From Mucilaginibacter conchicola (GTDB taxonomy: Bacteria > Bacteroidota > Bacteroidia > Sphingobacteriales > Sphingobacteriaceae): 64,000 bases of DNA. Location: assembly GCF_003432115.1 (NCBI RefSeq), contig NZ_QWDC01000004.1, positions 765-64,764 on the forward strand. The letters are read 5' to 3'. Below are positions 1 through 64,000 of this stretch, piece by piece. The notes beneath the pieces were generated by a model. That model did not search any database, had not been told where the DNA came from, and saw nothing but the letters and a program-made list of their open reading frames with translations. Position numbers and translations under genes: made by a program. Position 1 is the stretch's first letter. The number at the start of each line of letters is the position of its first letter.

Positions 1-239
1 TCTGCGCATAAAATAGTAAGCAGGTAGATGCTCAAAATTTTGTGATGTCATGTTAACTTCGCGGCTGCAGAAACGCAGGAACAAATAGAGACCTGATCAA
101 GGTTAACGATAACCAAAGTGCAACGGAAAGTTAACGGTTCATCAATTCGGCCGAAAGATAGCGGTAATTTTAGTTTTAGCCAACTGCTGGGATATTGAAC
201 AGGCCAAATTGATTAAATGAGATGGTATCATTTATTATA

Positions 240-779
240 TCAGATTACGACATTGATATCAACATCGATGTTTTTTTGCAGCATCTTCGAATAAGCGCAA
301 GTATGTTGTGCCGAGATGACCAAGGCATTAGCTTCTTCAAAACTGATACCCTGTAGGATGACATTAAGCCTGGCGGCCATCCTAAGTCCAGTATAGTGCA
401 TGATGAGATCAATCTCTGCATCTGCAGCGGCAGGGGTTGGTAGACCTATACGGTAGTAATCACAATATATCTGTACTGCTGATATAAAACTTGCAGACCA
501 TGCCGCCGCGATAAGTTGTAGCGGATTGGCCACATCGGCTTCCAGAAAGTTGTCGGAAACGAAAAACAGAGGTGAACCCGAAGTGCTCCTTATACGCCAT
601 TCCTTTTCGCCTCTCAACTCTGCACTGCCGGAACAAAGTAATTCTAAATTGGTGACCGGTGATTCGGCGATTTGATTGATGATATTTAAATTATGCATGG
701 CATAGATTTGATAAGAGCGATTGGATTGCCGACCGCATCCTGCATTTGTCAGGCACGCGCGTTCGATAGTGGTATTCAA
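240..779 (-). CDS. OsmC/Ohr-family protein lacking the peroxidatic cysteine
   Basis: The C-terminal 100 residues align by eye with the intact Ohr protein at 27.85-28.30 kb: both have the core helix with Trp-Ser and the late His-Thr-Cys-x-Tyr-Ser-Lys motif. Ohr enzymes reduce organic hydroperoxides with two cysteines, the first in the WSAC motif. Here that position reads WSAS, so the peroxidatic Cys is Ser, while the resolving Cys in HTCAYSK is kept. The GGR segment that supplies the catalytic Arg in Ohr is not recognisable. The N-terminal 30 residues are unlike the family, so the true start may be the Met at about residue 28. It is probably not a classical peroxidase and may be a binding protein or a decaying paralogue. 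Family call is firm, function is open. Confidence 0.7.
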   Translation of the reverse strand: MNTTIERACLTNAGCGRQSNRSYQIYAMHNLNIINQIAESPVTNLELLCSGSAELRGEKEWRIRSTSGSPLFFVSDNFLEADVANPLQLIAAAWSASFISAVQIYCDYYRIGLPTPAAADAEIDLIMHYTGLRMAARLNVILQGISFEEANALVISAQHTCAYSKMLQKNIDVDINVVI

Positions 780-1068
780 AAATAAGTTTCAACTTCCTGC
801 GACATTCTGAAAGAATAGTTGAACCGGGCATAATTAACCTTAAAACGGGCTATTTGCGTAGCCAATATGAATTTGTTGATTAGCCGGAGCCAGCTCTTTG
901 ATGCCCTGCGTATTGGAAAAATCACCTCGTTCATGTCATCAAACTTGATATTTCATGATTTCTTGAAAAATCATTTTTTTTAAAAATTGTTTTCTTTTTT
1001 AAGAACCTGTTTATTAATATTTTATGTGTTTGGCATGATGTTTAAATGATTGAATCTAAAATCATCAT
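780..1068. other. intergenic stretch, possible gene remnant
   Basis: No intact gene is visible in these 289 bases. On the minus strand, around 840-930, one frame reads like protein (a short run including GIKELAPANQQIHIGYANS) but is broken by stops on both sides, so it could be a decayed coding remnant upstream of the OsmC-like gene. The right part (950-1040) is very AT-rich and probably holds the promoter of the small gene starting at 1069. Confidence 0.3.
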
Positions 1069-1362
1069 ATGAAATACCATTCCAAGGCTTATCATGTCCG
1101 GAACAGTTCCCTAACCAGAAGGGTGATTGACCTGCATGCTCAAGGCTATATCTACGACTACTGCCTTTACCAGGAACAGCAATTGATCTGTATACAAAGT
1201 AATCATTTGCAACCGATCGCTTCGGCGGTTATCCGTGTGGTGGATCAGGCTTTCGATCGGACCTCTCATACTTTCATGTACGTTCATACGATCGATACAG
1301 GGAATGGTGAGCTTGGTGTACTTGTTGCGGAATGCATCTTTACGAGCGGACCCCATACCTGA
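1069..1362 (+). CDS. small conserved-type protein of unknown function
   Basis: This 97-residue protein has no signal peptide or membrane segment. Its pattern (an amphipathic helix, then 'GYIYDY', then alternating strands ending in 'GELGVLVAE') resembles a family of about 90-100-residue Bacteroidota proteins often mislabelled phosphoribosylpyrophosphate synthetase. That resemblance is by eye only and no PRPP-synthetase motif is present. An AT-rich promoter-like region precedes it. It stands alone, convergent with the catalase gene. Function unknown. Confidence 0.6.
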   Translation: MKYHSKAYHVRNSSLTRRVIDLHAQGYIYDYCLYQEQQLICIQSNHLQPIASAVIRVVDQAFDRTSHTFMYVHTIDTGNGELGVLVAECIFTSGPHT

Positions 1363-1474
1363 TAACTTTCCGGCGCTTATAAATGAGGGAAAGGCCTGCC
1401 TGAAAAAAAATCGGCTTAATTATTTTACAAATGTTAATTCAGCCGGCGCACCAACTGAATTAACATGACGGTCC

Positions 1475-2962
1475 TTACCTAGACAGGGGGCTCATATCAT
1501 ACCCTTCAAAGGATTTTACTTCTTCCATAGACAAGCCAAGTGCATCAGCTACCCCTATCCCATAATTCGGGTCAGCCATCAGGCAGTTTCTGATGTGACG
1601 GATCTGTATGAATTTTTGTGCCGCTCCCAGGGCTGAAGCCGTATTTGTGAACAGAGCGTGCTGTTGTTTCTCATCCATCAAACGGAACAATGCCCCGGGC
1701 TGGCTGTAATAATCAGTATCTTCGCGATGGTCCCAGTGGGCGGCATCGCCACTAATCTTCAAAGGTGGTTCACTAAAATCACTTTGTTCCTGCCATTCGC
1801 CAAAGCTGTTAGGTTCGTAAGGGGTAGCACTGCCGTAGTTGGCGTCGGTTCGCATAGCACCATCCCGGTGATAGGAGTGATAAGGGCACTTAGGCGCATT
1901 GACCGGTATTTGGTGGTGATTAACCCCCAAACGATAGCGCTGGGCATCACCATAGGAGAACAATCTTCCCTGTAGCATTTTATCGGGAGAAAAGCCGATA
2001 CCAGGAACCACTTGCGCCGGATTGAATGCTGCTTGCTCAACTTCCGCAAAATAATTTTGAGGGTTTCTGTTCAGAATGATCTCTCCGACCTGAATTAAAG
2101 GGAAGTCGGCATGCGGCCAGACTTTCGTGAGGTCAAACGGATTGATCGGATAGCTGTATGCCGCCTCTTCTTCCATAACCTGAACAAACATTGTCCATTT
2201 TGGAAAATCTCCTCTTTGAATGCTATCGAGCAGGTCGCGTTGATGGCTTTCCCTATCATGCCCGATCAATAATATAGCTTCGTCATTTGTTAAATTATCT
2301 ATGCCCTGAGCGGTTTTGAAATGGAATTTTACCCAGTAACGTTTTTGCTCGCCATTGATAAAACTGAAAGTATGGCTGCCGAATCCGTCCATATGGCGGT
2401 AAGTCCGGGGAATGCCGCGATCACTCATGACGATCGTAACCTGATGCAATGCCTCCGGAAGCAAGGTCCAAAAATCCCAATTATTATCTGCGCTTCTGAG
2501 ATTGGAATGCGGATCTCGTTTGACCGCGTGATTTAGATCCGGGAATTTTAACGGATCCCGGAGAAAAAAGACAGGGGTATTGTTTCCGACCAGGTCCCAA
2601 ATGCCTTGTTCTGTGTAGAATTTGATGGCGAATCCCCTTATATCTCTTTCCGCATCAGCTGCGCCACGTTCTCCGGCAACCGTAGAAAATCGCAAAAATA
2701 AAGGGGTCTCCTTGCCTATTTCGGAAAAGATATTGGCTTTTGTATAACGGGTGATATCGTGTGTAACGCGGAATGTTCCGTAGGCACCGGAACCTTTCGC
2801 GTGCATTCGGCGTTCCGGAATGACCTCTCTGTCAAAGTGCGCCATTTTCTCAAGGAACCAGGCATCCTGAAGCAAAGCCGGTCCGCGCCTGCCTGCGGTC
2901 ATGATGTTTTGGTTGTCAGCTACCGGAGACCCGGAACGATGGGTAAGCGATTTTAAATCCAT
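1475..2962 (-). CDS. katA: monofunctional haem catalase
   Basis: Catalase decomposes hydrogen peroxide to water and oxygen in the cytoplasm. The 495-residue product is the usual length of a small-subunit catalase. Visible motifs are the distal His54 in RRMHAKG, the Asn pair 127/128 in VGNNTP, and the proximal haem-ligand Tyr near residue 337 in the [14 protein letters not shown] signature. The frame is open further upstream to 3037, but family similarity begins at the Met at 2962 (MDLKSLT), so that start is chosen. A TAATTTTG -7-like box lies about 50 bases upstream on the minus strand. Neighbouring genes (OsmC-like, haem proteins) fit an oxidative-stress setting. The symbol is by family only. 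Confidence 0.93.
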
Positions 2963-3012
2963 GATCTGAAATTTAATTGGGATGAATATTGATGTTAATT
3001 GAATTGTTATCC

Positions 3013-3020
3013 CAAAATTA
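3013..3020 (-). promoter_or_regulatory. candidate -7 box of the catalase promoter
   Basis: Read on the minus strand this is TAATTTTG, matching the Bacteroidota -7 consensus TAnnTTTG. It lies about 50 bases upstream of the chosen catalase start. A TTG at 3037-3039 sits 16 bases upstream, slightly short of the usual spacing to the -33 box, so the call is tentative. Confidence 0.35.
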
Positions 3021-3101
3021 TTTTCAAACCAAGGCACAATAAGTCCCGGATCGCTGAACCGGTCAATTTTTGTGTTGAAACGGACAATAAGCCACCCGGT
3101 C

Positions 3102-3905
3102 TTAACCCGCTATCGCCATGTAGTATTCGGTATCTTTTGAAAAATGCATAACGGCGTTTTCTGGCTGATAGGATTTTCCGGCAAGCCATATCGTTTGGAT
3201 ATCGTGGACACCGGGAACCCGGATATGCCTTCTCTCTTGATTGATGTCGATCTTGTTCTCCAATTGAAGGTAATTGTAAAAGTCATCTGACATGATTACA
3301 TCGTTATCCGCTTTTTTCGTTTGTGCCTGAAGACGCGATGCAATATTTACCGGTAATCCCATCACGGATAATGGAATTTCGGAATTGTGCTCATATTCCA
3401 CGATTACGCTTCCTGTGTGAAGGCCGACGCCGATCTCAAATTGGAAACCATATTTTGCGCTTACAAAGTTCTCATTGACATAGGCTAAAGCATCTGAGAG
3501 CATTTTGGTACTGCTATAAGCATCGTTGATCGCTGCTTCCAGGGGTTTGTTTAAACCGAAAACAGCAAATAGCCCGTCACCGGCCCGTTCGACGATCCGG
3601 GCGCCAAAGTGAACGATAATTCGTGAGAAAAGGTCCAGCAGGGATTTAACGGCCTGTACGTTTTCCAGTTGTGATCCATGTTGCAGAAAGGTAGTGAAAT
3701 TCCTGAGATCAAGGAATAGGATGCCTAATTCTTTTTCGGATAAACTATTTACTGAATGCGCTTTAAGCACTTTATTTTGCTGATCAGGACACAGAATGCC
3801 TCCTTGTCTCTTGTTGCAATCCTGATGGATAAGTTTATTCAGCAATTTGCTTTCTATCGCCTGAGCGGTCTTCATTTGACCAGAATTACCGTTATATGTT
3901 TTCAT
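3102..3905 (-). CDS. soluble class III adenylate/guanylate cyclase
   Basis: This 267-residue protein carries one class III cyclase homology domain (about residues 55-215). The first metal-binding Asp is in 'FLDLRNFT', the second in '[11 protein letters not shown]', and the transition-state Asn/Arg pair is in 'NIASRLQ', so it looks catalytically complete. Such enzymes make cyclic nucleotides from ATP or GTP; which one cannot be told here. There is no membrane segment or recognised sensor domain. The first 50 residues contain two Cys ([10 protein letters not shown]) that might be redox- or metal-responsive, which is only a guess. It lies just upstream of the catalase gene on the same strand but about 140 bases away. 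Confidence 0.82.
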
Positions 3906-3980
3906 GCCTATTTCGTGTTGTGCCGTTAAATTGCTTGCCTGTTACACTTTTGCAATGTTACAGGCAAGCCCATGTGAAAA

Positions 3981-4406
3981 TTATAATCCTGCAGGTGACG
4001 TGCGATATTGATTATCGGCATGAGCCTTGGTATATAAAGCCGGATAAAGTTTACGGAACATAAGATAGGTAACACCGACCATAACAAATGCAATGATCGC
4101 ATCAACGGTTGCCGGGAAACCCAAAACGGCAATCTTTGAAAGGAAAGCAAAAATAATGTCGAAAAATATGCCTGCAAATACCCATTCCTTTAATCTTAAA
4201 AGATTGTTTGGTATCAAAAGAACCAGGATTCCGGAAAGCTTTGCTACCCCAAGGATGTAGATGAAATGCGGCGGGTAGCCCAACTTAACGGTGATGTCCC
4301 AAACTACAGCATTTTTCGTCAGTTCACAAAAGCCGCTGGCTCCAAACCAAAGTGATGTTAAGAATACTCCGGTCCAGTAAATTGTTTTTGTTGTTTTAAG
4401 TGTCAT
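3981..4406 (-). CDS. DoxX-like inner-membrane protein
   Basis: This 141-residue protein has four predicted membrane helices and matches the small DoxX-like family of Bacteroidota (helix 1 with 'YWTGVFLTSLWFGASGF', helix 2 with 'LGVAKLSGILVLLIP'). The family is loosely tied to redox and quinone metabolism but has no agreed reaction. It is transcribed alone toward the cyclase and divergently from the P460 cytochrome gene. Confidence 0.8.
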   Translation of the reverse strand: MTLKTTKTIYWTGVFLTSLWFGASGFCELTKNAVVWDITVKLGYPPHFIYILGVAKLSGILVLLIPNNLLRLKEWVFAGIFFDIIFAFLSKIAVLGFPATVDAIIAFVMVGVTYLMFRKLYPALYTKAHADNQYRTSPAGL

Positions 4407-4736
4407 GGTCGTGTTGTTTTAAATTTATAAAGCAAATGTGCGCCGGAATAGCGAGGGTTGACAACACAATATACCTGAACCGGACGTTTCAGGCGTTCAA
4501 GCCGACACTTTGGGGCCTGGCTGTGTCAGCTATCGCAGGGCAGGTGTTGAGATGATTAACTGCACGGGGAGCACACTCATTTAAGTAAATGAGAATCATC
4601 GACCAGGCCGGCCGATCTGTCTGTATCAACGCTGTAAATGTCCGTTTCAGCAGCTAGAATGTCGGCACCGGAGGCTTTTTAATAGTACCAGAGGCATCCT
4701 GCTCATATTTTTACTTATTGTTACCATTATCATATC
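4407..4736. other. divergent intergenic region with a short palindrome
   Basis: These 330 bases separate the DoxX-like gene (minus) from the P460 cytochrome gene (plus) and should hold both promoters. The only clear structure is a perfect 8-bp inverted repeat at 4576-4593 (CTCATTTA, 2-base gap, TAAATGAG), which could be an operator. No open frame in it looks coding. Confidence 0.45.
4576..4593. promoter_or_regulatory. candidate operator palindrome
   Basis: CTCATTTA-AG-TAAATGAG is a perfect inverted repeat between divergent genes for a DoxX-like protein and a haem protein. It is followed by AATCAT, giving a faint resemblance to iron-regulator boxes. No regulator can be assigned. Confidence 0.3.
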
Positions 4737-5669
4737 ATGAAGAGAACCAAACTAAATCCAATCCAAAGGATGATCGTCATCATTGGCGTTGCAATGATCA
4801 TATTTGTTCCCCTGCAATTCTCGTCACCGGATTTGGGAAATCCGGCAACAAAAAAAGAGATCAGTCTTCCCACCGAAGTCAAAGCGATCCTGGAGCGCGC
4901 TTGTTATGATTGTCACTCTAACCGGTCACAACCGGAGTGGTTCGACCGGATCGCACCTGTTTCCTATATGGTTGGTCATGACATTAAGGAGGCCCGTAGC
5001 AGGCTGAACTTATCGGAGTGGGATAGAAATCCGCCTGCTGTACAGCAACTATTGCTTTGGGAAATGGTCAACGCGATCGAAGAAAAGAAAATGCCTCTTC
5101 CCCGTTATTTAACTATCCATCCAAACGCTGCAGTTTCCCCGGCTGAGTTGGCTGTATTGAAGCAATACGTGAACACTTTGCCTGGGAGAAACATGACTGA
5201 TACTTCACCTATCGTCAGATCGGATAGCAACAAAAGGATGCCACTGGTACCTGTTGCGTTGAATGGCATCCACTACTTTTCTGATTTTAAAACATGGAGG
5301 ATCATCAGTACAACAGATAAATATGACGGCGGCAGTATGCGGGTGGTTTATGGCAATGACCTGATGGTCCAGGCGATAAAAAGCAAAAAGCTCCCTTTTC
5401 CTGATGGTGCCAAAATCGTAAAGGTTGTTTGGGGAAAGCAGCATGAGGATAAAGATGGGAATATATTGCCGGGAAATTTTCAAAATGTTCAGATCATGAT
5501 CAAGGATCGTAAAAAATACAGGTCTACTGAAGGGTGGGGATTTGCCAAATTCGACGGGCTTAAACTCAAACCTTTCGGAAAATCTGTTGCGTTTGCCACA
5601 ACCTGCATTAATTGTCACCGTTTGCTGGTTAGTGAAAGCGATTTCGTATTTAACATTCCGACTAAATAA
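4737..5669 (+). CDS. haem-binding domain plus cytochrome P460 fusion
   Basis: The N-terminus has a short cytoplasmic tail and one hydrophobic segment (about residues 12-30), so the rest is likely periplasmic. Residues 40-150 match the Haem_bd family, with a CxxCH haem site CYDCH near residue 60 and a Met-containing loop (KKMPLP). Residues 165-310 match the cytochrome P460 domain, with a second CxxCH (CINCH) near residue 291. It should be a dihaem c-type electron carrier or small-molecule oxidase; the substrate is unknown. P460 proteins oxidise hydroxylamine in nitrifiers, but in Bacteroidota that activity is not established. The lipoprotein 19 bases downstream is probably co-transcribed. Confidence 0.85.
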   Translation: MKRTKLNPIQRMIVIIGVAMIIFVPLQFSSPDLGNPATKKEISLPTEVKAILERACYDCHSNRSQPEWFDRIAPVSYMVGHDIKEARSRLNLSEWDRNPPAVQQLLLWEMVNAIEEKKMPLPRYLTIHPNAAVSPAELAVLKQYVNTLPGRNMTDTSPIVRSDSNKRMPLVPVALNGIHYFSDFKTWRIISTTDKYDGGSMRVVYGNDLMVQAIKSKKLPFPDGAKIVKVVWGKQHEDKDGNILPGNFQNVQIMIKDRKKYRSTEGWGFAKFDGLKLKPFGKSVAFATTCINCHRLLVSESDFVFNIPTK

Positions 5670-5688
5670 TTAACCTTAAACAGATAAC

Positions 5689-6147
5689 ATGATGAAGATA
5701 ATATTTTTTGCAGTGATAATAAGCATGTTCTTTTCAGCCTGCAGCGAAAAAAAAGCACCTGTCCTCGCCCCGGAATACCTGTTTCATGAAGAAGGTCAAA
5801 AAGTGATCACTTCACTGATCAACGATAAAATAGGTACCATTTCTATCATTTACGGAAACGAGGGTGCTTTTCGCTCAGCCCTGGATCCGGTGAAGAATCA
5901 TGTTTCCGGGGAACGATATATCATGGTTACCTGGAAACAAAAACCTATGCCGCACTGGTACGGAACGGACATGAATGGTCCAATCATTTCTGTGGAGACC
6001 GTAATAACTCGGTCGGATCAGGCAGGGAGGGTTTCATTTGATTACAGTTCAGCTCTATGCAACGGAAAACTCCTTGATAGTAAAGACAAGGACCATAATC
6101 ACCGGGCAAGGTTTATTGCGGATCAGCCTGCTGCAGTATTTCCCTGA
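5689..6147 (+). CDS. lipoprotein of unknown function, paired with the P460 cytochrome
   Basis: This 152-residue protein has a signal peptide ending in the lipobox FFSAC (Cys at about residue 18), so it is a membrane-anchored lipoprotein. The mature part has a region 'GNEGAFRSALDPVKNHVSGERYIMVTWKQKPMPHWYG', rich in Trp/His/Met, that resembles small haem- or copper-handling partners, but no family is recognised. It starts 19 bases after the P460 gene, so it is likely in the same operon and may be its redox partner. Confidence 0.75.
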   Translation: MMKIIFFAVIISMFFSACSEKKAPVLAPEYLFHEEGQKVITSLINDKIGTISIIYGNEGAFRSALDPVKNHVSGERYIMVTWKQKPMPHWYGTDMNGPIISVETVITRSDQAGRVSFDYSSALCNGKLLDSKDKDHNHRARFIADQPAAVFP

Positions 6148-6160
6148 GCAAATAACGTCA

Positions 6161-6912
6161 ATGGCGTGGAAAACGACAGCGCGAATTTAATCGTTAAATT
6201 GGAAAGGTTGCATCAGCGGATCCGCAGCGCCTGCGAACGTCCGGGCCGAAGTGTGTCCGATGTCCAAATGATGCTAGCGACAAAAACAGTATCGCGGACA
6301 GGATAGCAGTTGCGATTCAGGCAGGTGAAGCATTGATCGGCGAGTATAAGATTCAGGAAACGTGGGACAAAGATCAATTATTGAAAGCATTGCCCCTAAA
6401 ACGTCATTTTATTGGGCACCTGCAATCGAACAAGGTCAAAGATATACTTAACACGAAAATTGTATACAATCGCTGGATCGCCTCAATGTTGCTGAGCAAC
6501 TGCATACAAGATTGGATATGGAGCAACGTATACTGGATGTTATGATCAGGTGAATATATCATTTGAAGGCAGTAAATTCGGTATTGCACCCTTGGAAACG
6601 CTTGAATTTATCTAACGCCTCGGTAATTTTCCCACTTTAAGGATGATCAGCTTGATGACCATAGGCCTTTTTGATGCCGAACCCGAAAAGGTTCGGCCGT
6701 CGTTTACATTGTTGCGTCAGTTAAGGGAATCTGTTTTATACAACAAACTGATTTCGGCTGGAACCTTTAGTTATTTATCAATGGGGATGAGCGCAGACCT
6801 CGAAACTGCCATAGAGGAGGGGGCGACCATCGTTCGCGTCGGCATGGCGATATTCGGACAAAGGGTCTGCCCTGACAGCTATTGCTGGAAAGAAAAAGAA
6901 AATAATTCATGA
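6161..6912 (+). pseudogene. yggS: decayed YggS-type PLP homeostasis protein
   Basis: Pieces of the YggS/PROSC family are visible in order but in different frames: an N-terminal 'RSVSDVQMMLATKTVS' in the frame starting near 6166, then (after a stop near 6303) 'AGEALIGEYKIQE' and 'LKRHFIGHLQSNKVKDIL', then a damaged stretch (6450-6545), then 'QVNISFEGSKFGI' in another frame, a stop near 6615, and finally 'LMTIGLFDAEPEKVRPSF' to 'MGMSADLETAIEEGATIVRVG'. At least three frame breaks or stops show it is a pseudogene rather than one sequencing slip. Intact YggS binds pyridoxal phosphate and controls its free level. The last frame ends in an ATGA overlap with the next gene. Confidence 0.85.
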
Positions 6913-7567
6913 CCATACACATTTTACAGCACGTTTATTTCGAAGGTCCGGGTTTTATTGCAAAATGGGCAGAGCAAAATTCATGTGAGGTAACCTATAC
7001 ACGCTTATATGAACCTGGACATCATTTTCCAAACCTCTCTAAATTGCATGCTTTAGTGATTATGGGTGGGCCTATGGACGTATTTGCTGAACACGATTAT
7101 TACTGGCTGCATACCGAGAAAATATTCATCGAAGATTGTATCCAGGCTGGTAAAAAGGTCCTCGGTATCTGTCTTGGCGCGCAGCTGGCTGCTCATTGTT
7201 TGGGTGCTATGGTCTCAACAGCGCCGAACAGGGAGATCGGCTGGTATCCGGTCAAACTACTAAAGATGCTGTTCATTTGCCCTGGTTCCGTGCTTTGTTC
7301 GAAAATACGCCGGCGGTGTTCCACTGGCATGCTGATAAATTTCAGATTCCCTACGGCGGATTTGAGTTGCTTTGTTCTGAAGCTAACAAAAATCAGGCTT
7401 TTCTTTTTGGCGACAACGTGCTCGGGTTACAATTTCACCTGGAGGTAACAATTGAGTCTTTGGCCTTGATGTTAAATAGTTGCCGCAATGATCTAAAAAG
7501 GGATACTTTCATTCAATCTGAGGAAAAGCTCATCGAAGGAATCCGGCATATAGATCTCAAGCCATAG
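6909..7567 (+). pseudogene. frameshifted class I glutamine amidotransferase
   Basis: The first frame (6909 to about 7258) gives a normal start of a type 1 glutamine amidotransferase, with 'VIMGGPMDVF' and the nucleophile Cys in GICLGAQ. After 'REIGWYPVKL' the match continues in a different frame from about 7262 ('TKDAVHLPWFRALF') to 7567, including the catalytic His in 'LGLQFHLE'. A single indel near 7256-7264 therefore splits it. It could be a real mutation or an assembly error; the ruined YggS gene overlapping by ATGA upstream favours real decay. An intact protein would hydrolyse glutamine to pass ammonia to an unknown acceptor. Confidence 0.82.
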
Positions 7568-7785
7568 GATACTGTCTGGAATACTCCATAATTTTTTGTT
7601 AACGGATAAGGATGATGAACAGTAATCCCGAACGCGAGTGTATTTGGTATTTGCGAATTCTTCCGGACGGTGCTTTGCCCGCTTCAATAGGAACATTGTC
7701 CGCTTGAGCAGTTTCTATATCTTCTAATCCTGAACAGCCTGATATTTTCGTGTGATTAAACAATTAAAAACCAAATTTCAAGAAA

Positions 7786-9069
7786 ATGAAAAACGTTTCA
7801 CGACAATTCAAAGGGATTATACTGGCCGGGGCTATGTTACTAGGCTATACAAGCGGCGTCGCGCAAAAAAAACAAGGCGGTACAACGAAGATCAATGAGG
7901 ATATCAGGCCTTTTCATGTAAGAATTCCTCAGGAGAAGCTGGAGGAACTTAAACGCCGCATCTCATCCACCAAATGGCCGGAATATGAAACGGTGAATGA
8001 TCAGTCGCAAGGGGTACAACTGGCAACCATGCAAAAACTGGCGGCTTACTGGGCCAAAAACTATAACTGGCGCAGGATCGAAGCGCAACTTAATGCATTG
8101 CCTCAATTTAAAACAACAATCGACGGATTAGAAATTCATTTTATACATGTTCGTTCCAAACATAAGAATGCCCTGCCGGTCATCATCACCCATGGCTGGC
8201 CGGGATCCATCATTGAACAACTGAAGATGGTTGGTCCGCTTACTGATCCAACTACTTATGGCGGAAAGGCGGAAGACGCTTTTGATGTGATTATCCCTTC
8301 GCTGCCCGGTTACGGGTTTTCCGGAAAACCTAAGGTTATCGGATGGGACCCACAGCATATTGCAAAGGCGTGGACTGTTCTGATGAGAAAACTTGGTTAT
8401 AAACACTTCGTTGCCCAGGGGGGAGACTGGGGGAATGCCGTTACGGAACAGATGGCATTGCAGGCACCCGCGGAACTTATAGGTATCCATACCAACATGC
8501 CGGCGACTGTTCCTGCCGGGATCGAAAGCGCTCTACAGGCGGGTCTTCCAGCGCCTGATTCTCTTTCAGCAGATGAGAAACATGCTTACAGCCAATTGGA
8601 TTTTTTCTATAAACATGGTTTGGGTTATGCGAACGAGATGGCTAACCGCCCGCAAACCTTGTATGCCTTGCAAGATTCGCCGGTAGGACTTGCTGCATGG
8701 ATGCTGGATCATGACGCAACCGGACTTGCGCTGATCACACGTGTTTTTGACGGCCGTAAAGAAGGGCTGACAAAAGATGATGTGCTCGACAACATCACTT
8801 TATACTGGCTAACCGGAACAGCAATTTCCTCTGCCCGCCTTTACTGGGAAAGCAAGCTTCCGTTTTTCGCACCCAAAGGAATTAAAATTCCTGTTGCGGT
8901 AAGCGCTTTTCCGGAAGAACTTTACCAGGCGCCAAAAAGCTGGGCAGAAAAGGCCTATCCTAACCTTATACATTACAATAAGATCGGAAAAGGGGGACAT
9001 TTTGCTGCATGGGAACAACCACATATACTTGCGGAAGAACTTCGAGACTCATTCAGATCTTTGCGTTAA
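7786..9069 (+). CDS. exported EHN-type epoxide hydrolase (paralogue 1)
   Basis: This 427-residue protein has a Sec signal peptide (hydrophobic residues 10-24, likely cut after SGVAQ), then the epoxide hydrolase N-terminal domain (about residues 40-145, 'IRPFHVRIPQEKLEELKRRI') and an alpha/beta-hydrolase fold. The oxyanion-hole motif HGWPG starts at residue 136, the nucleophile is Asp214 in GGDWGN, and the catalytic His is His405 in GGHFAAW. The acid follows in the usual loop. Family enzymes open epoxides to diols through an Asp ester. It should act in the periplasm. It is close to the protein at 20.65 kb and less so to that at 23.80 kb. A strong hairpin follows. Confidence 0.9.
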   Translation: MKNVSRQFKGIILAGAMLLGYTSGVAQKKQGGTTKINEDIRPFHVRIPQEKLEELKRRISSTKWPEYETVNDQSQGVQLATMQKLAAYWAKNYNWRRIEAQLNALPQFKTTIDGLEIHFIHVRSKHKNALPVIITHGWPGSIIEQLKMVGPLTDPTTYGGKAEDAFDVIIPSLPGYGFSGKPKVIGWDPQHIAKAWTVLMRKLGYKHFVAQGGDWGNAVTEQMALQAPAELIGIHTNMPATVPAGIESALQAGLPAPDSLSADEKHAYSQLDFFYKHGLGYANEMANRPQTLYALQDSPVGLAAWMLDHDATGLALITRVFDGRKEGLTKDDVLDNITLYWLTGTAISSARLYWESKLPFFAPKGIKIPVAVSAFPEELYQAPKSWAEKAYPNLIHYNKIGKGGHFAAWEQPHILAEELRDSFRSLR

Positions 9070-9078
9070 CAGTAAAAA

Positions 9079-9106
9079 GGCGCGGGCGGTAAGACCGCCT
9101 CGCGCC
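9079..9106 (-). terminator. Rho-independent terminator of the Sus-like operon
   Basis: Read on the minus strand this is a GC-rich hairpin of about 12 bp (GGCGCGAGGCGGT, CTT loop, ACCGCCCGCGCC, one bulge) followed at once by TTTTT. It lies just past the metalloprotease stop at 9133. On the plus strand there is no T tract, though the hairpin may also slow transcription from the epoxide hydrolase gene. Confidence 0.85.
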
Positions 9107-9132
9107 AACTGAACTATTAACTGAAACTAAGA

Positions 9133-11622
9133 TTATTCGTGGTGATCAAGCAGATTTTTGATCCTGTTTTGAAGATCACTGATATGATACCTGGTCATCG
9201 GATCCGATCTGCGCTTGGAAACGGCTTTTAACTCAGCCTGAAGATGTAAAAGATCTGCCCTCAGCATCGATCCTCCATCTGTTTCTGCGTCAGCTTCTTC
9301 TTTTGACGACAGGACCAACAATAGATTTTGAAAATAAGACTTTTGGAGATTACGGCGGTAGCTGCTGATGTAAAGCGATCCGGAGCCTTTTAGTTCTTTC
9401 CAGATCATTTCATGAATCAGGTCGATATATTCACTTGCAGTGCAGGTTTTTGATCCGAATTGCTTGGTGTTTGCCAGTAGTTTATTGATCCTCGCAATAT
9501 CCATCAGGCTGTTCAGTACTCTGACCTGTATATCTTCTACAAAGTTTGCACGATCAGGTATGGTTGTCCTGCTCAATACCGATCTGTTCAAAAGCCAAAC
9601 TGGTGTTTCAAATAGTTGCTCGCCGAAAAACTTTAGCGCACTGATCTGTTTACGTCGTGACACCGGCAAAATAGATGGCCCTGTTTCATCTGAAGTTTTG
9701 ATGGTATATTCTACCCCGCCGATATTCTTCAGAACATGGTTCATATAACGGGCATATTGATCTTTCAGTTCTTTGTATAAAGAGAAAAGATTTTTTCCGA
9801 GATCGCCTTCTTCAGCCGTCCACGTTGGGAGGTTCGGCAGGATTCTTTTTAGGTTCTTGATGCCGTATGTACTCGCTTTGACGGCGTCATCCCCCAGGTC
9901 TTCGGTCTGACACCGGGGGTCGTAGTGGCGGGTTTCGCCGTCACCGAACCATAACCTTGGGTTTTGCCCGGTACGGGACACGATCATTTTACTCAGGATA
10001 TTTTTATCTGCTTCGGCATCCACGCCTGCTATGTATTTGTAGCCCCATTCGATAGCCCATTTATCGTACTCACCGATCTTTGGAAATAAATATTCTTCCG
10101 GTATATGATCTTCAGGTTGTGCAACATAATTGAACCTGGCGTAATCCATGATACTTGACGTATGACCATGGGCAGCAAGGTAGCGGATATTGCGCAAGCT
10201 GTCTACCGGGGTACGACTGCTGCTGCCAAAATTATGACGTAGCCCCAGCGTATGGCCAACTTCATGGCTGGAAACAAACCGGATCAGCTGGCCCATCAAC
10301 GCGTCATCGAACTTTGCTTTCCGCGCATTTGGTGCAACAGCAGAAGCTTGTATCATGAACCAGTCATGAAGTATCGTCATCACGTTATGGTACCACCCTA
10401 TATGAGTTTGAATGATCTCACCGCTGCGTGGGTCATGTATCTGCGGGCCATAGGCATTCTCTACAGCAGACGGGAAATAATTGATAAAAGAATAGCGTGC
10501 GTCATCCATATGCATGGTGGTGTCGTTCTCCGGCCACTCTTTGCCTAAAATTGCATTTTTGAAACCAGCCTGTTCAAATCCTTTCTGCCAATCGTTTATA
10601 CCCTGGACAAGGAAAGGCCTCCATTGTTTTGGGGTAGCCGGATCTATATAAATTATGATCGGTTTTTCCGGTTCTACCAACTCACCTTTTTTCCATCGTT
10701 CTTCATCTGCTTTTTTCGGTTCCAGTTTCCACCTGAAGATGTTCTTTCTTACTTCTGCACGCTGCTGTTTGTCTGAAAATTGCAGGTAGTCGTCTGCAAA
10801 ATAACCAACCCTTGGATCAAAAAATCTTCGCCTCATAGGCGTCTCCGGGAGTTGGATGAAAGAGCAGTGCGTTTCAATAGTTACCGGTTGCCCCGTTGCC
10901 CCTAATTGCTTCGAGTCGTAATTTTTCGTAGAACTTATTTCAACGTTTATAGGGTAAGCGTGAATAAATTCAACATTGACGTCTTTCATAGAAGGTATGC
11001 TGAGACGGTTGGCGAGCTCGGTTGTGCCGTCAATGCTATTCAGGAAATTTTTTTCTTTAAGGAATGTCGTCATATCCACCACGTAACTTTTTTTGTCAGT
11101 AGAATAGGCGATGATCGGTAAAGACGCTGCGATCGCATTCAGACTGATGTTGGCCACAGCTTTGGATATACTGCTGGAGCTATCTGCCCTGCTAAATATC
11201 TTTACAAAACGGACTTTTATGGTTGAATCCCTGCCCAACTCAAGTTGAATCGTTTGTTCGTCGAGTTCTTCTCCCGGGTACATGCCCGCATCACCGGGGG
11301 CTTTGCTAAGGCGATTGATGACCATGATATCCTTATGCAGCACAGTGTCGCTGAATTCAAATAGGGTCTGCGCTTTTTCAGCGGAGCGATGAATGGTGAA
11401 CAGGCCTCGCTGCGTTTTGAAATCTTTTGTAATGACCTCCCCATATTTTTTGATCTTGGAACGTACGGTGTTTTTTGCGCTGGTATCTTTTTTTACCAAC
11501 TCTTCTACTTGTTCCCAACTGGTTGCAATAGGTTTGGTTTGTGCGTACAACAGACCTTGCCCCAAAAGGAAACTTATGGCGACAAGAATCAGGTAATGGT
11601 AGTGTTTGATTGTATTTTTCAT
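9133..11622 (-). CDS. secreted zinc-dependent metalloprotease (DUF5117/DUF4953 type)
   Basis: This 829-residue protein has a signal peptide (cut near LLYAQ, residue 28), a long N-terminal region matching the DUF5118/DUF5117 families, and a metzincin-like zinc site HEVGHTLGLRH at residues 453-463 (His453, Glu454, His457, His463), which is complete. Family members are predicted periplasmic or surface peptidases. It is the last gene of an operon with sigma factor, FecR, SusC, SusD and a lipoprotein. That setting suggests degradation of a protein or peptide whose products enter through the SusC channel; this role is inferred. A terminator follows at 9079-9106. Confidence 0.88.
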   Translation of the reverse strand: MKNTIKHYHYLILVAISFLLGQGLLYAQTKPIATSWEQVEELVKKDTSAKNTVRSKIKKYGEVITKDFKTQRGLFTIHRSAEKAQTLFEFSDTVLHKDIMVINRLSKAPGDAGMYPGEELDEQTIQLELGRDSTIKVRFVKIFSRADSSSSISKAVANISLNAIAASLPIIAYSTDKKSYVVDMTTFLKEKNFLNSIDGTTELANRLSIPSMKDVNVEFIHAYPINVEISSTKNYDSKQLGATGQPVTIETHCSFIQLPETPMRRRFFDPRVGYFADDYLQFSDKQQRAEVRKNIFRWKLEPKKADEERWKKGELVEPEKPIIIYIDPATPKQWRPFLVQGINDWQKGFEQAGFKNAILGKEWPENDTTMHMDDARYSFINYFPSAVENAYGPQIHDPRSGEIIQTHIGWYHNVMTILHDWFMIQASAVAPNARKAKFDDALMGQLIRFVSSHEVGHTLGLRHNFGSSSRTPVDSLRNIRYLAAHGHTSSIMDYARFNYVAQPEDHIPEEYLFPKIGEYDKWAIEWGYKYIAGVDAEADKNILSKMIVSRTGQNPRLWFGDGETRHYDPRCQTEDLGDDAVKASTYGIKNLKRILPNLPTWTAEEGDLGKNLFSLYKELKDQYARYMNHVLKNIGGVEYTIKTSDETGPSILPVSRRKQISALKFFGEQLFETPVWLLNRSVLSRTTIPDRANFVEDIQVRVLNSLMDIARINKLLANTKQFGSKTCTASEYIDLIHEMIWKELKGSGSLYISSYRRNLQKSYFQNLLLVLSSKEEADAETDGGSMLRADLLHLQAELKAVSKRRSDPMTRYHISDLQNRIKNLLDHHE

Positions 11623-11658
11623 AGTATGGGCCTGCCATAAATGGCTTTGGCTTATGGG

Positions 11659-12219
11659 TTAGTTAATTGTGACAGGGTTTAAACGCAGGGTTGGCATTTG
11701 TGCCGCAAGCGCTTTTATCTCGTTCATTCTGTAGGCGGTGCTTTTGTCATAAAAAATCACGACCGGAATACTGAAACCATCTTGCTGTTCCAGAAGGAAA
11801 TCGGTACGCTGTTTTTCCTTAGAGGGGCTTAGCGTGAGATCAATGGCAACACCGTTACGTTGACGCCGTGCAAAATTTGCTAAGAGGGGAAGCGCAAACG
11901 GTTTTAAGTTTTGCAGCAGGCTTACGGTTGCGGAATCGGTCGAGGAATCCGGCAGATCAAACTGAACAAATGGCCTGCTGACCGAGCCGTAGTTCAGGTC
12001 AACATTTGATGTAGTGAACCCGTAGTGGTTCTTATCGGCTTTGCTATCACTGTGACCAAATGTATAGCCACCTTCAAAAGCATCATTATAATTATTCAGC
12101 TCGGGCATTTTTTTTCTGGTGGGTAATGAGGGAGTGCCGCCTTCACAACCGGCTATAAAAGGCAGCAATAATGCCAGGGCTATGGTAAAAAGTGAATTAT
12201 TTCGACTTCGTGTTTTCAT
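11659..12219 (-). CDS. lipoprotein of the Sus-like locus, unknown function
   Basis: This 186-residue protein has a signal peptide with lipobox IAGC (Cys near residue 25). The mature region has no recognised domain. It has a Gly/Asp-rich stretch after the lipidation site, then a predicted alpha/beta region with 'DGFSIPVVIFYDKS'. It lies between susD (46 bases upstream) and the metalloprotease (36 bases downstream), so it is very likely co-transcribed and may be an accessory surface lipoprotein that binds the substrate. Confidence 0.75.
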   Translation of the reverse strand: MKTRSRNNSLFTIALALLLPFIAGCEGGTPSLPTRKKMPELNNYNDAFEGGYTFGHSDSKADKNHYGFTTSNVDLNYGSVSRPFVQFDLPDSSTDSATVSLLQNLKPFALPLLANFARRQRNGVAIDLTLSPSKEKQRTDFLLEQQDGFSIPVVIFYDKSTAYRMNEIKALAAQMPTLRLNPVTIN

Positions 12220-12264
12220 CTGTTCTTATTTGATAATGACTTACTTAATTGGGGAAGAATTTTG

Positions 12265-13845
12265 TTAGAAAGAATAACCGGGATTCTGAACAATATTTGG
12301 ATTTGTAGAGATTTCCCTTGCCGGGATCGGGTACAAAAGCTTTGATGCATTCCATGGCTGCTTTCCTTTTAGCGCGCCGAGAACATCATTTGCTTTCCCT
12401 GTCCTTTTCAGGTCAAAAAACCGGTGGCCCCACTCGGCAAAAAGTTCGGTCTGCCGCTCGTGTGCGACAGCTGCCAGTACATTGGTTTGGCTCAGCCCGG
12501 CGGAAAGTGACGGTAACGGGTCAGGTACAGCGTTCGTAGCCTGGGCACGTGCCCTGGAGCGAATAATATTGAGGTCTGCGAGCGCGCCGTTAAGGTCGCC
12601 AAGCTGAGCCTTCGCTTCTGCCCTGATCAGGTATTGTTCTGCCAGACGGAGCACCATATAATATTGCGGCGGTTCATCGGTTGGGCTGAAAATACTCAGC
12701 CTATACTTTCGCGGATAATAAAAGCTGGCACCGGTGTAGGGCGCTATAGTCGGCGAGGGAAGATAAGTGGCCCATGCCTTGAGCCGGGCGTCGCCGTTTT
12801 CGAATGCAGAAAGCAGTTCGGGCGTAAAATAATAATTAGGAAGGCAAAGTGTCGAGATGCTTTCATACAGGTTGACATCACTCAGATATAGCGCTTCATC
12901 AGCCGGATTATCTCCGACAATTTCCTTCCAGCTGAAAACAGGCAAAAAGTTCTTGCCGTCCCAGGTAGCATTGTATATAGGAGGGGTTTCCTTGTTCTGT
13001 TGCCACTGGAGGATGGCCTCCCTGTTATTTGCATCAAATACTTTTGAAAGATCCGCCGATAAAGTGAACAATTGGGTATTCCCAATCACAGATGAGGATT
13101 CTTTAAGCGCGTTCCCGAAATCTTTCCGGTACAAGTACACTCTCGCGAGTAATGCCGTAGCAGCCCACTTATTTGCACGGACACGATCTGATTTGCTGGA
13201 TACAAAAGTGTAGTTGTCCGGTAGGCTCTGCGCTGCCTCTGAAAGGTCGCGAACCATTTGCTCATAAACCTGTTCCTGCGGGCTTCGAGCCAGAAGCTTA
13301 GTTTGGTTGAAATCGGTCGTGAGCACTAACGGAACATCACCAAAAAAATTCACGAGGTAGAAATAACTGAATGCACGAAGAAATTTCGCTTCACCGGTGA
13401 GTTGCTTCCTCGTCGCGGCATCCAGCGCAGGGGTGGCCGGCCCGGATAGCTGTTCGACAGCGGCGTTGCAATTGTAAATAAGCTGGTAAGCGATCTTCCA
13501 GATCTGCTCTTCAGGTATGCTGTTATCCGACTGGATATTACCAGACGAAAACTGGTAATCGATCGGGCTGCCTGTTCCTGTGTATCCCAGCAATTCATCT
13601 GCAGATAATGCGGCATAGAGAGAGGTCGTACCGTTAGCAAAATTTGGCGTACCGTCACCTGACATTAATTTTGAGTATAGCCCAACAACAGCCTGGGTCG
13701 CCAATGCATTGGAGCTGTAGGCGACCTCCTGGGTCACAGTGTTTTCCGGGCGATCGATCTCCACGAGTTTTTTACAGCTGCTGATCGATGAATAAAGGCC
13801 GACAGTAACGACACAGATGATTTTTCTATAGTTTTTTGTAAGCAT
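12265..13845 (-). CDS. SusD/RagB family nutrient-binding lipoprotein
   Basis: This 526-residue lipoprotein (lipobox near 'SSISSCKK', Cys about residue 24) has the SusD N-terminal region ('LVEIDRPENTVTQEVAYSS'), TPR-like helices and the C-terminal RagB/SusD signature 'YLIRAEAKAQLGDLNGALADLNIIRSRA' cut here as separate segments: 'YLIRAEAKAQLGDL' and 'DLNIIRSRA'. It caps the SusC transporter 10 bases upstream and binds substrate at the outer surface. Its ligand cannot be read from sequence; the operon's protease suggests peptides. Confidence 0.94.
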   Translation of the reverse strand: MLTKNYRKIICVVTVGLYSSISSCKKLVEIDRPENTVTQEVAYSSNALATQAVVGLYSKLMSGDGTPNFANGTTSLYAALSADELLGYTGTGSPIDYQFSSGNIQSDNSIPEEQIWKIAYQLIYNCNAAVEQLSGPATPALDAATRKQLTGEAKFLRAFSYFYLVNFFGDVPLVLTTDFNQTKLLARSPQEQVYEQMVRDLSEAAQSLPDNYTFVSSKSDRVRANKWAATALLARVYLYRKDFGNALKESSSVIGNTQLFTLSADLSKVFDANNREAILQWQQNKETPPIYNATWDGKNFLPVFSWKEIVGDNPADEALYLSDVNLYESISTLCLPNYYFTPELLSAFENGDARLKAWATYLPSPTIAPYTGASFYYPRKYRLSIFSPTDEPPQYYMVLRLAEQYLIRAEAKAQLGDLNGALADLNIIRSRARAQATNAVPDPLPSLSAGLSQTNVLAAVAHERQTELFAEWGHRFFDLKRTGKANDVLGALKGKQPWNASKLLYPIPAREISTNPNIVQNPGYSF

Positions 13846-13855
13846 GATCTAATGG

Positions 13856-16800
13856 TTAAAAATTGCCGGTGAGTCCAAAAGTAATTGTGCGAACGGGCGG
13901 CAGGCCGCCAAAGCCCTGAATTTCCGGGTCAAGCCCCTTATAGGGCGTGATCACGAACAAGTTTTGTGCATTTGCATTTATGGACAAGTTTTTCATACTG
14001 ATCTTTTTCACCCAGGAAGTGGGTAATGAATAGCCCAATGCGATTGTTTGTAGTCGCAGGTAACTTGCATCTTCATATTTTCCGTCAGAATTGGTGAACT
14101 GAAGATCGGAGGTCTGCTGGGCCGTTGTGAACCGCGCAAAAGTCGCATCGGTCTGTCCGGGATTTCGCCAGGTGTGGTTGAACTGATAAAGTGGTATGTT
14201 ATTTTTGCCGCCACCGGAAGTTGCGACGCTTGCTCCAAGTTGTTTTCTGAAAGTAAAGAAAGCAGAGAAACTAACACCCCTGTAACTGAATTGCTGTGAA
14301 AACGAACCGGTGTATTTAGGCTTTAGCGATACGACAGAAACCATATCGTCCCCACCGGTGCCGGGAGCCGCATTACTCGAAGTTGTTATTTTCCCGTCTT
14401 GATTTGCATCCAGATAAGTGAACTGCCCGGTAGCCGGGTCTACGCCGGTATATCTTAACACGTAAATATCATCAAGCGACCCGCCGACTTTGAACAAACT
14501 GCGGTAGGGAGATAGCTCGATGAGCGGGTAAGCTAAAAGTTTATTTGAGTTGAGGGACAGGTTGAAACTTGTCGCCCAGGTGAAGTGTTCGCCCTGTAAT
14601 ATCCGTGCACTGCCGGAAAATTCCCATCCCGAGTTTTGAACGTTGGCAGGGCTATTGGCGACCACCGTAGGAAAGCCCGTATAGGATGGAAGCGGAAAGT
14701 TGATCAATTGGTTGTCACACCTGTTCCGGTAATACACAGCTTGCAAGTCAATGCGGTCTTCAAACAGACCGATATCAACAGCACCTTCCAGCTTTTTCGT
14801 GCTTTGCCAGTGGAATGCTGAATTGGCCATGATCTGTGCGATCAGCGGGCTGATGGTATTCAGGTAATTGGCATAGACCGGGTTCAGGTTACCCCATTGC
14901 GAAACGTAGGAGTAAGGCGTAACATTATCACTGCCGGTAATTCCGTAACTGCCACGAAATTTTAAGAGGCTGATCATTTTGGGAAGATGAGCTTTGAATA
15001 GCTTTTCCTCTGATACTATCCACGCTGCGCCAACAGAGCCAAAATTGCCGAACTTATTACCGTCCGCAAAATTGCTGCTTCCATCTCTGCGTCCGTTTAG
15101 ATTGAGGATATACTTATTCTCCCAATTGTAGTTGATCCGGGCGAAAACACCAGCATATTTGTATTCCCCGAAGTTATCTGTTGCGATCACTTTTGGCGCG
15201 TTGGCCAGACTGCGCAGCAAGGCGTCCGATGTGTAGCCGTTACCGATCGAAAGCAACGATCTCGAACTGCTGGCCTGGCTTGTGGCACCTAATAACACAT
15301 TCAGTGTCCCTTTACTTACCAACCGGTTATATTCAAGTTGTGGCTCTATATTCCAGTTGCTGGTTTGATTGGCGCCATAATTTGCTGTTCCTGTGCGCGC
15401 GGCACTTAGGTTCGGGTTCAACGATGTGATCGGAAGGAATTTTGTCTGGTTGTTGTAACTGAATCCATAACCCGCGTTGACCCTTGCCGTCAGCGCTTTA
15501 AAAATGCTGTAATTGATTGTCAGGGAATTGGTAATAAAGTTTGTTTTTGAGTTATATGGCTGCAGGATCTCTGCACCGCTGAATAAATAACCTGCCTTTT
15601 CATATTCGAGCCAGTTGAGATTCCCGTTTCCATCAAACACCGGGGGAGCGTTAGGGGCGAGCGCAGTAACACCGACAAGGTTGATCTGTGTATTTTCCGA
15701 AAACGAGTAATTTGAAGAAAAGGAAAGATTGAATTTATTGTCACTGCTGCGCGTATTAATATTTGATGAAAGAGATATGCGCTGATCGCTACCGCTATAA
15801 TTTGTAATCGAGGTTGATTTGTTAAAGCCGCCGCTGATCCGGTAACTTGTGGATTCTTTACCCCCTGAGGCGGCTACTTGCGCTGATGTCCATTTTCCCG
15901 TTCCGCCATATGCGTACTGTTGCCAGTCGGTTTGCGCATTGTAATTTCCCAACAGGATATCTGCGGCATTATTTGCTGTCGGAGTTATTTTATCGTTTCG
16001 GAATGCCTCCTGCCTCATTTCTATGTATTGTGGAGTATTGAGCACGTCCCATTTCCTTGTAGGCTTCTGTATGCCCTGGCTTACTATCACACTCAATTGG
16101 TCACCCCCTATTTTTCCTTTTTTTGTGGTGATCAGTATGACCCCATTCGCACCTCGGCTGCCGTAAATTGCCGTTGCATCTGCGTCTTTCAATACTTCAA
16201 TTGATTCAATATCAGCAGGGTTCAGACTATAAAGCGGGCTTTGTCCTCCTGCAGGGGATAACCCCGTCTGATCTAGACCTTTAGAAAGTGTGGCATTTAG
16301 GTTTGAATTATATTCATTAGAAGTTGTATTAAGGGAATAACCCCCTGAATTTGAATTGTGCATATCCGGTACGGTTTGCGGTACGCCATCGATAACGTAT
16401 AGAGGATCTGACGTCAACGCCCTGTTTATCGAACTGCGGCCCCGTATCTCAACCTGGACAGGTCCTGATTGATAACCCGTGGCCGGAGTAATAAGCAATC
16501 CTGGGATTCTGCCTTCAAGTGCCTGGAGCGGGTTAAGGACCGGTTGTTTTTCAATCTCTTTAGCAGTAACACGGCCGATATTGCCCGTGGTAAGTCGCTG
16601 AGTAGTATGGCCGTATGCCTGAACAACCACCTCATCCAGGCTATTATTGGTCGGTTCCATGTTAATACTTAGGAATTTTACACCGGTGAGCGATCGTTCA
16701 ATGGTATTATATCCGATATAGCGGATCAAAACAGTGTCGTCAGCAGTAGCATCTGATAATGTGAAAATACCATGAATGTCTGAGGTAGTACCACGTTTCG

Positions 16801-17275
16801 ATCTTTTCACGATGATGCTGGCACCGCTTAATGGCTCGTTGGCCTTATTGGTCACCAAACCGCTAATGGTCATTTGATTTGCAGCGGATGGATGTTGTCG
16901 GTCTGCTGCAGGCTGTCCGCGTAACCTGATCGTAACGGTGCGGTCCTCGATCTGATAAGTTACCGGCTGGTTCCTGAAGATTTGCTGAAGAACAGTGCCA
17001 AGTTCCTGGTCGACCGCCTGAACAGTAACAGGCTTTGCCTGTTGAAGCACCTCTTCTGTATAAAGAAAATCGAATTTGCTTTGTTTACGAAGCTTGGTTA
17101 AGACTTTTTTTAGCGGGGTATTCTTTTCGTTAAGCGTGACCTTCTGGGCAGAACTGTTGATCGCTGTTAACATCAACCCCGCCAGGATGGAAAGCTGGAT
17201 GATCATTCGGCGCAAATGCTGTGTGAAACGATGCCGCCCGGGTATGAAACAGCCATTTGTATAAATTTTATACAT
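13856..17275 (-). CDS. SusC/RagA TonB-dependent outer-membrane transporter with STN signalling domain
   Basis: This 1139-residue protein has a signal region (residues 22-44), a secretin/TonB short N-terminal (STN) domain (about 45-115), a carboxypeptidase-D-like repeat (about 130-215, 'ISGLVTNKANEPLSGASI'), a TonB-dependent plug (about 225-380 with 'PLYVIDGVP' and 'ATAIYGSRGANGVILITTKKG') and a C-terminal barrel. The STN domain is what normally contacts a FecR anti-sigma factor, and fecR and sigma genes lie directly upstream, so it should be both importer and ligand sensor. It is followed 10 bases later by susD. Confidence 0.95.
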   Translation of the reverse strand: MYKIYTNGCFIPGRHRFTQHLRRMIIQLSILAGLMLTAINSSAQKVTLNEKNTPLKKVLTKLRKQSKFDFLYTEEVLQQAKPVTVQAVDQELGTVLQQIFRNQPVTYQIEDRTVTIRLRGQPAADRQHPSAANQMTISGLVTNKANEPLSGASIIVKRSKRGTTSDIHGIFTLSDATADDTVLIRYIGYNTIERSLTGVKFLSINMEPTNNSLDEVVVQAYGHTTQRLTTGNIGRVTAKEIEKQPVLNPLQALEGRIPGLLITPATGYQSGPVQVEIRGRSSINRALTSDPLYVIDGVPQTVPDMHNSNSGGYSLNTTSNEYNSNLNATLSKGLDQTGLSPAGGQSPLYSLNPADIESIEVLKDADATAIYGSRGANGVILITTKKGKIGGDQLSVIVSQGIQKPTRKWDVLNTPQYIEMRQEAFRNDKITPTANNAADILLGNYNAQTDWQQYAYGGTGKWTSAQVAASGGKESTSYRISGGFNKSTSITNYSGSDQRISLSSNINTRSSDNKFNLSFSSNYSFSENTQINLVGVTALAPNAPPVFDGNGNLNWLEYEKAGYLFSGAEILQPYNSKTNFITNSLTINYSIFKALTARVNAGYGFSYNNQTKFLPITSLNPNLSAARTGTANYGANQTSNWNIEPQLEYNRLVSKGTLNVLLGATSQASSSRSLLSIGNGYTSDALLRSLANAPKVIATDNFGEYKYAGVFARINYNWENKYILNLNGRRDGSSNFADGNKFGNFGSVGAAWIVSEEKLFKAHLPKMISLLKFRGSYGITGSDNVTPYSYVSQWGNLNPVYANYLNTISPLIAQIMANSAFHWQSTKKLEGAVDIGLFEDRIDLQAVYYRNRCDNQLINFPLPSYTGFPTVVANSPANVQNSGWEFSGSARILQGEHFTWATSFNLSLNSNKLLAYPLIELSPYRSLFKVGGSLDDIYVLRYTGVDPATGQFTYLDANQDGKITTSSNAAPGTGGDDMVSVVSLKPKYTGSFSQQFSYRGVSFSAFFTFRKQLGASVATSGGGKNNIPLYQFNHTWRNPGQTDATFARFTTAQQTSDLQFTNSDGKYEDASYLRLQTIALGYSLPTSWVKKISMKNLSINANAQNLFVITPYKGLDPEIQGFGGLPPVRTITFGLTGNF

Positions 17276-17332
17276 TTGTTTGGGTAGTTATTTAATCAGT
17301 TTAGCAAAATTTGTTAGAGAAGCACCCGGTAT

Positions 17333-17360
17333 GGCAGGCTGTGTTAGCGCACAACCTGCC
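17333..17360 (-). promoter_or_regulatory. hairpin between fecR and susC
   Basis: A mostly paired 28-base inverted repeat (GGCAGG...TGTG / CACA...CCTGCC, one mismatch on each arm) lies in the 114-base gap between fecR and susC. It has no T tract, so it is more likely an mRNA-stability, processing or partial-attenuation element that separates low sigma/anti-sigma expression from high susCD expression. That role is inferred. Confidence 0.45.
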
Positions 17361-17389
17361 TTGTTTCCAGGCACAGTTAAAGGTTTAGT

Positions 17390-18529
17390 TTATTCTTTCA
17401 CGATCACCCTCCTTCCTTCGATCGTAAAGTGGACGCGGCCGGTTAGTTCGAGCTTATGAAGCACCTGTTTAAAAGATTCGAAACGGCTGATGGTGCCGCC
17501 AAAACGGTCTGTCGGTAGCGCACCTTCATAAATAACTTCGATATCATACCAACGGGCAATTTTTCGCATAACCGCCTCTATGGTTTCGCCGCCGAACATA
17601 AAATATCCCTCTTTCCATGCCGCCGCCTGCTCGGTATCGGCTTCAGTAATGCTTACTGAACCAGCAACCACAGAGGCTTGTTGCCCAGGTTTTAGCTGAT
17701 AGAAATTATTAGGATTTAGCGTTCCGGAAACGCTTATGCCGCCCTCTAATAATGTGGCGGTAATCGCAGGCTCGTCATTATATGAGTTCACAAGAAAAGT
17801 TGTTCCGATATCTTCTATGACCGAGCCTGCGACCTTCACGCGGAAAGGCCGTTTGGCGTTATGCCTAACCTCAAAATAAGCTTCGCCGCTGAGTTCCACC
17901 TCTCTAATCGGTTCATTCATGGAAACAGAATAGGTCAGCGTTGAAGCCGCGTTAAGCAAAACCCGGGAGCCATCCGCCAAGTTGACCCAATACTGCCCGC
18001 CCCTTGGGGTTGAGATCTTATTCTTTTCGCCTTGTACAACGCTTGGAGTATTGGACTTATAGGCCAGATGTCCTTCCGCCGTTTTAATAACCAACGCACC
18101 TGAAGTTGTGGCCAGCCTTCCTTCGGTAGCGCTATCTAACACTATCGTTTTGCCGTTGCCGAGCGTCAGAATAGCTTTATTTCCTCCCGGAATGATTTTG
18201 ACTGCTGCATTTATGTTATCTGACGGATTGGTTCTTTTCCCGATCAGCCAGATCCCTATTACAACGAAGATCAGCAGAGATGCAGCGATACCCGCAAGGC
18301 GCCTGGCCTTCCTTAACCGGAATGCTGTACTCTCGGCTGCCTGCCTGCTTTTGATATTTTGAAAAATACGCGCTTTAAGTACCTCAACAGTCTCGTCACT
18401 TTCTTCTTCAAGGTAGGTGTCGTTATGCGATGCATACCATTGCTCAAAGGCTCGCCTCTCTGCTTCTGTAAAATTGCCGGCGGCCAGTTTACGTGCAAGC
18501 TCCTGTATTCTTTTATCTGGAAAGTTCAT
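17390..18529 (-). CDS. FecR-family anti-sigma factor
   Basis: This 379-residue protein has a cytoplasmic N-terminal sigma-binding region (about 1-75, 'FEQWYASHNDTYLEEE'), one membrane helix (about 80-100, 'IAASLLIFVVIGIWLIG'), a periplasmic FecR domain (about 170-265, starting at 'ISTPRGGQYWVNLADGSRVLLNA' in pieces) and a C-terminal DUF4974 domain ('RFGGTISRFESFKQVLHKLELTG'-type region near 345). It should hold the upstream ECF sigma factor inactive until the STN domain of SusC signals. It lies 158 bases after the sigma gene and 114 before susC. Confidence 0.93.
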   Translation of the reverse strand: MNFPDKRIQELARKLAAGNFTEAERRAFEQWYASHNDTYLEEESDETVEVLKARIFQNIKSRQAAESTAFRLRKARRLAGIAASLLIFVVIGIWLIGKRTNPSDNINAAVKIIPGGNKAILTLGNGKTIVLDSATEGRLATTSGALVIKTAEGHLAYKSNTPSVVQGEKNKISTPRGGQYWVNLADGSRVLLNAASTLTYSVSMNEPIREVELSGEAYFEVRHNAKRPFRVKVAGSVIEDIGTTFLVNSYNDEPAITATLLEGGISVSGTLNPNNFYQLKPGQQASVVAGSVSITEADTEQAAAWKEGYFMFGGETIEAVMRKIARWYDIEVIYEGALPTDRFGGTISRFESFKQVLHKLELTGRVHFTIEGRRVIVKE

Positions 18530-18687
18530 GGATTATATGTAGCCATTTATTACATAGTCAAATGGCCGGCAAAAAACCCCTACGTTATATAGTTTTTTTT
18601 GGTTAGTTCCTATGCTGCCAACCGGCTAAACCGGAGGACCTCAAATAAGGATGACATTCGCCTCTGGCAGAAAGTTCTCTATCAACG

Positions 18688-19260
18688 TCAGAGCAGAAGC
18701 AGGGGCAAAAGACCCCCAAATTGTTTTCTTAAACTTTTTCTTGCTTTAAGTAATTGATTTTCAACTGTTTTTATAGATATGCTCATTTCCTCCGCGATTT
18801 GACTCTGCGACATCCCGCGTTCCTGCTGCAGTCTGAATACAAGCTGACATCGTTCAGGAAGTTGATTGATCACCAGGTTATACCGTTCCTGCAATTCACT
18901 ATAATCAAGTGCCTGAATCGTGGACTCGTCAATATCAGAAAGTCTGCGGCCAAGTTCACGTTCCAATACCGTTGCTCTCGATCGCTTCGCCAGTCGGTTA
19001 ATTATCTCGTATTTAACGGCAACCGCGAAATAATTGTCAAACCCTTTAGTGAGTTCGAAAACGGCCCTGCGTTTCCACAGCTTATAAAAAAGGTCCTGTA
19101 CCAATTCTTCAGCATCGGCCTTGTTGCCCATCCTATTGCGTGCTGCGAGGTAAATTTTTGACCAGTAACGATCGTAAAGGGAGCTAAAAGCCAGTTCATC
19201 GCCGGATCTGAGCAGCGCTGCAAGAGCAAAGTCGTCTGTAAGATTTTCATCCGGTCGCAT
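18688..19260 (-). CDS. ECF RNA polymerase sigma-70 factor (Bacteroidota family 1)
   Basis: This 190-residue protein has sigma region 2 (about 20-90, 'LYDRYWSKIYLAARNRMG', 'DAEELVQDLFYKLWKRR') and region 4 (about 125-180, 'LPERCQLVFRLQQERGMSQ', 'SISIKTVENQL'). It is the first gene of the Sus-like operon and should activate that operon when released by the downstream FecR protein. Confidence 0.93.
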   Translation of the reverse strand: MRPDENLTDDFALAALLRSGDELAFSSLYDRYWSKIYLAARNRMGNKADAEELVQDLFYKLWKRRAVFELTKGFDNYFAVAVKYEIINRLAKRSRATVLERELGRRLSDIDESTIQALDYSELQERYNLVINQLPERCQLVFRLQQERGMSQSQIAEEMSISIKTVENQLLKARKSLRKQFGGLLPLLLL

Positions 19261-19513
19261 TCAGTGCAGTGGTGATTTGATAATCTAAAATTAATCATTT
19301 TCTAATATCAAAGGTCTGATGGATGCTTCGTAATTGGTTACATAGGTTATATCAGGCATTTAAATGATAGCTGATGGGATGCTTTGCCGAAATGGCTTAT
19401 TCAGTTTAACAATACAAAAAAAGCGTTTAATATAATGCACACAACAACTTAAAATGCCTGAGCAGCCTTTACAAGTTGATAGTTTAAAGCCAGGAATAAT
19501 ATGCTTATCGACA

Positions 19514-19888
19514 TTAATTTATATATCTCCGTATAACAGAAACAAGATAATTAATGTCAAATGGCTTTTTAACGTATGCGTCAAAACTAAAGTTGCCAAG
19601 CGCAATCGCTTCTTTTTTATAAGCAGACATCAGTATTACCGGTAATTTTGATGTGCCTTTGTTTTGTTTGATCAGGGTACAGATCTGGCCGCCGGAAAGT
19701 CCGGGTAGCATGTAGTCTGTTAGCACCAGGTCGGGGTGGTGCCTTTCTACCAAATCTATGACATTATTCGTTCCCTCTGACCTGACAACCTCAAATTCAG
19801 CTGCTTTCAATACAGCTGATGTGATCTCGAGGACGTCCGCATCATCTTCTATCACAAGTATTTTCTTTTTCATGGATTTTGCAGTCAA
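19514..19888 (-). CDS. single-domain response regulator (receiver only)
   Basis: This 124-residue protein is just a CheY-like receiver: the acidic pair Asp-Asp in 'VIEDDADVLEI', the phosphoacceptor Asp in 'LVLTDYMLPG' (near residue 57) and the conserved Lys in 'YVKKPFD' are all present. There is no output domain, so it acts by protein contact or phosphotransfer. It is 12 bases after another receiver gene on the same strand, so the two form a unit; no histidine kinase is adjacent. Confidence 0.9.
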   Translation of the reverse strand: MTAKSMKKKILVIEDDADVLEITSAVLKAAEFEVVRSEGTNNVIDLVERHHPDLVLTDYMLPGLSGGQICTLIKQNKGTSKLPVILMSAYKKEAIALGNFSFDAYVKKPFDINYLVSVIRRYIN

Positions 19889-19900
19889 AATAACACGTTA

Positions 19901-20308
19901 TTACTCGGGACTTAAAACCTTCCTGATATCCTCAAGCGTAAGGGGTTTGCAAATAACAGCTTTAACCATGGATTCAGAATGTGATCTGCGTACATCCTCG
20001 CTATTAAAGATGCCAGACAAAATGAATATTTCGGTCTTCTTTGATTTGTCAAACCCCAACCGCTTATACTCCGAAAGAAATTGCCATCCATCCATATCCG
20101 GCATATCTATATCCAAAAAAATGTGATCCGGCAATAATTTCGAATTGAGATTCACTGCTAAAGTTAATTTTTCTATCGCGACCCGCCCACTCTGTATAGA
20201 ATGAACCACAAAGTTTTTGTTGTATTTTTTTAAAAGAAGTGAAGATATCTGCCTGTCGATATCTTTATCATCGATCAAATAAATTTCCTTAAAAACCTTG
20301 TTACTCAT
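19901..20308 (-). CDS. single-domain response regulator (receiver only)
   Basis: This 135-residue receiver protein has the acidic pocket in 'YLIDDKDIDRQ', acceptor Asp in 'HIFLDIDMPDMDG' and Lys in 'ICKPLT'. The DxDMPxxxG form is typical of the Rcp-like receivers of Bacteroidota. It is the first gene of a two-gene receiver unit and is divergent from the epoxide hydrolase at 20654. Its partner kinase is not in the window's immediate neighbourhood. Confidence 0.9.
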   Translation of the reverse strand: MSNKVFKEIYLIDDKDIDRQISSLLLKKYNKNFVVHSIQSGRVAIEKLTLAVNLNSKLLPDHIFLDIDMPDMDGWQFLSEYKRLGFDKSKKTEIFILSGIFNSEDVRRSHSESMVKAVICKPLTLEDIRKVLSPE

Positions 20309-20653
20309 TTAAGAAATAACCTCCCATTGAACACAGTCGTTTCTTAAAACTTAGATATTTAAAGCTAAAAACCAGTTTTTAACAGTTGTGCCGGCAATCT
20401 CTGCCATTAAAGATTGCCGGAATATAACTGTCGACAGCGACTATCCGGATTTACAAATTACACGGTACGCTTAGATGCAGTGATGGCCTAACCGTGGCCT
20501 CTTCTTCCTGTTTTTTCCCATTGCCCGTTCGCCACTGAGATTGCCCGATACAAGGACGAAAAAGTCCACTTAACCCATTTGGCAATGTTGTTTAATGCTC
20601 TCTGAAAATACTTTTGGTATATCAAATAAATCAAAAACAATAATCTTAACCAA
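20309..20653. other. divergent intergenic region with a composite hairpin
   Basis: These 345 bases between the receiver pair (minus) and epoxide hydrolase 2 (plus) hold no convincing ORF. The main structure is the nested inverted repeat at 20382-20431. A second part (20500-20650) should contain the promoter of the epoxide hydrolase gene. Confidence 0.5.
20382..20431. promoter_or_regulatory. nested inverted repeat between divergent genes
   Basis: A perfect 10-bp stem (CCGGCAATCT at 20391-20400 with AGATTGCCGG at 20411-20420) is flanked by a second perfect 6-bp pair (ACAGTT at 20382 and AACTGT ending at 20431). Neither strand has a T tract. It could be an operator, a transcribed leader structure or a small RNA element. 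Confidence 0.45.
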
Positions 20654-21952
20654 ATGAAAATCTTCAACAAAGTCTTAAAAAGCACAGCGCTATGCAGCTT
20701 TATGTTGCTGTTTAGCTTAAGCGGCTTCTCACAAAACGAACAGTCAAAAAGCGGTTCTCCGGCAAATAACAATGATCAAAGTATCCGTCCCTTTAAGGTT
20801 CATATCTCGGATGAAGCAATTGCAGATATGCGCAAAAGAATTGCAGAAACACGCTGGCCGGCAAAGGAAACTGTTGTAGATGCATCTCAGGGTGTTAAAA
20901 CAGAAAAGTTAAAAGCCCTTGCCAGCTATTGGGCAACCGACTACGACTGGCGAAAAGCTGAAGCCAAACTGAATGCTTACCCCCAGTTTATCACCAACAT
21001 TGATGGATTGGACATCCACTTTATTTATGTAAAATCTAAACACAAAAATGCGTTGCCATTGATCATGACACATGGCTGGCCGGGCTCTGTTTTTGAACTT
21101 TTAAAAACCATTGGCCCGCTTACCGACCCGACCGCATTTGGCGGAAAAGCAGAAGATGCCTTTGACCTGGTGATCCCCTCGATACCTGGCTTCGGTTTTT
21201 CTGGTAAACCAACGTCAACAGGTTGGGATTCAGATCATATCGGGCACGCCTGGGATGAATTGATGTCACGTTTGGGGTACAAGAAATATGTTTCCCAAGG
21301 CGGGGACTGCGGCTCGGTGATCTCGCAGCGCATGGCAAAAAATAAAGAAAAGGGCCTTATTGGCATACACGTAAACATGCCTGCCACCGTACCTGCCAAC
21401 ATTGCTAAGGCATTAACGGCCGGTGAAAAAGCGCCGGAAGGTCTTGCGGCAGATGAGCTTGAAGCCTACAACACCCTTGATAAATTTTACAGGAACAGCA
21501 CAGGCTATTCTGGTATGATGGTTACCCGCCCACAAACGATAGGTTATAGCCTTTCTGATAATCCTGTAGGACAGGCGGCCTGGATATATGACGAATTTGC
21601 CGGCTGGACCTATTCTGGTGGCGATCCCGAAAAATCCCTGACCAAAGATGAAATGCTTGATGATATCTCTCTCTATTGGTTAACAAATACCGGTGCTTCT
21701 TCTGCAAGGATCTACTGGGAAGATCATTCCAACAATTTCAACGCGGTTGATCTGAACCTTCCGGTGGCGGTTACCGTTTTCCCGGGCGAAATTTACAAAG
21801 CTCCGAAGAACTGGGCGACCAAAGCGTATCATAACCTGATCTATTTTAACGAGGTTAACAAAGGCGGGCATTTCGCAGCCTGGGAAGAGCCTCAGCTTTT
21901 CACAGAGGAAGTGCGTAAAGCATTTAAAACACTGCGTCCGCTCGCCAAATAA
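20654..21952 (+). CDS. exported EHN-type epoxide hydrolase (paralogue 2)
   Basis: This 432-residue protein is collinear with paralogue 1: signal peptide (residues 8-25, cut near SGFSQ), epoxide hydrolase N domain ('IRPFKVHISDEAIADMRKRI'), oxyanion motif HGWPGS, nucleophile Asp218 and the C-terminal GGHFAAW His. The residue after the nucleophile is Cys (GGDCGS) where paralogue 1 has Trp (GGDWGN); that side chain lines the active site in the family, so substrate range may differ. It is likely periplasmic. An MFS transporter gene starts 33 bases after its stop. Confidence 0.9.
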   Translation: MKIFNKVLKSTALCSFMLLFSLSGFSQNEQSKSGSPANNNDQSIRPFKVHISDEAIADMRKRIAETRWPAKETVVDASQGVKTEKLKALASYWATDYDWRKAEAKLNAYPQFITNIDGLDIHFIYVKSKHKNALPLIMTHGWPGSVFELLKTIGPLTDPTAFGGKAEDAFDLVIPSIPGFGFSGKPTSTGWDSDHIGHAWDELMSRLGYKKYVSQGGDCGSVISQRMAKNKEKGLIGIHVNMPATVPANIAKALTAGEKAPEGLAADELEAYNTLDKFYRNSTGYSGMMVTRPQTIGYSLSDNPVGQAAWIYDEFAGWTYSGGDPEKSLTKDEMLDDISLYWLTNTGASSARIYWEDHSNNFNAVDLNLPVAVTVFPGEIYKAPKNWATKAYHNLIYFNEVNKGGHFAAWEEPQLFTEEVRKAFKTLRPLAK

Positions 21953-21985
21953 AATAACAGGGCTGATCATTCTAAGTATCATATT

Positions 21986-23236
21986 ATGGAAACTACTTTT
22001 TGCGCGTCACCGGACGTCGCCAATGAACGCGAAACAAAATCTTTGAGAAAACAGCATACAACCCTGGGATTGATCAGCCTTGTTTTAGTGTCGCTTGCCC
22101 TGCGTCCCTCACTGGTATCCGTGGGGCCTGTACTGCCAATGATCTCCAGGACATTTCAACTGTCCCATACGGTTGCAAGTTTGCTGACGACGATCCCGGA
22201 CCTGTTGATGGGTGCAATGGCTTTGGTAAGCCCTTGGTTATCCCGGAAGTTTGGCAGGGACAGACCGATCGTTTTCGCCATGGCCGTTTTATCTGTTTCT
22301 ACAGTTGCAAGGGCATTTTCTCCTAATGTGCTGACACTGCTATTGACAACCGCAGGAGTAGGCGCCGGCATCGCGGTAACAGGGGCTCTTTTGTCGGGCT
22401 TTATTAAAGGTACTTTTCCTCAGAAAGCAGCGATGGTGATGGGTGTTTATACAACATCACTTGCAATAGGAAGTACTTTGTCTGCGTTTTTGACAGCGCC
22501 CCTCGCAGCTTATTCAGGAAGCTGGCGATTCGCTGTCGGCATTTATTCGCTGATATGTTTTGTCGGGACGGTCTCATGGTATATACTCAGCAGGCAATCA
22601 AGGAACACTGATACGATGACTACCGAGTTGGTGGCCCCGCGCGCTGCACTTCCCTGGAAAGAACTGCAGGCATGGAAGATCGCCGTCTTCTTCGCATGCA
22701 ATAACCTGCTTTTTTACGCATTACTGGCCTGGCTTCCCGGAATGCTGATGGAATCGGGTGCGCCAAAGGCGAGTGCTGACAGTGTGTTGGGTTACCTTAC
22801 CTCTGCGCTCATTATCGGGACACCTCTGGTCAGCAGTTTGTCACGGAAGAGTGACCGACGTGCGTGGTTGGCAGGTTGTTCCATCCTTACACTGGAGGGA
22901 CTACTAAGCCTGACTTTCCTGCCTGAATTTTTCCCCTCAGCCATCGTATTCATGATCGCCTTTGGACTCGCCGGGACTTTTACTCTTGGTATGACGCTTC
23001 CTTTGGATAACACAAGCCACGCAGAGGAAACAAATGCCTGGACAGCATTTACATTGCTGATCGGTTACGTTGTAGCATCAGCAGGCCCGCTGGCAGTCGG
23101 GATCCTGCGGGATTTTTGTGGAAGTTTCACTACCTCTTATTATTTCCTTATCACGGTCGCAGGAACTATGCTGGCATTTTCGCTAATGCTTAAACCACGA
23201 ATGGAATCCGGGAATTTCAGGAAGAATGTGAGGTGA
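21986..23236 (+). CDS. MFS transporter, CynX/NimT-like
   Basis: This 416-residue protein has about 12 membrane helices and the MFS motif between helices 2 and 3 ('SPWLSRKFGRDRP'). Overall pattern ('LRPSLVSVGPVLPMI' in helix 1) resembles the CynX/NimT branch, whose members move cyanate, nitroimidazoles or related small molecules. Substrate is unknown. It lies directly downstream of epoxide hydrolase 2 and probably shares its transcript. Confidence 0.85.
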   Translation: METTFCASPDVANERETKSLRKQHTTLGLISLVLVSLALRPSLVSVGPVLPMISRTFQLSHTVASLLTTIPDLLMGAMALVSPWLSRKFGRDRPIVFAMAVLSVSTVARAFSPNVLTLLLTTAGVGAGIAVTGALLSGFIKGTFPQKAAMVMGVYTTSLAIGSTLSAFLTAPLAAYSGSWRFAVGIYSLICFVGTVSWYILSRQSRNTDTMTTELVAPRAALPWKELQAWKIAVFFACNNLLFYALLAWLPGMLMESGAPKASADSVLGYLTSALIIGTPLVSSLSRKSDRRAWLAGCSILTLEGLLSLTFLPEFFPSAIVFMIAFGLAGTFTLGMTLPLDNTSHAEETNAWTAFTLLIGYVVASAGPLAVGILRDFCGSFTTSYYFLITVAGTMLAFSLMLKPRMESGNFRKNVR

Positions 23237-23318
23237 AACGGAGAAGAAAATGAAATGTAATGAAAGGCGAAATCATAAGAAACTTAACCAACATCAATAA
23301 ATCCATAGATCTAAAACC

Positions 23319-23795
23319 ATGAACACGAAAACCTTAAAAGAGCTGAAGACCAAGGATGATATCAGAGATCTGATGGCCAGATATGTCCGCCATGCGGATA
23401 ACAAGGAATGGGAAAAATTAGCAGGACTGTTTGTTCCGGATGGTACGTTCACGCCCTTAAATGTTGAAGGCTTACCCATTTTGACCATGGTTGGCCGCGA
23501 CCAGATTTTTCAAACGATATGGGAAAGTGTCGGAAACGCCACAGCTATTCACCATCTGTTTTCCTATGAGGTTGATATTCAATCGGATGATCATGTAAAT
23601 GGTGTCTTTGCTATGGAAGACTATCTGATCAGGCCAGAGGATCAGCAGGCTCACGAAAAGCCTGATGCGGGCGAGCAACAATTTAAGTCAATGCACGGCT
23701 TTGGTCACTATCATGTGGAATTTATAAAGGTCGACGGCGAGTGGTCGATCGCAGGGCTTGTACAGACGAGAATCAAATTAGACTTTACTTATTAG
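23319..23795 (+). CDS. SnoaL-like / NTF2-fold protein
   Basis: This 158-residue protein matches the SnoaL_4-like NTF2 fold: an N-terminal helix pair ('DIRDLMARYVRHADNKEWEKLAGLF' region), 'DGTFTPL', and C-terminal beta strands with conserved His-Tyr ('GFGHYHVEF'). Family members are cyclases, dehydratases, isomerases or non-catalytic binders. It ends 7 bases before epoxide hydrolase 3, so the two are very likely co-translated and may act on the same compound. Confidence 0.82.
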   Translation: MNTKTLKELKTKDDIRDLMARYVRHADNKEWEKLAGLFVPDGTFTPLNVEGLPILTMVGRDQIFQTIWESVGNATAIHHLFSYEVDIQSDDHVNGVFAMEDYLIRPEDQQAHEKPDAGEQQFKSMHGFGHYHVEFIKVDGEWSIAGLVQTRIKLDFTY

Positions 23796-23802
23796 ATAGA
23801 TT

Positions 23803-25020
23803 ATGAAAACGGAATTAACACCTTTTACGATTAACGTGGCAGATGAGGTTCTACAAGACCTCCGTCGCCGATTAACAGATACGCGCTGGGCGCAGGATTT
23901 AAATAATGAAGATGAATATTACGGTTTAAGCACATCTTTTCTCAAAGAATACGGAGACCATTGGTTAAATAGTTATGACTGGCGAAGCGCAGAGAAAGGT
24001 CTCAATGCGGTCAGTCAATACCGCATCGATGTGGACGGACAGCCGGTTCACTTTATCTATGAAAAAGGGAAAGGGCCTAACCCAACCCCGATTATCCTCT
24101 CACATGGTTGGCCATGGAGCTACTGGATGTGGAGCAAATTGATTGGACCGCTCACCGATCCTGCAGCCCATGGAGGCGATCCTGAGCAATCTTTCGATGT
24201 CATCATACCATCCCTGCCGGGCTTTGGGTTTTCCACTCCGGTCAGCCGACCTGACCTGAATTTCTGGAAGATCGCAGATCTGTGGCACACGCTGATGACG
24301 GATGTATTGGGCTACGACAAATACGCAGCTGCAGGAAGCGATTACGGTATGCTGGTAACCGCTCAACTGGGGCATAAATATGCAAATGAGGTGATCGGCA
24401 TACACCTGGGTCACGAAATGCCGTTAACGATCTTTCAAAGCGAGAGACCATGGGACCTTACTGAAGGCAACCTCGTACCTGCCGGCCTCCCGGATGAGGT
24501 ACGCGACGAGATCATTCATTTCCAAAAAACCTTCGCATCTCATGTCGCCGTGCATATGCTCGATGCCCAGACACTGACCCATTCCCTTAATGATTCACCG
24601 ATTGGAATGCTGGCCTGGATATTACAGCGCTGGAAAAAATGGAGTGACAAGAACGCTGATTTCGCTGACCTTTATACAAAAGACGATGTGATTACATTCG
24701 CAATGATCTACTGGGTCAATCAGGCGATCGGCAGTTCGATAAGGGTGTATTCAAATGCGAACAGATATCCCTGGAAACCGTCTCATGACAGGACGCCTGC
24801 GGTGGAAGTTCCTGCAGGTTTTTCATTATTGGTAGGAGAGGTCTATCCGCCATTCGCTACCGTAGAAAATCGTGTAGCGATGCTGAAAGACGGACCCCTT
24901 GCACAACAGTTTAACATCGTCTATGCCAAAGCATTTCAGAACGGCGGACATTTTGGTCCCTGGGAGAATCCCGCGGCATTTATTGAGGGTATCCGCGGTA
25001 CTTTCAAATTGTTAAAGTAA
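23803..25020 (+). CDS. cytoplasmic EHN-type epoxide hydrolase (paralogue 3)
   Basis: This 405-residue protein has the epoxide hydrolase N domain from residue 3 ('TPFTINVADEVLQDLRRRL') and no signal peptide, unlike paralogues 1 and 2. Motifs are HGWPWS, nucleophile Asp180 in 'GSDYGM', and 'NGGHFGPWE' for the catalytic His. It is the most divergent of the three and probably works in the cytoplasm on an epoxide or ester. It is paired with the SnoaL-like gene. Confidence 0.9.
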   Translation: MKTELTPFTINVADEVLQDLRRRLTDTRWAQDLNNEDEYYGLSTSFLKEYGDHWLNSYDWRSAEKGLNAVSQYRIDVDGQPVHFIYEKGKGPNPTPIILSHGWPWSYWMWSKLIGPLTDPAAHGGDPEQSFDVIIPSLPGFGFSTPVSRPDLNFWKIADLWHTLMTDVLGYDKYAAAGSDYGMLVTAQLGHKYANEVIGIHLGHEMPLTIFQSERPWDLTEGNLVPAGLPDEVRDEIIHFQKTFASHVAVHMLDAQTLTHSLNDSPIGMLAWILQRWKKWSDKNADFADLYTKDDVITFAMIYWVNQAIGSSIRVYSNANRYPWKPSHDRTPAVEVPAGFSLLVGEVYPPFATVENRVAMLKDGPLAQQFNIVYAKAFQNGGHFGPWENPAAFIEGIRGTFKLLK

Positions 25021-25043
25021 TGTCAATAACACTGGAGATACTG

Positions 25044-25079
25044 GTATCATCGATGATACTGATATAAAAATTATATCAG
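25044..25079. promoter_or_regulatory. double palindromic operator upstream of the SDR gene
   Basis: Two abutting palindromes are visible: a perfect 16-base palindrome GTATCATC/GATGATAC (25044-25059) and a perfect 9-bp inverted repeat CTGATATAA-AAA-TTATATCAG (25059-25079). They sit directly upstream of a TACATTTG -7 box (25088-25095) where the -33 region should be, so a bound regulator would block the promoter. The HxlR-type regulator encoded downstream at 26094 is the natural candidate; this link is inferred. Confidence 0.65.
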
Positions 25080-25087
25080 ATGTGTTT

Positions 25088-25095
25088 TACATTTG
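25088..25095 (+). promoter_or_regulatory. candidate -7 box of the SDR promoter
   Basis: TACATTTG matches the Bacteroidota TAnnTTTG consensus and lies 25 bases upstream of the chosen SDR start codon. No clear TTG -33 box is present; the position is taken by the CTGATATAA palindrome. Confidence 0.5.
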
Positions 25096-25119
25096 TCCCA
25101 ACAAAAAATTAAAAAGAAA

Positions 25120-25860
25120 ATGGCAAATTTAAATGGAAAAAAAGCCCTGGTAACAGGTGGCAATAGTGGCATAGGTTATGCCGCTGCAATAGAATTAAAA
25201 GCGCAAGGCGCTGATGTTATCATAACTGGCCGTCGTGAAGAGGCAGTCAATAAAGCTGTTGAGGAACTTGGCGTAACCGGTATGATCGCAGATCAGGGTT
25301 CGGTTGCCGATATCGAAAAATTAGCGGCTCAGGTTGCGGATAAATTTGGTAAACTGGATATCCTGTTTATTAATGCAGGTGTATTAGGCGGTGCCGGCAT
25401 TGAAGGTGCTACCGAAGCTGATTTTGATTATGTAATGGATGTAAATTTCAAAGGCGCATTTTTCACTTTGAGCCGCTTCATCCCTATCTTAAATGATGGC
25501 GCTTCTGTGGTTTTCCTTTCATCGAACGTAGCCAGCATGAACGCCGCAAATGCTTCAATTTATTCATCAAGCAAAGCTGCTCTTAATGCAATCATGAAAA
25601 TCGCCGCCGTAGAATTGGCACCACGTAAAATTCGTGTAAATTCTGTTAGCCCGGGCCCAACGCAAACGGAAATTCTGAACAAATTAGGATTAGATGATGC
25701 CAGCCGCAAAGGTTTGGATGATTATATGATCTCACGAATTCCGTTGAGAAAAATTGGTACCGCAGAAGATGTAGCTAAACTGGTATCATTCTTCTCAGGA
25801 GAATCAGCAACGTTCATTACCGGTGCCGAGATCGTAATTGACGGTGGTATGAGTTTGTAA
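25120..25860 (+). CDS. SDR-family oxidoreductase
   Basis: This 246-residue short-chain dehydrogenase has the cofactor motif TGGNSGIG near residue 12, 'NAGVLGG', catalytic Ser in 'FLSSNVAS', and Tyr148/Lys152 in YSSSK. The frame extends upstream to a TTG at 25093 but the ATG at 25120 is chosen because it fits the family start. SDRs use NAD(P)(H) to oxidise or reduce alcohols and ketones; substrate unknown. The palindromic operator upstream and a terminator downstream make it a single regulated unit. Confidence 0.92.
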   Translation: MANLNGKKALVTGGNSGIGYAAAIELKAQGADVIITGRREEAVNKAVEELGVTGMIADQGSVADIEKLAAQVADKFGKLDILFINAGVLGGAGIEGATEADFDYVMDVNFKGAFFTLSRFIPILNDGASVVFLSSNVASMNAANASIYSSSKAALNAIMKIAAVELAPRKIRVNSVSPGPTQTEILNKLGLDDASRKGLDDYMISRIPLRKIGTAEDVAKLVSFFSGESATFITGAEIVIDGGMSL

Positions 25861-25959
25861 GGCAACAACCCTGTTTGACACAGTAGATATTTTAAAGGGG
25901 CGCCGACCTTTTAAGACGGCAAACCATCGGCTTTGTTTTTGAAGTTAGGGTTTATTGTT

Positions 25960-25996
25960 ACTGCCTCCCGGGAGAATTTCCCGTGGGGCAGTTTTT
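25960..25996 (+). terminator. Rho-independent terminator after the SDR gene
   Basis: ACTGCC...CGGGA / TCCCG...GGGGCAGT forms a long hairpin with a short mismatched middle, followed by TTTTT. It lies about 100 bases past the SDR stop and before the start chosen for the HxlR gene. Confidence 0.8.
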
Positions 25997-26064
25997 ATTA
26001 TTTAGTATATTGTCAAGGATCGGGCGACCCGTATGGCAGAACCCGGCATCTTGTCAGAATATTT

Positions 26065-26076
26065 CAATTCGAATTG
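26065..26076. promoter_or_regulatory. palindrome in the HxlR promoter region
   Basis: CAATTCGAATTG is a perfect 12-base palindrome 17 bases upstream of the chosen HxlR start. It may be an autoregulatory site; its sequence differs from the palindromes at 25.05 kb. Confidence 0.3.
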
Positions 26077-26093
26077 GTAATTTTATTATTATA

Positions 26094-26501
26094 ATGAATG
26101 AAGAGCAGTTAAAAAGAGCAAGTCTTGTGCTTTCGGACCCGCGAAATCACAAGGAAGAGGTTCAGGCACTCCAGGACACGATGTATGTTATCGGAGGTAA
26201 ATGGCGGTTGTTAATCATCAATTCGATTTGTAACGGCAACCGTCGCTTTCGTGAGATAGAACGGAGTATCCCGGGAATTACGACCCGGATGCTCTCCCGC
26301 GAATTAAAAGACATGGAGATTAATCGCCTGATTAAACGCACAGTAACACCGACCATACCCGTAACAGTCGAATATTCAGAGACCGATTACTGTTTGTCCT
26401 TCGGCAGCATTATACTGGAAATGATCCAATGGGGCAAAGAACACCGCGAACGCCTGAGAAGGGACCTCGCCGATGAGGCGAAAGAGGGTCCGCAGAAATA
26501 A
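26094..26501 (+). CDS. HxlR-family transcriptional regulator
   Basis: This 135-residue winged-helix protein has the HxlR pattern 'VIGGKWRLLIINSIC', 'RFREIERSIPGITTRMLSRELKDME' (in parts) and 'VEYSETDYCLSFGSIILEM'. The open frame extends to 25983 but that part overlaps the terminator of the previous gene, so the ATG at 26094 is preferred. HxlR/YodB proteins often sense quinones, aldehydes or oxidants through cysteines; Cys46 and the Cys in 'TDYCLS' are candidates. It is central in the detoxification cluster and likely controls the SDR gene and perhaps the hydrolases. Confidence 0.9.
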   Translation: MNEEQLKRASLVLSDPRNHKEEVQALQDTMYVIGGKWRLLIINSICNGNRRFREIERSIPGITTRMLSRELKDMEINRLIKRTVTPTIPVTVEYSETDYCLSFGSIILEMIQWGKEHRERLRRDLADEAKEGPQK

Positions 26502-26717
26502 ACAAGTAATAACTTTGTAATATGATGGCCGGGCTCTATGCCTGGTTATTATATTCTCCCTTGGTAACGGGCCTGTAATTCACAATCCTTTTTGTCTGGT
26601 TAAAACAGGTAATTGTCCGTTTCGCACGGATTGTGGTTCGTAAATTTTTGTTCTTGTTTGATATTCGTTTCAATAGCCGCAAATAACGGCAGTGGTAATT
26701 TAACAAGATAGGAAATC

Positions 26718-27773
26718 ATGAAACGCACAAACACATTTAACCGACGCAAATTCCTGGGTGTAGCCGCCATGGGTGTTGCAGTTTCAAAATTCATTGGCCT
26801 CGGATCAGTTCAGGCGAAGGAGATCGATCATAATAATAATTCCTTGAGGCATGCCCGGACCGATCTGAAATCGTTTAGCATTAAACAGGTTAAGACCGGT
26901 CAATTAGATATAGGTTATGCTGACGAAGGCCCCAAAAATGGACCAGTTGTAATATTATTACATGGCTGGCCTTATGACATTCATGCCTTCGCGGATGTCG
27001 CACCAATTCTGGTAGCTAAAGGTTACCGCGTTCTTATCCCACATCTAAGGGGGCATGGTAGCACCAGTTTCCTATCTGCCGCTACTCCAAGAAATGGCCA
27101 GCAAGCAGTGATTGCGCAGGATATTATCGATTTTATGGATGCATTGAAGGTAAAAAGTGCTATCATCGGTGGCTTTGACTGGGGTGCCCGCACGGCGGAT
27201 ATCGTTGCTGCGCTTTGGCCGGCACGCTGCAAAGCGCTGGTTTCTGTGAGCGGATACCTGATTGGCAGCCAGGAAGGTAATAAGAAGCCTCTGCCACCAA
27301 AAGCAGAATTATCGTGGTGGTACCAGTTTTACTTTTCCACCGAACGTGGCCGCCAGGGTTATGCGGCCTACACGCATGATTTTGCAAAGTTGATCTGGCA
27401 GACTGCTTCACCGCAATGGAAATTTGACGATGCAACTTTTGACAGGTCCGCGGCATCTTTCAGCAACCCGGATCATGTAGCCATTGTCATTCACAATTAT
27501 AAGTGGCGCCTTGGCCTTGCTGAGGGAGAAAAAAAGTTTGATGACATAGAGAAGAACTTAGCGCAGGCACCATCAATCGACGTACCGGCTATTACGCTGG
27601 AAGGTGACGCGAATGGCGCACCTCATCCCAAGCCCGAAGATTATGCGGTACGTTTCAAATCAAAATATGTCCACCATACTATAACTGGTGGGATAGGGCA
27701 CAACCTGCCGCAGGAAGCACCACAGGCCTTTGCCGATGCCATCATAGAAGCGGATAAATTAGCATCTAAATAA
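26718..27773 (+). CDS. Tat-exported alpha/beta hydrolase
   Basis: This 351-residue protein begins with a twin-arginine signal (NRRKFLG at residues 8-14, then a hydrophobic stretch), so it should be folded before export. The hydrolase core has oxyanion motif HGWP (residue 82), nucleophile Asp154 in 'GGFDWGAR', and the late His in 'GGIGHNLPQE'. An Asp nucleophile suggests an epoxide or haloalkane hydrolase-like activity rather than esterase. It is followed 72 bases later by the ohr gene. Confidence 0.88.
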   Translation: MKRTNTFNRRKFLGVAAMGVAVSKFIGLGSVQAKEIDHNNNSLRHARTDLKSFSIKQVKTGQLDIGYADEGPKNGPVVILLHGWPYDIHAFADVAPILVAKGYRVLIPHLRGHGSTSFLSAATPRNGQQAVIAQDIIDFMDALKVKSAIIGGFDWGARTADIVAALWPARCKALVSVSGYLIGSQEGNKKPLPPKAELSWWYQFYFSTERGRQGYAAYTHDFAKLIWQTASPQWKFDDATFDRSAASFSNPDHVAIVIHNYKWRLGLAEGEKKFDDIEKNLAQAPSIDVPAITLEGDANGAPHPKPEDYAVRFKSKYVHHTITGGIGHNLPQEAPQAFADAIIEADKLASK

Positions 27774-27845
27774 TTTACGTTAATAAATCAGCAGACGATA
27801 GAACGATCTGCTTCATACAATTAAACATTAATATAAAACAATATC

Positions 27846-28301
27846 ATGGGAAACCAACAAATTTTCGAATCAAACGGCAACGGTTCAGCAATTGATAAAG
27901 TACTTTATACCGGTAAGGTACATATCACCGGTGGCAGAGATGGCTCTGCGAAAAGCACCGACGGGCATTTAGATGTCAAATTAACAAGTCCAGGTACTCC
28001 GGGTGATGGTACTAACCCTGAGCAGCTTTTTGCAGCAGGCTGGTCTGCTTGTTTCATAGGTGCAATGCGCCACAATGCCTCGACTTTGCAGATCGCCCTG
28101 CCGGATGACCTTGCAGTTAATGCTGAAGTGGACCTGGCTTTAGGTAGCGAAGGTTTTGCCCTGCAAGCCCGCCTTAATGTATCATTACCAGGTTTAAGCG
28201 ATGACGATGCACGCAAAGTAATTGAAAAAGCACACCAGACCTGTCCTTACTCAAAAGCTACACGCGGAAATATAAACGTCCAGATCAACCTTATCAGATA
28301 A
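27846..28301 (+). CDS. ohr: organic hydroperoxide resistance protein (Ohr)
   Basis: This 151-residue OsmC-fold protein has the Arg in 'TGGRDG', the peroxidatic Cys in 'AAGWSACFIGAM' and the resolving Cys in 'HQTCPYSKATRGN', all complete. Ohr reduces organic and lipid hydroperoxides with lipoyl-type dithiols. It ends the detoxification cluster; a bidirectional-looking terminator separates it from the convergent tetR gene. Confidence 0.93.
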   Translation: MGNQQIFESNGNGSAIDKVLYTGKVHITGGRDGSAKSTDGHLDVKLTSPGTPGDGTNPEQLFAAGWSACFIGAMRHNASTLQIALPDDLAVNAEVDLALGSEGFALQARLNVSLPGLSDDDARKVIEKAHQTCPYSKATRGNINVQINLIR

Positions 28302-28330
28302 TTGGGTCTTATCATCTCTCGACCAGGACA

Positions 28331-28366
28331 ACAAAAGGGGAGAAGGTTGCTTCTCCTTTTTTGTTA
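28331..28366. terminator. bidirectional terminator between ohr and tetR
   Basis: ACAAAAGGGGAGAAG-GTTG-CTTCTCCTTTTTTGT forms a hairpin with a T-rich arm on the plus strand and a C/T-rich arm on the minus strand (CCCCTTTTGT). It lies between convergent genes. Confidence 0.8.
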
Positions 28367-28380
28367 GTGTCTGGAACCGC

Positions 28381-28974
28381 CTATGGCCTTTTCAATACTA
28401 AGCGCAGCACTAACTCTTTTCGCTCTTGGATGATCTGGTCAAAGTCCTCTTTCGCGATTTGGAAAAACTGCCGGTACAGCGGAGCCATCATGATCGGATA
28501 GGACAAAAGAGCAAAAAGGTTCATCAGGAAATTGACAGGGCTCATTTTTTCGATCCGACCGGCACTGATCTCTGCCTCCACTTCTTCCAGAAAAATTTGT
28601 ACAGGGCCCGCTTTGATTTCCGCAACAAGTTGTTGTCCGGCTTTATTTAATTCCGTGACCATAAAAGTCTCCTCATAAGGAAAAGACATCATTTCTTTTA
28701 AATAAATATCTATGATCTCGGTCACCTTCTCTTCAAATGAAGCGGATGAACCCATGGCATCGTCCAGCCTGTTGCTTAGGGCGATCATCGATTCCTGGAA
28801 AACCTGCATGATCAACTGATCGCGGGTTCGGTAATAGTAATGTACAGCAGAACGGTTGATCCCTGCTGCGTCTGCTATTTCCTGGGTGGTAGCAAATAGT
28901 TTTCCTTCTCCAAACAACATCCGTTTGGTGGTATCTTTGATCAGTTGCTCTGTCCCTGTATCTTTTAAAGGCAT
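28381..28974 (-). CDS. TetR/AcrR-family regulator
   Basis: This 197-residue protein has the TetR helix-turn-helix in residues 10-55 ('TTQEIADAAGINRSAVHYYYRTRDQL', in parts) and a C-terminal ligand-binding region with no recognised match. Its start codon directly follows the stop of the ABC-F gene (TAA then ATG), so the two are co-translated. It probably represses its own operon through the 19-bp inverted repeat at 30.6 kb. Confidence 0.9.
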   Translation of the reverse strand: MPLKDTGTEQLIKDTTKRMLFGEGKLFATTQEIADAAGINRSAVHYYYRTRDQLIMQVFQESMIALSNRLDDAMGSSASFEEKVTEIIDIYLKEMMSFPYEETFMVTELNKAGQQLVAEIKAGPVQIFLEEVEAEISAGRIEKMSPVNFLMNLFALLSYPIMMAPLYRQFFQIAKEDFDQIIQERKELVLRLVLKRP

Positions 28975-30573
28975 TTATGAACGTTTTAAGTGAATATGTT
29001 TATTTATTTTCATCCCGTCAATAAATGCTTTATCGTGAGATACAACAAGCATTGTTCCCTTATAGATATTGAGTGATGCCGTAAGGGTTTCGAGACTTTG
29101 TATGTCTAAATTATTGCTGGGCTCATCCAGTATCAACATATCCGGAGCTTGATCCAGGACCGAGAGGCAGCAAAGCGCTAATTTCATTTTTTCACCACCG
29201 CTCAAGTTCCCGCATTTCCTGTCCCAGCTTTCTTTCGGAAATTGAGAATAGATGAGCAAGGACTTTAGTTCATGCTCCTCCAGATTGCGGGCGTTATACC
29301 CACTAAGCTGTTCGTAAACGGAGCGAGCGGGCCTGATCATCGAGTAATCTTGGTCAAGATGTAAAAAATTAAATTCCTGTAGTATCAAACTACCTGATGA
29401 TGGTAACATTTTTCCTGTAATTAAACCGATCAGTGTCGATTTCCCCGTACCATTATCTCCGGAAAGTTGAATACGTTCACCGGAACGTATCTGGAATGAT
29501 AACGGTAATTCCCAAAGATGTATATCGTTATAACTATAATTTAATGCTTCGGCGTCGATCAATAATTTACCTTCATGCAGCGCAGGCGACCCAATGTCAA
29601 TCCTTAGCACCTGGTTCTGCTGTATCTGTGAGCGGAGTTCCTGAATATCACTGATCAACCCTGCGTTCTTCTCCTGATGGGTATCCATCAGTTTGGCTGT
29701 GCTTTGCTCCGCTTTGCTCTTGAGGCCGCCTGAAATGATCCGCGGTAACGAATTGCTCTGACCCAATGACCTGCCACGTGATTCTTTCCTTTGCCGCTGT
29801 TCTGTCAGTTCCCTTGCTTTTTGCTGCGTTTGTTTTAGTGTTTTTGCCCGTTCGTCCAGTTGCGACTGAAGTGCGGTGACCTTGTTTTCTTTCTGTAACC
29901 GGTAAAACTCATAGTTGCCGCCAAAAACCTCCAAACCAACACGGGTCATTTCGATCGTCTTCGTAATGCTGTTCAAAAGCGTGCGGTCGTGACTAACCAT
30001 TAGTATGGTGGCCGGGCTTGATTCGATGAGTTTATAGACTGCTGATCTCCCTGACGCATCAAGATGGTTGGTGGGTTCGTCCAGAACGATCACGGCGGGT
30101 TGCCAGATGCTGATGCCGGCCAGAAAAACTTTGGTTTTCTCGCCACCGCTTAGCTCATTCAGACGCTGTTCAAAGCCTAAATGTTTGAGTCCCCATTCAT
30201 TAAGAGCGGTCCTTACCTTTGTTTCGATCTCCCAGTCATCTTCCAGCTCGTCATACAAAGAAAGGTCGGAACTTCCTTCTGTGATCAGCTCGATCGCGCG
30301 AAGCTTTTTATCTGCCTTAAGTACTTCTGCAATGGTCAAACTATCGTACTCGCCAAGATGCTGTGGAACGAACCATGAGATTTCATTGGTTTGAACCTCG
30401 CCGGCAGATGGCAATAAATTACCCGCAACTATCTTTAATAGTGTTGATTTTCCAACACCATTGTTTCCAATAAGAGCGGTCTTCTCTCCGTTTGCGATAC
30501 TCAGGCTTAACGGGCCGAATAAACTCGATTTATCCGGATGCTCGTAAATTATTGTGTTGATGCGAATGCTCAT
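28975..30573 (-). CDS. ABC-F family ATPase
   Basis: This 532-residue soluble protein has two ABC ATPase domains joined by a charged coiled linker (about residues 215-310). Walker A motifs are GNNGVGKST (about 36) and GDNGTGKST (about 370), and signatures LSGGEKTK (about 140) and LSGGEKMK (about 456). No membrane segments are present. ABC-F proteins act on the ribosome; some give antibiotic resistance and others tune translation. The paired TetR and palindromic operator suggest an inducible, possibly resistance-related member; which one is not clear. Confidence 0.92.
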   Translation of the reverse strand: MSIRINTIIYEHPDKSSLFGPLSLSIANGEKTALIGNNGVGKSTLLKIVAGNLLPSAGEVQTNEISWFVPQHLGEYDSLTIAEVLKADKKLRAIELITEGSSDLSLYDELEDDWEIETKVRTALNEWGLKHLGFEQRLNELSGGEKTKVFLAGISIWQPAVIVLDEPTNHLDASGRSAVYKLIESSPATILMVSHDRTLLNSITKTIEMTRVGLEVFGGNYEFYRLQKENKVTALQSQLDERAKTLKQTQQKARELTEQRQRKESRGRSLGQSNSLPRIISGGLKSKAEQSTAKLMDTHQEKNAGLISDIQELRSQIQQNQVLRIDIGSPALHEGKLLIDAEALNYSYNDIHLWELPLSFQIRSGERIQLSGDNGTGKSTLIGLITGKMLPSSGSLILQEFNFLHLDQDYSMIRPARSVYEQLSGYNARNLEEHELKSLLIYSQFPKESWDRKCGNLSGGEKMKLALCCLSVLDQAPDMLILDEPSNNLDIQSLETLTASLNIYKGTMLVVSHDKAFIDGMKINKHIHLKRS

Positions 30574-30596
30574 AGAATGATATTAAGGTAGTCATC

Positions 30597-30641
30597 ACTT
30601 TTATTAAACAATTTTATTCAACAAAATTGTTTAATAAAAGT
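30597..30641. promoter_or_regulatory. perfect 19-bp inverted repeat upstream of the ABC-F/tetR operon
   Basis: ACTTTTATTAAACAATTTT (30597-30615) and its exact complement (30623-30641) flank a 7-base spacer. It starts 24 bases upstream of the ABC-F start codon, in the divergent promoter region. Given its length and position it is most simply a TetR operator, perhaps two dimers, although a leader hairpin for attenuation of the ABC-F gene is also possible. Confidence 0.7.
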
Positions 30642-30804
30642 TAATTCTCCAAATTTGCTTTGTTATATTCGTTGTGAATATTGTCCTGTTTGCCGGCGAC
30701 TTTGTCCGTTTCACCCGATTAATGAATAATAAGGCATGCACAATTGTATTTTTGATAGTTGGTCGCGTTAGGCGGTCGTCCTCAAAACTTTTAGATGATA
30801 ATTT

Positions 30805-31836
30805 ATGAATTATAAGGTATCGCAAAAAAATATCAGGATAGCACCTTCCGTGATCTGGGGAAGTTCGATATTTATCGGGCTTCTATCATCTGTTCCCCAG
30901 ATCGCCGCGATGCATTTCAACCCTGCGGAGGCTGCGGTAAACGCTGCTATAACAGCGGCATTTGCGCTGGTTATGTGGTACTTTAACATCTACATGCTGA
31001 GCCGTGGTTCAAAACATAAGCCTTCACAATCGATATCTTATTCGAGACTTTACAAAAGTCTGCTTTTTGGCCTTATTGTGATGCTTGGGCTGGCCTGGAT
31101 ACAGCAACTCATATTATCCCACATCAATTTCGGGCCTGTAATGCTCATGGTAGAGGTTCGCGGCATACTTATCAATCTGGTCTTTTATATGTTCTTGCAT
31201 CTCGTGCAGCAGAATTATGAAAATCAGACGGTCAGCATGGAGCTGGAACGGATAAAGAACGATAACCTGGGCGCCCAATATGAACTTCTGAAGCAGCAGG
31301 TTAACCCGCATTTTCTATTTAATAGCCTCAATACCCTAAGGGCCATGGTGGAGACCCAAGATCCAGATGCGATTGATTTCATATTAAAATTATCGAATTT
31401 TTATCGCTACACCTTGGAAAGCAGAAAGCTTGACCTAATCCACGTTCATGAAGAAATGGAGATCTTAAAAGCATATCTTTTTTTGCAAAATGCAAGGTTC
31501 GAGGGAGGTTTTACTTTTCATGAGGATCTCCCTGACGAGGTATTGAAAACACTGATACCCCCGTTCACGCTGCAATTGCTCGTCGAGAATTGTATCAAAC
31601 ATAACGTGGTTTCGCTTGACAACCCCTTGCACCTCAGTCTATATGCTGAGGGACAGAAGATCATCCTGGAAAATCTTATCAGACTAAAAAAGTCAGAAGC
31701 CGGTTCGCTGGGTGTGGGATTAAACAATATACAATTGCGGTATCAGCACTTGATCGAGCGTGAGATCGAGATTAACAATGACGGTAAATTATTTCAAATT
31801 AAACTGCCAATCATAAATGAACATCATCATCATTGA
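30805..31836 (+). CDS. LytS/YehU-type sensor histidine kinase
   Basis: This 343-residue protein has four membrane helices in the first 130 residues, then a His_kinase domain with phosphoacceptor His169 in 'QQVNPHFLFNSLN', and an HATPase region ('LLVENCIKHNV', 'GVGLNNIQLRY'). It lacks a large extracellular sensor, so it may sense via membrane helices. Its stop lies 20 bases inside the LytTR regulator gene, so the two are translationally coupled. Confidence 0.92.
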   Translation: MNYKVSQKNIRIAPSVIWGSSIFIGLLSSVPQIAAMHFNPAEAAVNAAITAAFALVMWYFNIYMLSRGSKHKPSQSISYSRLYKSLLFGLIVMLGLAWIQQLILSHINFGPVMLMVEVRGILINLVFYMFLHLVQQNYENQTVSMELERIKNDNLGAQYELLKQQVNPHFLFNSLNTLRAMVETQDPDAIDFILKLSNFYRYTLESRKLDLIHVHEEMEILKAYLFLQNARFEGGFTFHEDLPDEVLKTLIPPFTLQLLVENCIKHNVVSLDNPLHLSLYAEGQKIILENLIRLKKSEAGSLGVGLNNIQLRYQHLIEREIEINNDGKLFQIKLPIINEHHHH

Positions 31837-32578
31837 AGACGAATTAAAGACCGCAAAGTCTTTGGAAAATATGATCATTAGCCTCCGGCCCGGAGCAAAT
31901 ATTACCGGGCGCTATCAAAGTGTTGAAAGCTCCGTTGCTGCTTTGTCTGCAAATGGGCAACCTGATCTTATCTTCATGGATATACAATTGGCCGACGGCC
32001 TTTCTTTTGAGATATTCAAAGAAGTGAAGATCACCTGCCCGGTAGTATTTTGTACAGCTTATGATGAGTATTCACTCGATGCCTTCAAAAGCAATGGCGT
32101 TGATTATGTTTTGAAACCTTTTTCGAAAGACGACATCCAAAATGCGCTTACAAAGGTGGACGAACTGAAGAATTTTTTCCAGCAGAAAGGCGTTCCTGAT
32201 CTGGGAGAATTACTGGGGAGATTCAGTGTACCGGAAGGGAAAACAACTTTTTTGGTTTTCAAAAACAACAAATACGCTACCATTCAAACCGAGGATATCG
32301 CCTATTTCTATATCCGGAACGAAAGCACGTCGATCATGTGTTTTAATAAACAGGAATACGCCATCAACCAGTCACTGGACCAGGTTGCCGGTGCAGTGTC
32401 CGCAAAGCAGTTTTTTCGGCTGAACAGGCAATATCTGATCAATTTTAGGGCGATAAATGAAGTTGAACATTATTTTATGCGTAAACTTTACGTTAAACTC
32501 ACTATCGAAACATCGGAAAAGTTGCTGATCAACAAAGAAAAGTCACACAGCTTCCTCGCCTGGATGGAAAATCGGTGA
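31817..32578 (+). CDS. LytTR-family response regulator
   Basis: This 253-residue protein has a receiver domain (acidic 'IIEDE', acceptor Asp55 in 'IFMDIQLA', Lys in 'LKPFSKDD') and a C-terminal LytTR DNA-binding domain (about 150-250, 'IAYFYIRNESTSIM', 'FFRLNRQYLIN'). It overlaps the upstream kinase by 20 bases and is its cognate partner. Confidence 0.93.
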   Translation: MNIIIIEDELKTAKSLENMIISLRPGANITGRYQSVESSVAALSANGQPDLIFMDIQLADGLSFEIFKEVKITCPVVFCTAYDEYSLDAFKSNGVDYVLKPFSKDDIQNALTKVDELKNFFQQKGVPDLGELLGRFSVPEGKTTFLVFKNNKYATIQTEDIAYFYIRNESTSIMCFNKQEYAINQSLDQVAGAVSAKQFFRLNRQYLINFRAINEVEHYFMRKLYVKLTIETSEKLLINKEKSHSFLAWMENR

Positions 32579-32704
32579 GATAACATTCGAAGGACCTTAA
32601 TAAAACCGCAACGTAATAATTATCTGTAATGATCGGGGGGGACAGGATTGGTGGAGAGCCCCACTCTGCTCGGTATTTCGAAGCGCCGGAACCCAATCTT
32701 AATT

Positions 32705-34954
32705 ATGAAATATAAATTTTTGATCACAGTACTGTTTGTTGTTGCTTCGTCAGCTTTAAGGGCTCAGGAAGTGGAAGAAACCCCTCAGCAATTATATAAC
32801 AGGCTGAGGAAAATGCCGCGAGATACGGCAAGATTATCGACATTGTTAAAGCTTGCAGAAGCTTATACGTATATGCCTCCGCAAGCCGAACGGATGGATA
32901 CGATCGCTTTTATCTTGAAAGAAGCGAAGCAGTTGAATGTAAAATTTAATGTACAAAAGTTCACTAACCATATCGATATTCTGGATGCGCAGAATAAGTA
33001 TGACAGGGACCAGAAGCTCAATGTTGAATCCCTTTTTCTCCCAATTACAGAACGCTGTAGAAAAACCGGTGATATGGCGAATGAATGCCGTGCCTGGCAG
33101 GCACTAGGCTTGAATGCGGGCTCTGAAAAGAGGTCCAAATCATATCAAATAGACTGCTTCCAAAAGGCTCTGGCGTTGGCTGTAAAATTAAACGATAATC
33201 AAAATGCCATCGACATCATCAGGAATATAGCTCAGCTTAATTTTGAGCAGGGGAACAATTACCTCGCCGAAAAAGAAATACTTCAAATCATAGATCCCCA
33301 AAGAAAGGCTTCGGTCAATAATTTGATGTATGCTTATGACCTTTTAAGCAGGGTATATTTCAGCGATGCAAATTATCACAAAGCAATGATTTATGGGCTC
33401 AAGGCTATTGAAGCAATGCGCCAGGCCCGTGACTCCTCCTACGCTTACGAGTTCTATTCCCGTATATCCGCAATACATAAAACACTAAATAATTTGCCGG
33501 AAAGTTTGGAATGGTCGTGGAAGGCTTATCGTCAGGTTGTAAAAACTAAAGAGCGGCCATGGGTCATCGTCTACGCAAAAACGAATGTGGTAAAGCGAAT
33601 GCTGGATTTGAATAAAGTGAAAGAGGGCCTGAGTTTCCTGAAAGTAAAGCCTGAAGAATATGCAAAGTTTGACCTTAATTCAAAATGGCAATATTCCTGG
33701 CAAATTGGCAATTGCTACCAAATGTTAAAAAAATACCAGCTTGCCAGGGAAAGCTTTTTTGAAATGATCAGGCTCGTGACCGTTGACTCGAATTATTTTT
33801 CTTTGAATGTGAAAGGGATTTCGTACCAGAGTCTGGGTGCTTTTTATCTCGAGACCAAGCAAAATCATCTTGCGAAACAAAATTTATTGAAAGCGCTGGA
33901 GTTTTTTAGAAAGGACGAATCCGTTGTCTTTTTAAAAGATGTCTATCAGGCGCTGTTCAGAGCAGACTCAGCGACTCACAATTATCAGCAGGCGATTTCA
34001 TTTCTTTTAAAGCGGGATAAACTCAAAGACAGTATTTTCAATATTGAAAAAAGCAAAAAAGTACAGGAATTACAGGTCGTTTTTGATACCGAACAGAAAA
34101 ATAAAAATATTAATGAATTGCAGGCTAAGGACAAATTACAGCAATTGAGTTTGAAAAGTGCCGGGGACATGCGAAATCTGCTGATTGCCGGATTTTTGAT
34201 GTTGATCATTATCATGATGCTATTGTACAGGCAAACGCAAGTTTCTAAAAAGAACAGTAACCTTATTCAGGGTAAAAATCAAGTTCTCGAGCGTTTTCTA
34301 AAAGAGAAAGAGTGGTTGCTCAAGGAGGTTCATCATCGGGTGAAGAACAACCTCCACACCGTGATCTGTTTGCTGGAATCGCAGGCCAGGTTCCTGAAGG
34401 ACGACGCGCTGAAAGCGATCGAGACCAGCCAGAACCGCATATTCGCCATGTCGCTCATTCATCAGAAATTGTACCGTTCAGAGGACGTTAAAACGATCGA
34501 TATGGCGGAGTATATACCGGAATTGATCAGGAACCTGGAAAAAAGTTTTGATTTGTCGGAGCAGATAGGTTTTGAGCTCGATATCGCTTCGGTTTCTCTG
34601 AATGCAGGCTACGCAATCCCACTTGGACTGATCATCAATGAAGCGGTTACCAATGCTGTAAAATATGCATTTCCTGAAGGGAGACCCGGTCGCATCTCAA
34701 TACTTTTTTACTGGTTCGAAGAGGAGATGGTACTGACGATCGCAGACAACGGTGTTGGCTTGCCGTCTCATTTCAAACACCGTTCGGTCCAATCCCTGGG
34801 AATGGACCTGATGAATGGCTTATGTAATGATATTGATGGCGAGATATCCGTTGACTCGAATATTGGAACAAGGATCATGGTAAGTTTTAATCCTTCCGGG
34901 GACTTTGACGATAAGGTGCCTGCTAGCAGCCGTGAAAATGATCATTGGAGCTGA
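32705..34954 (+). CDS. TPR-containing HisKA_2 sensor histidine kinase
   Basis: The product (749 residues from the ATG at 32705; the frame opens earlier at 32648) has a signal-like N-terminus ending SALRAQ, a long periplasmic helical TPR-like region (about 30-480), one membrane helix (about 495-515, 'LLIAGFLMLIIIMMLLY'), a coiled segment, a HisKA_2 domain with His543 in 'LKEVHHRVKNNL', and an HATPase domain ('NEAVTNAVKYAFPEG', 'DNGVGLP'). This is the usual Bacteroidota tetratricopeptide kinase design. It follows the LytS/LytTR pair but no regulator of its own is adjacent. Confidence 0.9.
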   Translation: MKYKFLITVLFVVASSALRAQEVEETPQQLYNRLRKMPRDTARLSTLLKLAEAYTYMPPQAERMDTIAFILKEAKQLNVKFNVQKFTNHIDILDAQNKYDRDQKLNVESLFLPITERCRKTGDMANECRAWQALGLNAGSEKRSKSYQIDCFQKALALAVKLNDNQNAIDIIRNIAQLNFEQGNNYLAEKEILQIIDPQRKASVNNLMYAYDLLSRVYFSDANYHKAMIYGLKAIEAMRQARDSSYAYEFYSRISAIHKTLNNLPESLEWSWKAYRQVVKTKERPWVIVYAKTNVVKRMLDLNKVKEGLSFLKVKPEEYAKFDLNSKWQYSWQIGNCYQMLKKYQLARESFFEMIRLVTVDSNYFSLNVKGISYQSLGAFYLETKQNHLAKQNLLKALEFFRKDESVVFLKDVYQALFRADSATHNYQQAISFLLKRDKLKDSIFNIEKSKKVQELQVVFDTEQKNKNINELQAKDKLQQLSLKSAGDMRNLLIAGFLMLIIIMMLLYRQTQVSKKNSNLIQGKNQVLERFLKEKEWLLKEVHHRVKNNLHTVICLLESQARFLKDDALKAIETSQNRIFAMSLIHQKLYRSEDVKTIDMAEYIPELIRNLEKSFDLSEQIGFELDIASVSLNAGYAIPLGLIINEAVTNAVKYAFPEGRPGRISILFYWFEEEMVLTIADNGVGLPSHFKHRSVQSLGMDLMNGLCNDIDGEISVDSNIGTRIMVSFNPSGDFDDKVPASSRENDHWS

Positions 34955-34995
34955 TCGCGTGAATTTGTCCGGTTTTAGGCAATTTCAATGTCGTC

Positions 34996-35013
34996 CATTC
35001 CCGCTTGGGAATG
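34996..35013 (+). other. small hairpin after the kinase gene
   Basis: CATTCCC-GCTT-GGGAATG is a perfect 7-bp hairpin 42 bases after the kinase stop. It lacks a T tract, so it is a weak terminator candidate at best. Confidence 0.3.
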
Positions 35014-35107
35014 CCTGCCTCAGCCACGGATTTGCCCGGCTCGGCTTTAAAATACTGTTTCCAGACCCGTCCTGATATTAGTTTTGAGACATCAAGAAAC
35101 AAACACT

Positions 35108-36031
35108 ATGAAAAAAATCAGCTTATTATGTTTTCTCGGCCTTGCGATGATGTCCTGCAAAAAGAACCACGACCAGACGGAACCGGTTGAAAACAATATC
35201 GACTATCACCAGACTGCTCAGACGAAGTTTGCGCAGGTTGATAATGTGAAATTCGCTTACAGAACCCTTGGCGAAAAACCCGGCATACCGCTGGTACTTG
35301 TTGCTTCACTTGGAAGTTCCATGGACGACTGGGATCCTGCCGTTACCAATGGCCTGGCGCAGCAAAGCAAAGTGATCCTGTTCGATATTGAAGGCGTTGG
35401 TTCTTCAACCGGTAAAACCGCTGACAATATCGCTGACATGGCAAAGGGGGCAGTAAAATTCATAAAAGCGATGGGATATGAAAAAGTGAACCTGATGGGA
35501 TTTTCCATGGGGAGTTTTATTTCACAGCAGATCATACTGACCGAGCCCGGCCTTGTCAATAAGCTTATCCTTACCGGAACCGGTCCCAAAGGTGCGGTTG
35601 GTCTCAGCAATTTGCCCAACCTGCTCGCCGCATCGGCCGGTTTAAGTGCTGAAGAAAGTTTTCTGAAATTTGCATTCACTTCATCTGACAACAGCATTGC
35701 TGCAGGCAAGGCAGCCTGGGCACGTACATTAAAGCGAACCGTTGATCGTGACGCACCATTGAGTCCGGAAGCTGGTGGTGCTGAGTTAAAGGCGGTCCTG
35801 GGCTGGGCGCAGCCTGCCCCGGGTGCATTAGATGAACTCAAAAAAGTTAGCCAGCCGGTTCTGATCGCGCAGGGCGAAGAGGATATTCCTTTACCGGTCG
35901 TTAATGCAAGGAATCTGGCCAAAAGCCTTCCTAATGCAAAACTGATCGTCTACAGCGATGCCGGACATGCTTCTTTTTTTCAATACCATGAAGAATTCGT
36001 TATCGCAGCAAATGCATTTTTAAAGAATTAA
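35108..36031 (+). CDS. alpha/beta hydrolase lipoprotein
   Basis: This 307-residue protein (from ATG 35108) has a lipobox MMSC (Cys about 16) and an alpha/beta-hydrolase domain with nucleophile Ser in 'GFSMGSF' and late His in 'DAGHASFF'. The Ser nucleophile sets it apart from the Asp-type hydrolases at 7.8-27.8 kb and suggests esterase, lactonase or related activity. It is a single gene with its own terminator at 36054-36090. Confidence 0.88.
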   Translation: MKKISLLCFLGLAMMSCKKNHDQTEPVENNIDYHQTAQTKFAQVDNVKFAYRTLGEKPGIPLVLVASLGSSMDDWDPAVTNGLAQQSKVILFDIEGVGSSTGKTADNIADMAKGAVKFIKAMGYEKVNLMGFSMGSFISQQIILTEPGLVNKLILTGTGPKGAVGLSNLPNLLAASAGLSAEESFLKFAFTSSDNSIAAGKAAWARTLKRTVDRDAPLSPEAGGAELKAVLGWAQPAPGALDELKKVSQPVLIAQGEEDIPLPVVNARNLAKSLPNAKLIVYSDAGHASFFQYHEEFVIAANAFLKN

Positions 36032-36053
36032 ACGGTATCAATCACAGTTTCGG

Positions 36054-36090
36054 ACACCTCAATGCAAGTTTGTATTGGGGTGTTTGTTTT
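36054..36090 (+). terminator. Rho-independent terminator
   Basis: ACACCTCAAT / ATTGGGGTGT forms a 10-bp stem with one G-T pair, followed by TTGTTTT. It lies 22 bases after the lipoprotein hydrolase stop. Confidence 0.8.
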
Positions 36091-36136
36091 AGATGTGCTG
36101 AATGACCGGGTTGAAAGGGAGGATGTTTACACGAAA

Positions 36137-37279
36137 TTAAAAACCGATCTTCACTTGTAATCCGCTTTGCAAAAGATTGAAGCGCTGGTCTGCATAACGG
36201 GTTACGGGGACCTTTACGAAGGGTTCAATAATTACCGGGTGTTGCTTGTATCGGAATACCTGCAGGCCTATAGAAAGGTCATAGAAAGCGACAAACCTGT
36301 CCTTTTTAAGTTCTTGGTTTGTCAAAACGGCTTCCGTCACTTCCTGGATATTGATCGTCTCGGTATGCTCGCGACCATTCTCGTCGACAAATGTGTTGAC
36401 GACAGATTTTGATTCTGTGAATTCCAGCGTTCTGTTCTGGTTGATCACCGGCAACACGGAAACACCGGCATGAGCATATACATTGGATGTCAACCGGTAG
36501 TTCAGCCTAAGCGGTATATTCAGACCACGGAGATCGGCGACGCCGCGTGTAAGCCTTTTTTCCGGATCTGCTGCAGTCGGCATCATGGAGGAACGTATTT
36601 CTGAGCCTGCTCCTAAATAATAGATTCCGGATCCTAAAGATACCCGTTCGGACAGTGCATAATTGATGTCGATGCCTGCCGTCCCGTTGCTCTTGCCGCG
36701 ATTGTCAAGCCCGGAGCCGGCACCAAAACTGAAACTCCATCTTTTCCCTGCAGAAGGTGACGTGTTTTTCCTCGAATCGTCCCGTGACAGGATGTTTTGT
36801 GCCATATAACCACTTGTCTCAAATGAGCTGTCCCTTAAGCCTGCGTGGCGTATGTTAATTTCCCCAACGACTTCAGGTCGATGTATACTTTCAGGAAATA
36901 CCATGGCAGGTTTTCCCAGATCAGCGGCCCTTCTGTGACCCTTCCCGCTGACGTGGCCTGATATGCCTACGTTTCGCGTTTTGTTTGCAGCGTCTTGCTC
37001 CCCGTGGCCCGGGCTGCTATTTCTGTCAGTTTGGAGAACCGGGGCTACAAACTTTTGAACGGCAACAACTTCTTCACGTGGATCTCCTTTCTCTGCATGA
37101 TACATTTTATAAAGCACGCCCAGCACGAATATGAGCAGCGCGGCCGCGGCCAGCCGCCGATAGCTTGCCGTTCCTCTCCTTTTTTTGGCGCTGACGAATT
37201 CCTCCCATGCACCTTCACGATAACCAGCTTCGTAGGTGGTCAACTCGTTTTTGATATGTTCGAAAAGGTCTTTTTTCAT
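36137..37279 (-). CDS. membrane-anchored beta-barrel protein coupled to an ECF sigma factor
   Basis: This 380-residue protein has a soluble N-terminus (1-40, 'YREGAWEEFVSAKKRR'), one membrane helix (about 43-60, 'LAAAALLIFVLGVLYKMY'), a low-complexity periplasmic linker (65-170) and a C-terminal outer-membrane beta-barrel-like domain (about 175-380, 'LSERVSLGSGIYYLGAG', 'NVYAHAGVSVLPVI'). Its ATG overlaps the sigma-factor stop by 4 bases. The position and the cytoplasmic N-terminus suggest an anti-sigma role, with the beta region as sensor or surface part. That is inference; no FecR or zinc-anti-sigma motif is seen. Confidence 0.78.
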   Translation of the reverse strand: MKKDLFEHIKNELTTYEAGYREGAWEEFVSAKKRRGTASYRRLAAAALLIFVLGVLYKMYHAEKGDPREEVVAVQKFVAPVLQTDRNSSPGHGEQDAANKTRNVGISGHVSGKGHRRAADLGKPAMVFPESIHRPEVVGEINIRHAGLRDSSFETSGYMAQNILSRDDSRKNTSPSAGKRWSFSFGAGSGLDNRGKSNGTAGIDINYALSERVSLGSGIYYLGAGSEIRSSMMPTAADPEKRLTRGVADLRGLNIPLRLNYRLTSNVYAHAGVSVLPVINQNRTLEFTESKSVVNTFVDENGREHTETINIQEVTEAVLTNQELKKDRFVAFYDLSIGLQVFRYKQHPVIIEPFVKVPVTRYADQRFNLLQSGLQVKIGF

Positions 37280-37896
37280 CTTGCCGGAAATAAAAAATTT
37301 TGCTGGTAGAGCGCTCTGAGCTGTGATTTTGCCCTCCCCAGATAAGTCCTGCTATGATTAGGTGTGAATTTTAATTGCTCGGCGATCTCCTGGTGGCTGA
37401 AACCTTCGATCTCGAACATATTAAATACGACACGATGCACCGGAGGCAAATGCTCCAGTAGTTTAAGAATGTCCGCCACGTGTAGGTTGACATCCATTTC
37501 CTGGGAAGGTGTTTCAAAATCTTGATCACTGATCTCATGCGAGAGCATCCGGTTCTTTCCGATCCTTAGGTGGTCAATGACGGTACGGGAGGCGATCCTG
37601 CTGATCCAGCCCTTGAAAGCTTTTATCAGTTCAACATCTTGTGCCGGGAAAACGAACCTGTCAAGGTTATTAAAGATTTTAAGAAATGCGTCGTTGACGA
37701 GTTCCTCGAGTTGGGTCTCGTCGTTCATATAACGGCGGGTGACGGCCAGTAAGTAACCGTAAAACTCTTTATAAATGAACTCCTGGGCCGAAACGTCGCC
37801 GGCCCTGCATGAAACCAATACCGCTGCAAACGGCATTTTTTTATTTGCCGTTCTCTTTGGTATAAGGAAATTCAGGGTCAACGCAGCTGCTCTCAT
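37276..37896 (-). CDS. ECF RNA polymerase sigma-70 factor
   Basis: This 206-residue protein has region 2 (about 40-105, 'EFIYKEFYGYLLAVTRRYM', 'LEELVNDAFLKIFNNLDRF') and region 4 (about 145-200, 'LPPVHRVVFNMFEIEGFSHQ', 'FTPNHSRTYLGRA'). It is the first gene of a two-gene unit with the beta-barrel protein, which likely controls it. It differs from the Sus-linked sigma factor at 18.7 kb. Confidence 0.9.
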   Translation of the reverse strand: MRAAALTLNFLIPKRTANKKMPFAAVLVSCRAGDVSAQEFIYKEFYGYLLAVTRRYMNDETQLEELVNDAFLKIFNNLDRFVFPAQDVELIKAFKGWISRIASRTVIDHLRIGKNRMLSHEISDQDFETPSQEMDVNLHVADILKLLEHLPPVHRVVFNMFEIEGFSHQEIAEQLKFTPNHSRTYLGRAKSQLRALYQQNFLFPAR

Positions 37897-37903
37897 CTGT
37901 AAA

Positions 37904-37932
37904 AAGCCGCACCCTGTTAAGGCGTGCGGCTT
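37904..37932 (-). terminator. Rho-independent terminator of the DUF4397 gene
   Basis: On the minus strand a perfect 9-bp stem (AAGCCGCAC / GTGCGGCTT) with an 11-base loop runs into TTTTT. It lies 18 bases after the DUF4397 stop and just upstream of the sigma factor start. Confidence 0.85.
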
Positions 37933-37950
37933 GCGGGATGATAGTGGAAT

Positions 37951-38661
37951 TTATTTGTTGGTCACAACGTTTACGCTCAGCTTGGTAGCATCGGTCGCCG
38001 CTTTAAGGCCATTGGCATAGATCGTATAGATCTTTCCTTTTTCGATCTTCACTTTTTCAACTTTTGCCAGTACCGTGGTTTTGGTCGTTTCGGTCACCTG
38101 GAAAGTTACCTCAGCACCCGGATCGGCAGCTGCAAAGGTCGATGCTGATTTGAACGCTGCGTTTTTGAACAATGGGTCGGTCTTACCTGAGATCGTTACA
38201 TCAAGTGCGCCTGCATCAGGGCTTAAGTTCACGAACCTGATCTTCGCTTTGTCGGCAGCCGGAGCGGTCAGGTCATCTTCGGTCACGACGATGGTTTGTT
38301 TGCTGGTCACATCAGTCACATGTAAAGTGTAGAACTTATCTTTTTTGATGCTGGTAGATAGTTTTGACAGGACATCTGTTGCATCTTTTTTCGTGAAAGA
38401 AAACTCATAGTTTCCTTCCTGGATATTCACATACGGAAGGAATTTGCTGTAAGTGAAATCTTTTAGCTGGTTGGCAGATCCGTTGATCCTGAATGTCAGC
38501 TCAGGTGAGCCCGGTGACGCATGGTATAAGGCAAGATTCGCTATTGCCGGAACCGGCGCCGGTGAATTGTTGTCTTTACCGCAGCTGGTCAATAGGGTGC
38601 TGCCGATCATTAAGCCTAATGCAGCGAAGAGTACTTTCGGAGTAACTTTTTTAAGTTTCAT
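37951..38661 (-). CDS. DUF4397-domain lipoprotein
   Basis: This 236-residue lipoprotein (lipobox LLTSC near residue 26) has two immunoglobulin-like repeats typical of DUF4397 ('LALYHASPGSPELTFRING' and 'IRFVNLSPDAGALDVTISG'). The function of the family is unknown; it is periplasmic or at the surface. It has its own terminator before the sigma gene downstream. Confidence 0.9.
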   Translation of the reverse strand: MKLKKVTPKVLFAALGLMIGSTLLTSCGKDNNSPAPVPAIANLALYHASPGSPELTFRINGSANQLKDFTYSKFLPYVNIQEGNYEFSFTKKDATDVLSKLSTSIKKDKFYTLHVTDVTSKQTIVVTEDDLTAPAADKAKIRFVNLSPDAGALDVTISGKTDPLFKNAAFKSASTFAAADPGAEVTFQVTETTKTTVLAKVEKVKIEKGKIYTIYANGLKAATDATKLSVNVVTNK

Positions 38662-39178
38662 GTTCTTGTTTTTTTCTTCGCTAAACGGGGCCCGGGTGAT
38701 GAAAGCAACAAGGCCGCATAAAAAAAATGCGAGGGGGAACGGAGAGAGTTGATTATCAGCGCGAAAAAAAAATTATTAGTTTCTTAAAAAAAGGATCGAC
38801 GAAGGGCAGAGCTGGGCCCTCATGTCTTTGGCGACTTCGTTTTCCTATCCCGCGCGATCTCTTTTGCTTAAGTCTTTCAGATCCGGTCATGGAGATCAGA
38901 CCAGCCTGCACCTGCTGTTTTCGCCAGAAACGGTAAAAAAGGCAGCTAAGGTCTTGCCCGCGCCGAACGATCATCCCGAAACGACCAAAAGACTACGGCA
39001 TAACGTCCCGTCGTCACGCATTCCTCCGGCCCGGCCTGCGGCACTTATTCCGTTTCCTTTTGGCTTCACGCGGGCAGACTTTTCGGCTTTCTTTTTTTCC
39101 GTTTTTTCTTTTGAAAACAGCTTTTAGGGGCAGGCGGCTAAAAAAGGGATTGAACATAATATAAACTTATCAAACGTA
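38662..39178. other. long non-coding gap at the left edge of the PRTRC cassette
   Basis: These 517 bases separate the DUF4397 gene (minus) from ssb (plus). Frames across it (for example 38822-39127) give Ser/Pro/Phe-rich products without family features, so they are not called. It includes poly-A near 38717 and 38764, and T-rich tracts at 39086-39117. It could hold the promoter, leader or integration edge of the cassette; no repeat matching the right edge was found. Confidence 0.45.
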
Positions 39179-39538
39179 ATGATTATGGAAATTACAGCAA
39201 GAGTCGTAGCAGATGCTACCGTGAGAAAGACAAACTCAGAAAAAGAAGTAACAGGGTTCAGGGTCGCGGTCAACCGCGCCTATTCCTCGAATGGGGAACG
39301 CAGGGAAGAGACCGCGTTCATCGAATGCGATTACTGGCGCAGTACCAAAATTGCCCCCTATATCACCAAAGGGCTGTTGGTGCAGCTTTCAGGATTTATG
39401 ACCGCCCGCGCATGGGTAAGCCGTGACGGTGAGCCGATGGCAAGCCTGCATTTCAATACCTCTGACATTCAGTTTTTGACCGCATCCGCCAAACCTGATG
39501 CAGATGGCGAGCAAAGCCAGCTGAAAAGGCAACGTTAA
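39179..39538 (+). CDS. ssb: single-stranded DNA-binding protein
   Basis: This 119-residue SSB has the OB-fold pattern 'MEITARVVADATVRKTNSEKEVTGFRVAVN' (seen as 'ARVVADATVRKT' and 'EVTGFRVAVN') and 'ETAFIECDYWRSTKIAPYITKG'-like strands. It lacks the long acidic C-terminal tail of chromosomal SSB, as is usual for plasmid or element copies. Either the ATG at 39179 or 39185 may be used. It heads the PRTRC cassette. Confidence 0.88.
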   Translation: MIMEITARVVADATVRKTNSEKEVTGFRVAVNRAYSSNGERREETAFIECDYWRSTKIAPYITKGLLVQLSGFMTARAWVSRDGEPMASLHFNTSDIQFLTASAKPDADGEQSQLKRQR

Positions 39539-39572
39539 TCACCTCAATTATTCATTTTAAAATTTAATCATC

Positions 39573-40643
39573 ATGGCACACAACATTTTTTATAACGAAC
39601 ATTCAGGAGAGCACAGTTTCTTTAGCGTAAAGGAAAAAGCATGGCACGGATTAGGGCAAATCGTAGAAGATTACCCGACCAGTGCGGAGGCCATTCGCTT
39701 TGCTGGTTTGGACTACAGGGTGGAAAAACGCCCCCTGTTCACTAATACGCTGCCCAACGATTTAACCGTTATGGAGGAAAGCATCAGCTTTCCCAAAACC
39801 GATGTGCCGGGCTTTTTTGCTACCGTTCGCAATGATAACAACGCGGTACTTGGTGTAGTGGGAAAAGACTACGAAGTGGTACAAAATGCGGATGCCTTCC
39901 AGTTTTTCGATGCCATCGTAGGCGGTGGTAATGGTATCAAGTACGAGACGGCAGGCGCGTTGGGTAAAGGCGAACGCATCTTTATCACAGCCAAACTGCC
40001 CGAGTATATCAGGGTCGGTAAGCAGGATTTAATAGAACAGTACCTGTTCCTGACCACTTCGCATGATGGTTTCGGCAGTATCACCGCGGCATTCACCCCG
40101 ATTCGTATCGTTTGCAACAATACGCTCAACGCTGCCATGCGTAACCAGTCGAATGGTATCAAGATAAGGCACACGGCCTCGGCCAATGACCGGCTGAAAC
40201 AGGCGCATACCCTCATGGGTATTTCTGCCGGGCAGGGCGGGCAATTACAGGAACTGTTCAATTACTGGACAAAGGTACGCATCACCGATGCGCAGGTGAA
40301 GAAACTGATACAAATCGCGATGGCACCGAACAAAGAGGTCATCAGCAATCTGGAACTGGGTTTATCGGATAAACTTTCGACCACATATACCAACATCGTC
40401 GATGACGCCTACGACTATGCAATGGGAAACGCCACCCAGCAAATGGAAACTACCGCAGGCACACTGTTCGGGGCGTACAATGCCGTAACGGGTTATTATC
40501 AGAACGTGCGGAACTTCAAGGACGGTGACGCCAAATTTAAATCCATCATGGATGGCACGGCCAAACAACGCGCACAGGTCGCCTTTAACCTTTGTAATGA
40601 TTTTGCCAAAAAAGGCGCGGATGCCCTCAATTTTCATAATTAA
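39573..40643 (+). CDS. DUF932 plasmid/phage-type protein
   Basis: This 356-residue protein matches the DUF932 / TIGR03299 'phage/plasmid-like protein' family from its start ('AHNIFYNEHSGEHSFFSVKE') through 'KAWHGLG' and 'VVGKDYEVVQN'. The family is common on conjugative elements and phages and its molecular function is not established. It lies 34 bases after ssb and before the small proteins of the PRTRC cassette. Confidence 0.88.
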   Translation: MAHNIFYNEHSGEHSFFSVKEKAWHGLGQIVEDYPTSAEAIRFAGLDYRVEKRPLFTNTLPNDLTVMEESISFPKTDVPGFFATVRNDNNAVLGVVGKDYEVVQNADAFQFFDAIVGGGNGIKYETAGALGKGERIFITAKLPEYIRVGKQDLIEQYLFLTTSHDGFGSITAAFTPIRIVCNNTLNAAMRNQSNGIKIRHTASANDRLKQAHTLMGISAGQGGQLQELFNYWTKVRITDAQVKKLIQIAMAPNKEVISNLELGLSDKLSTTYTNIVDDAYDYAMGNATQQMETTAGTLFGAYNAVTGYYQNVRNFKDGDAKFKSIMDGTAKQRAQVAFNLCNDFAKKGADALNFHN

Positions 40644-40680
40644 CCACTCGGGGGAGCAATCCCCCTTAAATCACCCCATC

Positions 40681-41055
40681 ATGCGACCACTGAATGCAAT
40701 GGACAATGTGCAGAAAGCAAGGCTTTTTCATGCACTCGTGTTAACTGATATACCCGCTTTCCTGAAGTATACCACCGATAGCTGCCTGTATATCGCCAAT
40801 CATACTGATGCCATTATTCAATCGGGTAAAGACCACCTCTTATCACCCGATTTTTGGATAGAACTCTCAAAAACAGTCCACATCAACATCGAAAAACAGG
40901 GACGCAGGCTCGAACACAGCAGCGTCGTATTTGCCGAGCAATTGTTCGGTGGCTACGGGGCGATATTTATGATACATACTTTATTGAAATATGCAGGGAC
41001 GCTTGGAGAGGCCGACCGCAAGTTCAAACAGGCCGTTGACCTTTTTTTTAGCTGA
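40681..41055 (+). CDS. hypothetical protein of the PRTRC cassette
   Basis: This 124-residue helical protein (from ATG 40681; the open frame continues upstream inside the DUF932 gene, which is a shadow) has no recognised domain. It contains 'IEKQGRRLEHSSVVFAEQLFGGYGAIF'-like amphipathic helices but no clear membrane segment. It is tightly spaced in the cassette (38 bases after DUF932, 3 before the next gene). Confidence 0.65.
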   Translation: MRPLNAMDNVQKARLFHALVLTDIPAFLKYTTDSCLYIANHTDAIIQSGKDHLLSPDFWIELSKTVHINIEKQGRRLEHSSVVFAEQLFGGYGAIFMIHTLLKYAGTLGEADRKFKQAVDLFFS

Positions 41056-41058
41056 ACC

Positions 41059-41310
41059 ATGAAGGTAACACAAACATATACCACCATCGCAGGCGTTTTG
41101 CTCGTGGCGCTCGGTCTGCTCATCCGCTATGCTATCGGCAGGCGCAGGTTTTACCGCAGGAATTTCGCGGGGCTGCAAACCTTTTCGGGCTATAAACGGG
41201 CGTTGCTGATTTCGCTTGCCGAACGCCTCGGCATGTGGTTCGCGAACGCTTGTATCATCGCAGGGGGGCTGTTACTTGCAGCCACCCAAATCATTCACCA
41301 TAAATTCTAA
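41059..41310 (+). CDS. two-helix membrane protein
   Basis: This 83-residue protein has two hydrophobic helices (about 9-25 and 58-78) around a basic loop (GRRRFYRRNFAGLQTF). Similar small Bacteroidota proteins are often mislabelled molybdenum ABC transporter permease, but no permease motif is present. It probably anchors something of the cassette to the membrane; function unknown. Confidence 0.65.
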   Translation: MKVTQTYTTIAGVLLVALGLLIRYAIGRRRFYRRNFAGLQTFSGYKRALLISLAERLGMWFANACIIAGGLLLAATQIIHHKF

Positions 41311-41314
41311 GCAT

Positions 41315-41902
41315 ATGAAAACGAACTTTTTTGAACAACTCGCAGGACTGCAAAACCAAAGCAGCCTGCTGCTAAATATCCAACCCGATGATAAAGGGCT
41401 GCTGACCGTCTCCGTTATCATGCGGAGGGATAACCAAACCAATGAAAGTTTGCCACCGATGCTGCTGCACGGTACTGCACAGGAACTGGACGGGGCATTC
41501 TTCGAGACCATCGCAGCACCCGTACAGCACACGAACGGCCTGCTGAATAACATCGATGCTTATCAGGCCACACTTGAAAAAGCAGGCAAAGAGGCAAAGG
41601 AAAAAGCGAAAGGCGGAAAGCCCGCAGCTCCCGCTGACGATGAAAAAGACGACGAGGCAAGCAATCTTTTTACGACGGCCACCGACGACAAGGAAGCGAA
41701 AGCAGAGAAAAAGCGCATCTATGATGAACAGATGCAAAAGGTGAAAACCCTTGCGCAGCAGATGAAATATGCCGAGGCATTGGCACAATTACCCGTTGCA
41801 GAGGACTATCCTGACAAGGTTGAGCTCATCAGCGCCAAAAAACAGGAACTCGAAAAAGGCAAAGAGATATATGACAGATTACAGAACCAGTTCAGTGACT
41901 AA
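41315..41902 (+). CDS. PRTRC system protein E
   Basis: This 195-residue protein starts 'MKTNFFEQLAGL' and matches the PRTRC-E family: an N-terminal strand-rich half ('LLTVSVIMRRDN', 'PPMLLHGTAQELDGAFF') and a long charged Lys/Glu/Ala-rich C-terminal half likely to be helical or disordered. PRTRC genes are a conserved plasmid and integrative-element cassette (ParB-related, ThiF-related) of unknown process. The start at 41315 is chosen over the upstream open frame because it follows the previous stop. Confidence 0.82.
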   Translation: MKTNFFEQLAGLQNQSSLLLNIQPDDKGLLTVSVIMRRDNQTNESLPPMLLHGTAQELDGAFFETIAAPVQHTNGLLNNIDAYQATLEKAGKEAKEKAKGGKPAAPADDEKDDEASNLFTTATDDKEAKAEKKRIYDEQMQKVKTLAQQMKYAEALAQLPVAEDYPDKVELISAKKQELEKGKEIYDRLQNQFSD

Positions 41903-41913
41903 TCAAGACAGAA

Positions 41914-42129
41914 ATGAAAGCTATCAAATTACCCAGGATTTTTCTGCACAGGAATAACGGGCAGGAAATACGTCTCCACGACCCTAACCCGAATTTTACA
42001 CCTGCGGATGTTCAGCACTTTTACGCGGGTACGTACCCCGTCCTGACCAATGCCAAACTAATTGGTCCCGAATTTAAGGACGACGAAGCGCAATACCGCT
42101 TTGAGAGCATCATGGGGACGAAAGGATGA
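41914..42129 (+). CDS. PRTRC system protein C, ubiquitin-like with C-terminal glycine
   Basis: This 71-residue protein matches PRTRC-C ('RIFLHRNNGQEIRLHDPNP', 'FTPADVQHFYAGTYPVL'). Its strand-strand-helix-strand order, length and free C-terminal Gly (-GTKG) look like a beta-grasp ubiquitin/ThiS-type modifier. That reading is an inference from sequence, supported by the E1-like ThiF protein in the same cassette. Its stop overlaps the next ATG (ATGA), so it is coupled to the next gene. Confidence 0.85.
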   Translation: MKAIKLPRIFLHRNNGQEIRLHDPNPNFTPADVQHFYAGTYPVLTNAKLIGPEFKDDEAQYRFESIMGTKG

Positions 42130-42302
42130 AAACACCGAAGAACAGGGTCGTTAACCTCAATAAATTTAGTGAGCAATGGGAGATACAACAATCATTCAAA
42201 GCATGGGCAGCGCGGTTAGACCGCCTGCCCGATGCCGACGAGGTCAGGCGCAACGCGCCCAGAAGCGCACCGCGCGGGTTCGTCGAAATGGTTTTCTGAA
42301 AC
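42126..42302 (+). CDS. 58-codon ORF, probable true N-terminus of the next gene
   Basis: Its ATG overlaps the PRTRC-C stop (ATGA), as between other genes of this cassette, and the product ('NLNKFSEQWEIQQSFKAWAARL') looks protein-like. It stops at 42302 right after 'GFVEMVF'. Adding one base to the T4 run near 42294 would join it in frame to the following long ORF ('LKHSFRPVWAYSF'). So it is probably the N-terminus of the F-position gene separated by a one-base indel, rather than a separate gene. Confidence 0.5.
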
Positions 42303-43285
42303 ATAGTTTTCGGCCGGTATGGGCGTACAGCTTTGCAAGGCAGGCCGCGGAAAGGCAATTTGCTGTTTCTTTAAAGAACCTCAACAACTACTATGGTCTG
42401 AACGTGGGAATGGCAGATTTGCCGTTCCCGCAAAATATATACGGCACATGGCAGGAGGCGAAAGCAAGATTGCGGGCTATCGACAGCGACCTGCATTGTA
42501 TCGTTATCGCGGATGAAAAACGGCAGGCCGTACTGGCCACCGCGAAGGCCATGGACATCGCAGATTTGTACTATGTTCCCGTTAAAGGTTTTTGGCAGAT
42601 GTCCCAATCATCACTAAAAACTGCCGAAAAGGCGGTTGTGCTGCGGCTTTTCGCATACCTGAATCAAAAAGCGGGTTTGCCGTTTTTTCAGGAGAACGGT
42701 TCATTCATGGATTACCAGTATGATACTTTGGAGAACTGGCTGAGCGAAGCGGAGACGGAAGAAGCGGGAGGGGAACGAAATTGGTTCAGCATGCAACTCG
42801 AGACGATCTACGAAATAAGGCGGGCAGGCGCGCATATCATGCCGCTTATCCAAAGCCCCGAAATTCTAAAATATTTCAAAAAGGTATGTAACAAAAACCT
42901 GCCTTTTGTCAGTGAGCCACTGGCGGAAATCACCGACGGCTTTCTGAAACTGGTTCAGGACTATCCCGAAAACAGCCTGCATGACCATATCCATACCGAA
43001 TTGCTTTACCCTAACGAGGAGGATGCCATAAGGGTTGAACAATACACGGGTTTCTTTTGGAGCGCCTACGATACTTTCGCGGATGAACTGGATAGTTTGG
43101 TGACCTCCGAATTTCAGGAAATAGCCGTGATGGACGAACCTGTGGACCTGAAAATATTCGACGAACTGCCGACACCAGAAACGTACCCCGTACTCGACTA
43201 TGAGAACCGTTTACTGCTATTGATACAGGATTTAAGGAATTATCTAAATGCATACGAACATGAAGAACGTCACGGAACAATTTAA
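42176..43285 (+). CDS. PRTRC cassette protein in the F position
   Basis: From about 42300 onward this frame gives a convincing 320-residue protein ('FARQAAERQFAVSLKNLNNYYGLN', 'EYVTGFF'-like aromatic-rich C-terminal part) lying where PRTRC-F or its Bacteroidota counterpart is usually found. The first 40 codons of the open frame are Arg-rich and unlike protein, whereas another frame (42126-42302) looks coding there. So the annotated start is doubtful and a frameshift is likely. The family assignment rests on position. Its end overlaps the next gene. Confidence 0.6.
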   Translation: MGDTTIIQSMGSAVRPPARCRRGQAQRAQKRTARVRRNGFLKHSFRPVWAYSFARQAAERQFAVSLKNLNNYYGLNVGMADLPFPQNIYGTWQEAKARLRAIDSDLHCIVIADEKRQAVLATAKAMDIADLYYVPVKGFWQMSQSSLKTAEKAVVLRLFAYLNQKAGLPFFQENGSFMDYQYDTLENWLSEAETEEAGGERNWFSMQLETIYEIRRAGAHIMPLIQSPEILKYFKKVCNKNLPFVSEPLAEITDGFLKLVQDYPENSLHDHIHTELLYPNEEDAIRVEQYTGFFWSAYDTFADELDSLVTSEFQEIAVMDEPVDLKIFDELPTPETYPVLDYENRLLLLIQDLRNYLNAYEHEERHGTI

Positions 43286-44006
43286 CATCGAATACAAGCC
43301 ATTTAAAGCATTGTTGTTTTATCGTTATCAAAACCCCGAAAATGACCATCGGAATTTTATGCCCGACGATAGCACCGACCTGTATGTAGAAAGCTACGAC
43401 ATCGGGAAGCAGGGGCAGCCTATCAATGCCCACCCGCTTTCCATCAGTGAAATGGTCGGTTTAAGCGAGGTATTCAGCAGTGCGAAAGAAATGGATAACG
43501 GTTACCTGCGCTGCAAGGAACTACTGCCGCATAACCTGCTCAGCCTTGACCAGCGCACCAATGGTCACGCACTTTGGTACACGCCAACTCAACAAAGGGT
43601 TGTATTCTTTACCGAAAATCTTGGCATCCCGAGCGGCAGGGCCTCCGTTCCCGCGATGGTATGGAAAGCGACCGCCGATACCTTATCTGTTTTTGCCCTG
43701 AAAGGGAAAGCGAAACCCAACGAAAGCACTCCCCTCTACCATGCACCTTTTTTGAATATCTATTCGGGCGGGAACGTTTGCATGGGGAACGTCGCCATTC
43801 AAATCACCAAACAGACGAGCCTTGCTGAGTTCATGCAGCTATGGGAGGAATACTTTTTTCAAAGTAATTTCAGCCATAGCATCAACGGCAGCAGCAGTAC
43901 CAAAGACGATACCGTTGCACTTTGGCGGACGCTTATTGGCCGTGATGAACCCTTCCCGCAGGAGCAACTGGTAAAAACGCACCAAACCCTAAAATCACTG
44001 TTATGA
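43260..44006 (+). CDS. PRTRC system protein B
   Basis: This protein of about 248 residues (the frame opens at 43248, but the Met at 43260 is equally good) matches PRTRC-B: 'KALLFYRYQN' at the start, 'PHNLLSLDQRTNGHALWYTP', 'RVVFFTENLGIPSGRASVPAMVWKA' (in parts) and 'LYHAPFLNIYSGGNVCMGNV'. It overlaps the previous gene by about 25 bases and its stop overlaps the ThiF start (ATGA). Function unknown. Confidence 0.85.
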   Translation: MKNVTEQFNIEYKPFKALLFYRYQNPENDHRNFMPDDSTDLYVESYDIGKQGQPINAHPLSISEMVGLSEVFSSAKEMDNGYLRCKELLPHNLLSLDQRTNGHALWYTPTQQRVVFFTENLGIPSGRASVPAMVWKATADTLSVFALKGKAKPNESTPLYHAPFLNIYSGGNVCMGNVAIQITKQTSLAEFMQLWEEYFFQSNFSHSINGSSSTKDDTVALWRTLIGRDEPFPQEQLVKTHQTLKSLL

Positions 44007-44818
44007 AAAAAGCAAACAAATCCCCGAGACCCGTCGTGCATTTCGTGCCGTCAGAATTGTTACAGCCCTATAACCCCGTCACCGTTAATCTTATCGGGGC
44101 GGGAGGGACGGGTGGTCAGATGCTGACCGCGCTGGCGCGCATCAACCACTCACTGATTGCTTTAGGCCATGCAGGGCTTTTCGTCCGCTTGTTCGACGAC
44201 GATAAAGTAGACAGGGCGAACCTCGGCCGGCAGTTGTTCACAACAGCCGAACTGGGCGACCATAAAGCCGTTGCCCTCATCAATCGGGTCAACCGCTTTT
44301 TCGGGACGAACTGGAAAGCACACACCGAAAAATTTGATGCGGAATCGGCGGGAAATGATGATGCTTTTGCGGCAACACTGACCATCACTTGCGTAGATAC
44401 CGTCAGCGCACGATTAGAGATTGCGGGGATATTGGCGAACCAGTCAAAACGACACCGGGGCAGGGGACGCCCGACCTATTGGATGGATTTCGGGAACAGC
44501 CGTTCATCGGGACAAGTCATCCTGTCCACCCTCGACAAGGTCAGGCAACCCGAATCCGAACAATTTGCGACGGCAGAAAAGCTGCCCCTTGTAACTGACG
44601 AGTTCAGCACACTTTTTAAGGATGCAGATTTGAATGACGATACACCGAGTTGCTCACTTGCGGAAGCACTGTCCAAACAGGACCTTTTTATCAATTCTGC
44701 TTTGGCCAACTGCGGGGCTTCCCTGCTTTGGCAGTTGTTCCGTGAAGGCGTACTGTACTACAGGGGATTTTTCATGAACTTGCAGGAATATACCACGCAG
44801 CCTGTGAAAGTGACTTAA
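44003..44818 (+). CDS. PRTRC system ThiF-family (E1-like) protein
   Basis: This 271-residue protein has the E1/ThiF Rossmann motif GAGGTGG at residues 32-38, 'RLFDDDKVDRANLGRQLF' (adenylation-site Asp/Arg) and 'ITCVDTVSARLEI'. Cys217 in 'TPSCSLAEAL' sits where E1 enzymes carry the catalytic Cys. E1-like proteins adenylate the C-terminal Gly of a ubiquitin-like or sulphur-carrier protein; the best local partner is the PRTRC-C protein. It is the last gene of the coupled cassette. No JAB protease or E2 gene is nearby. Confidence 0.88.
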   Translation: MKKANKSPRPVVHFVPSELLQPYNPVTVNLIGAGGTGGQMLTALARINHSLIALGHAGLFVRLFDDDKVDRANLGRQLFTTAELGDHKAVALINRVNRFFGTNWKAHTEKFDAESAGNDDAFAATLTITCVDTVSARLEIAGILANQSKRHRGRGRPTYWMDFGNSRSSGQVILSTLDKVRQPESEQFATAEKLPLVTDEFSTLFKDADLNDDTPSCSLAEALSKQDLFINSALANCGASLLWQLFREGVLYYRGFFMNLQEYTTQPVKVT

Positions 44819-44829
44819 AACCTATGTTT

Positions 44830-44937
44830 TCAGGCAGGCATATTGCTATCCCATTTGAAATACAGGAAAGCCATTATCAGCGTAACCACGAGAAGGATCA
44901 ATGTCGGTGTATTCATGGTCTTTTTCAAAGATAACAT
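44830..44937 (-). CDS. 35-residue single-helix membrane peptide (candidate)
   Basis: On the minus strand an ATG at 44937 opens a 35-codon frame with one hydrophobic helix ('PTLILLVVTLIMAFLYF') flanked by Lys residues and a polar end. A second in-frame ATG would give 28 residues. It has the charge pattern of a real small membrane protein and starts just after the structured element at 44959-45035. It ends 12 bases from the ThiF stop, convergent with it. No family known; it could be a chance ORF. Confidence 0.4.
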   Translation of the reverse strand: MLSLKKTMNTPTLILLVVTLIMAFLYFKWDSNMPA

Positions 44938-44943
44938 TATTTA

Positions 44944-45035
44944 GAGAAAATAGCCCCCGGCGGGCGGGCATTCGCCCGCCCGCCGTTTCGCCCCGAACTT
45001 TCGGTTTCGATTACCGACGCTGAAAGTTCGGGGCG
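44944..45035 (-). ncRNA. candidate structured RNA or terminator array
   Basis: Two strong hairpins lie side by side: a 14-bp one (44989-45002 with 45022-45035, CGCCCCGAACTTTC paired with its exact complement, 19-base loop) and an 11-bp one (44959-44969 with 44974-44984, GGCGGGCGGGC, 4-base loop). On the minus strand they are followed by GGGGGCTATTTTC, a terminator-like tail also found at 49925-49941. No minus-strand gene lies upstream, so a small non-coding RNA or a mobile-element end is possible. Low certainty. Confidence 0.4.
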
Positions 45036-45172
45036 CTTCCATCGGAAGATCACTTCCCGGGACCTTTGATCTCGCCATGTATATATCCCCGCATTTGGGC
45101 ATTGCTGCACTGTTCTCCTTGCAGCAATTTTGCCGCGATTCAGCATGAGCTGATCCTGAAATCAAATCTTAT

Positions 45173-46546
45173 ATGAGCTTTTTTTTTGATAAACCCCTGC
45201 CATCAGGTGCGACCGATCCGGGTCCCGTGACGGCGAGGATGGTATTTTTAGACGCTTTGCGCGGATTCGCCCTGTTCGGTATCCTGGTTATGAACATCAT
45301 GGAAATGGGCCAGCCCACCTTTTTTTATTTCGGAATGGATCCCGCACGCCCTCTCACGGGCGCTAACTTTTACACCTGGTTTTACGGCTCGCTTTTCTGT
45401 GAAGGTTCGATGCGTGGCCTGTTCTCTATGCTGTTTGGCGCGGGTACACTGCTGCTGCTGGACCGGCTGGAGGTAAAATATAATACACTGGCTGCCGATA
45501 TTTATTACCGCCGCGTCCTTTGGCTGATCGCATTTGGATTGTTGAATAGCTTCGTTTTTCTGTGGTTCGGTGATGTGTTGTATTTTTATGGCCTCCTCGC
45601 CCTTTTTCTATACCCGTTCCGGAAGCTTTCTGCCCGGCAATTGATGTTGCCGGTATTTTTTCTGCTGGCGTTCGGTGTTTTCCGCGAATCCCGCCCGCTT
45701 CTTGAGAAACAGGAAACCATTCGCAACGGACGGACTGCTGAGGCGCGTGTTCGCCGCCATCAAAACCTGACCGCCGAAAGCCGCGCCGACCTCGAAAAAT
45801 GGCAAACCCTGAAAAAACAGAATGAAATTTCCGCCTTCAACGCTGCGGTAAAAGACGAAACATTCAAAAGGACTGCCTCCGGGGTCAGCGGATTGATCTC
45901 CTGGACGACCGAAACCAATATTTGGTGGGAAAGTACGTTCCTGTATAACAACTGGTGGGATATTTCCCTGATGTTCTTTTTGGGAATGGCGTTTTACCGA
46001 TCGGGTTTTCTGCTGGGTAAAGCACGCACCGCCACTTATGTGCTGGTCTCGTTTGTTGGGCTTTCTGTGGGTTTAGGGTACAAATTCTTCGAATTGAAAG
46101 CCATGTACCGTGCTCAGTTCGACGACGTGCAACTGGCGGAGGGCGCGTGGCCGGTCGCTATGAACCAGATCAGGAGGGTTTTTCAGGTCTCCGGCTACGT
46201 ATCCTTGCTTATCCTGCTGTATAGGCTTCGTCCATTCCGCAGCCTGTTCAATATTTTTGCACCCGCCGGCCGCGCCGCGTTATCGAATTATCTTTTCCAA
46301 TCGGTCATCGCCGCGCTGGTCTTTTACGCCCTGGGCATCTTCGGCAAACCGGAGCGGTATGAATTGTTCGGGATCGCGGCGGGTATATTTATCATCCAGT
46401 TGGTCACCAGCTATCTCTGGTTAAAATATTTCTTTTTCGGACCATTCGAATGGCTCTGGCGTACCCTGACCTATCAGCAGTTGCAACCTTTTAAAAGGCC
46501 TTCACGGAATCAGGTCGGTACAGGGGGCTCAAAATCACCACAATAG
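45173..46546 (+). CDS. DUF418-domain membrane protein
   Basis: This 457-residue protein has about eight to ten membrane helices. It begins with the DUF418 hallmark 'FLDALRGFALFGILVMNI' and ends with the DUF418 domain (about 260-430, 'GRAALSNYLFQSVIAALVFY'). A charged soluble insert at about 175-235 separates the halves. DUF418/YeiB proteins are presumed transporters or acyl-transferase relatives; function unknown. A single gene, promoter not clear. Confidence 0.9.
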   Translation: MSFFFDKPLPSGATDPGPVTARMVFLDALRGFALFGILVMNIMEMGQPTFFYFGMDPARPLTGANFYTWFYGSLFCEGSMRGLFSMLFGAGTLLLLDRLEVKYNTLAADIYYRRVLWLIAFGLLNSFVFLWFGDVLYFYGLLALFLYPFRKLSARQLMLPVFFLLAFGVFRESRPLLEKQETIRNGRTAEARVRRHQNLTAESRADLEKWQTLKKQNEISAFNAAVKDETFKRTASGVSGLISWTTETNIWWESTFLYNNWWDISLMFFLGMAFYRSGFLLGKARTATYVLVSFVGLSVGLGYKFFELKAMYRAQFDDVQLAEGAWPVAMNQIRRVFQVSGYVSLLILLYRLRPFRSLFNIFAPAGRAALSNYLFQSVIAALVFYALGIFGKPERYELFGIAAGIFIIQLVTSYLWLKYFFFGPFEWLWRTLTYQQLQPFKRPSRNQVGTGGSKSPQ

Positions 46547-46602
46547 GGGATTGGCAGATCATTGGAATTGCCTGAAATTTACGCAGCTTTAAACTACCTG
46601 TT

Positions 46603-47457
46603 ATGATGGAACACTTCGCTGCCGCAGTATCCGGCGGAAAATATATCGACGTTTCGGGCGGGCGTAAATTACATGTTACCGATATCGGAAACGGGCGGCC
46701 CATTTTGTTAATACCCGGGCTGCCGATGAGCAACGAGATCTTCGGGCCGACCTCCGTTTTTTTAGCTGACGCCGGGTTCCGCGCGATCAGCATCACCCTG
46801 AGCGGGTTCGGTTTATCCGATCCGGCTGAACATTACCCCGTCGAAATGCATGCGGCTGATATCGATCAGGTGATCAGCATACTTGACCTCGAAAATGTTG
46901 TCCTGGCGGGCTATTCTTACGGTGGTGTTATCGCAGCATATTATGCTGCCGTATATTCTTCAACCCGGTTGACCCATCTGATGCTGATCAGCGCGAACGT
47001 ACCAAAGTACAGCAGTTCTGAGGATTTTCCATTCGGTATGGAAAAGGACGCCATTGATCAGCTGAATGGGTTCATCCGCTCGGACATGCCCGCAAATCTG
47101 GACCTGTATGGTCCTGTTTTTGCATTAACAGAAGCGGAAATGCCAAAAGCAACGGCGGAATGGCTGACAGCGATCAACCTGCAGACCACGCCGGAAGGGA
47201 TCAGTGAGGGTCTCTCATTGCTGCGAGATACTGATCTGAGACAGCAATTTGGGAATATCAGGGTACCGGTGACGATCATGCACGGCCGGACGGATACCAT
47301 GGTGCCGTTCGAGATCGCGGAGCAGGCTTTTGCATTATTATCCAATGCGGAGATGATCACTTTTGAAGAAGGCGGGCACTGGTTCATTTTTACTGGACAG
47401 GAGGTTTTTCATCAGGCCTTGCTGAAAACGCTTCTCGAGTGTGTTCCCCACGCCTGA
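46603..47457 (+). CDS. alpha/beta hydrolase
   Basis: This 284-residue cytoplasmic protein has 'LLIPGLPMSNEIF' (oxyanion region), nucleophile Ser in 'AGYSYGGV', Asp in 'HGRTDTMVP' and catalytic His in 'EGGHWFIF'. It is of the Ser-type hydrolases. ATG choice between 46603 and 46606 is open. It lies 56 bases after DUF418 and may share the transcript. Confidence 0.88.
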   Translation: MMEHFAAAVSGGKYIDVSGGRKLHVTDIGNGRPILLIPGLPMSNEIFGPTSVFLADAGFRAISITLSGFGLSDPAEHYPVEMHAADIDQVISILDLENVVLAGYSYGGVIAAYYAAVYSSTRLTHLMLISANVPKYSSSEDFPFGMEKDAIDQLNGFIRSDMPANLDLYGPVFALTEAEMPKATAEWLTAINLQTTPEGISEGLSLLRDTDLRQQFGNIRVPVTIMHGRTDTMVPFEIAEQAFALLSNAEMITFEEGGHWFIFTGQEVFHQALLKTLLECVPHA

Positions 47458-47580
47458 CCGCCTCGTCAAATTAGAAACGATGCATGATGACAATGCGGGA
47501 CGGGGGATGGAATGTTTTAATGAGCACACCAGAGATCAATGCACTATACAACTATCTTAAAACAAGTAATAAACAAGCAA

Positions 47581-48072
47581 ATGAAGAAGTACTTTTTAAT
47601 TAGTGTACTGGCACTGGCATCATGTGCCGGTAACAGTGACAAGAAAACCGATACGACCACCGTGGCGGGCGGAGATACGTCAGCCGGTTCCGCTGCTGCT
47701 CCCTCGCAGGATAGGGATCAATGTTTTGTACTGACAGAAGGTACGGCAGGTCAGGATACCACTGCGGTACACCTGGTCATAGCGGGGGATAAAGTAACCG
47801 GGGAGATGAAATGGTCGCCGAAGGAAAAGGATAGCCGTAAAGGTACTTTAACGGGTGCCGTGAACGGTGATGAGGTCAAGGCTGTCTGGAGTTTTATGCA
47901 GGAAGGTGTAAAAGATTCGATCAATGTTGTATTCAAACTATCGGCACAGGAACTTGCCCAGAAGCCATTGAAAGCAGGCGCTGACGGCAGGCAGGTGACC
48001 GATGAAAGCAAAGGCTATACCCTGATCTATAAACCGGGGAATTGCGAAACATCTGCGGCAGCGCGCAGGTAA
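47581..48072 (+). CDS. lipoprotein of unknown function
   Basis: This 163-residue lipoprotein (lipobox ALASC, Cys about 15) has a Thr/Ala/Ser-rich linker and then a compact beta-rich domain ('DRDQCFVLTEGTAGQDTTAVHLVIAGDKVTGEM', in parts) with two Cys ('DQCFV' and 'PGNCET') that probably form a disulfide. The open frame extends to 47539 but the lipoprotein signal starts at 47581. A near-perfect 50-base hairpin follows. Confidence 0.8.
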   Translation: MKKYFLISVLALASCAGNSDKKTDTTTVAGGDTSAGSAAAPSQDRDQCFVLTEGTAGQDTTAVHLVIAGDKVTGEMKWSPKEKDSRKGTLTGAVNGDEVKAVWSFMQEGVKDSINVVFKLSAQELAQKPLKAGADGRQVTDESKGYTLIYKPGNCETSAAARR

Positions 48073-48102
48073 GCACGAGATCAGGTCCAGTTTGTTGACA
48101 GG

Positions 48103-48152
48103 ATACTACGAGGAGCGCCGTTAACTTTAACGGGGCTGGCTCCTCGTAGTAT
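48103..48152. other. long perfect hairpin after the lipoprotein gene
   Basis: ATACTACGAGGAGC (48103-48116) pairs exactly with GCTCCTCGTAGTAT (48139-48152), and inside it CCGTTAA pairs with TTAACGG (2-base loop), so nearly all 50 bases can fold. No T tract follows on either strand. It is a terminator-like or element-end structure; no companion copy was seen. Confidence 0.5.
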
Positions 48153-48363
48153 AGCATTACTGTGCCTCCCATGTCCTTTATTTAACGGCTGCAAGTTAAG
48201 GTTGGGTGAAGTAAATTACTGGATCCCCAACTGATGCTTCAGCGAAGCCCTGTGGCTTCACCGCAAAAAAAGAAAGCGGCCCGGAAGCCGCGATCTAACA
48301 CTAGAATACAAAAACATACACTGAACTCTGCACTGACGCGACAGGGAGATCTTCGGCCACAGG

Positions 48364-49053
48364 TCAAACGATATGAAAATTGATTGATTTGGCGACCAGC
48401 TCCGTGAGCGATGTGACCTGCAACTTTTCGTAAATATTTTTAATATGGCTCCGGACGGTTTCGTACGAGATATTCAGCTCTACTGCGGCCATTTTATAGC
48501 TTTTTCCCTTCACGATACAGCTGAGCACTTCTTTTTCTCTGGCGGTCAGCTTGTAATCTACCGTTGATAACTCGAAATGGCAATCCCGGCGTTTCATCAT
48601 TTCGATCACTTTTTTGGCAATCTGGGGGCTCATTGAAAATCCGCCCGAACGGATATCTTTGATCGATTGCAATAGCTTATCCCTTAGGTCACTCTTAAGA
48701 ATGTAACCGGATGCGCCCGCCTGTAAGGCATGGTAGATCTGCAGATTGTCCTCGTTGGAGGTCTGAATAAGTATCTGGATCTGCGGGAGTTCCTCCCTTA
48801 ATCTTTCCACCGCCTGGATGCCTTTCAAACCTGCGGCGGATATGTCCATAATGACCAGGTCGGGCTCGGCGTGCAGTAAATTCCTGATGAAATTGTTGAC
48901 GTTATTATAAATGCCAACGATCTCGATAGAAACCTCGGGGCGAAGGATATTTAAAATATTATTCCTTACATTTTTATTTTCTTCAAACACAGCGACCCGC
49001 GTCAACTGACGGGTTGCCGGTGTCGTCTGAACCTGATATATTTCTTCTTGCAT
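48364..49053 (-). CDS. NarL/LuxR-type response regulator (orphan)
   Basis: This 229-residue protein has a receiver with acidic pocket Glu-Glu ('AVFEENKNV', where Asp-Asp is usual), acceptor Asp70 in 'LVIMDIS', Lys in 'YILKSDL', and a C-terminal LuxR helix-turn-helix ('YKLTAREKEVLSCIVKGKSY', 'NISYETVRSHIKNIYEKL'). No kinase is adjacent. Its promoter region carries GGGG/CCCC repeats like those upstream of other nearby genes, so it may autoregulate. Confidence 0.92.
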   Translation of the reverse strand: MQEEIYQVQTTPATRQLTRVAVFEENKNVRNNILNILRPEVSIEIVGIYNNVNNFIRNLLHAEPDLVIMDISAAGLKGIQAVERLREELPQIQILIQTSNEDNLQIYHALQAGASGYILKSDLRDKLLQSIKDIRSGGFSMSPQIAKKVIEMMKRRDCHFELSTVDYKLTAREKEVLSCIVKGKSYKMAAVELNISYETVRSHIKNIYEKLQVTSLTELVAKSINFHIV

Positions 49054-49441
49054 AACAATTTTCTTTTACAACACGGTTTGCTTCCTACTAAAGTGATGGG
49101 GTTATAGGTCGATACTACCAGATCCGGGTTTTGCATTGTTTGCCCGGCTTTTGCTCAAATGACGTTTTAAATGCGAACACTCGCCACAACAAACCCGCTG
49201 AGTTCGGCACATTAGTCTTTGAAGCCGACAATATGAGGGGTTTACCCTCCGCCTAAAAGGGGTATTATGTCACAATTTTGAGAGATCACCAACACGATCT
49301 TTAAGATCTTACATTTATGCAGGTGCTCAGTTGGTGGCTCCGAAATGCTTTAAAATGAAAACCCGAACATTTACCTTAAAGGTTGATTCGGGTTTAATGA
49401 CCGCGCTTGTGTCAAACTTGCAAGCAGGTATGTTTCGGGCG
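49054..49441. other. intergenic region: regulator promoter and a terminator
   Basis: These 388 bases hold the upstream region of the NarL-type gene, with an inverted repeat GAGGG...CCCTC (49235-49249) and AAAAGGGGTATT (49255-49266), and a terminator for the DsbD-N-like gene at 49359-49395. No coding frame is convincing. Confidence 0.5.
49359..49395 (-). terminator. Rho-independent terminator of the DsbD-N-like gene
   Basis: On the minus strand AAACCCGAA / TTCGGGTTT, a perfect 9-bp stem with an inner ACCTT/AAGGT pairing, is followed by TTCATTTT. It lies 47 bases downstream of the stop at 49442. Confidence 0.7.
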
Positions 49442-49903
49442 TTAGCGATTTTCGGAGCCAGTTGGGACACTAAGCGTTACGTTTTCCGGTGACAGGCAAA
49501 TATGGTCATTGAGAGCCATATAACCGATCTTTACCTTGATTGGCCCGGCATTTGATGATCTGCGGATCCTTTGCGTAAAAGTTACAGTCCCTGTAAAATA
49601 GCCGAGGTTCTTTTGATAAGAGTCTTCGTACTCGATGATAGGCTTAACACTTTTAAGTGGTCCGATCAACTGATAGCCTGTGGCGGGAAGAAATTGGATG
49701 GTCGTAGGGATCGGCCCGAATGAATATTTTTCTGTGGAATAAATGCGCCAGCCACTTGCGATATGCGCGGTTATCATTACCTGGATCTCGTTTCTTTCGA
49801 TCTTACGCGATCCGACTTCAAACCATACCGGGGGATTTATCCGGCCGGCATCTGCCTTTACAGCGCAGAGGAGCAGCGCAAGGAATATAGCTTTTTTGAA
49901 CAT
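49442..49903 (-). CDS. stand-alone DsbD N-terminal-domain-like protein
   Basis: This 153-residue protein (ATG 49903) has a signal peptide (residues 3-18, cut near AVKADA) and a beta-sandwich like the N-terminal domain of DsbD ('ITAHIASGWRIYS', 'YFTGTVTFTQRI'). In DsbD the motif near the end has two Cys (MxCxDxxCLPP type); here it reads 'YMALNDHICLSPENVTLSVP' with one Cys, so the usual redox pair is incomplete. No DsbD membrane part follows. It may be a binding domain or a thiol partner of another protein. Confidence 0.75.
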   Translation of the reverse strand: MFKKAIFLALLLCAVKADAGRINPPVWFEVGSRKIERNEIQVMITAHIASGWRIYSTEKYSFGPIPTTIQFLPATGYQLIGPLKSVKPIIEYEDSYQKNLGYFTGTVTFTQRIRRSSNAGPIKVKIGYMALNDHICLSPENVTLSVPTGSENR

Positions 49904-49924
49904 AAAAAAGGTAGATGTAATGAA

Positions 49925-49955
49925 TGAGAAAATAGCCCCCGGATTATGGGGGCGT
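49925..49955 (-). terminator. terminator of the glycosyltransferase gene
   Basis: On the minus strand GCCCCC-ATAATCC-GGGGGC is followed by TATTTTCTC. It lies 17 bases past the glycosyltransferase stop. Its tail GGGGGCTATTTTCTC is identical to that of the structured element at 44944. Confidence 0.7.
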
Positions 49956-49971
49956 GAAAAAAACGTCATCT

Positions 49972-51300
49972 TCAGGAAACCTTGCTCGCACTGACAAGTT
50001 CAGAAAGGATACTGGTACATATTGCCGGCGCATCATAGTGCTCCATTTCCCCGGCAAGTGCGATGACGTTTGTCTTAAACTGCGGATCTGTTATGACCCT
50101 TTCTACAGCTTCTTTTATTTGGGTATGATTCGGTCGTTCTGTACCCAGATCGATGCCATATTTAAAATAGCCGACACGCGCGCAGATCTCAGCTTTTCCC
50201 TCGTGCAGACCTGCACATACCATAGGAAGGTGGTGCCCGATAGCCATCAGTGTACCGCCGTATCCCCCGTTTGTGATGTAGACATCGGCATGAGGCATGA
50301 CCTGATCGAAAGGTATAAAGTCTTTGATGATCACATTGTCATATGGGTAATCGTTTGCTAACTTTTCCGTTTCAAAGCCACCGGTAGTAACGATCACAAG
50401 ATATTCGGAGTTTTTAAACGTTTCGAGCGTCGGAATGATCAATTTGCTCACATCTCCCTCAATGGTACCCTGTGTCACCAATAACACTTTCTCATATTTC
50501 TTCAATCGCTCGTCGGTCCACTTCTCTTCTTTTCGGGGATCACTGTAGGGTAACAAGGCTCCGATGAATTCTATATTTGCTCCAGGTTTGCTCCTGGTAT
50601 ATTCGAAAGACGGGGTCCCGATCTGCAGATAACGGTCTGGCGCCTTCGTCATGATGTCGAAAAAGTTCACGCCTTTATGAGCAATCCCGTGCGCATCGAG
50701 CAGGGTGATCAGGCGATCGGTGCTTTCTTTATAAACTTCTTCGCGGAACATCGCCCTAACCTCGACCATTCTCATCATTTCCTCGTGTGTGGACGGGGGA
50801 TAAAAACCTGGACCGTACGGGCCCAATTCTTCATCATCCTCCGATAGAGGGATGATGCCTATGGCTACTACCGGAACATCCAACCTCGCACTCAGGTAAG
50901 GTAGGGCAGGGAACATATTATCTACGATCACAGCATCGAACGAAAAATCTTTCCGTATTTCAATGATGTCCGCTAACTGATCAGGACCGGGCTCGATGAA
51001 AACATTGATCATATCGAAGTTTACTTTCTCCCCTGCGGTCTGGAACGCATTGCGTTCAGGGAAAATCTCATTCAGTGTTTCTCCGTTAATATCCTTCGCG
51101 AATTTAAACGGATAGTTCACTATTCCCATACTGTCCAGTTTATTCTTGTAGATACCGGACGTATACCACTTTACCTCACAGCCAATGTCGGAAAGATATT
51201 TCGCCAGGCCTGTTAAAGGTTTGAAATGACCGTCTGCAGCAACCGTAGCGATCAGTATCTTCTTATTTTGTAGTCCGTTTTGTTCCAGTTGTGATTTCAT
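49972..51300 (-). CDS. GT1/MGT-type glycosyltransferase
   Basis: This 442-residue soluble protein has the two-domain GT-B pattern of UDP-glycosyltransferases: an acceptor half starting 'ILIATVAADGHFKPLTGLA' and a donor half with 'LLVTQGTIEGDVSKL' and the signature 'YITNGGYGGTLMAIGHHLPMV' (split here as NGGYGGTLMA and GHHLPMV) then 'EGKAEICARVGYFKYG'. Such enzymes add a sugar to small hydrophobic molecules such as macrolides or polyketides. Substrate unknown. It is divergent from the SDR/thioesterase/MFS run and may belong to it. Confidence 0.9.
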   Translation of the reverse strand: MKSQLEQNGLQNKKILIATVAADGHFKPLTGLAKYLSDIGCEVKWYTSGIYKNKLDSMGIVNYPFKFAKDINGETLNEIFPERNAFQTAGEKVNFDMINVFIEPGPDQLADIIEIRKDFSFDAVIVDNMFPALPYLSARLDVPVVAIGIIPLSEDDEELGPYGPGFYPPSTHEEMMRMVEVRAMFREEVYKESTDRLITLLDAHGIAHKGVNFFDIMTKAPDRYLQIGTPSFEYTRSKPGANIEFIGALLPYSDPRKEEKWTDERLKKYEKVLLVTQGTIEGDVSKLIIPTLETFKNSEYLVIVTTGGFETEKLANDYPYDNVIIKDFIPFDQVMPHADVYITNGGYGGTLMAIGHHLPMVCAGLHEGKAEICARVGYFKYGIDLGTERPNHTQIKEAVERVITDPQFKTNVIALAGEMEHYDAPAICTSILSELVSASKVS

Positions 51301-51498
51301 GACGCTTTTTAATTATTGATTAAAATTTATCTCCGGCAAATTTGTCGCAACCAACCCCTTCTATATATCCCCTAATTCGGTGAATTTGCCATCTTACAAT
51401 ATTTTAATTAAGCCAGAAATAGTTTTGGACCACACCTTAACCGGTTTCGGGGTTGCATATACCCTCTATTGGTTATAAATAGTCATTTGAGGACCGTT

Positions 51499-51506
51499 TA
51501 ATTTTG
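51499..51506 (+). promoter_or_regulatory. candidate -7 box upstream of the 97-residue gene
   Basis: TAATTTTG matches TAnnTTTG and lies 36 bases before the start at 51542. No good TTG -33 box at the usual spacing was found. Confidence 0.4.
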
Positions 51507-51541
51507 TGGCCTGTTACGGAGTACAGTAATGTTTAAAGATT

Positions 51542-51835
51542 ATGGAAGATAACAACAATGAACCGACCGACTTTCTTTTTAAAGCCGGATTTGTGAAAAT
51601 AAATGACGCTGGCCCGCGCCATGTGATAACTGACCCGGGACGCCTGGGTAGTTTAATAGCTATTTTCCTGAGGAATTTGCTGAAAGACAAACCTGAATTG
51701 AAGATCTTTCTAAAGCTTCAGCCCGGTGGTCCTGACGACAGGTTACTGGAGTCTTATTTTGAGGTCAGACCGGAAATCGAAAGGACGGATTTGACAGACT
51801 ATACGAGGAATTACTGGGTAGAACAACAAAGTTAA
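51542..51835 (+). CDS. small hypothetical protein
   Basis: This 97-residue soluble acidic protein ('DFLFKAGFVKINDAGPRHVITDPGRL') has no recognised family. It has no signal peptide or membrane segment. It is first in the run of plus-strand genes from 51.5 to 57.8 kb, 65 bases before an SDR gene, and divergent from the glycosyltransferase. Confidence 0.65.
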   Translation: MEDNNNEPTDFLFKAGFVKINDAGPRHVITDPGRLGSLIAIFLRNLLKDKPELKIFLKLQPGGPDDRLLESYFEVRPEIERTDLTDYTRNYWVEQQS

Positions 51836-51899
51836 CGGCGGAAAAATTCAAAACGGAAGTATTGGGAACAAGTTCCGGCGTAAAAAATCTAAAAATCTT

Positions 51900-52709
51900 A
51901 TGAAGAAAGTAATATTGGTGACCGGTGCTTCGGCGGGCATCGGCTTGGCGACCGCGACTACATTAGCCAACGAAGGGCACGCCGTTTATGGTACGAGCCG
52001 TACCATTGATGAGGGCGATAACTATCCGTTTACAGTGATCCGGATGGATGTCACGGATGATGTGTCTGTGCAAGCGGCAGTGCGGAAAATAATGTCAGAG
52101 GAAGGCAGGATAGATGTATTAATCAATAATGCAGGCAATGGTATTGCCGGAGCTTTGTATGATACACCGGTCGATGCTGCCAGGTCACAGTTCGAAGTCA
52201 ATTTTTTTGGCGTGATCAGAGTTAGCCGGACCGTCCTTCAGCTAATGATCCCGCGTCGCACCGGGCTGATCATTAACGTAAGTTCTATCGCCGGGCTTAT
52301 CGGTCTGCCCTACCAGGGCCTCTACAGCGCAAGCAAGTTCGCCATTGAGGGCTATTCACAAAGCCTGCGAATGGAACTCGCCAGCACAGGTATCCATATT
52401 GCAGTAATCAATCCGGGCGACTTCAGGACCGCATTTACCAATAACCGTCAGAAGCTGCCTTTCGATTTCCCGGATAATAGCCTGCGGAAAGATTACGAGT
52501 CAGCTCTGGCAAGTATGGAAAGGGATGAGGCAAAAGGGGGCGACCCGGCTCGTGTTGCATCAAGGATCAGCAGGATCGTCAATTCCGCCCGCCCGAAGCA
52601 AAACTACCCGGTCGGCGCGTTGGGTCAAACCATTGCCCCTTTACTAAAGGCCTTGCTTCCCGGTAAACTTTTCGTCAGATTGATGAATGACCACTATGGT
52701 CTTCGTTAA
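51900..52709 (+). CDS. SDR-family oxidoreductase
   Basis: This 269-residue protein has TGASAGIG near residue 8, 'INNAGNG', Ser in 'NVSSIAGLIG' and Tyr142/Lys146 in YSASKFA. It resembles the SDR group of ketoreductases and 'short chain dehydrogenase/reductase family 16C'-like enzymes. It lies 12 bases before the DUF3891 gene. NAD(P)-dependent; substrate unknown. Confidence 0.92.
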   Translation: MKKVILVTGASAGIGLATATTLANEGHAVYGTSRTIDEGDNYPFTVIRMDVTDDVSVQAAVRKIMSEEGRIDVLINNAGNGIAGALYDTPVDAARSQFEVNFFGVIRVSRTVLQLMIPRRTGLIINVSSIAGLIGLPYQGLYSASKFAIEGYSQSLRMELASTGIHIAVINPGDFRTAFTNNRQKLPFDFPDNSLRKDYESALASMERDEAKGGDPARVASRISRIVNSARPKQNYPVGALGQTIAPLLKALLPGKLFVRLMNDHYGLR

Positions 52710-52721
52710 GCGCCATTTGAT

Positions 52722-53450
52722 ATGATCGTCAATTATACAGCAGCGGGTTGGGAAGTTATCACCCAGCGCGCCCATGGTAATCTCTCCGGCATGATCGCCG
52801 CTCAATGGCTGCACGCTGAAAGAACGGAAAGATGGTTCGAGACAATGATCGCGGTAGCAGGACATGATGATGCCAGGCTCGAGCCTGATGGCCGTTCACT
52901 TCTGACAGCTATCGGTACCCCGCTTGATTTTCGGATGAACGGGTATGATCATGAACATTGCCGCCTCACACTAAGGTCTGCACTAAGTAAAAGCCGTTAC
53001 GTGGCGCTGCTGAGTTCTATGCACCTTGATTTTGTTTATGGGAAGCTTGCGCTTGGATCCGATGACGGCAGAACGCTGATGCAGGTAATGAGCGCGGACA
53101 GGGAAAATTGGCGCGAAGAATTGGGTATCACCGAAGTTCAGGCGCAGCGAGAATACCGCCTGCTCGAATTTTGCGATGCACTTTCATTACTGCTCTGCCA
53201 GCGCCACTATCAGCCTGAACGACGCAGGGTAGAGATCAGTACAGGACCGGACGGCCGGCCGAGATTCCTCATGCGGAGGGATGACGGAACGCTAAATGTC
53301 AGCCCCTGGCCTTTCGAGGCAGATCATTTCGTTGTCAATGTAGAAAGCCGAGTAATTCCCCAAGTGGTCTTTACAAATGATGAAGCGTTCCGTTTCGCCT
53401 ATGCATCCGCTACCGTGAAGATCAATAAATGGACCTTCAGCAAGAGCTGA
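52722..53450 (+). CDS. DUF3891-family protein
   Basis: This 242-residue protein matches DUF3891: 'WEVITQRAHGNLSGMIAAQWL', 'AVAGHDDAR', 'RYVALLSSMHLDFVYG' and 'FCDALSLLLCQ'. The His/Asp pattern (AxHxxL...HDD...H) is like a metal-dependent phosphohydrolase (HD-like) fold, which is an inference. The family is uncharacterised. It follows the SDR gene by 12 bases, so it is likely co-transcribed. Confidence 0.85.
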   Translation: MIVNYTAAGWEVITQRAHGNLSGMIAAQWLHAERTERWFETMIAVAGHDDARLEPDGRSLLTAIGTPLDFRMNGYDHEHCRLTLRSALSKSRYVALLSSMHLDFVYGKLALGSDDGRTLMQVMSADRENWREELGITEVQAQREYRLLEFCDALSLLLCQRHYQPERRRVEISTGPDGRPRFLMRRDDGTLNVSPWPFEADHFVVNVESRVIPQVVFTNDEAFRFAYASATVKINKWTFSKS

Positions 53451-53501
53451 TATCACCATATATAACCGCTTTTGGTGATTTACCGGCATAGGGACATCCT
53501 T

Positions 53502-53509
53502 TAATTTTG
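53502..53509 (+). promoter_or_regulatory. candidate -7 box upstream of the thioesterase gene
   Basis: TAATTTTG matches TAnnTTTG and ends 17 bases before the start at 53526, implying a short leader. The same octamer occurs before the gene at 51542. Confidence 0.4.
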
Positions 53510-53525
53510 CAGCAAATATCTGACT

Positions 53526-53954
53526 ATGGAATATCAAAAAATATATACTGCTAAGGATGAACATATAGATGTTCAGGGAATCATGGACGGGCTGTACTAT
53601 CCCTTTTACCTGGAATGGTGCAGGCATGATTTTATCCGAGATGTCCTTGGATTCGACCTTTATGCTGAAGCGGAAAAAGGAATCTACATGGTATTGTCCA
53701 GTTATAGCCTTCATTTCATCAGGTCGTTAAAAAAAGGCGATGAATTTATCGTGACCTGCGAAGTGTTTAAAGATAAAGGCGGCTCGCCAAAACTTCACTT
53801 TAAACAGACCATCTTACTAAATAAAAAAATCGTAACGAAGGCGGTATTTTCAGGAACATGCATCCCGGCTGCCGGAGGAAGGCCTTACCTGCCGGAATCA
53901 GTGGCCCACCTGCTGAAGGATGTACCTGAAATCCAAATAGACCACGCTTCCTGA
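53526..53954 (+). CDS. hot-dog-fold acyl-CoA thioesterase
   Basis: This 142-residue protein matches the 4HBT/YbgC-FadM family ('GIMDGLYYPFYLEWCRHDFIRDVLG', in parts, with the conserved Tyr and Trp-Cys-Arg segment, and 'YSLHFIRSLKKGDEFIV'). These enzymes cleave acyl thioesters or act as product-template-like units. It lies 26 bases before the next SDR start. Confidence 0.85.
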   Translation: MEYQKIYTAKDEHIDVQGIMDGLYYPFYLEWCRHDFIRDVLGFDLYAEAEKGIYMVLSSYSLHFIRSLKKGDEFIVTCEVFKDKGGSPKLHFKQTILLNKKIVTKAVFSGTCIPAAGGRPYLPESVAHLLKDVPEIQIDHAS

Positions 53955-53980
53955 TACAAGTGTCATTTTATTTCTCTCAT

Positions 53981-54799
53981 ATGAAACCGAAAATTATATT
54001 CATCACCGCTGCCTCCCGCGGGTTTGGCCGGATCTGGACAGAAGCTGCGCTCGAGGCGGGCCACCGCGTCGTTGCAACAGCCCGGAACGTTGATTCACTT
54101 GCAGAACTGGTCGACAAGTACGGTGATGCCGTGTATCCTTTACAGCTTGACGTTACAGACCGTTCCGCCGCATTTTCGGCGGTAGCAGAAGGACACCGGC
54201 ACTTTGGTGCACTGGACGTTGTCATTAATGTTGCCGGATTCAGCTTATATGGTACGATCGAGGAAACAACCGAATACGAGGCAAGAGCCCAATTAGAGAC
54301 CAACCTTTTCGGTACCCTATGGGTGACACAGGCGGCACTGCCGTTCATGAGGCAGCAACAGGCAGGCCATATCATCCAGGTGTCAAGCGTGGGAGGCGTC
54401 GTTAGCTTTCCGACACTTGGGCTTTATAATGCGTCAAAATGGGGACTGGAGGCTTTCTCCGAAGCACTGGCGATGGAGGTTAAAGACTTTGGTATTAAGG
54501 TGACCCTGGTCGAACCGGGAGTGTACGAGACGAGTGACGATGAAAATGCGCCGGTACAGGAAAATATTATACCCGCATATGATCCGTTAAGGGCTGTAAT
54601 CCGTCAAAAATTCAGTGCCAAAAAAGGTGACCCCGGGGCGACAACAGCATTGATATTAAATATGATCAGCGAACCTGAACCGCCGCTCCGTCTATTCCTC
54701 GGTAATTTTCCCTATCCGCTGGTAACCAGCAAGTATCAGGAACGCCTTGCTACCTGGGCGCAATGGAAAAAAGCGTCTGATGCCGCTCAGGGAAAATGA
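53981..54799 (+). CDS. SDR-family oxidoreductase
   Basis: This 272-residue protein (ATG 53981 preferred over the GTG at 53960) has 'FITAASRGFG' as cofactor motif, 'INVAGFS', Ser in 'QVSSVGGV' and Tyr149/Lys153 in YNASKWG. It belongs to the same broad group as the SDR at 51.9 kb but is clearly distinct. It follows the thioesterase gene and precedes the MFS gene by 35 bases. Confidence 0.92.
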   Translation: MKPKIIFITAASRGFGRIWTEAALEAGHRVVATARNVDSLAELVDKYGDAVYPLQLDVTDRSAAFSAVAEGHRHFGALDVVINVAGFSLYGTIEETTEYEARAQLETNLFGTLWVTQAALPFMRQQQAGHIIQVSSVGGVVSFPTLGLYNASKWGLEAFSEALAMEVKDFGIKVTLVEPGVYETSDDENAPVQENIIPAYDPLRAVIRQKFSAKKGDPGATTALILNMISEPEPPLRLFLGNFPYPLVTSKYQERLATWAQWKKASDAAQGK

Positions 54800-54834
54800 T
54801 CTGATACCCAACCTATTTGAACAACACTGTTACC

Positions 54835-56079
54835 ATGAGAAACTTTCACCACCCTTCTGTCGCGAAACAAGCACTTCCCGTTGCAGCAATCCTAGTCGCA
54901 TCGCTGGGCTATTTCGTTGACATTTACGACTTATTATTGTTTAGCATTATCAGGTTGCCAAGCCTGCACGCTCTCGGGCTTTCCGGTGCGAAGGCGACCT
55001 CAACCGGGATTTTTTTACTGAATGTACAGATGGCAGGGCTCCTCTCCGGTGGTATTTTTTGGGGGATACTCGGCGATAAAAAAGGCCGTTTGAACGTTCT
55101 TTTCGGTTCAATCCTCCTTTATTCGGTGGCCAACATTGCCAACGGCCTCGTTACTTCTGTCAATGGTTATGCCCTATTCCGCCTGATCGCAGGGTTTGGG
55201 CTTGCGGGCGAGCTTGGTGCAGGGGTCACGCTTGTCGTTGAGCTTATGCCTGCAGCAAAACGTGGTTATGCCACAACGATGATCGCCGGGGTCGGGATCG
55301 CGGGTGCTGTCGTAGCGCACTTCGTTGCACAATATTTTGATTGGCGGACGGCGTTTTTTACAGGTGGCGGTCTTGGCCTTTGTTTGCTCTTTTTGCGGAT
55401 TGGATTGGCAGAGTCTCATTTGTACACCAGCATCAACGCTGGTAACGTTATAAAAGGCAATTTTTTCTCTTTGTTCACTGATAGAGAACGCTTCCGAAAA
55501 TATATTTGCTGTATCCTGATCGGTCTGCCGCTGTGGTTTGGTGTCGGTATCCTCATCACCCTTTCCCCTGAATTTGGCAGAGCGCTTGGTACGAAAGGTG
55601 CAATCAATGCAGGAGCGGCTGTTGCCTGTTGTTACGGAGGTTCTGTTATCGGCGATATCTTGAGTGGATTACTAAGCCAATACCTGCGAAGCCGAATAAA
55701 GGTCGTCGCGATATTTTTAACGCTGACAGCGGTTTCTATAGGGGCATATCTCTCACTTACAGATCTCTCCGTCTCCCAATTCTACTTCCTTTGCGGTTGC
55801 TTTGGTTTTTCCGCTGGTTATTGGGTGCTGTTCCTGACGATAGCTGCGGAACAGTTCGGTACGAATATCCGTTCTACGGTCACAACAACGGTCCCGAATT
55901 TCGTAAGGGGTGCCGTCATACCACTTTCACTGCTTTTTCAATACCTCCGTGTTATGTTCTACGGTTCGCTGGTATCTGCCGGCGCGGTGGTAGGGCTGCT
56001 ATCCTTATTGCTTGCTTTTTGGGCGTTATATAGAACCCGGGAAACCTTCAGCGTCGATCTGAATTATACCGAAAATTAA
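54835..56079 (+). CDS. MFS transporter (metabolite:H+ symporter type)
   Basis: This 414-residue protein (ATG 54835; a TTG at 54817 is also in frame) has 12 membrane helices and 'GGIFWGILGDKKGRL' between helices 2 and 3. Helix 1 reads 'GYFVDIYDLLLFSI', as in sugar/metabolite:H+ symporters. Substrate unknown. Its stop is followed in frame by a further 61 open codons that lead into the next gene; this is treated as chance. Confidence 0.88.
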   Translation: MRNFHHPSVAKQALPVAAILVASLGYFVDIYDLLLFSIIRLPSLHALGLSGAKATSTGIFLLNVQMAGLLSGGIFWGILGDKKGRLNVLFGSILLYSVANIANGLVTSVNGYALFRLIAGFGLAGELGAGVTLVVELMPAAKRGYATTMIAGVGIAGAVVAHFVAQYFDWRTAFFTGGGLGLCLLFLRIGLAESHLYTSINAGNVIKGNFFSLFTDRERFRKYICCILIGLPLWFGVGILITLSPEFGRALGTKGAINAGAAVACCYGGSVIGDILSGLLSQYLRSRIKVVAIFLTLTAVSIGAYLSLTDLSVSQFYFLCGCFGFSAGYWVLFLTIAAEQFGTNIRSTVTTTVPNFVRGAVIPLSLLFQYLRVMFYGSLVSAGAVVGLLSLLLAFWALYRTRETFSVDLNYTEN

Positions 56080-56234
56080 CGCCCGTTTGTAGAGGCGAAA
56101 TATCAACCGATAGCTGAATTGACCATTTCACCGTCCAATGTGCCTATCTCGGTCATTGATGCGTTGAGAGGGCGCGTGGTTGAACCTATTTTTGAATTAA
56201 TGCAACTGCGATTTATCCATATACCTGATCCTGC

Positions 56235-57818
56235 ATGCAACCACAAACTGAATCTTTGATCGAACATGGCCCACGATTGGTGATCATCACCATTACGGCC
56301 GTATTTTGTGCACTCCTTGAAATCATTGACACGACGATCGTTAACGTAGCGTTGAACAGTATGCGTGGCAGCCTCGGTGCGACCCTCAGCGAGATCAGTT
56401 GGGTGATCACCGCCTATTCACTCGCTAACGTGATCATGATCCCGCTTTCCAGCTGGCTGTCCCAACAATTCGGTAGAAGGAATTATTTCGCAGGCTCTGT
56501 CATTCTTTTCACCATTTGTTCTTTTTTATGCGGCAATGCACATTCGGTCACTGAATTAGTGATCTTCCGGTTCCTGCAAGGCATAGGGGGAGGCGCTTTA
56601 TTGGTTACGTCTCAAACAATCATCACAGAAAGCTGGCCGCCACATAAACGGGCAATGGCGCAGGCGATCTATTTTTTGGGCGTCATCGTTGGTCCGACAC
56701 TAGGCCCGCCACTGGGAGGGTACATCGTGGACAACATCTCATGGCCCTATATCTTTTACATCAATATCCCGGTTGGCATAATGGCGAGTATCCTGACCAT
56801 TCAATATGTAAGGAGCCCTTCTTATGGTAAAAAGCAGTCTTTGATGGATGCAGACTGGTTAGGTATCATTTTACTTACTGTTGGCCTGTCTTCTTTACAA
56901 TACGTGCTTGAAAAAGGACAGGAGGATGATTGGTTCAACAGCGAACTCATCATCGTTTTAAGTGTTGCCGCCTTTTTGGGACTCTATCTTTTTGTGTGGC
57001 GGCAGCTGGTCGTAGCGTTCCCCGTGGTAGATCTACGCGTTCTGAAAGATAATAACCTTCGGATAGGGGTGACCCTGTCGTTCGTTCTCGGAGTCGGCAC
57101 CTTCGGGTCGACGTTCATTATCCCGCTTTTCACGCAGTCTGTTCTTGGTTGGAGTGCACAGCAGGCTGGCGTTTTACAGCTTCCGAGCACCCTGTTTGTC
57201 GCGGTCATGATGCCTGTTGTTGCTACCCTCATCCAAAAAGGGGTGCAGCAGAAATGGTTGATCGCTGTAGGTATGTTCCTGTTCTATTGCTTTTGTATGC
57301 TGACCTATCACATTATCGTTCCCGATACGAGTGCCGGCGATTTCTTCTGGCCGTTGATGGTTCGCGGTGCAGGTCTTGGCCTTTTGTCCGTACCGATCAG
57401 TACGATGTCCCTGTCTACCCTCAAGGGTGCTGAGATCAGCCAGGGCGCAGCTTTCAGCGGCATGATGCGTCAGTTAGGCGGCTCCTTCGGGATCGCCATG
57501 ATCACAACTTTTCTGGCAAGGAAAACAAGCATTCACCGTGCAGACGTAGCCAGGCATTTAAATGTATTTGATAACAATGTCCAGCAACACATCTCTCAGC
57601 TGGCCGCCGGCTTTCACAGGCAAGGACTCGACAGCCTGGCATCGCGAAATTCTGCCTACCAGGTCATTGAAGCTGCCGTCAACAAGCAGGCCACACTATT
57701 ATCCTACATGGATGTTATGATGCTGGTCGGAGGCATCTTTATCGTTTTTGTGCCTTTGGTACTCTTGTTCATCAGAAGGTCAAAGAACAAGGTGAGCCTT
57801 GCTGACGCTGCACATTAA
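56235..57818 (+). CDS. DHA2-family MFS drug transporter
   Basis: This 527-residue protein has about 14 membrane helices and matches EmrB/QacA: 'LEIIDTTIVNVALNSM' in helix 1 (the D/E-x-T-I-V-N-V-A hallmark), 'LSQQFGRRNYF' after helix 2, 'GPTLGPPLGGYIVD' (motif C). DHA2 proteins export drugs and other hydrophobic compounds. It closes the SDR/thioesterase/MFS run and may export its product. No EmrA-type partner is present. Confidence 0.92.
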   Translation: MQPQTESLIEHGPRLVIITITAVFCALLEIIDTTIVNVALNSMRGSLGATLSEISWVITAYSLANVIMIPLSSWLSQQFGRRNYFAGSVILFTICSFLCGNAHSVTELVIFRFLQGIGGGALLVTSQTIITESWPPHKRAMAQAIYFLGVIVGPTLGPPLGGYIVDNISWPYIFYINIPVGIMASILTIQYVRSPSYGKKQSLMDADWLGIILLTVGLSSLQYVLEKGQEDDWFNSELIIVLSVAAFLGLYLFVWRQLVVAFPVVDLRVLKDNNLRIGVTLSFVLGVGTFGSTFIIPLFTQSVLGWSAQQAGVLQLPSTLFVAVMMPVVATLIQKGVQQKWLIAVGMFLFYCFCMLTYHIIVPDTSAGDFFWPLMVRGAGLGLLSVPISTMSLSTLKGAEISQGAAFSGMMRQLGGSFGIAMITTFLARKTSIHRADVARHLNVFDNNVQQHISQLAAGFHRQGLDSLASRNSAYQVIEAAVNKQATLLSYMDVMMLVGGIFIVFVPLVLLFIRRSKNKVSLADAAH

Positions 57819-57849
57819 AAATGCCGTGGAAGAATGGGGCGCTTGGTAA

Positions 57850-58701
57850 CTAGCTTATTTTGAGTAGTCTGATAAAGTATGGGCATTCGATCAGTTCCAG
57901 TTCAACCACACTTTTCCAATAATTCCGTCCAAAGTCCAACCGGTTGGCTTCTGCGGTTTCCCGTATTTCTTCTTTTATCACAGCATATGGGAGATTTTTC
58001 AGCCGCGAGCAGATCGTATTTCGAAGTTCAGAAATCAGGGGGATCGATTTTTCCCTCATCCGCTTAAGCAACTTCAATGATTTGAAATGTGATTCAATAA
58101 GTGAAAATACATCGTCGTCTATTCTGCCGGAATTTTCCAGATAAAATTCAAATTCCAGTTCTGAATATTCGTCCAGTTTCACTTCGACGAAAAGGTATTG
58201 ATCGTCAGGCAACTGGTCAGTATACAGGTTGAGCGTCGTCCTTTTTTCGTTATTTCTCCATACAAACGATTTATGTTGGTTACATTTTGAACAGCTGGGG
58301 AACAGGTTCAATGGATTTACAGCATATTCAGGAAACTCATCTTTAGGTACATAATGATCCATCGATTCATTGCTTGTTAAAGTACAATACTGGCAGGTGG
58401 TCCTTAGTTGCTGCGGTTGCAGGCGCTCTATTTCATTTCTCAGGCGGGAGATCGCGCTGGAATTATAATTATACAATGATATAAGATCTCTCTTGTGTAA
58501 GATGAATGTTGGTCCCGGTACTAAAGACGCCAGGCCATTATCCCGGAAATGTGTCGCATAAATGTCAAAGGCCGCCTTGATCACACCGGATACCGGGGAT
58601 AAGCGGAGTCGTAAGTCATCGGAATCTTTTGCAGATAGAACGGAATCGTAAAATTCGAAATCGTTAGCGTTATAGGGTTTAAGATTCTTCATCGCGATCA
58701 C
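57850..58701 (-). CDS. HNH endonuclease, Septu PtuB-like
   Basis: This 283-residue protein has an HNH/treble-clef zinc motif: Cys103/Cys106 (CQYC), Asp115-His116 in 'MDHYVPK', Asn in 'NPLNLFPSC', and Cys137/Cys140 (CSKCNQHK). This fits the PtuB partner of Septu defence systems and related HNH nucleases. The gene overlaps the ATPase gene by 23 bases (MKNL at 58692 is an alternative start), a sign of translational coupling. Expected to cut nucleic acid when triggered by the ATPase. Confidence 0.82.
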   Translation of the reverse strand: MIAMKNLKPYNANDFEFYDSVLSAKDSDDLRLRLSPVSGVIKAAFDIYATHFRDNGLASLVPGPTFILHKRDLISLYNYNSSAISRLRNEIERLQPQQLRTTCQYCTLTSNESMDHYVPKDEFPEYAVNPLNLFPSCSKCNQHKSFVWRNNEKRTTLNLYTDQLPDDQYLFVEVKLDEYSELEFEFYLENSGRIDDDVFSLIESHFKSLKLLKRMREKSIPLISELRNTICSRLKNLPYAVIKEEIRETAEANRLDFGRNYWKSVVELELIECPYFIRLLKIS

Positions 58702-60592
58702 TGATCATGGCTTTTATCGTCAGCCGTGTGTTTAGGTTAGGTGTCAGGTTTTTTGACGTCAATAGTTCCAGGACCTCGTCGTAGTTAAGGTTTTGATTCA
58801 CCAATTGGTTGATCTGTGTGAGGTGATGCTTATCTATGTTCCGGTTCCCAAAAATGTCCTCAGTGATCACGGTCAGGTTTTCCCCGAAAGATTCACGTGC
58901 CATCTGCCTGACATAGGCCATATTCTGATCGCGCTCCAGGATGATCACATTCCGGGCTTGTATCTCCTGGATGACAAGCGGAGAATGGGTTGCAATGATG
59001 CAGTAAGATTCAAACTTCTCAACCAACTCAAAGATCGTATTCATCAAAAGCGTGATCGCATTGGGATGCAAATGCGTTTCCGGCTCGTCATACAAGATCA
59101 GGGAATTTAACCGTATCTGGGAAAGGATCTCGGATATGATCAATACCAGTATGTTCTGTCCGGAACTTAACTTTTGATAGAATTCCTCAAAGTTCTGCGG
59201 TTGAAAAAGGGTTAATGTCCTTTGTCCTGTAAAGATCTCGGCAAGCAGGTCGTTAGGTATAAAATTTGCCAGGATTTTACGCCATTCCTGTACTAGCTTT
59301 TTATAAGTAATTTTATCTGCAAGGGTCAGGATCCGTTCCATGATCTCGTGCTCGGATAGAAAACCGCCCCCCTGTTTTTTCAGGCCGCAATAAACATAAT
59401 TGAAAGCGGCATCTCCCGCAGGTATCTCAAAATGGTCGAATATGCTGTAGGACACCGTGAAAATTTTACCGTATAACGGTCTCCCGGGAAACAGCTTTTC
59501 CGTGTCGGTTTTAGATAACTCGTTAGCAAGCGTGCTCAATATCTGTGTTTTGCCCGTTCCGTTCTTTCCGATCATGGCGAAAACGCGATGGTCAACAGGA
59601 CCTCCCGTCTCAAAATCAAATTCAAGTGCTATCGGTTCTTCCGCATACGGCAATTGATGCTGGAATCTGAATTTATACCATTCTCCGATATCGTTTCCGT
59701 TCAATTTGAACCGGATCTCTCTCAGTAGCTGCTCAGGCTCGTTGAATCTTATTAAAGATTCCTTGAATATTCCATCTTCCTCAAACGCTTCATGGATCTT
59801 TGGAAATAGCGCCGCATCCCGCAACGCAAGCAGAATGCTCCGGTATTTCTCCGGGAATAGACGGCTGATGTTCGCGTAATATTCATTTGCTTGTCCAAGG
59901 GAGCAGAACTCATCCGATAACGTTAGAAAATGATCCGACAGCACATCCGCTGTTTTTTTAGCCCCGCGCTTCATGAGCTTAAGTTCACCGATCTTTACCG
60001 AATTGAAATTATTTTCCCGGTAGCTTAGTTCGTAGGAGGTTTTATTGTGATAATCATCCCAGTTATCGTAAGTCAGATAGAAATGCGGGAAAGTTTTTTC
60101 CTTTTTGGAATCCGTATGAAAAAATGGAATTTCATTGGGCGGAACGTCTGATGGACGATCGTTTATCTCTGATTTACTTTGCAGGTTATAAACCGGCAGG
60201 CCGTTCTCGAAGTTGATCAGTGCAAATTTTGACGTTGAAACGGAAAGTATCGAGTTGATCATTGAAACGTACAGCGCGATCTGGCCTTTTTCTCCCCTCA
60301 CAGCTGGACTTACGATAGTCTCGATGAATTTTTTGAATTTTTCGTCGTCGTCAAGGATACTTAACCTTTTGACAAAAAGATATTCATATGACCAGTCATC
60401 ATTGCTGATAAGATGTTTTATGGCGTCTTCTTCCGCGTTGTCGTACCGGTCATCAAATGATGGCATTTCCTGCAAAGGCCAGATCAGATTAAGAAATCCA
60501 ATGATGTCATCACTGAATTTACCGAGGAACTGATCTTGACCCAAAACAGCATCGAGAATTATAGGTTTTAAGGATTCAGGAAGCGTTATCAT
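58679..60592 (-). CDS. AAA/ABC-type ATPase, Septu PtuA-like with large N-terminal extension
   Basis: This 637-residue protein has Walker A GKNGTGKT at 342-349, Walker B ending in Asp502-Glu503 ('LILYDEPETHLHP'), and 'IIATHSPLV', so the ATPase part is about residues 315-600 and resembles OLD/AAA15-type ATPases of Septu. In the PtuA proteins I know the P-loop is near the N-terminus; here about 340 residues precede it, with no recognised domain. The HNH gene downstream overlaps it. A phage-defence role is inferred from the pair. Confidence 0.82.
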   Translation of the reverse strand: MITLPESLKPIILDAVLGQDQFLGKFSDDIIGFLNLIWPLQEMPSFDDRYDNAEEDAIKHLISNDDWSYEYLFVKRLSILDDDEKFKKFIETIVSPAVRGEKGQIALYVSMINSILSVSTSKFALINFENGLPVYNLQSKSEINDRPSDVPPNEIPFFHTDSKKEKTFPHFYLTYDNWDDYHNKTSYELSYRENNFNSVKIGELKLMKRGAKKTADVLSDHFLTLSDEFCSLGQANEYYANISRLFPEKYRSILLALRDAALFPKIHEAFEEDGIFKESLIRFNEPEQLLREIRFKLNGNDIGEWYKFRFQHQLPYAEEPIALEFDFETGGPVDHRVFAMIGKNGTGKTQILSTLANELSKTDTEKLFPGRPLYGKIFTVSYSIFDHFEIPAGDAAFNYVYCGLKKQGGGFLSEHEIMERILTLADKITYKKLVQEWRKILANFIPNDLLAEIFTGQRTLTLFQPQNFEEFYQKLSSGQNILVLIISEILSQIRLNSLILYDEPETHLHPNAITLLMNTIFELVEKFESYCIIATHSPLVIQEIQARNVIILERDQNMAYVRQMARESFGENLTVITEDIFGNRNIDKHHLTQINQLVNQNLNYDEVLELLTSKNLTPNLNTRLTIKAMISDRDEES

Positions 60593-60775
60593 ATTTTAGA
60601 TTGTGTTCCTCATAACAAATGCAAGTTCATAGGTTTGGAGGACGTTGTATGTAACGCTGTAATTACTGATCATGTGGTTGGTCATAAGGTGCGGTGTTTC
60701 GCTATGCCAAATATAAAGAATATCTGAAAGGGTAGAATAGGAGGATGGCCAACGTCCGAAATGTTTCCGGTGTGA

Positions 60776-61252
60776 TCATGGGGTCTCGTGCGATAGGGAC
60801 AGGGAATATCTTATTTTATCTGTTTTACCTGTGGCCCCGATGCGTTCATAGAATTTAATGGCTTTTGCATTTGAATCCAGGGTCAACCATTTTATCGTCG
60901 TGCAATCATTGGACCTACCAATTTGCTGGAGGAGCTCCATCAGCGCATTGCCGATTCCCAAGCTTCGGTAGTTTTCCTCTACATAGATACAATCAAGCAT
61001 CAGCGAGGGGGCGGCCTCCCAGGTCGAAAAAGTAAAATAATAACTTGCAAAACCAATCACGATATGATCACACTCAGCAATCAGGCAAAACAAGGAGGGC
61101 GGGTTTTTAAAAATTGCATTGCCCAGTTTCTCTTTTTTTTCTTCGGCCCTGAATTCGGCATGCTCGGCCCGGGCATGCATGCCGATCAGGTCAAGGATCT
61201 TGTCAAAGTCTTTTCTGACGGCGTTTCTCAAATGGATATTTAATTTATTCAT
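60776..61252 (-). CDS. GNAT-family N-acetyltransferase
   Basis: This 158-residue protein has the GNAT pattern: 'IHLRNAVRKDFDKILDLI' start, 'DCIYVEENYRSLGIGNALM' (acetyl-CoA binding, Arg-x-x-Gly-x-Gly) and 'FYERIGATGK' end. It acetylates an unknown amine. It lies behind the Septu-like ATPase start, about 180 bases away, on the same strand. Confidence 0.9.
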   Translation of the reverse strand: MNKLNIHLRNAVRKDFDKILDLIGMHARAEHAEFRAEEKKEKLGNAIFKNPPSLFCLIAECDHIVIGFASYYFTFSTWEAAPSLMLDCIYVEENYRSLGIGNALMELLQQIGRSNDCTTIKWLTLDSNAKAIKFYERIGATGKTDKIRYSLSLSHETP

Positions 61253-61427
61253 TGCCTGGAATAGGAAGATGTGGATTTTGGATACAAGGTAAATCTTTCG
61301 TTAGCTTTTTACGAGGGTTTTTATCACCATGCTGATTACCGGCATGTTATCTGGTTACATCGGATACATCAGTTTCTGCTAAACTTTCATCTCAGTTCTG
61401 TGTCTATAGTATATACGATTCTACACG

Positions 61428-61943
61428 ATGAGACAATATTTTTCTATTTCGCTGATCCTCCTGACAATTTTTGTTTCCGCCTGCGGCTCTCATAAAGTAA
61501 ACCGACCAAACAGCAAGGCGACAGACTCAACTGCTTCCGTTAATGCAGCCGTCGATACAGGTTTATACGCTTATATGCAAGTTCCGGGGAAGATAAAAGT
61601 GGGGGACACCATACCGTTGAAATTCACGGTGCTGAACCGTACCGCAATGACCCGGAAATTTCTTAAATGGCAAACACCGTTTGAACCATTGCTGAGTAAA
61701 TACCTGGATATACAAAACGAACTTGGTGAAGAGGTGCAATATAAGGGGCCGATGGCCAAGCGAGTGATGCCGCCTCCGGCTGATGCCTATATTTCTTTGA
61801 AGCCGAACGATTCACTAGTTGTGAAGGTAAATGTTTTGAAAGGCTATGATATCCATGAGCCAGGCAAGTATAAAATCTCCTATACAAGTGAAAACGTAAG
61901 CGGTTTAAAAGTTTTGGATTCTGTAAATTTTGAATATCGGTAG
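61428..61943 (+). CDS. lipoprotein of unknown function
   Basis: This 171-residue lipoprotein (lipobox FVSAC, Cys about 19) has a Ser/Thr-rich linker and then an immunoglobulin-like beta domain (about 45-170: 'KVGDTIPLKFTVLNRT', 'LKPNDSLVVKVNVLKGYDIHEPGKYKISYTS', in parts) seen in proteinase-inhibitor-like and cell-surface proteins. Function unknown. A clear terminator follows. Confidence 0.8.
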   Translation: MRQYFSISLILLTIFVSACGSHKVNRPNSKATDSTASVNAAVDTGLYAYMQVPGKIKVGDTIPLKFTVLNRTAMTRKFLKWQTPFEPLLSKYLDIQNELGEEVQYKGPMAKRVMPPPADAYISLKPNDSLVVKVNVLKGYDIHEPGKYKISYTSENVSGLKVLDSVNFEYR

Positions 61944-61996
61944 ATCTTTAGCCTAAGATAAACGCCTTTTTTAGAGTAATTATGTATAGATCGATC

Positions 61997-62026
61997 AGTC
62001 CCGGAACTATCTTCCGGGGCTTTTTG
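61997..62026 (+). terminator. Rho-independent terminator
   Basis: AGTCCCGGAA / TTCCGGGGCT forms a 10-bp stem (one G-T pair) with a 5-base loop and is followed by TTTTTGTT. It lies 54 bases after the lipoprotein stop. Confidence 0.88.
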
Positions 62027-62071
62027 TTATACACAATATCTTCTGGTTCTCTGTAATAGTGAGCGTTCCGT

Positions 62072-62860
62072 TTAGGAAAAACAATAGGTAGCAAATTCGC
62101 GAATCAGTCCGGCCAGTGCTTCGGGTTGGTCTAATTCTATGCAATGTCCTGCGTTATCGATCTTGAAGATATTGTTTCTCCATAGTTTCAGATCAGTTTT
62201 CTTAAGATAGTCGGATTGCACCAAGGCTTCCTGTGCTCCGTAAACTACCGCGACCGGAATGTTGGCGGACATTAGATTCTTTATACGGTCGAATTCGGGA
62301 GGTTTAACTGATGACTTCGAAAGACAAGCACGTACTTCAGAATCAGTTTGTTTGAATACTTCTTTATAATGTTGTTTGATCTCCGGACCCGCGCAAAAGA
62401 TCAGCCGATCTATGAATTGGTCAATCTCTTCATCAGAGGGTACTGCCTTAAATCCGGAAACTCCGGTGGGATTTGGCTGCATCATATCTTTTACTGATAT
62501 GTTTTTTGTTGAAAGCATAGCCGCTGAAAGAAATACTCCACTGCAAGCTTTTGGGAACGGATCAAGTGCGCTGATAATGCTTGTGCCTAAAGATGTACCT
62601 ACCAGAATGTATTTTCTGTCCCGGTATACTTCTAAAAAATTACTGATCGTACTGGCAAAACCTGATATCGTGTAGTCTATTTGTGGCCGCTTACTTTTAA
62701 AAGATAAGCCGTGCCCTGGAAGATCTATTGTTATTTTAGTATAATTACTTAGCGCATCCTGGTAAATCACCTTGTCCCAAGTATGGAGTGATTGCGAGTT
62801 GCCATGTATAAAAACAATAGTATGTTCCCCGTCGCCCGTGATTTCTCTATTTAACAGCAT
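62072..62860 (-). CDS. alpha/beta hydrolase
   Basis: This 262-residue cytoplasmic protein has 'FIHGNSQSLHTWDKVI' (oxyanion region), 'IDLPGHGLS', nucleophile Ser in 'VGTSLGTSI', and 'DNAGHCIELDQPE' with the catalytic His. It is of the Ser-type hydrolases. An inverted repeat CCCCA/TGGGG (62916-62929) lies about 55 bases upstream. Substrate unknown. Confidence 0.88.
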   Translation of the reverse strand: MLLNREITGDGEHTIVFIHGNSQSLHTWDKVIYQDALSNYTKITIDLPGHGLSFKSKRPQIDYTISGFASTISNFLEVYRDRKYILVGTSLGTSIISALDPFPKACSGVFLSAAMLSTKNISVKDMMQPNPTGVSGFKAVPSDEEIDQFIDRLIFCAGPEIKQHYKEVFKQTDSEVRACLSKSSVKPPEFDRIKNLMSANIPVAVVYGAQEALVQSDYLKKTDLKLWRNNIFKIDNAGHCIELDQPEALAGLIREFATYCFS

Positions 62861-62915
62861 GATATTTTGATATTAGCTGCATATAAAATTATGAATCTTA
62901 GAAGTCAAGGTAAAT

Positions 62916-62929
62916 CCCCAAATGTGGGG
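62916..62929. promoter_or_regulatory. short inverted repeat upstream of the hydrolase
   Basis: CCCCA-AATG-TGGGG followed by GTAC. It resembles GGGG/CCCC repeats upstream of the NarL-type regulator and the glycosyltransferase, so it might be a target of that regulator. Weak evidence. Confidence 0.3.
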
Positions 62930-62995
62930 GTACGCATATGTGGTGTAAGATTTAAGGACTTTCAGTACGTTCTAACAATTTGTTAATTTATCATA

Positions 62996-63373
62996 TTAAC
63001 CCAACGCTTCTTCAATACTACTCGCTATTTCAAAATCATCATATTCCTCCAGATAAATTCTCGTCGTTTCTTCGGTCCCGTGTCCCATGGCTTCCTGAAT
63101 TATAGCGATATCAACTTTCTTATGTTTATGGTTTGTCGCAAATGAATGACGGGCTACATAGCCAGTGATATGGCGGCTGATATCCTGAGCGTCTTTGATG
63201 ATACTTACGTCTTCGTTAAGATCTTTCAAGGCACTGTCAATTCTTGCGTCAAATTTTGCGGCAGAATTATGCTCTTTCTTCAAATATGAGAATAAATAGC
63301 CTGCATCACTCTGTAATGGGTAGGATCTGAACATATCTGCGATAGCGTGCGCTTTAGAGCATCTTAAAGTCAT
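62996..63373 (-). pseudogene. truncated tyrosine recombinase (catalytic fragment)
   Basis: This 125-residue ORF keeps the C-terminal part of an integrase: the second catalytic Arg in 'GYVARHSFAT' (Arg75, His76), His98 in 'AMGHGTEE' and the nucleophile Tyr107 in 'IYLEEY'. The SAM-like N-terminal domain and the first catalytic Arg are gone, so it cannot work as a normal integrase. It is probably a remnant of a mobile element that delivered neighbouring defence genes. Upstream in frame only a few codons remain before a stop. Confidence 0.8.
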
Positions 63374-63438
63374 ATAGCCTTCCGTTTTTTGTACGCAGGT
63401 ATTTTAAAGGTTTCCGTTAAATATTAATAATTTAGGCC

Positions 63439-64000
63439 ATGGACCAACCTAAACGCCCTCAAAGCCATATCATTTCAACCCGATCAGCTAAATACCTGGA
63501 AAATAATATTCCTGATGAATGGCATTTTAATGTTCCGGCCAATGATTATGGAATTGATTACCAGGTTGAAATTTCAAAAAACGGACAAGTCACTGGATTG
63601 AATTTCTCCTTACAGTTAAAGAGCACCGAGGAAACAGGCAAAGGTAATTTTGCAAAAGTGACCTTAAAACACACCACGCTAAATTATTACCAGGTCAGGT
63701 TAGAACCTATAATGCTGATAATCTATGACGCTGAACATAATGAAGCCTACTGGTCATGGCTATCTGACCACCGCATAGACCTGACCTCTGATAAAAAAAA
63801 CTATTCCTTAAGGATCTCAAAGGAAAATAAACTAAGCGAAATAGACTGGAATGGAATAGCGAGCCACGTCCAAAAGCTTTTTAACGCAAAGTCATTTATA
63901 AGCGATTTTGATATCCTACAAATTGAAAATAACCTGGAATTAGGGGCATGGAAAGTTTATTATCAGGAAGATTACGAACAGGCGGTTTATCTATTCAGAA
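63439..64000 (+). CDS. DUF4365-domain protein (runs off the window)
   Basis: The first 187 residues are visible. They match DUF4365 from 'SHIISTRSAKYLENNIPDEWHF' on, with the restriction-endonuclease-like core 'DYGIDYQVEISKNGQ' and 'FSLQLKSTEE' (Asp...Glu/Gln-x-Lys). The domain is often found in defence islands. After about residue 170 the sequence ('GAWKVYYQEDYEQAVYLF') looks like the start of TPR-type helices, so a sensor region may follow. The end is missing. It reads away from the integrase remnant. Confidence 0.8.
   Translation, partial: MDQPKRPQSHIISTRSAKYLENNIPDEWHFNVPANDYGIDYQVEISKNGQVTGLNFSLQLKSTEETGKGNFAKVTLKHTTLNYYQVRLEPIMLIIYDAEHNEAYWSWLSDHRIDLTSDKKNYSLRISKENKLSEIDWNGIASHVQKLFNAKSFISDFDILQIENNLELGAWKVYYQEDYEQAVYLFR

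Follow-up and report, generated by a model that had tools for sequence, protein, structure and literature searches.

Two overlapping genes on the minus strand of the window (the whole stretch of 64,000 nucleotides analysed, from Mucilaginibacter conchicola) encode an ABC ATPase and, downstream of it, a predicted HNH nuclease. The features of the pair are as follows.

58679..60592, minus strand: PtuA-like ABC ATPase (PDC-M01A), intact ORF with ATG start, 637 aa
60119..60559, minus strand: AbiJ_NTD3 domain (PF18860), ATPase residues 12-158
59684..60103, minus strand: conserved WDDY domain (WDDY ... SLGQ ... YY), ATPase residues ~164-303, without Pfam match
58682..59683, minus strand: ABC ATPase domain and C-terminal helices, ATPase residues 304-637
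57850..58692, minus strand: predicted PtuB-like HNH nuclease (PDC-M01B), 280 aa from the ATG at 58692, or 283 aa from the GTG at 58701
60708..60715, minus strand: possible -7 element TATATTTG, fitting TAnnTTTG (weak evidence)

Domains and motifs of the two proteins

The N-terminal half of the ATPase was unassigned in the initial annotation, but its residues 12-158 match the Pfam family AbiJ_NTD3 (E 1.6e-26; 93.2 bits, above the curated cut-off of 32.5), and the domain also exceeds the cut-off in a whole-genome search. Among 14 control genomes, a match to this family was present in Lactococcus lactis only. Within the domain, D47, R49, D56, H60, N64, D66 and W67 are 91-97% conserved across the window protein and 34 AbiJ_NTD3-class relatives. 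The following region (residues ~164-303), for which a Pfam scan of the ATPase gave no match, contains W178, D180, S231, Y239, D259 and R282, invariant in 49 of 49 aligned sequences (the window and 48 relatives). This WDDY domain, common to all 49, may merit a family entry of its own; by itself it is too weakly conserved for use as a search query. The ABC ATPase domain carries Walker A (342-349), the signature SSG (476-478), Walker B (502-503) and H536. In the same alignment Walker A residues G342, N344, G347, K348 and T349 and Walker B residues D502 and E503 are invariant, which bears out the Walker motifs first placed at 342 and 502 of a 637-residue ATPase, and S476-S477-G478 and H536 are invariant as well.

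The HNH protein carries the Pfam domain HNH (PF01844). Its HNH/zinc motif, initially described as complete, consists of C103, C106, H116, N132, C137 and C140 (283-aa numbering; positions in the HNH alignment, A3, run two lower) and is invariant across 49 aligned HNH proteins, again the window and 48 relatives. The intact ORF (57850..58701) gives 283 aa counted from GTG; at least 90% of the 49 proteins share the Met at codon 4, and in the AbiJ_NTD3 class the commonest overlap between the two genes is 14 bases (12 of 39), with 4 bases nearly as common (11 of 39). Because of the conserved Met and this commonest overlap, the ATG at 58692 is preferred and is probably the start, judging from these comparisons (280 aa, overlapping the ATPase gene by 14 bases). 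Upstream of the ATPase gene, TATATTTG is the sole match within the 183-base gap to TAnnTTTG, a Bacteroidota promoter consensus.

The overlapping ATPase and HNH reading frames reported initially (58679..60592 and 57850..58701, both on the minus strand) are intact, and comparison with the nearest homologue (L002) gives pN far below pS in every part of the pair, N-terminal domain included. The values reported beside the N-terminal domain are pN 0.308 and pS 0.745; no pN/pS ratio is given, since synonymous sites are saturated. Intact frames together with this constraint rule out a pseudogene.

Likeness to PDC-M01, Septu and AbiJ systems

Both proteins match profiles of the PADLOC candidate system PDC-M01 over almost their whole length, front end included: ATPase residues 27-628 align with positions 31-637 of 639 in PDLC04240 (E 1.4e-153), and the HNH protein with positions 1-273 of 281 in PDLC04266 (E 1.5e-60). 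By these E-values the pair is far beyond chance. With PDC-M01A matched over nearly its full length, an adjacent and overlapping PDC-M01B gene, and no essential difference found, the locus is an ordinary further member of the catalogued PDC-M01. The undescribed subtype suggested initially is therefore set aside: the whole architecture falls within PDC-M01, and AbiJ-NTD3 joined to ABC ATPases was described in 2013, in the accessible text of PMC3710099. PDC-M01 is named in PMC11758030 and PMC11811056, in the accessible text of each, as a software call without experiment; the latter counts it as an unpublished candidate and records Septu calls that overlap with it. The literature search, which took in neither preprints nor most subscription journals, turned up no experimental test of a PDC-M01 member. 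The present analysis adds the division into domains, shows that front ends are exchanged while the core stays constant, and draws attention to the unnamed WDDY domain.

Both structure models are confident (ATPase, pLDDT 89.9 and pTM 0.83; HNH protein, pLDDT 95.6 and pTM 0.90). For the ATPase model, Foldseek rows 1-42 all come from Septu or retron I-A (PtuA) structures, at TM-scores by query length of 0.20-0.33 and rmsd of about 8-16, low over the whole multi-domain model. In VIA-align, ranks 1-18 are Septu or retron I-A PtuA chains, headed by 9o4a_A (Z 17.1; 282 positions within model residues 288-637 aligned at rmsd 4.8), and the first non-PtuA row is UvrA (Z 14.5). Solved PtuA structures align with about residues 288-637 only (one row from 278), residue 2 of E. 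coli Septu PtuA 8ee4 pairing with model residue 306. The predicted fold thus comes closest to that of PtuA, a likeness limited to residues 288-637; given the low whole-model TM-scores and the Z of 14.5 for UvrA against 17.1 for PtuA, the fold by itself is not PtuA-specific. A viral fold library placed ABC-type ATPases first, with MutS-like proteins and helicases after them. The HNH model gave no Foldseek match at E 0.001 or better. In VIA-align its nine highest rows are all PtuB (Z 11.1 to 9.3, 188-204 aligned, rmsd 4.6-5.8; the highest with Z 11.1, rmsd 5.8 and 196 aligned), and the tenth drops to Z 5.3. The modelled HNH protein is accordingly placed nearest to PtuB on the VIA-align match, the Foldseek search being without significance.

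The PADLOC PtuA1 profile aligns with ATPase residues 164-636, and the phage family phrog_8066 covers residues 166-636 only; both represent the core without AbiJ_NTD3. The N-terminal half, initially set apart from PtuA, is thus divided: residues 1-163 stay unaligned, and solved PtuA structures reach only about 288-637, but the profile carries the relationship back to residue 164. Retron sequence profiles are in weak agreement with the structures: that of PtuA matches the ATPase at E 2.4e-14, and that of PtuB matches the HNH protein at E 0.0016, ranked after two other HNH proteins.

The likeness to PtuA and PtuB proposed at the outset is upheld by fold, gene order and motifs: like Septu and retron I-A, the pair comprises an ABC ATPase with Walker A, signature, Walker B and H-loop and, downstream, a PtuB-type HNH nuclease, and these systems supply the best matches to the models. 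Relative to Septu and retron PtuA, the ATPase domain is preceded by ~300 residues comprising AbiJ_NTD3 and the WDDY domain, so that the P-loop lies at 342, whereas in studied PtuA proteins it lies near the N-terminus (the P-loop lysine of Septu EcB88 PtuA is K43; PMC13096335, accessible text). The HNH protein, at 280 aa, is longer than the PtuB chains of the nine top rows (205-258), and scores against the NCBIfam PtuA and PtuB equivalog models (retron Ec78) fall short of the cut-offs (41.1 against 500 and 17.4 against 150 bits). The ATPase has its N-terminal domain in common with AbiJ proteins and further AbiJ_NTD3 fusions, but in place of Abi_C or a caspase it carries a PtuA-like ATPase part and is paired with an HNH protein. 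WonAB of V. cholerae, in the accessible text of PMC12137116, likewise pairs an ABC ATPase with a nuclease that aborts infection, but WonB is a PD-(D/E)xK nuclease, whereas the partner here is HNH.

Front ends on a constant core

The relatives comprise 135 loci, of which 12 are from related genomes (L001, the window itself, among them), 80 are the best among 522 genome-contig matches, and 43 are from viral contigs, some of them weak. Since the set was assembled in this way, the class sizes below are not population frequencies. The cores of L012, L097, L103 and L126 are identical to that of another locus. An HNH-like ORF lies immediately downstream of the ATPase gene in 125 of the 135 loci (HMM E 0.01 or better), or in 116 of 126 once the nine loci used to build the HMM are excluded, and the HNH/zinc motif pattern is present in 116 of the 125 partners. 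In six of the ten other loci the available sequence ends at or just past the ATPase gene, L082 has a broken frame and an HNH gene farther on, and L132, L133 and L135 are weak, doubtful relatives. A chance HNH neighbour is ruled out by the 125 loci. Relatives of the pair span several phyla, by record titles, and ATPase relatives with any front end occur in at least 10 of 199 related genomes, counting the window's own (up to six candidates scored per genome). A phylum-wide search found them in at least 3 of 395 genomes, again counting the window's own, but with only 4 candidates scored per genome it measures frequency poorly.

The core was defined from a seed alignment that includes the WDDY domain; matches to it begin at position 15 or before in 120 of the 135 loci, while in the remaining 15 the genes are partial or the matches more divergent. 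An AbiJ_NTD3-type front end, the architecture of the window ATPase, is present at 40 loci. A different region of ~228 aa precedes the core in 8, and a third type is present in 1 (L004, whose HNH-like partner is short and weak, at 23 bits, with the motif absent). In the remaining 86, the start lies no more than 33 residues from the core in 63 and farther off, with unmatched sequence, in 13; the last 10 are partial or match the core in part only. The second front end occupies the first ~228 ATPase residues in L006, L007, L060, L062, L072, L074, L077 and L084; a Pfam scan of it in L006 and L007 gave no match, and it may resemble ScoMcrA.

A core tree of 107 rows was obtained by quick search, with SH-aLRT support only, after removal of 28 of the 135 loci (partial core, weak score or duplicate). 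Its rows comprise 39 with AbiJ_NTD3, 8 with the 228-aa region, 1 of the third type and 59 labelled as having none, a label that takes in a few unmatched N-terminal extensions, such as those of L092 (174 aa) and L050 (102 aa), taken for misplaced starts. The AbiJ_NTD3 side of the tree (SH-aLRT 100) has 40 rows, namely the 39 and L064, which lacks the domain and shows no AbiJ remnant in 900 bases upstream, read by eye. Its members are mostly Bacteroidota, with two Acinetobacter and one Burkholderiales bin. The 228-aa group is likewise separated from all other rows by a single branch (support 100). The four front-end labels need 4 changes across the tree, the minimum possible being 3; front ends have therefore been exchanged, but rarely, and frequent shuffling is ruled out. 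On the AbiJ_NTD3 side, mean identity to the window is 33.6% for the N-terminal domain against 45.2% for the ATPase domain, a greater variation that fits a sensor under changing pressure, short of proof.

Within the genus, the domain is also found on other effectors. Six AbiJ_NTD3 copies, spread over five genomes, were found in a set of 149 related genomes: four belong to ATPase/HNH pairs (the window, one in G063 and two in G058), one lies ahead of Abi_C and one ahead of a caspase domain. In single comparisons the window domain matches the Abi_C protein at E 3e-14 and the caspase protein at E 8e-13. A role of the N-terminal region in binding a trigger, raised in the initial annotation, is plausible from these comparisons, and gains support because relatives exchange front ends and because AbiJ_NTD3 precedes other effectors in the genus.

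We infer that AbiJ_NTD3 acts as a trigger or a brake. It is not essential to core function, as 59 of the 107 tree rows keep the core without a recognised front end, and pairs of that kind are presumably triggerable without it. The front end could, on this evidence, be an antitoxin-like brake or a part for oligomerisation or scaffolding instead of a phage sensor, with triggering elsewhere, for instance by nucleotide level or by DNA ends at the ATPase, and the accessible text of PMC3710099 also suggests an inhibitory role for these domains. We consider this rather unlikely; a scaffold specific to PtuAB would not explain why AbiJ_NTD3 precedes unrelated effectors in the genus.

Genomic surroundings and proposed mode of action

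Within about 15.5 kb of the pair lie AbiH, YhcG/PDC-S02, a HEPN protein, a DUF4365-TPR protein and a tyrosine integrase, located as follows.

62996-63373, minus strand: short ORF (125 aa) resembling just the C-terminal part of a tyrosine integrase, probably a remnant
63439-65397 (L136:4204-6162), extending beyond the window: DUF4365 domain followed by TPR repeats (Pfam), a plausible defence gene
67752-73357 (L136:8517-14122), beyond the window: HEPN_Cthe2314, AbiH, YhcG/PDC-S02 and a longer tyrosine integrase (arm and SAM-like domains)

The G+C content per kb is 0.46-0.52 at 52-58 kb and 0.39-0.44 at 58-64 kb, and is also low (0.42) at 51-52 kb. None of six congeners carries the pair next to its orthologous MFS gene, within the stretches compared; since the other flank genes there differ as well, this demonstrates variability of the site and not a clean empty site. 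The Pfam neighbour scan covered 14 genes at 54.8-73.4 kb (seven in the window and eight in L136, the DUF4365 gene being in both). None of them matched a reverse transcriptase, the genes at 65664 and 68603 matching nothing; retron I-A has a reverse transcriptase beside ptuAB, and a retron effector is ruled out on this ground.

Around 30 of the 35 AbiJ_NTD3-class genome-contig loci (L015, L031, L039, L040 and L082 were left out as short or broken), 118 neighbouring ORFs of 100-1500 aa were picked mechanically. PADLOC (E 1e-15 or better) found Argonaute, type I restriction-modification (RM), GajB, DRT and MADS proteins among them, with 2-3 members each and no control set. Pfam found integrases and resolvases, and ordinary genes too (rhamnosidases and ETF, 2 members each), again with no control set. 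The type I RM subunits among these neighbours, the position of L005 between HsdM-like and HsdS-like genes (recognised by eye), and the best NCBIfam name for the ATPase, a 'restriction system-associated' ATPase (62.3 bits, far under the cut-off of 300), could indicate that the pair is an accessory to RM or another multi-gene system and not an independent defence pair. This appears improbable: none of the 14 scanned neighbours has a Pfam match to an RM gene, and the repeated neighbour families of relatives vary, the ATPase/HNH pair being what stays constant.

We regard the pair as a likely two-gene anti-phage operon, probably acting by abortive infection, of the catalogued candidate type PDC-M01. 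This reading is favoured because the PDC-M01A and PDC-M01B matches coincide with AbiJ_NTD3 and with structural matches to PtuA and PtuB; because the HNH gene downstream is constant and front ends are exchanged on a constant core; because AbiJ_NTD3 is found on Abi_C and caspase proteins, defence genes lie nearby and the six congeners lack the pair beside the MFS gene; and because the relatives' neighbours include defence-gene matches, albeit uncontrolled. It is very improbable that the pair belongs to a mobile element or to housekeeping DNA metabolism, with no defence role. ABC-HNH proteins can function in DNA repair, and relatives occur on the 43 viral contigs, some weakly; against this stand the patchy presence in related genomes, the nearby defence genes, the PtuAB folds and AbiJ_NTD3.

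Characterised PtuAB systems also favour an anti-phage operon. In the accessible text of PMC13096335, Septu EcB88 loses immunity with Walker or HNH mutants and cuts tRNA-Tyr within the variable loop; in that of PMC11555353, PtuAB of retron-Eco7 depletes tRNA-Tyr, while PtuAB of retron-Eco4 shows no tRNA loss, so the nucleic-acid target is not predictable from the family. In the proposed operon, ATPase dimers or higher oligomers would restrain the HNH nuclease, the front end (AbiJ_NTD3 and the WDDY domain) would sense a phage component, or some change that infection brings about, and its signal would pass through the ATPase; the freed nuclease would then cut nucleic acid (host tRNA or DNA), halting phage production. 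Core and nuclease would form a constant machine, the front end being its exchangeable trigger part.

A bolder version, advanced tentatively, is that AbiJ_NTD3 is a trigger module traded among unrelated suicide effectors (Abi_C/HEPN, caspase and PtuAB-like ATPase/HNH), that the pair is part of an AbiJ_NTD3-PtuAB subtype, old and coherent, in which the module responds to the same kind of phage signal as in AbiJ, and that the WDDY domain is a constant relay from exchangeable sensors to the ATPase. If the front end is the sensor, swaps among relatives and effectors would make AbiJ-type and PtuAB-type triggers directly testable.

Two further observations concern AbiJ_NTD3 proteins of congeners. The protein in which the domain is joined to a caspase (Peptidase_C14) domain (L167:1468-2673) is of a type absent from the fusions in the accessible text of the 2013 paper (PMC3710099). 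The gene for the AbiJ_NTD3-Abi_C protein (L166:1069-3480) is immediately preceded, on the same strand, by a UvrD-like helicase gene.
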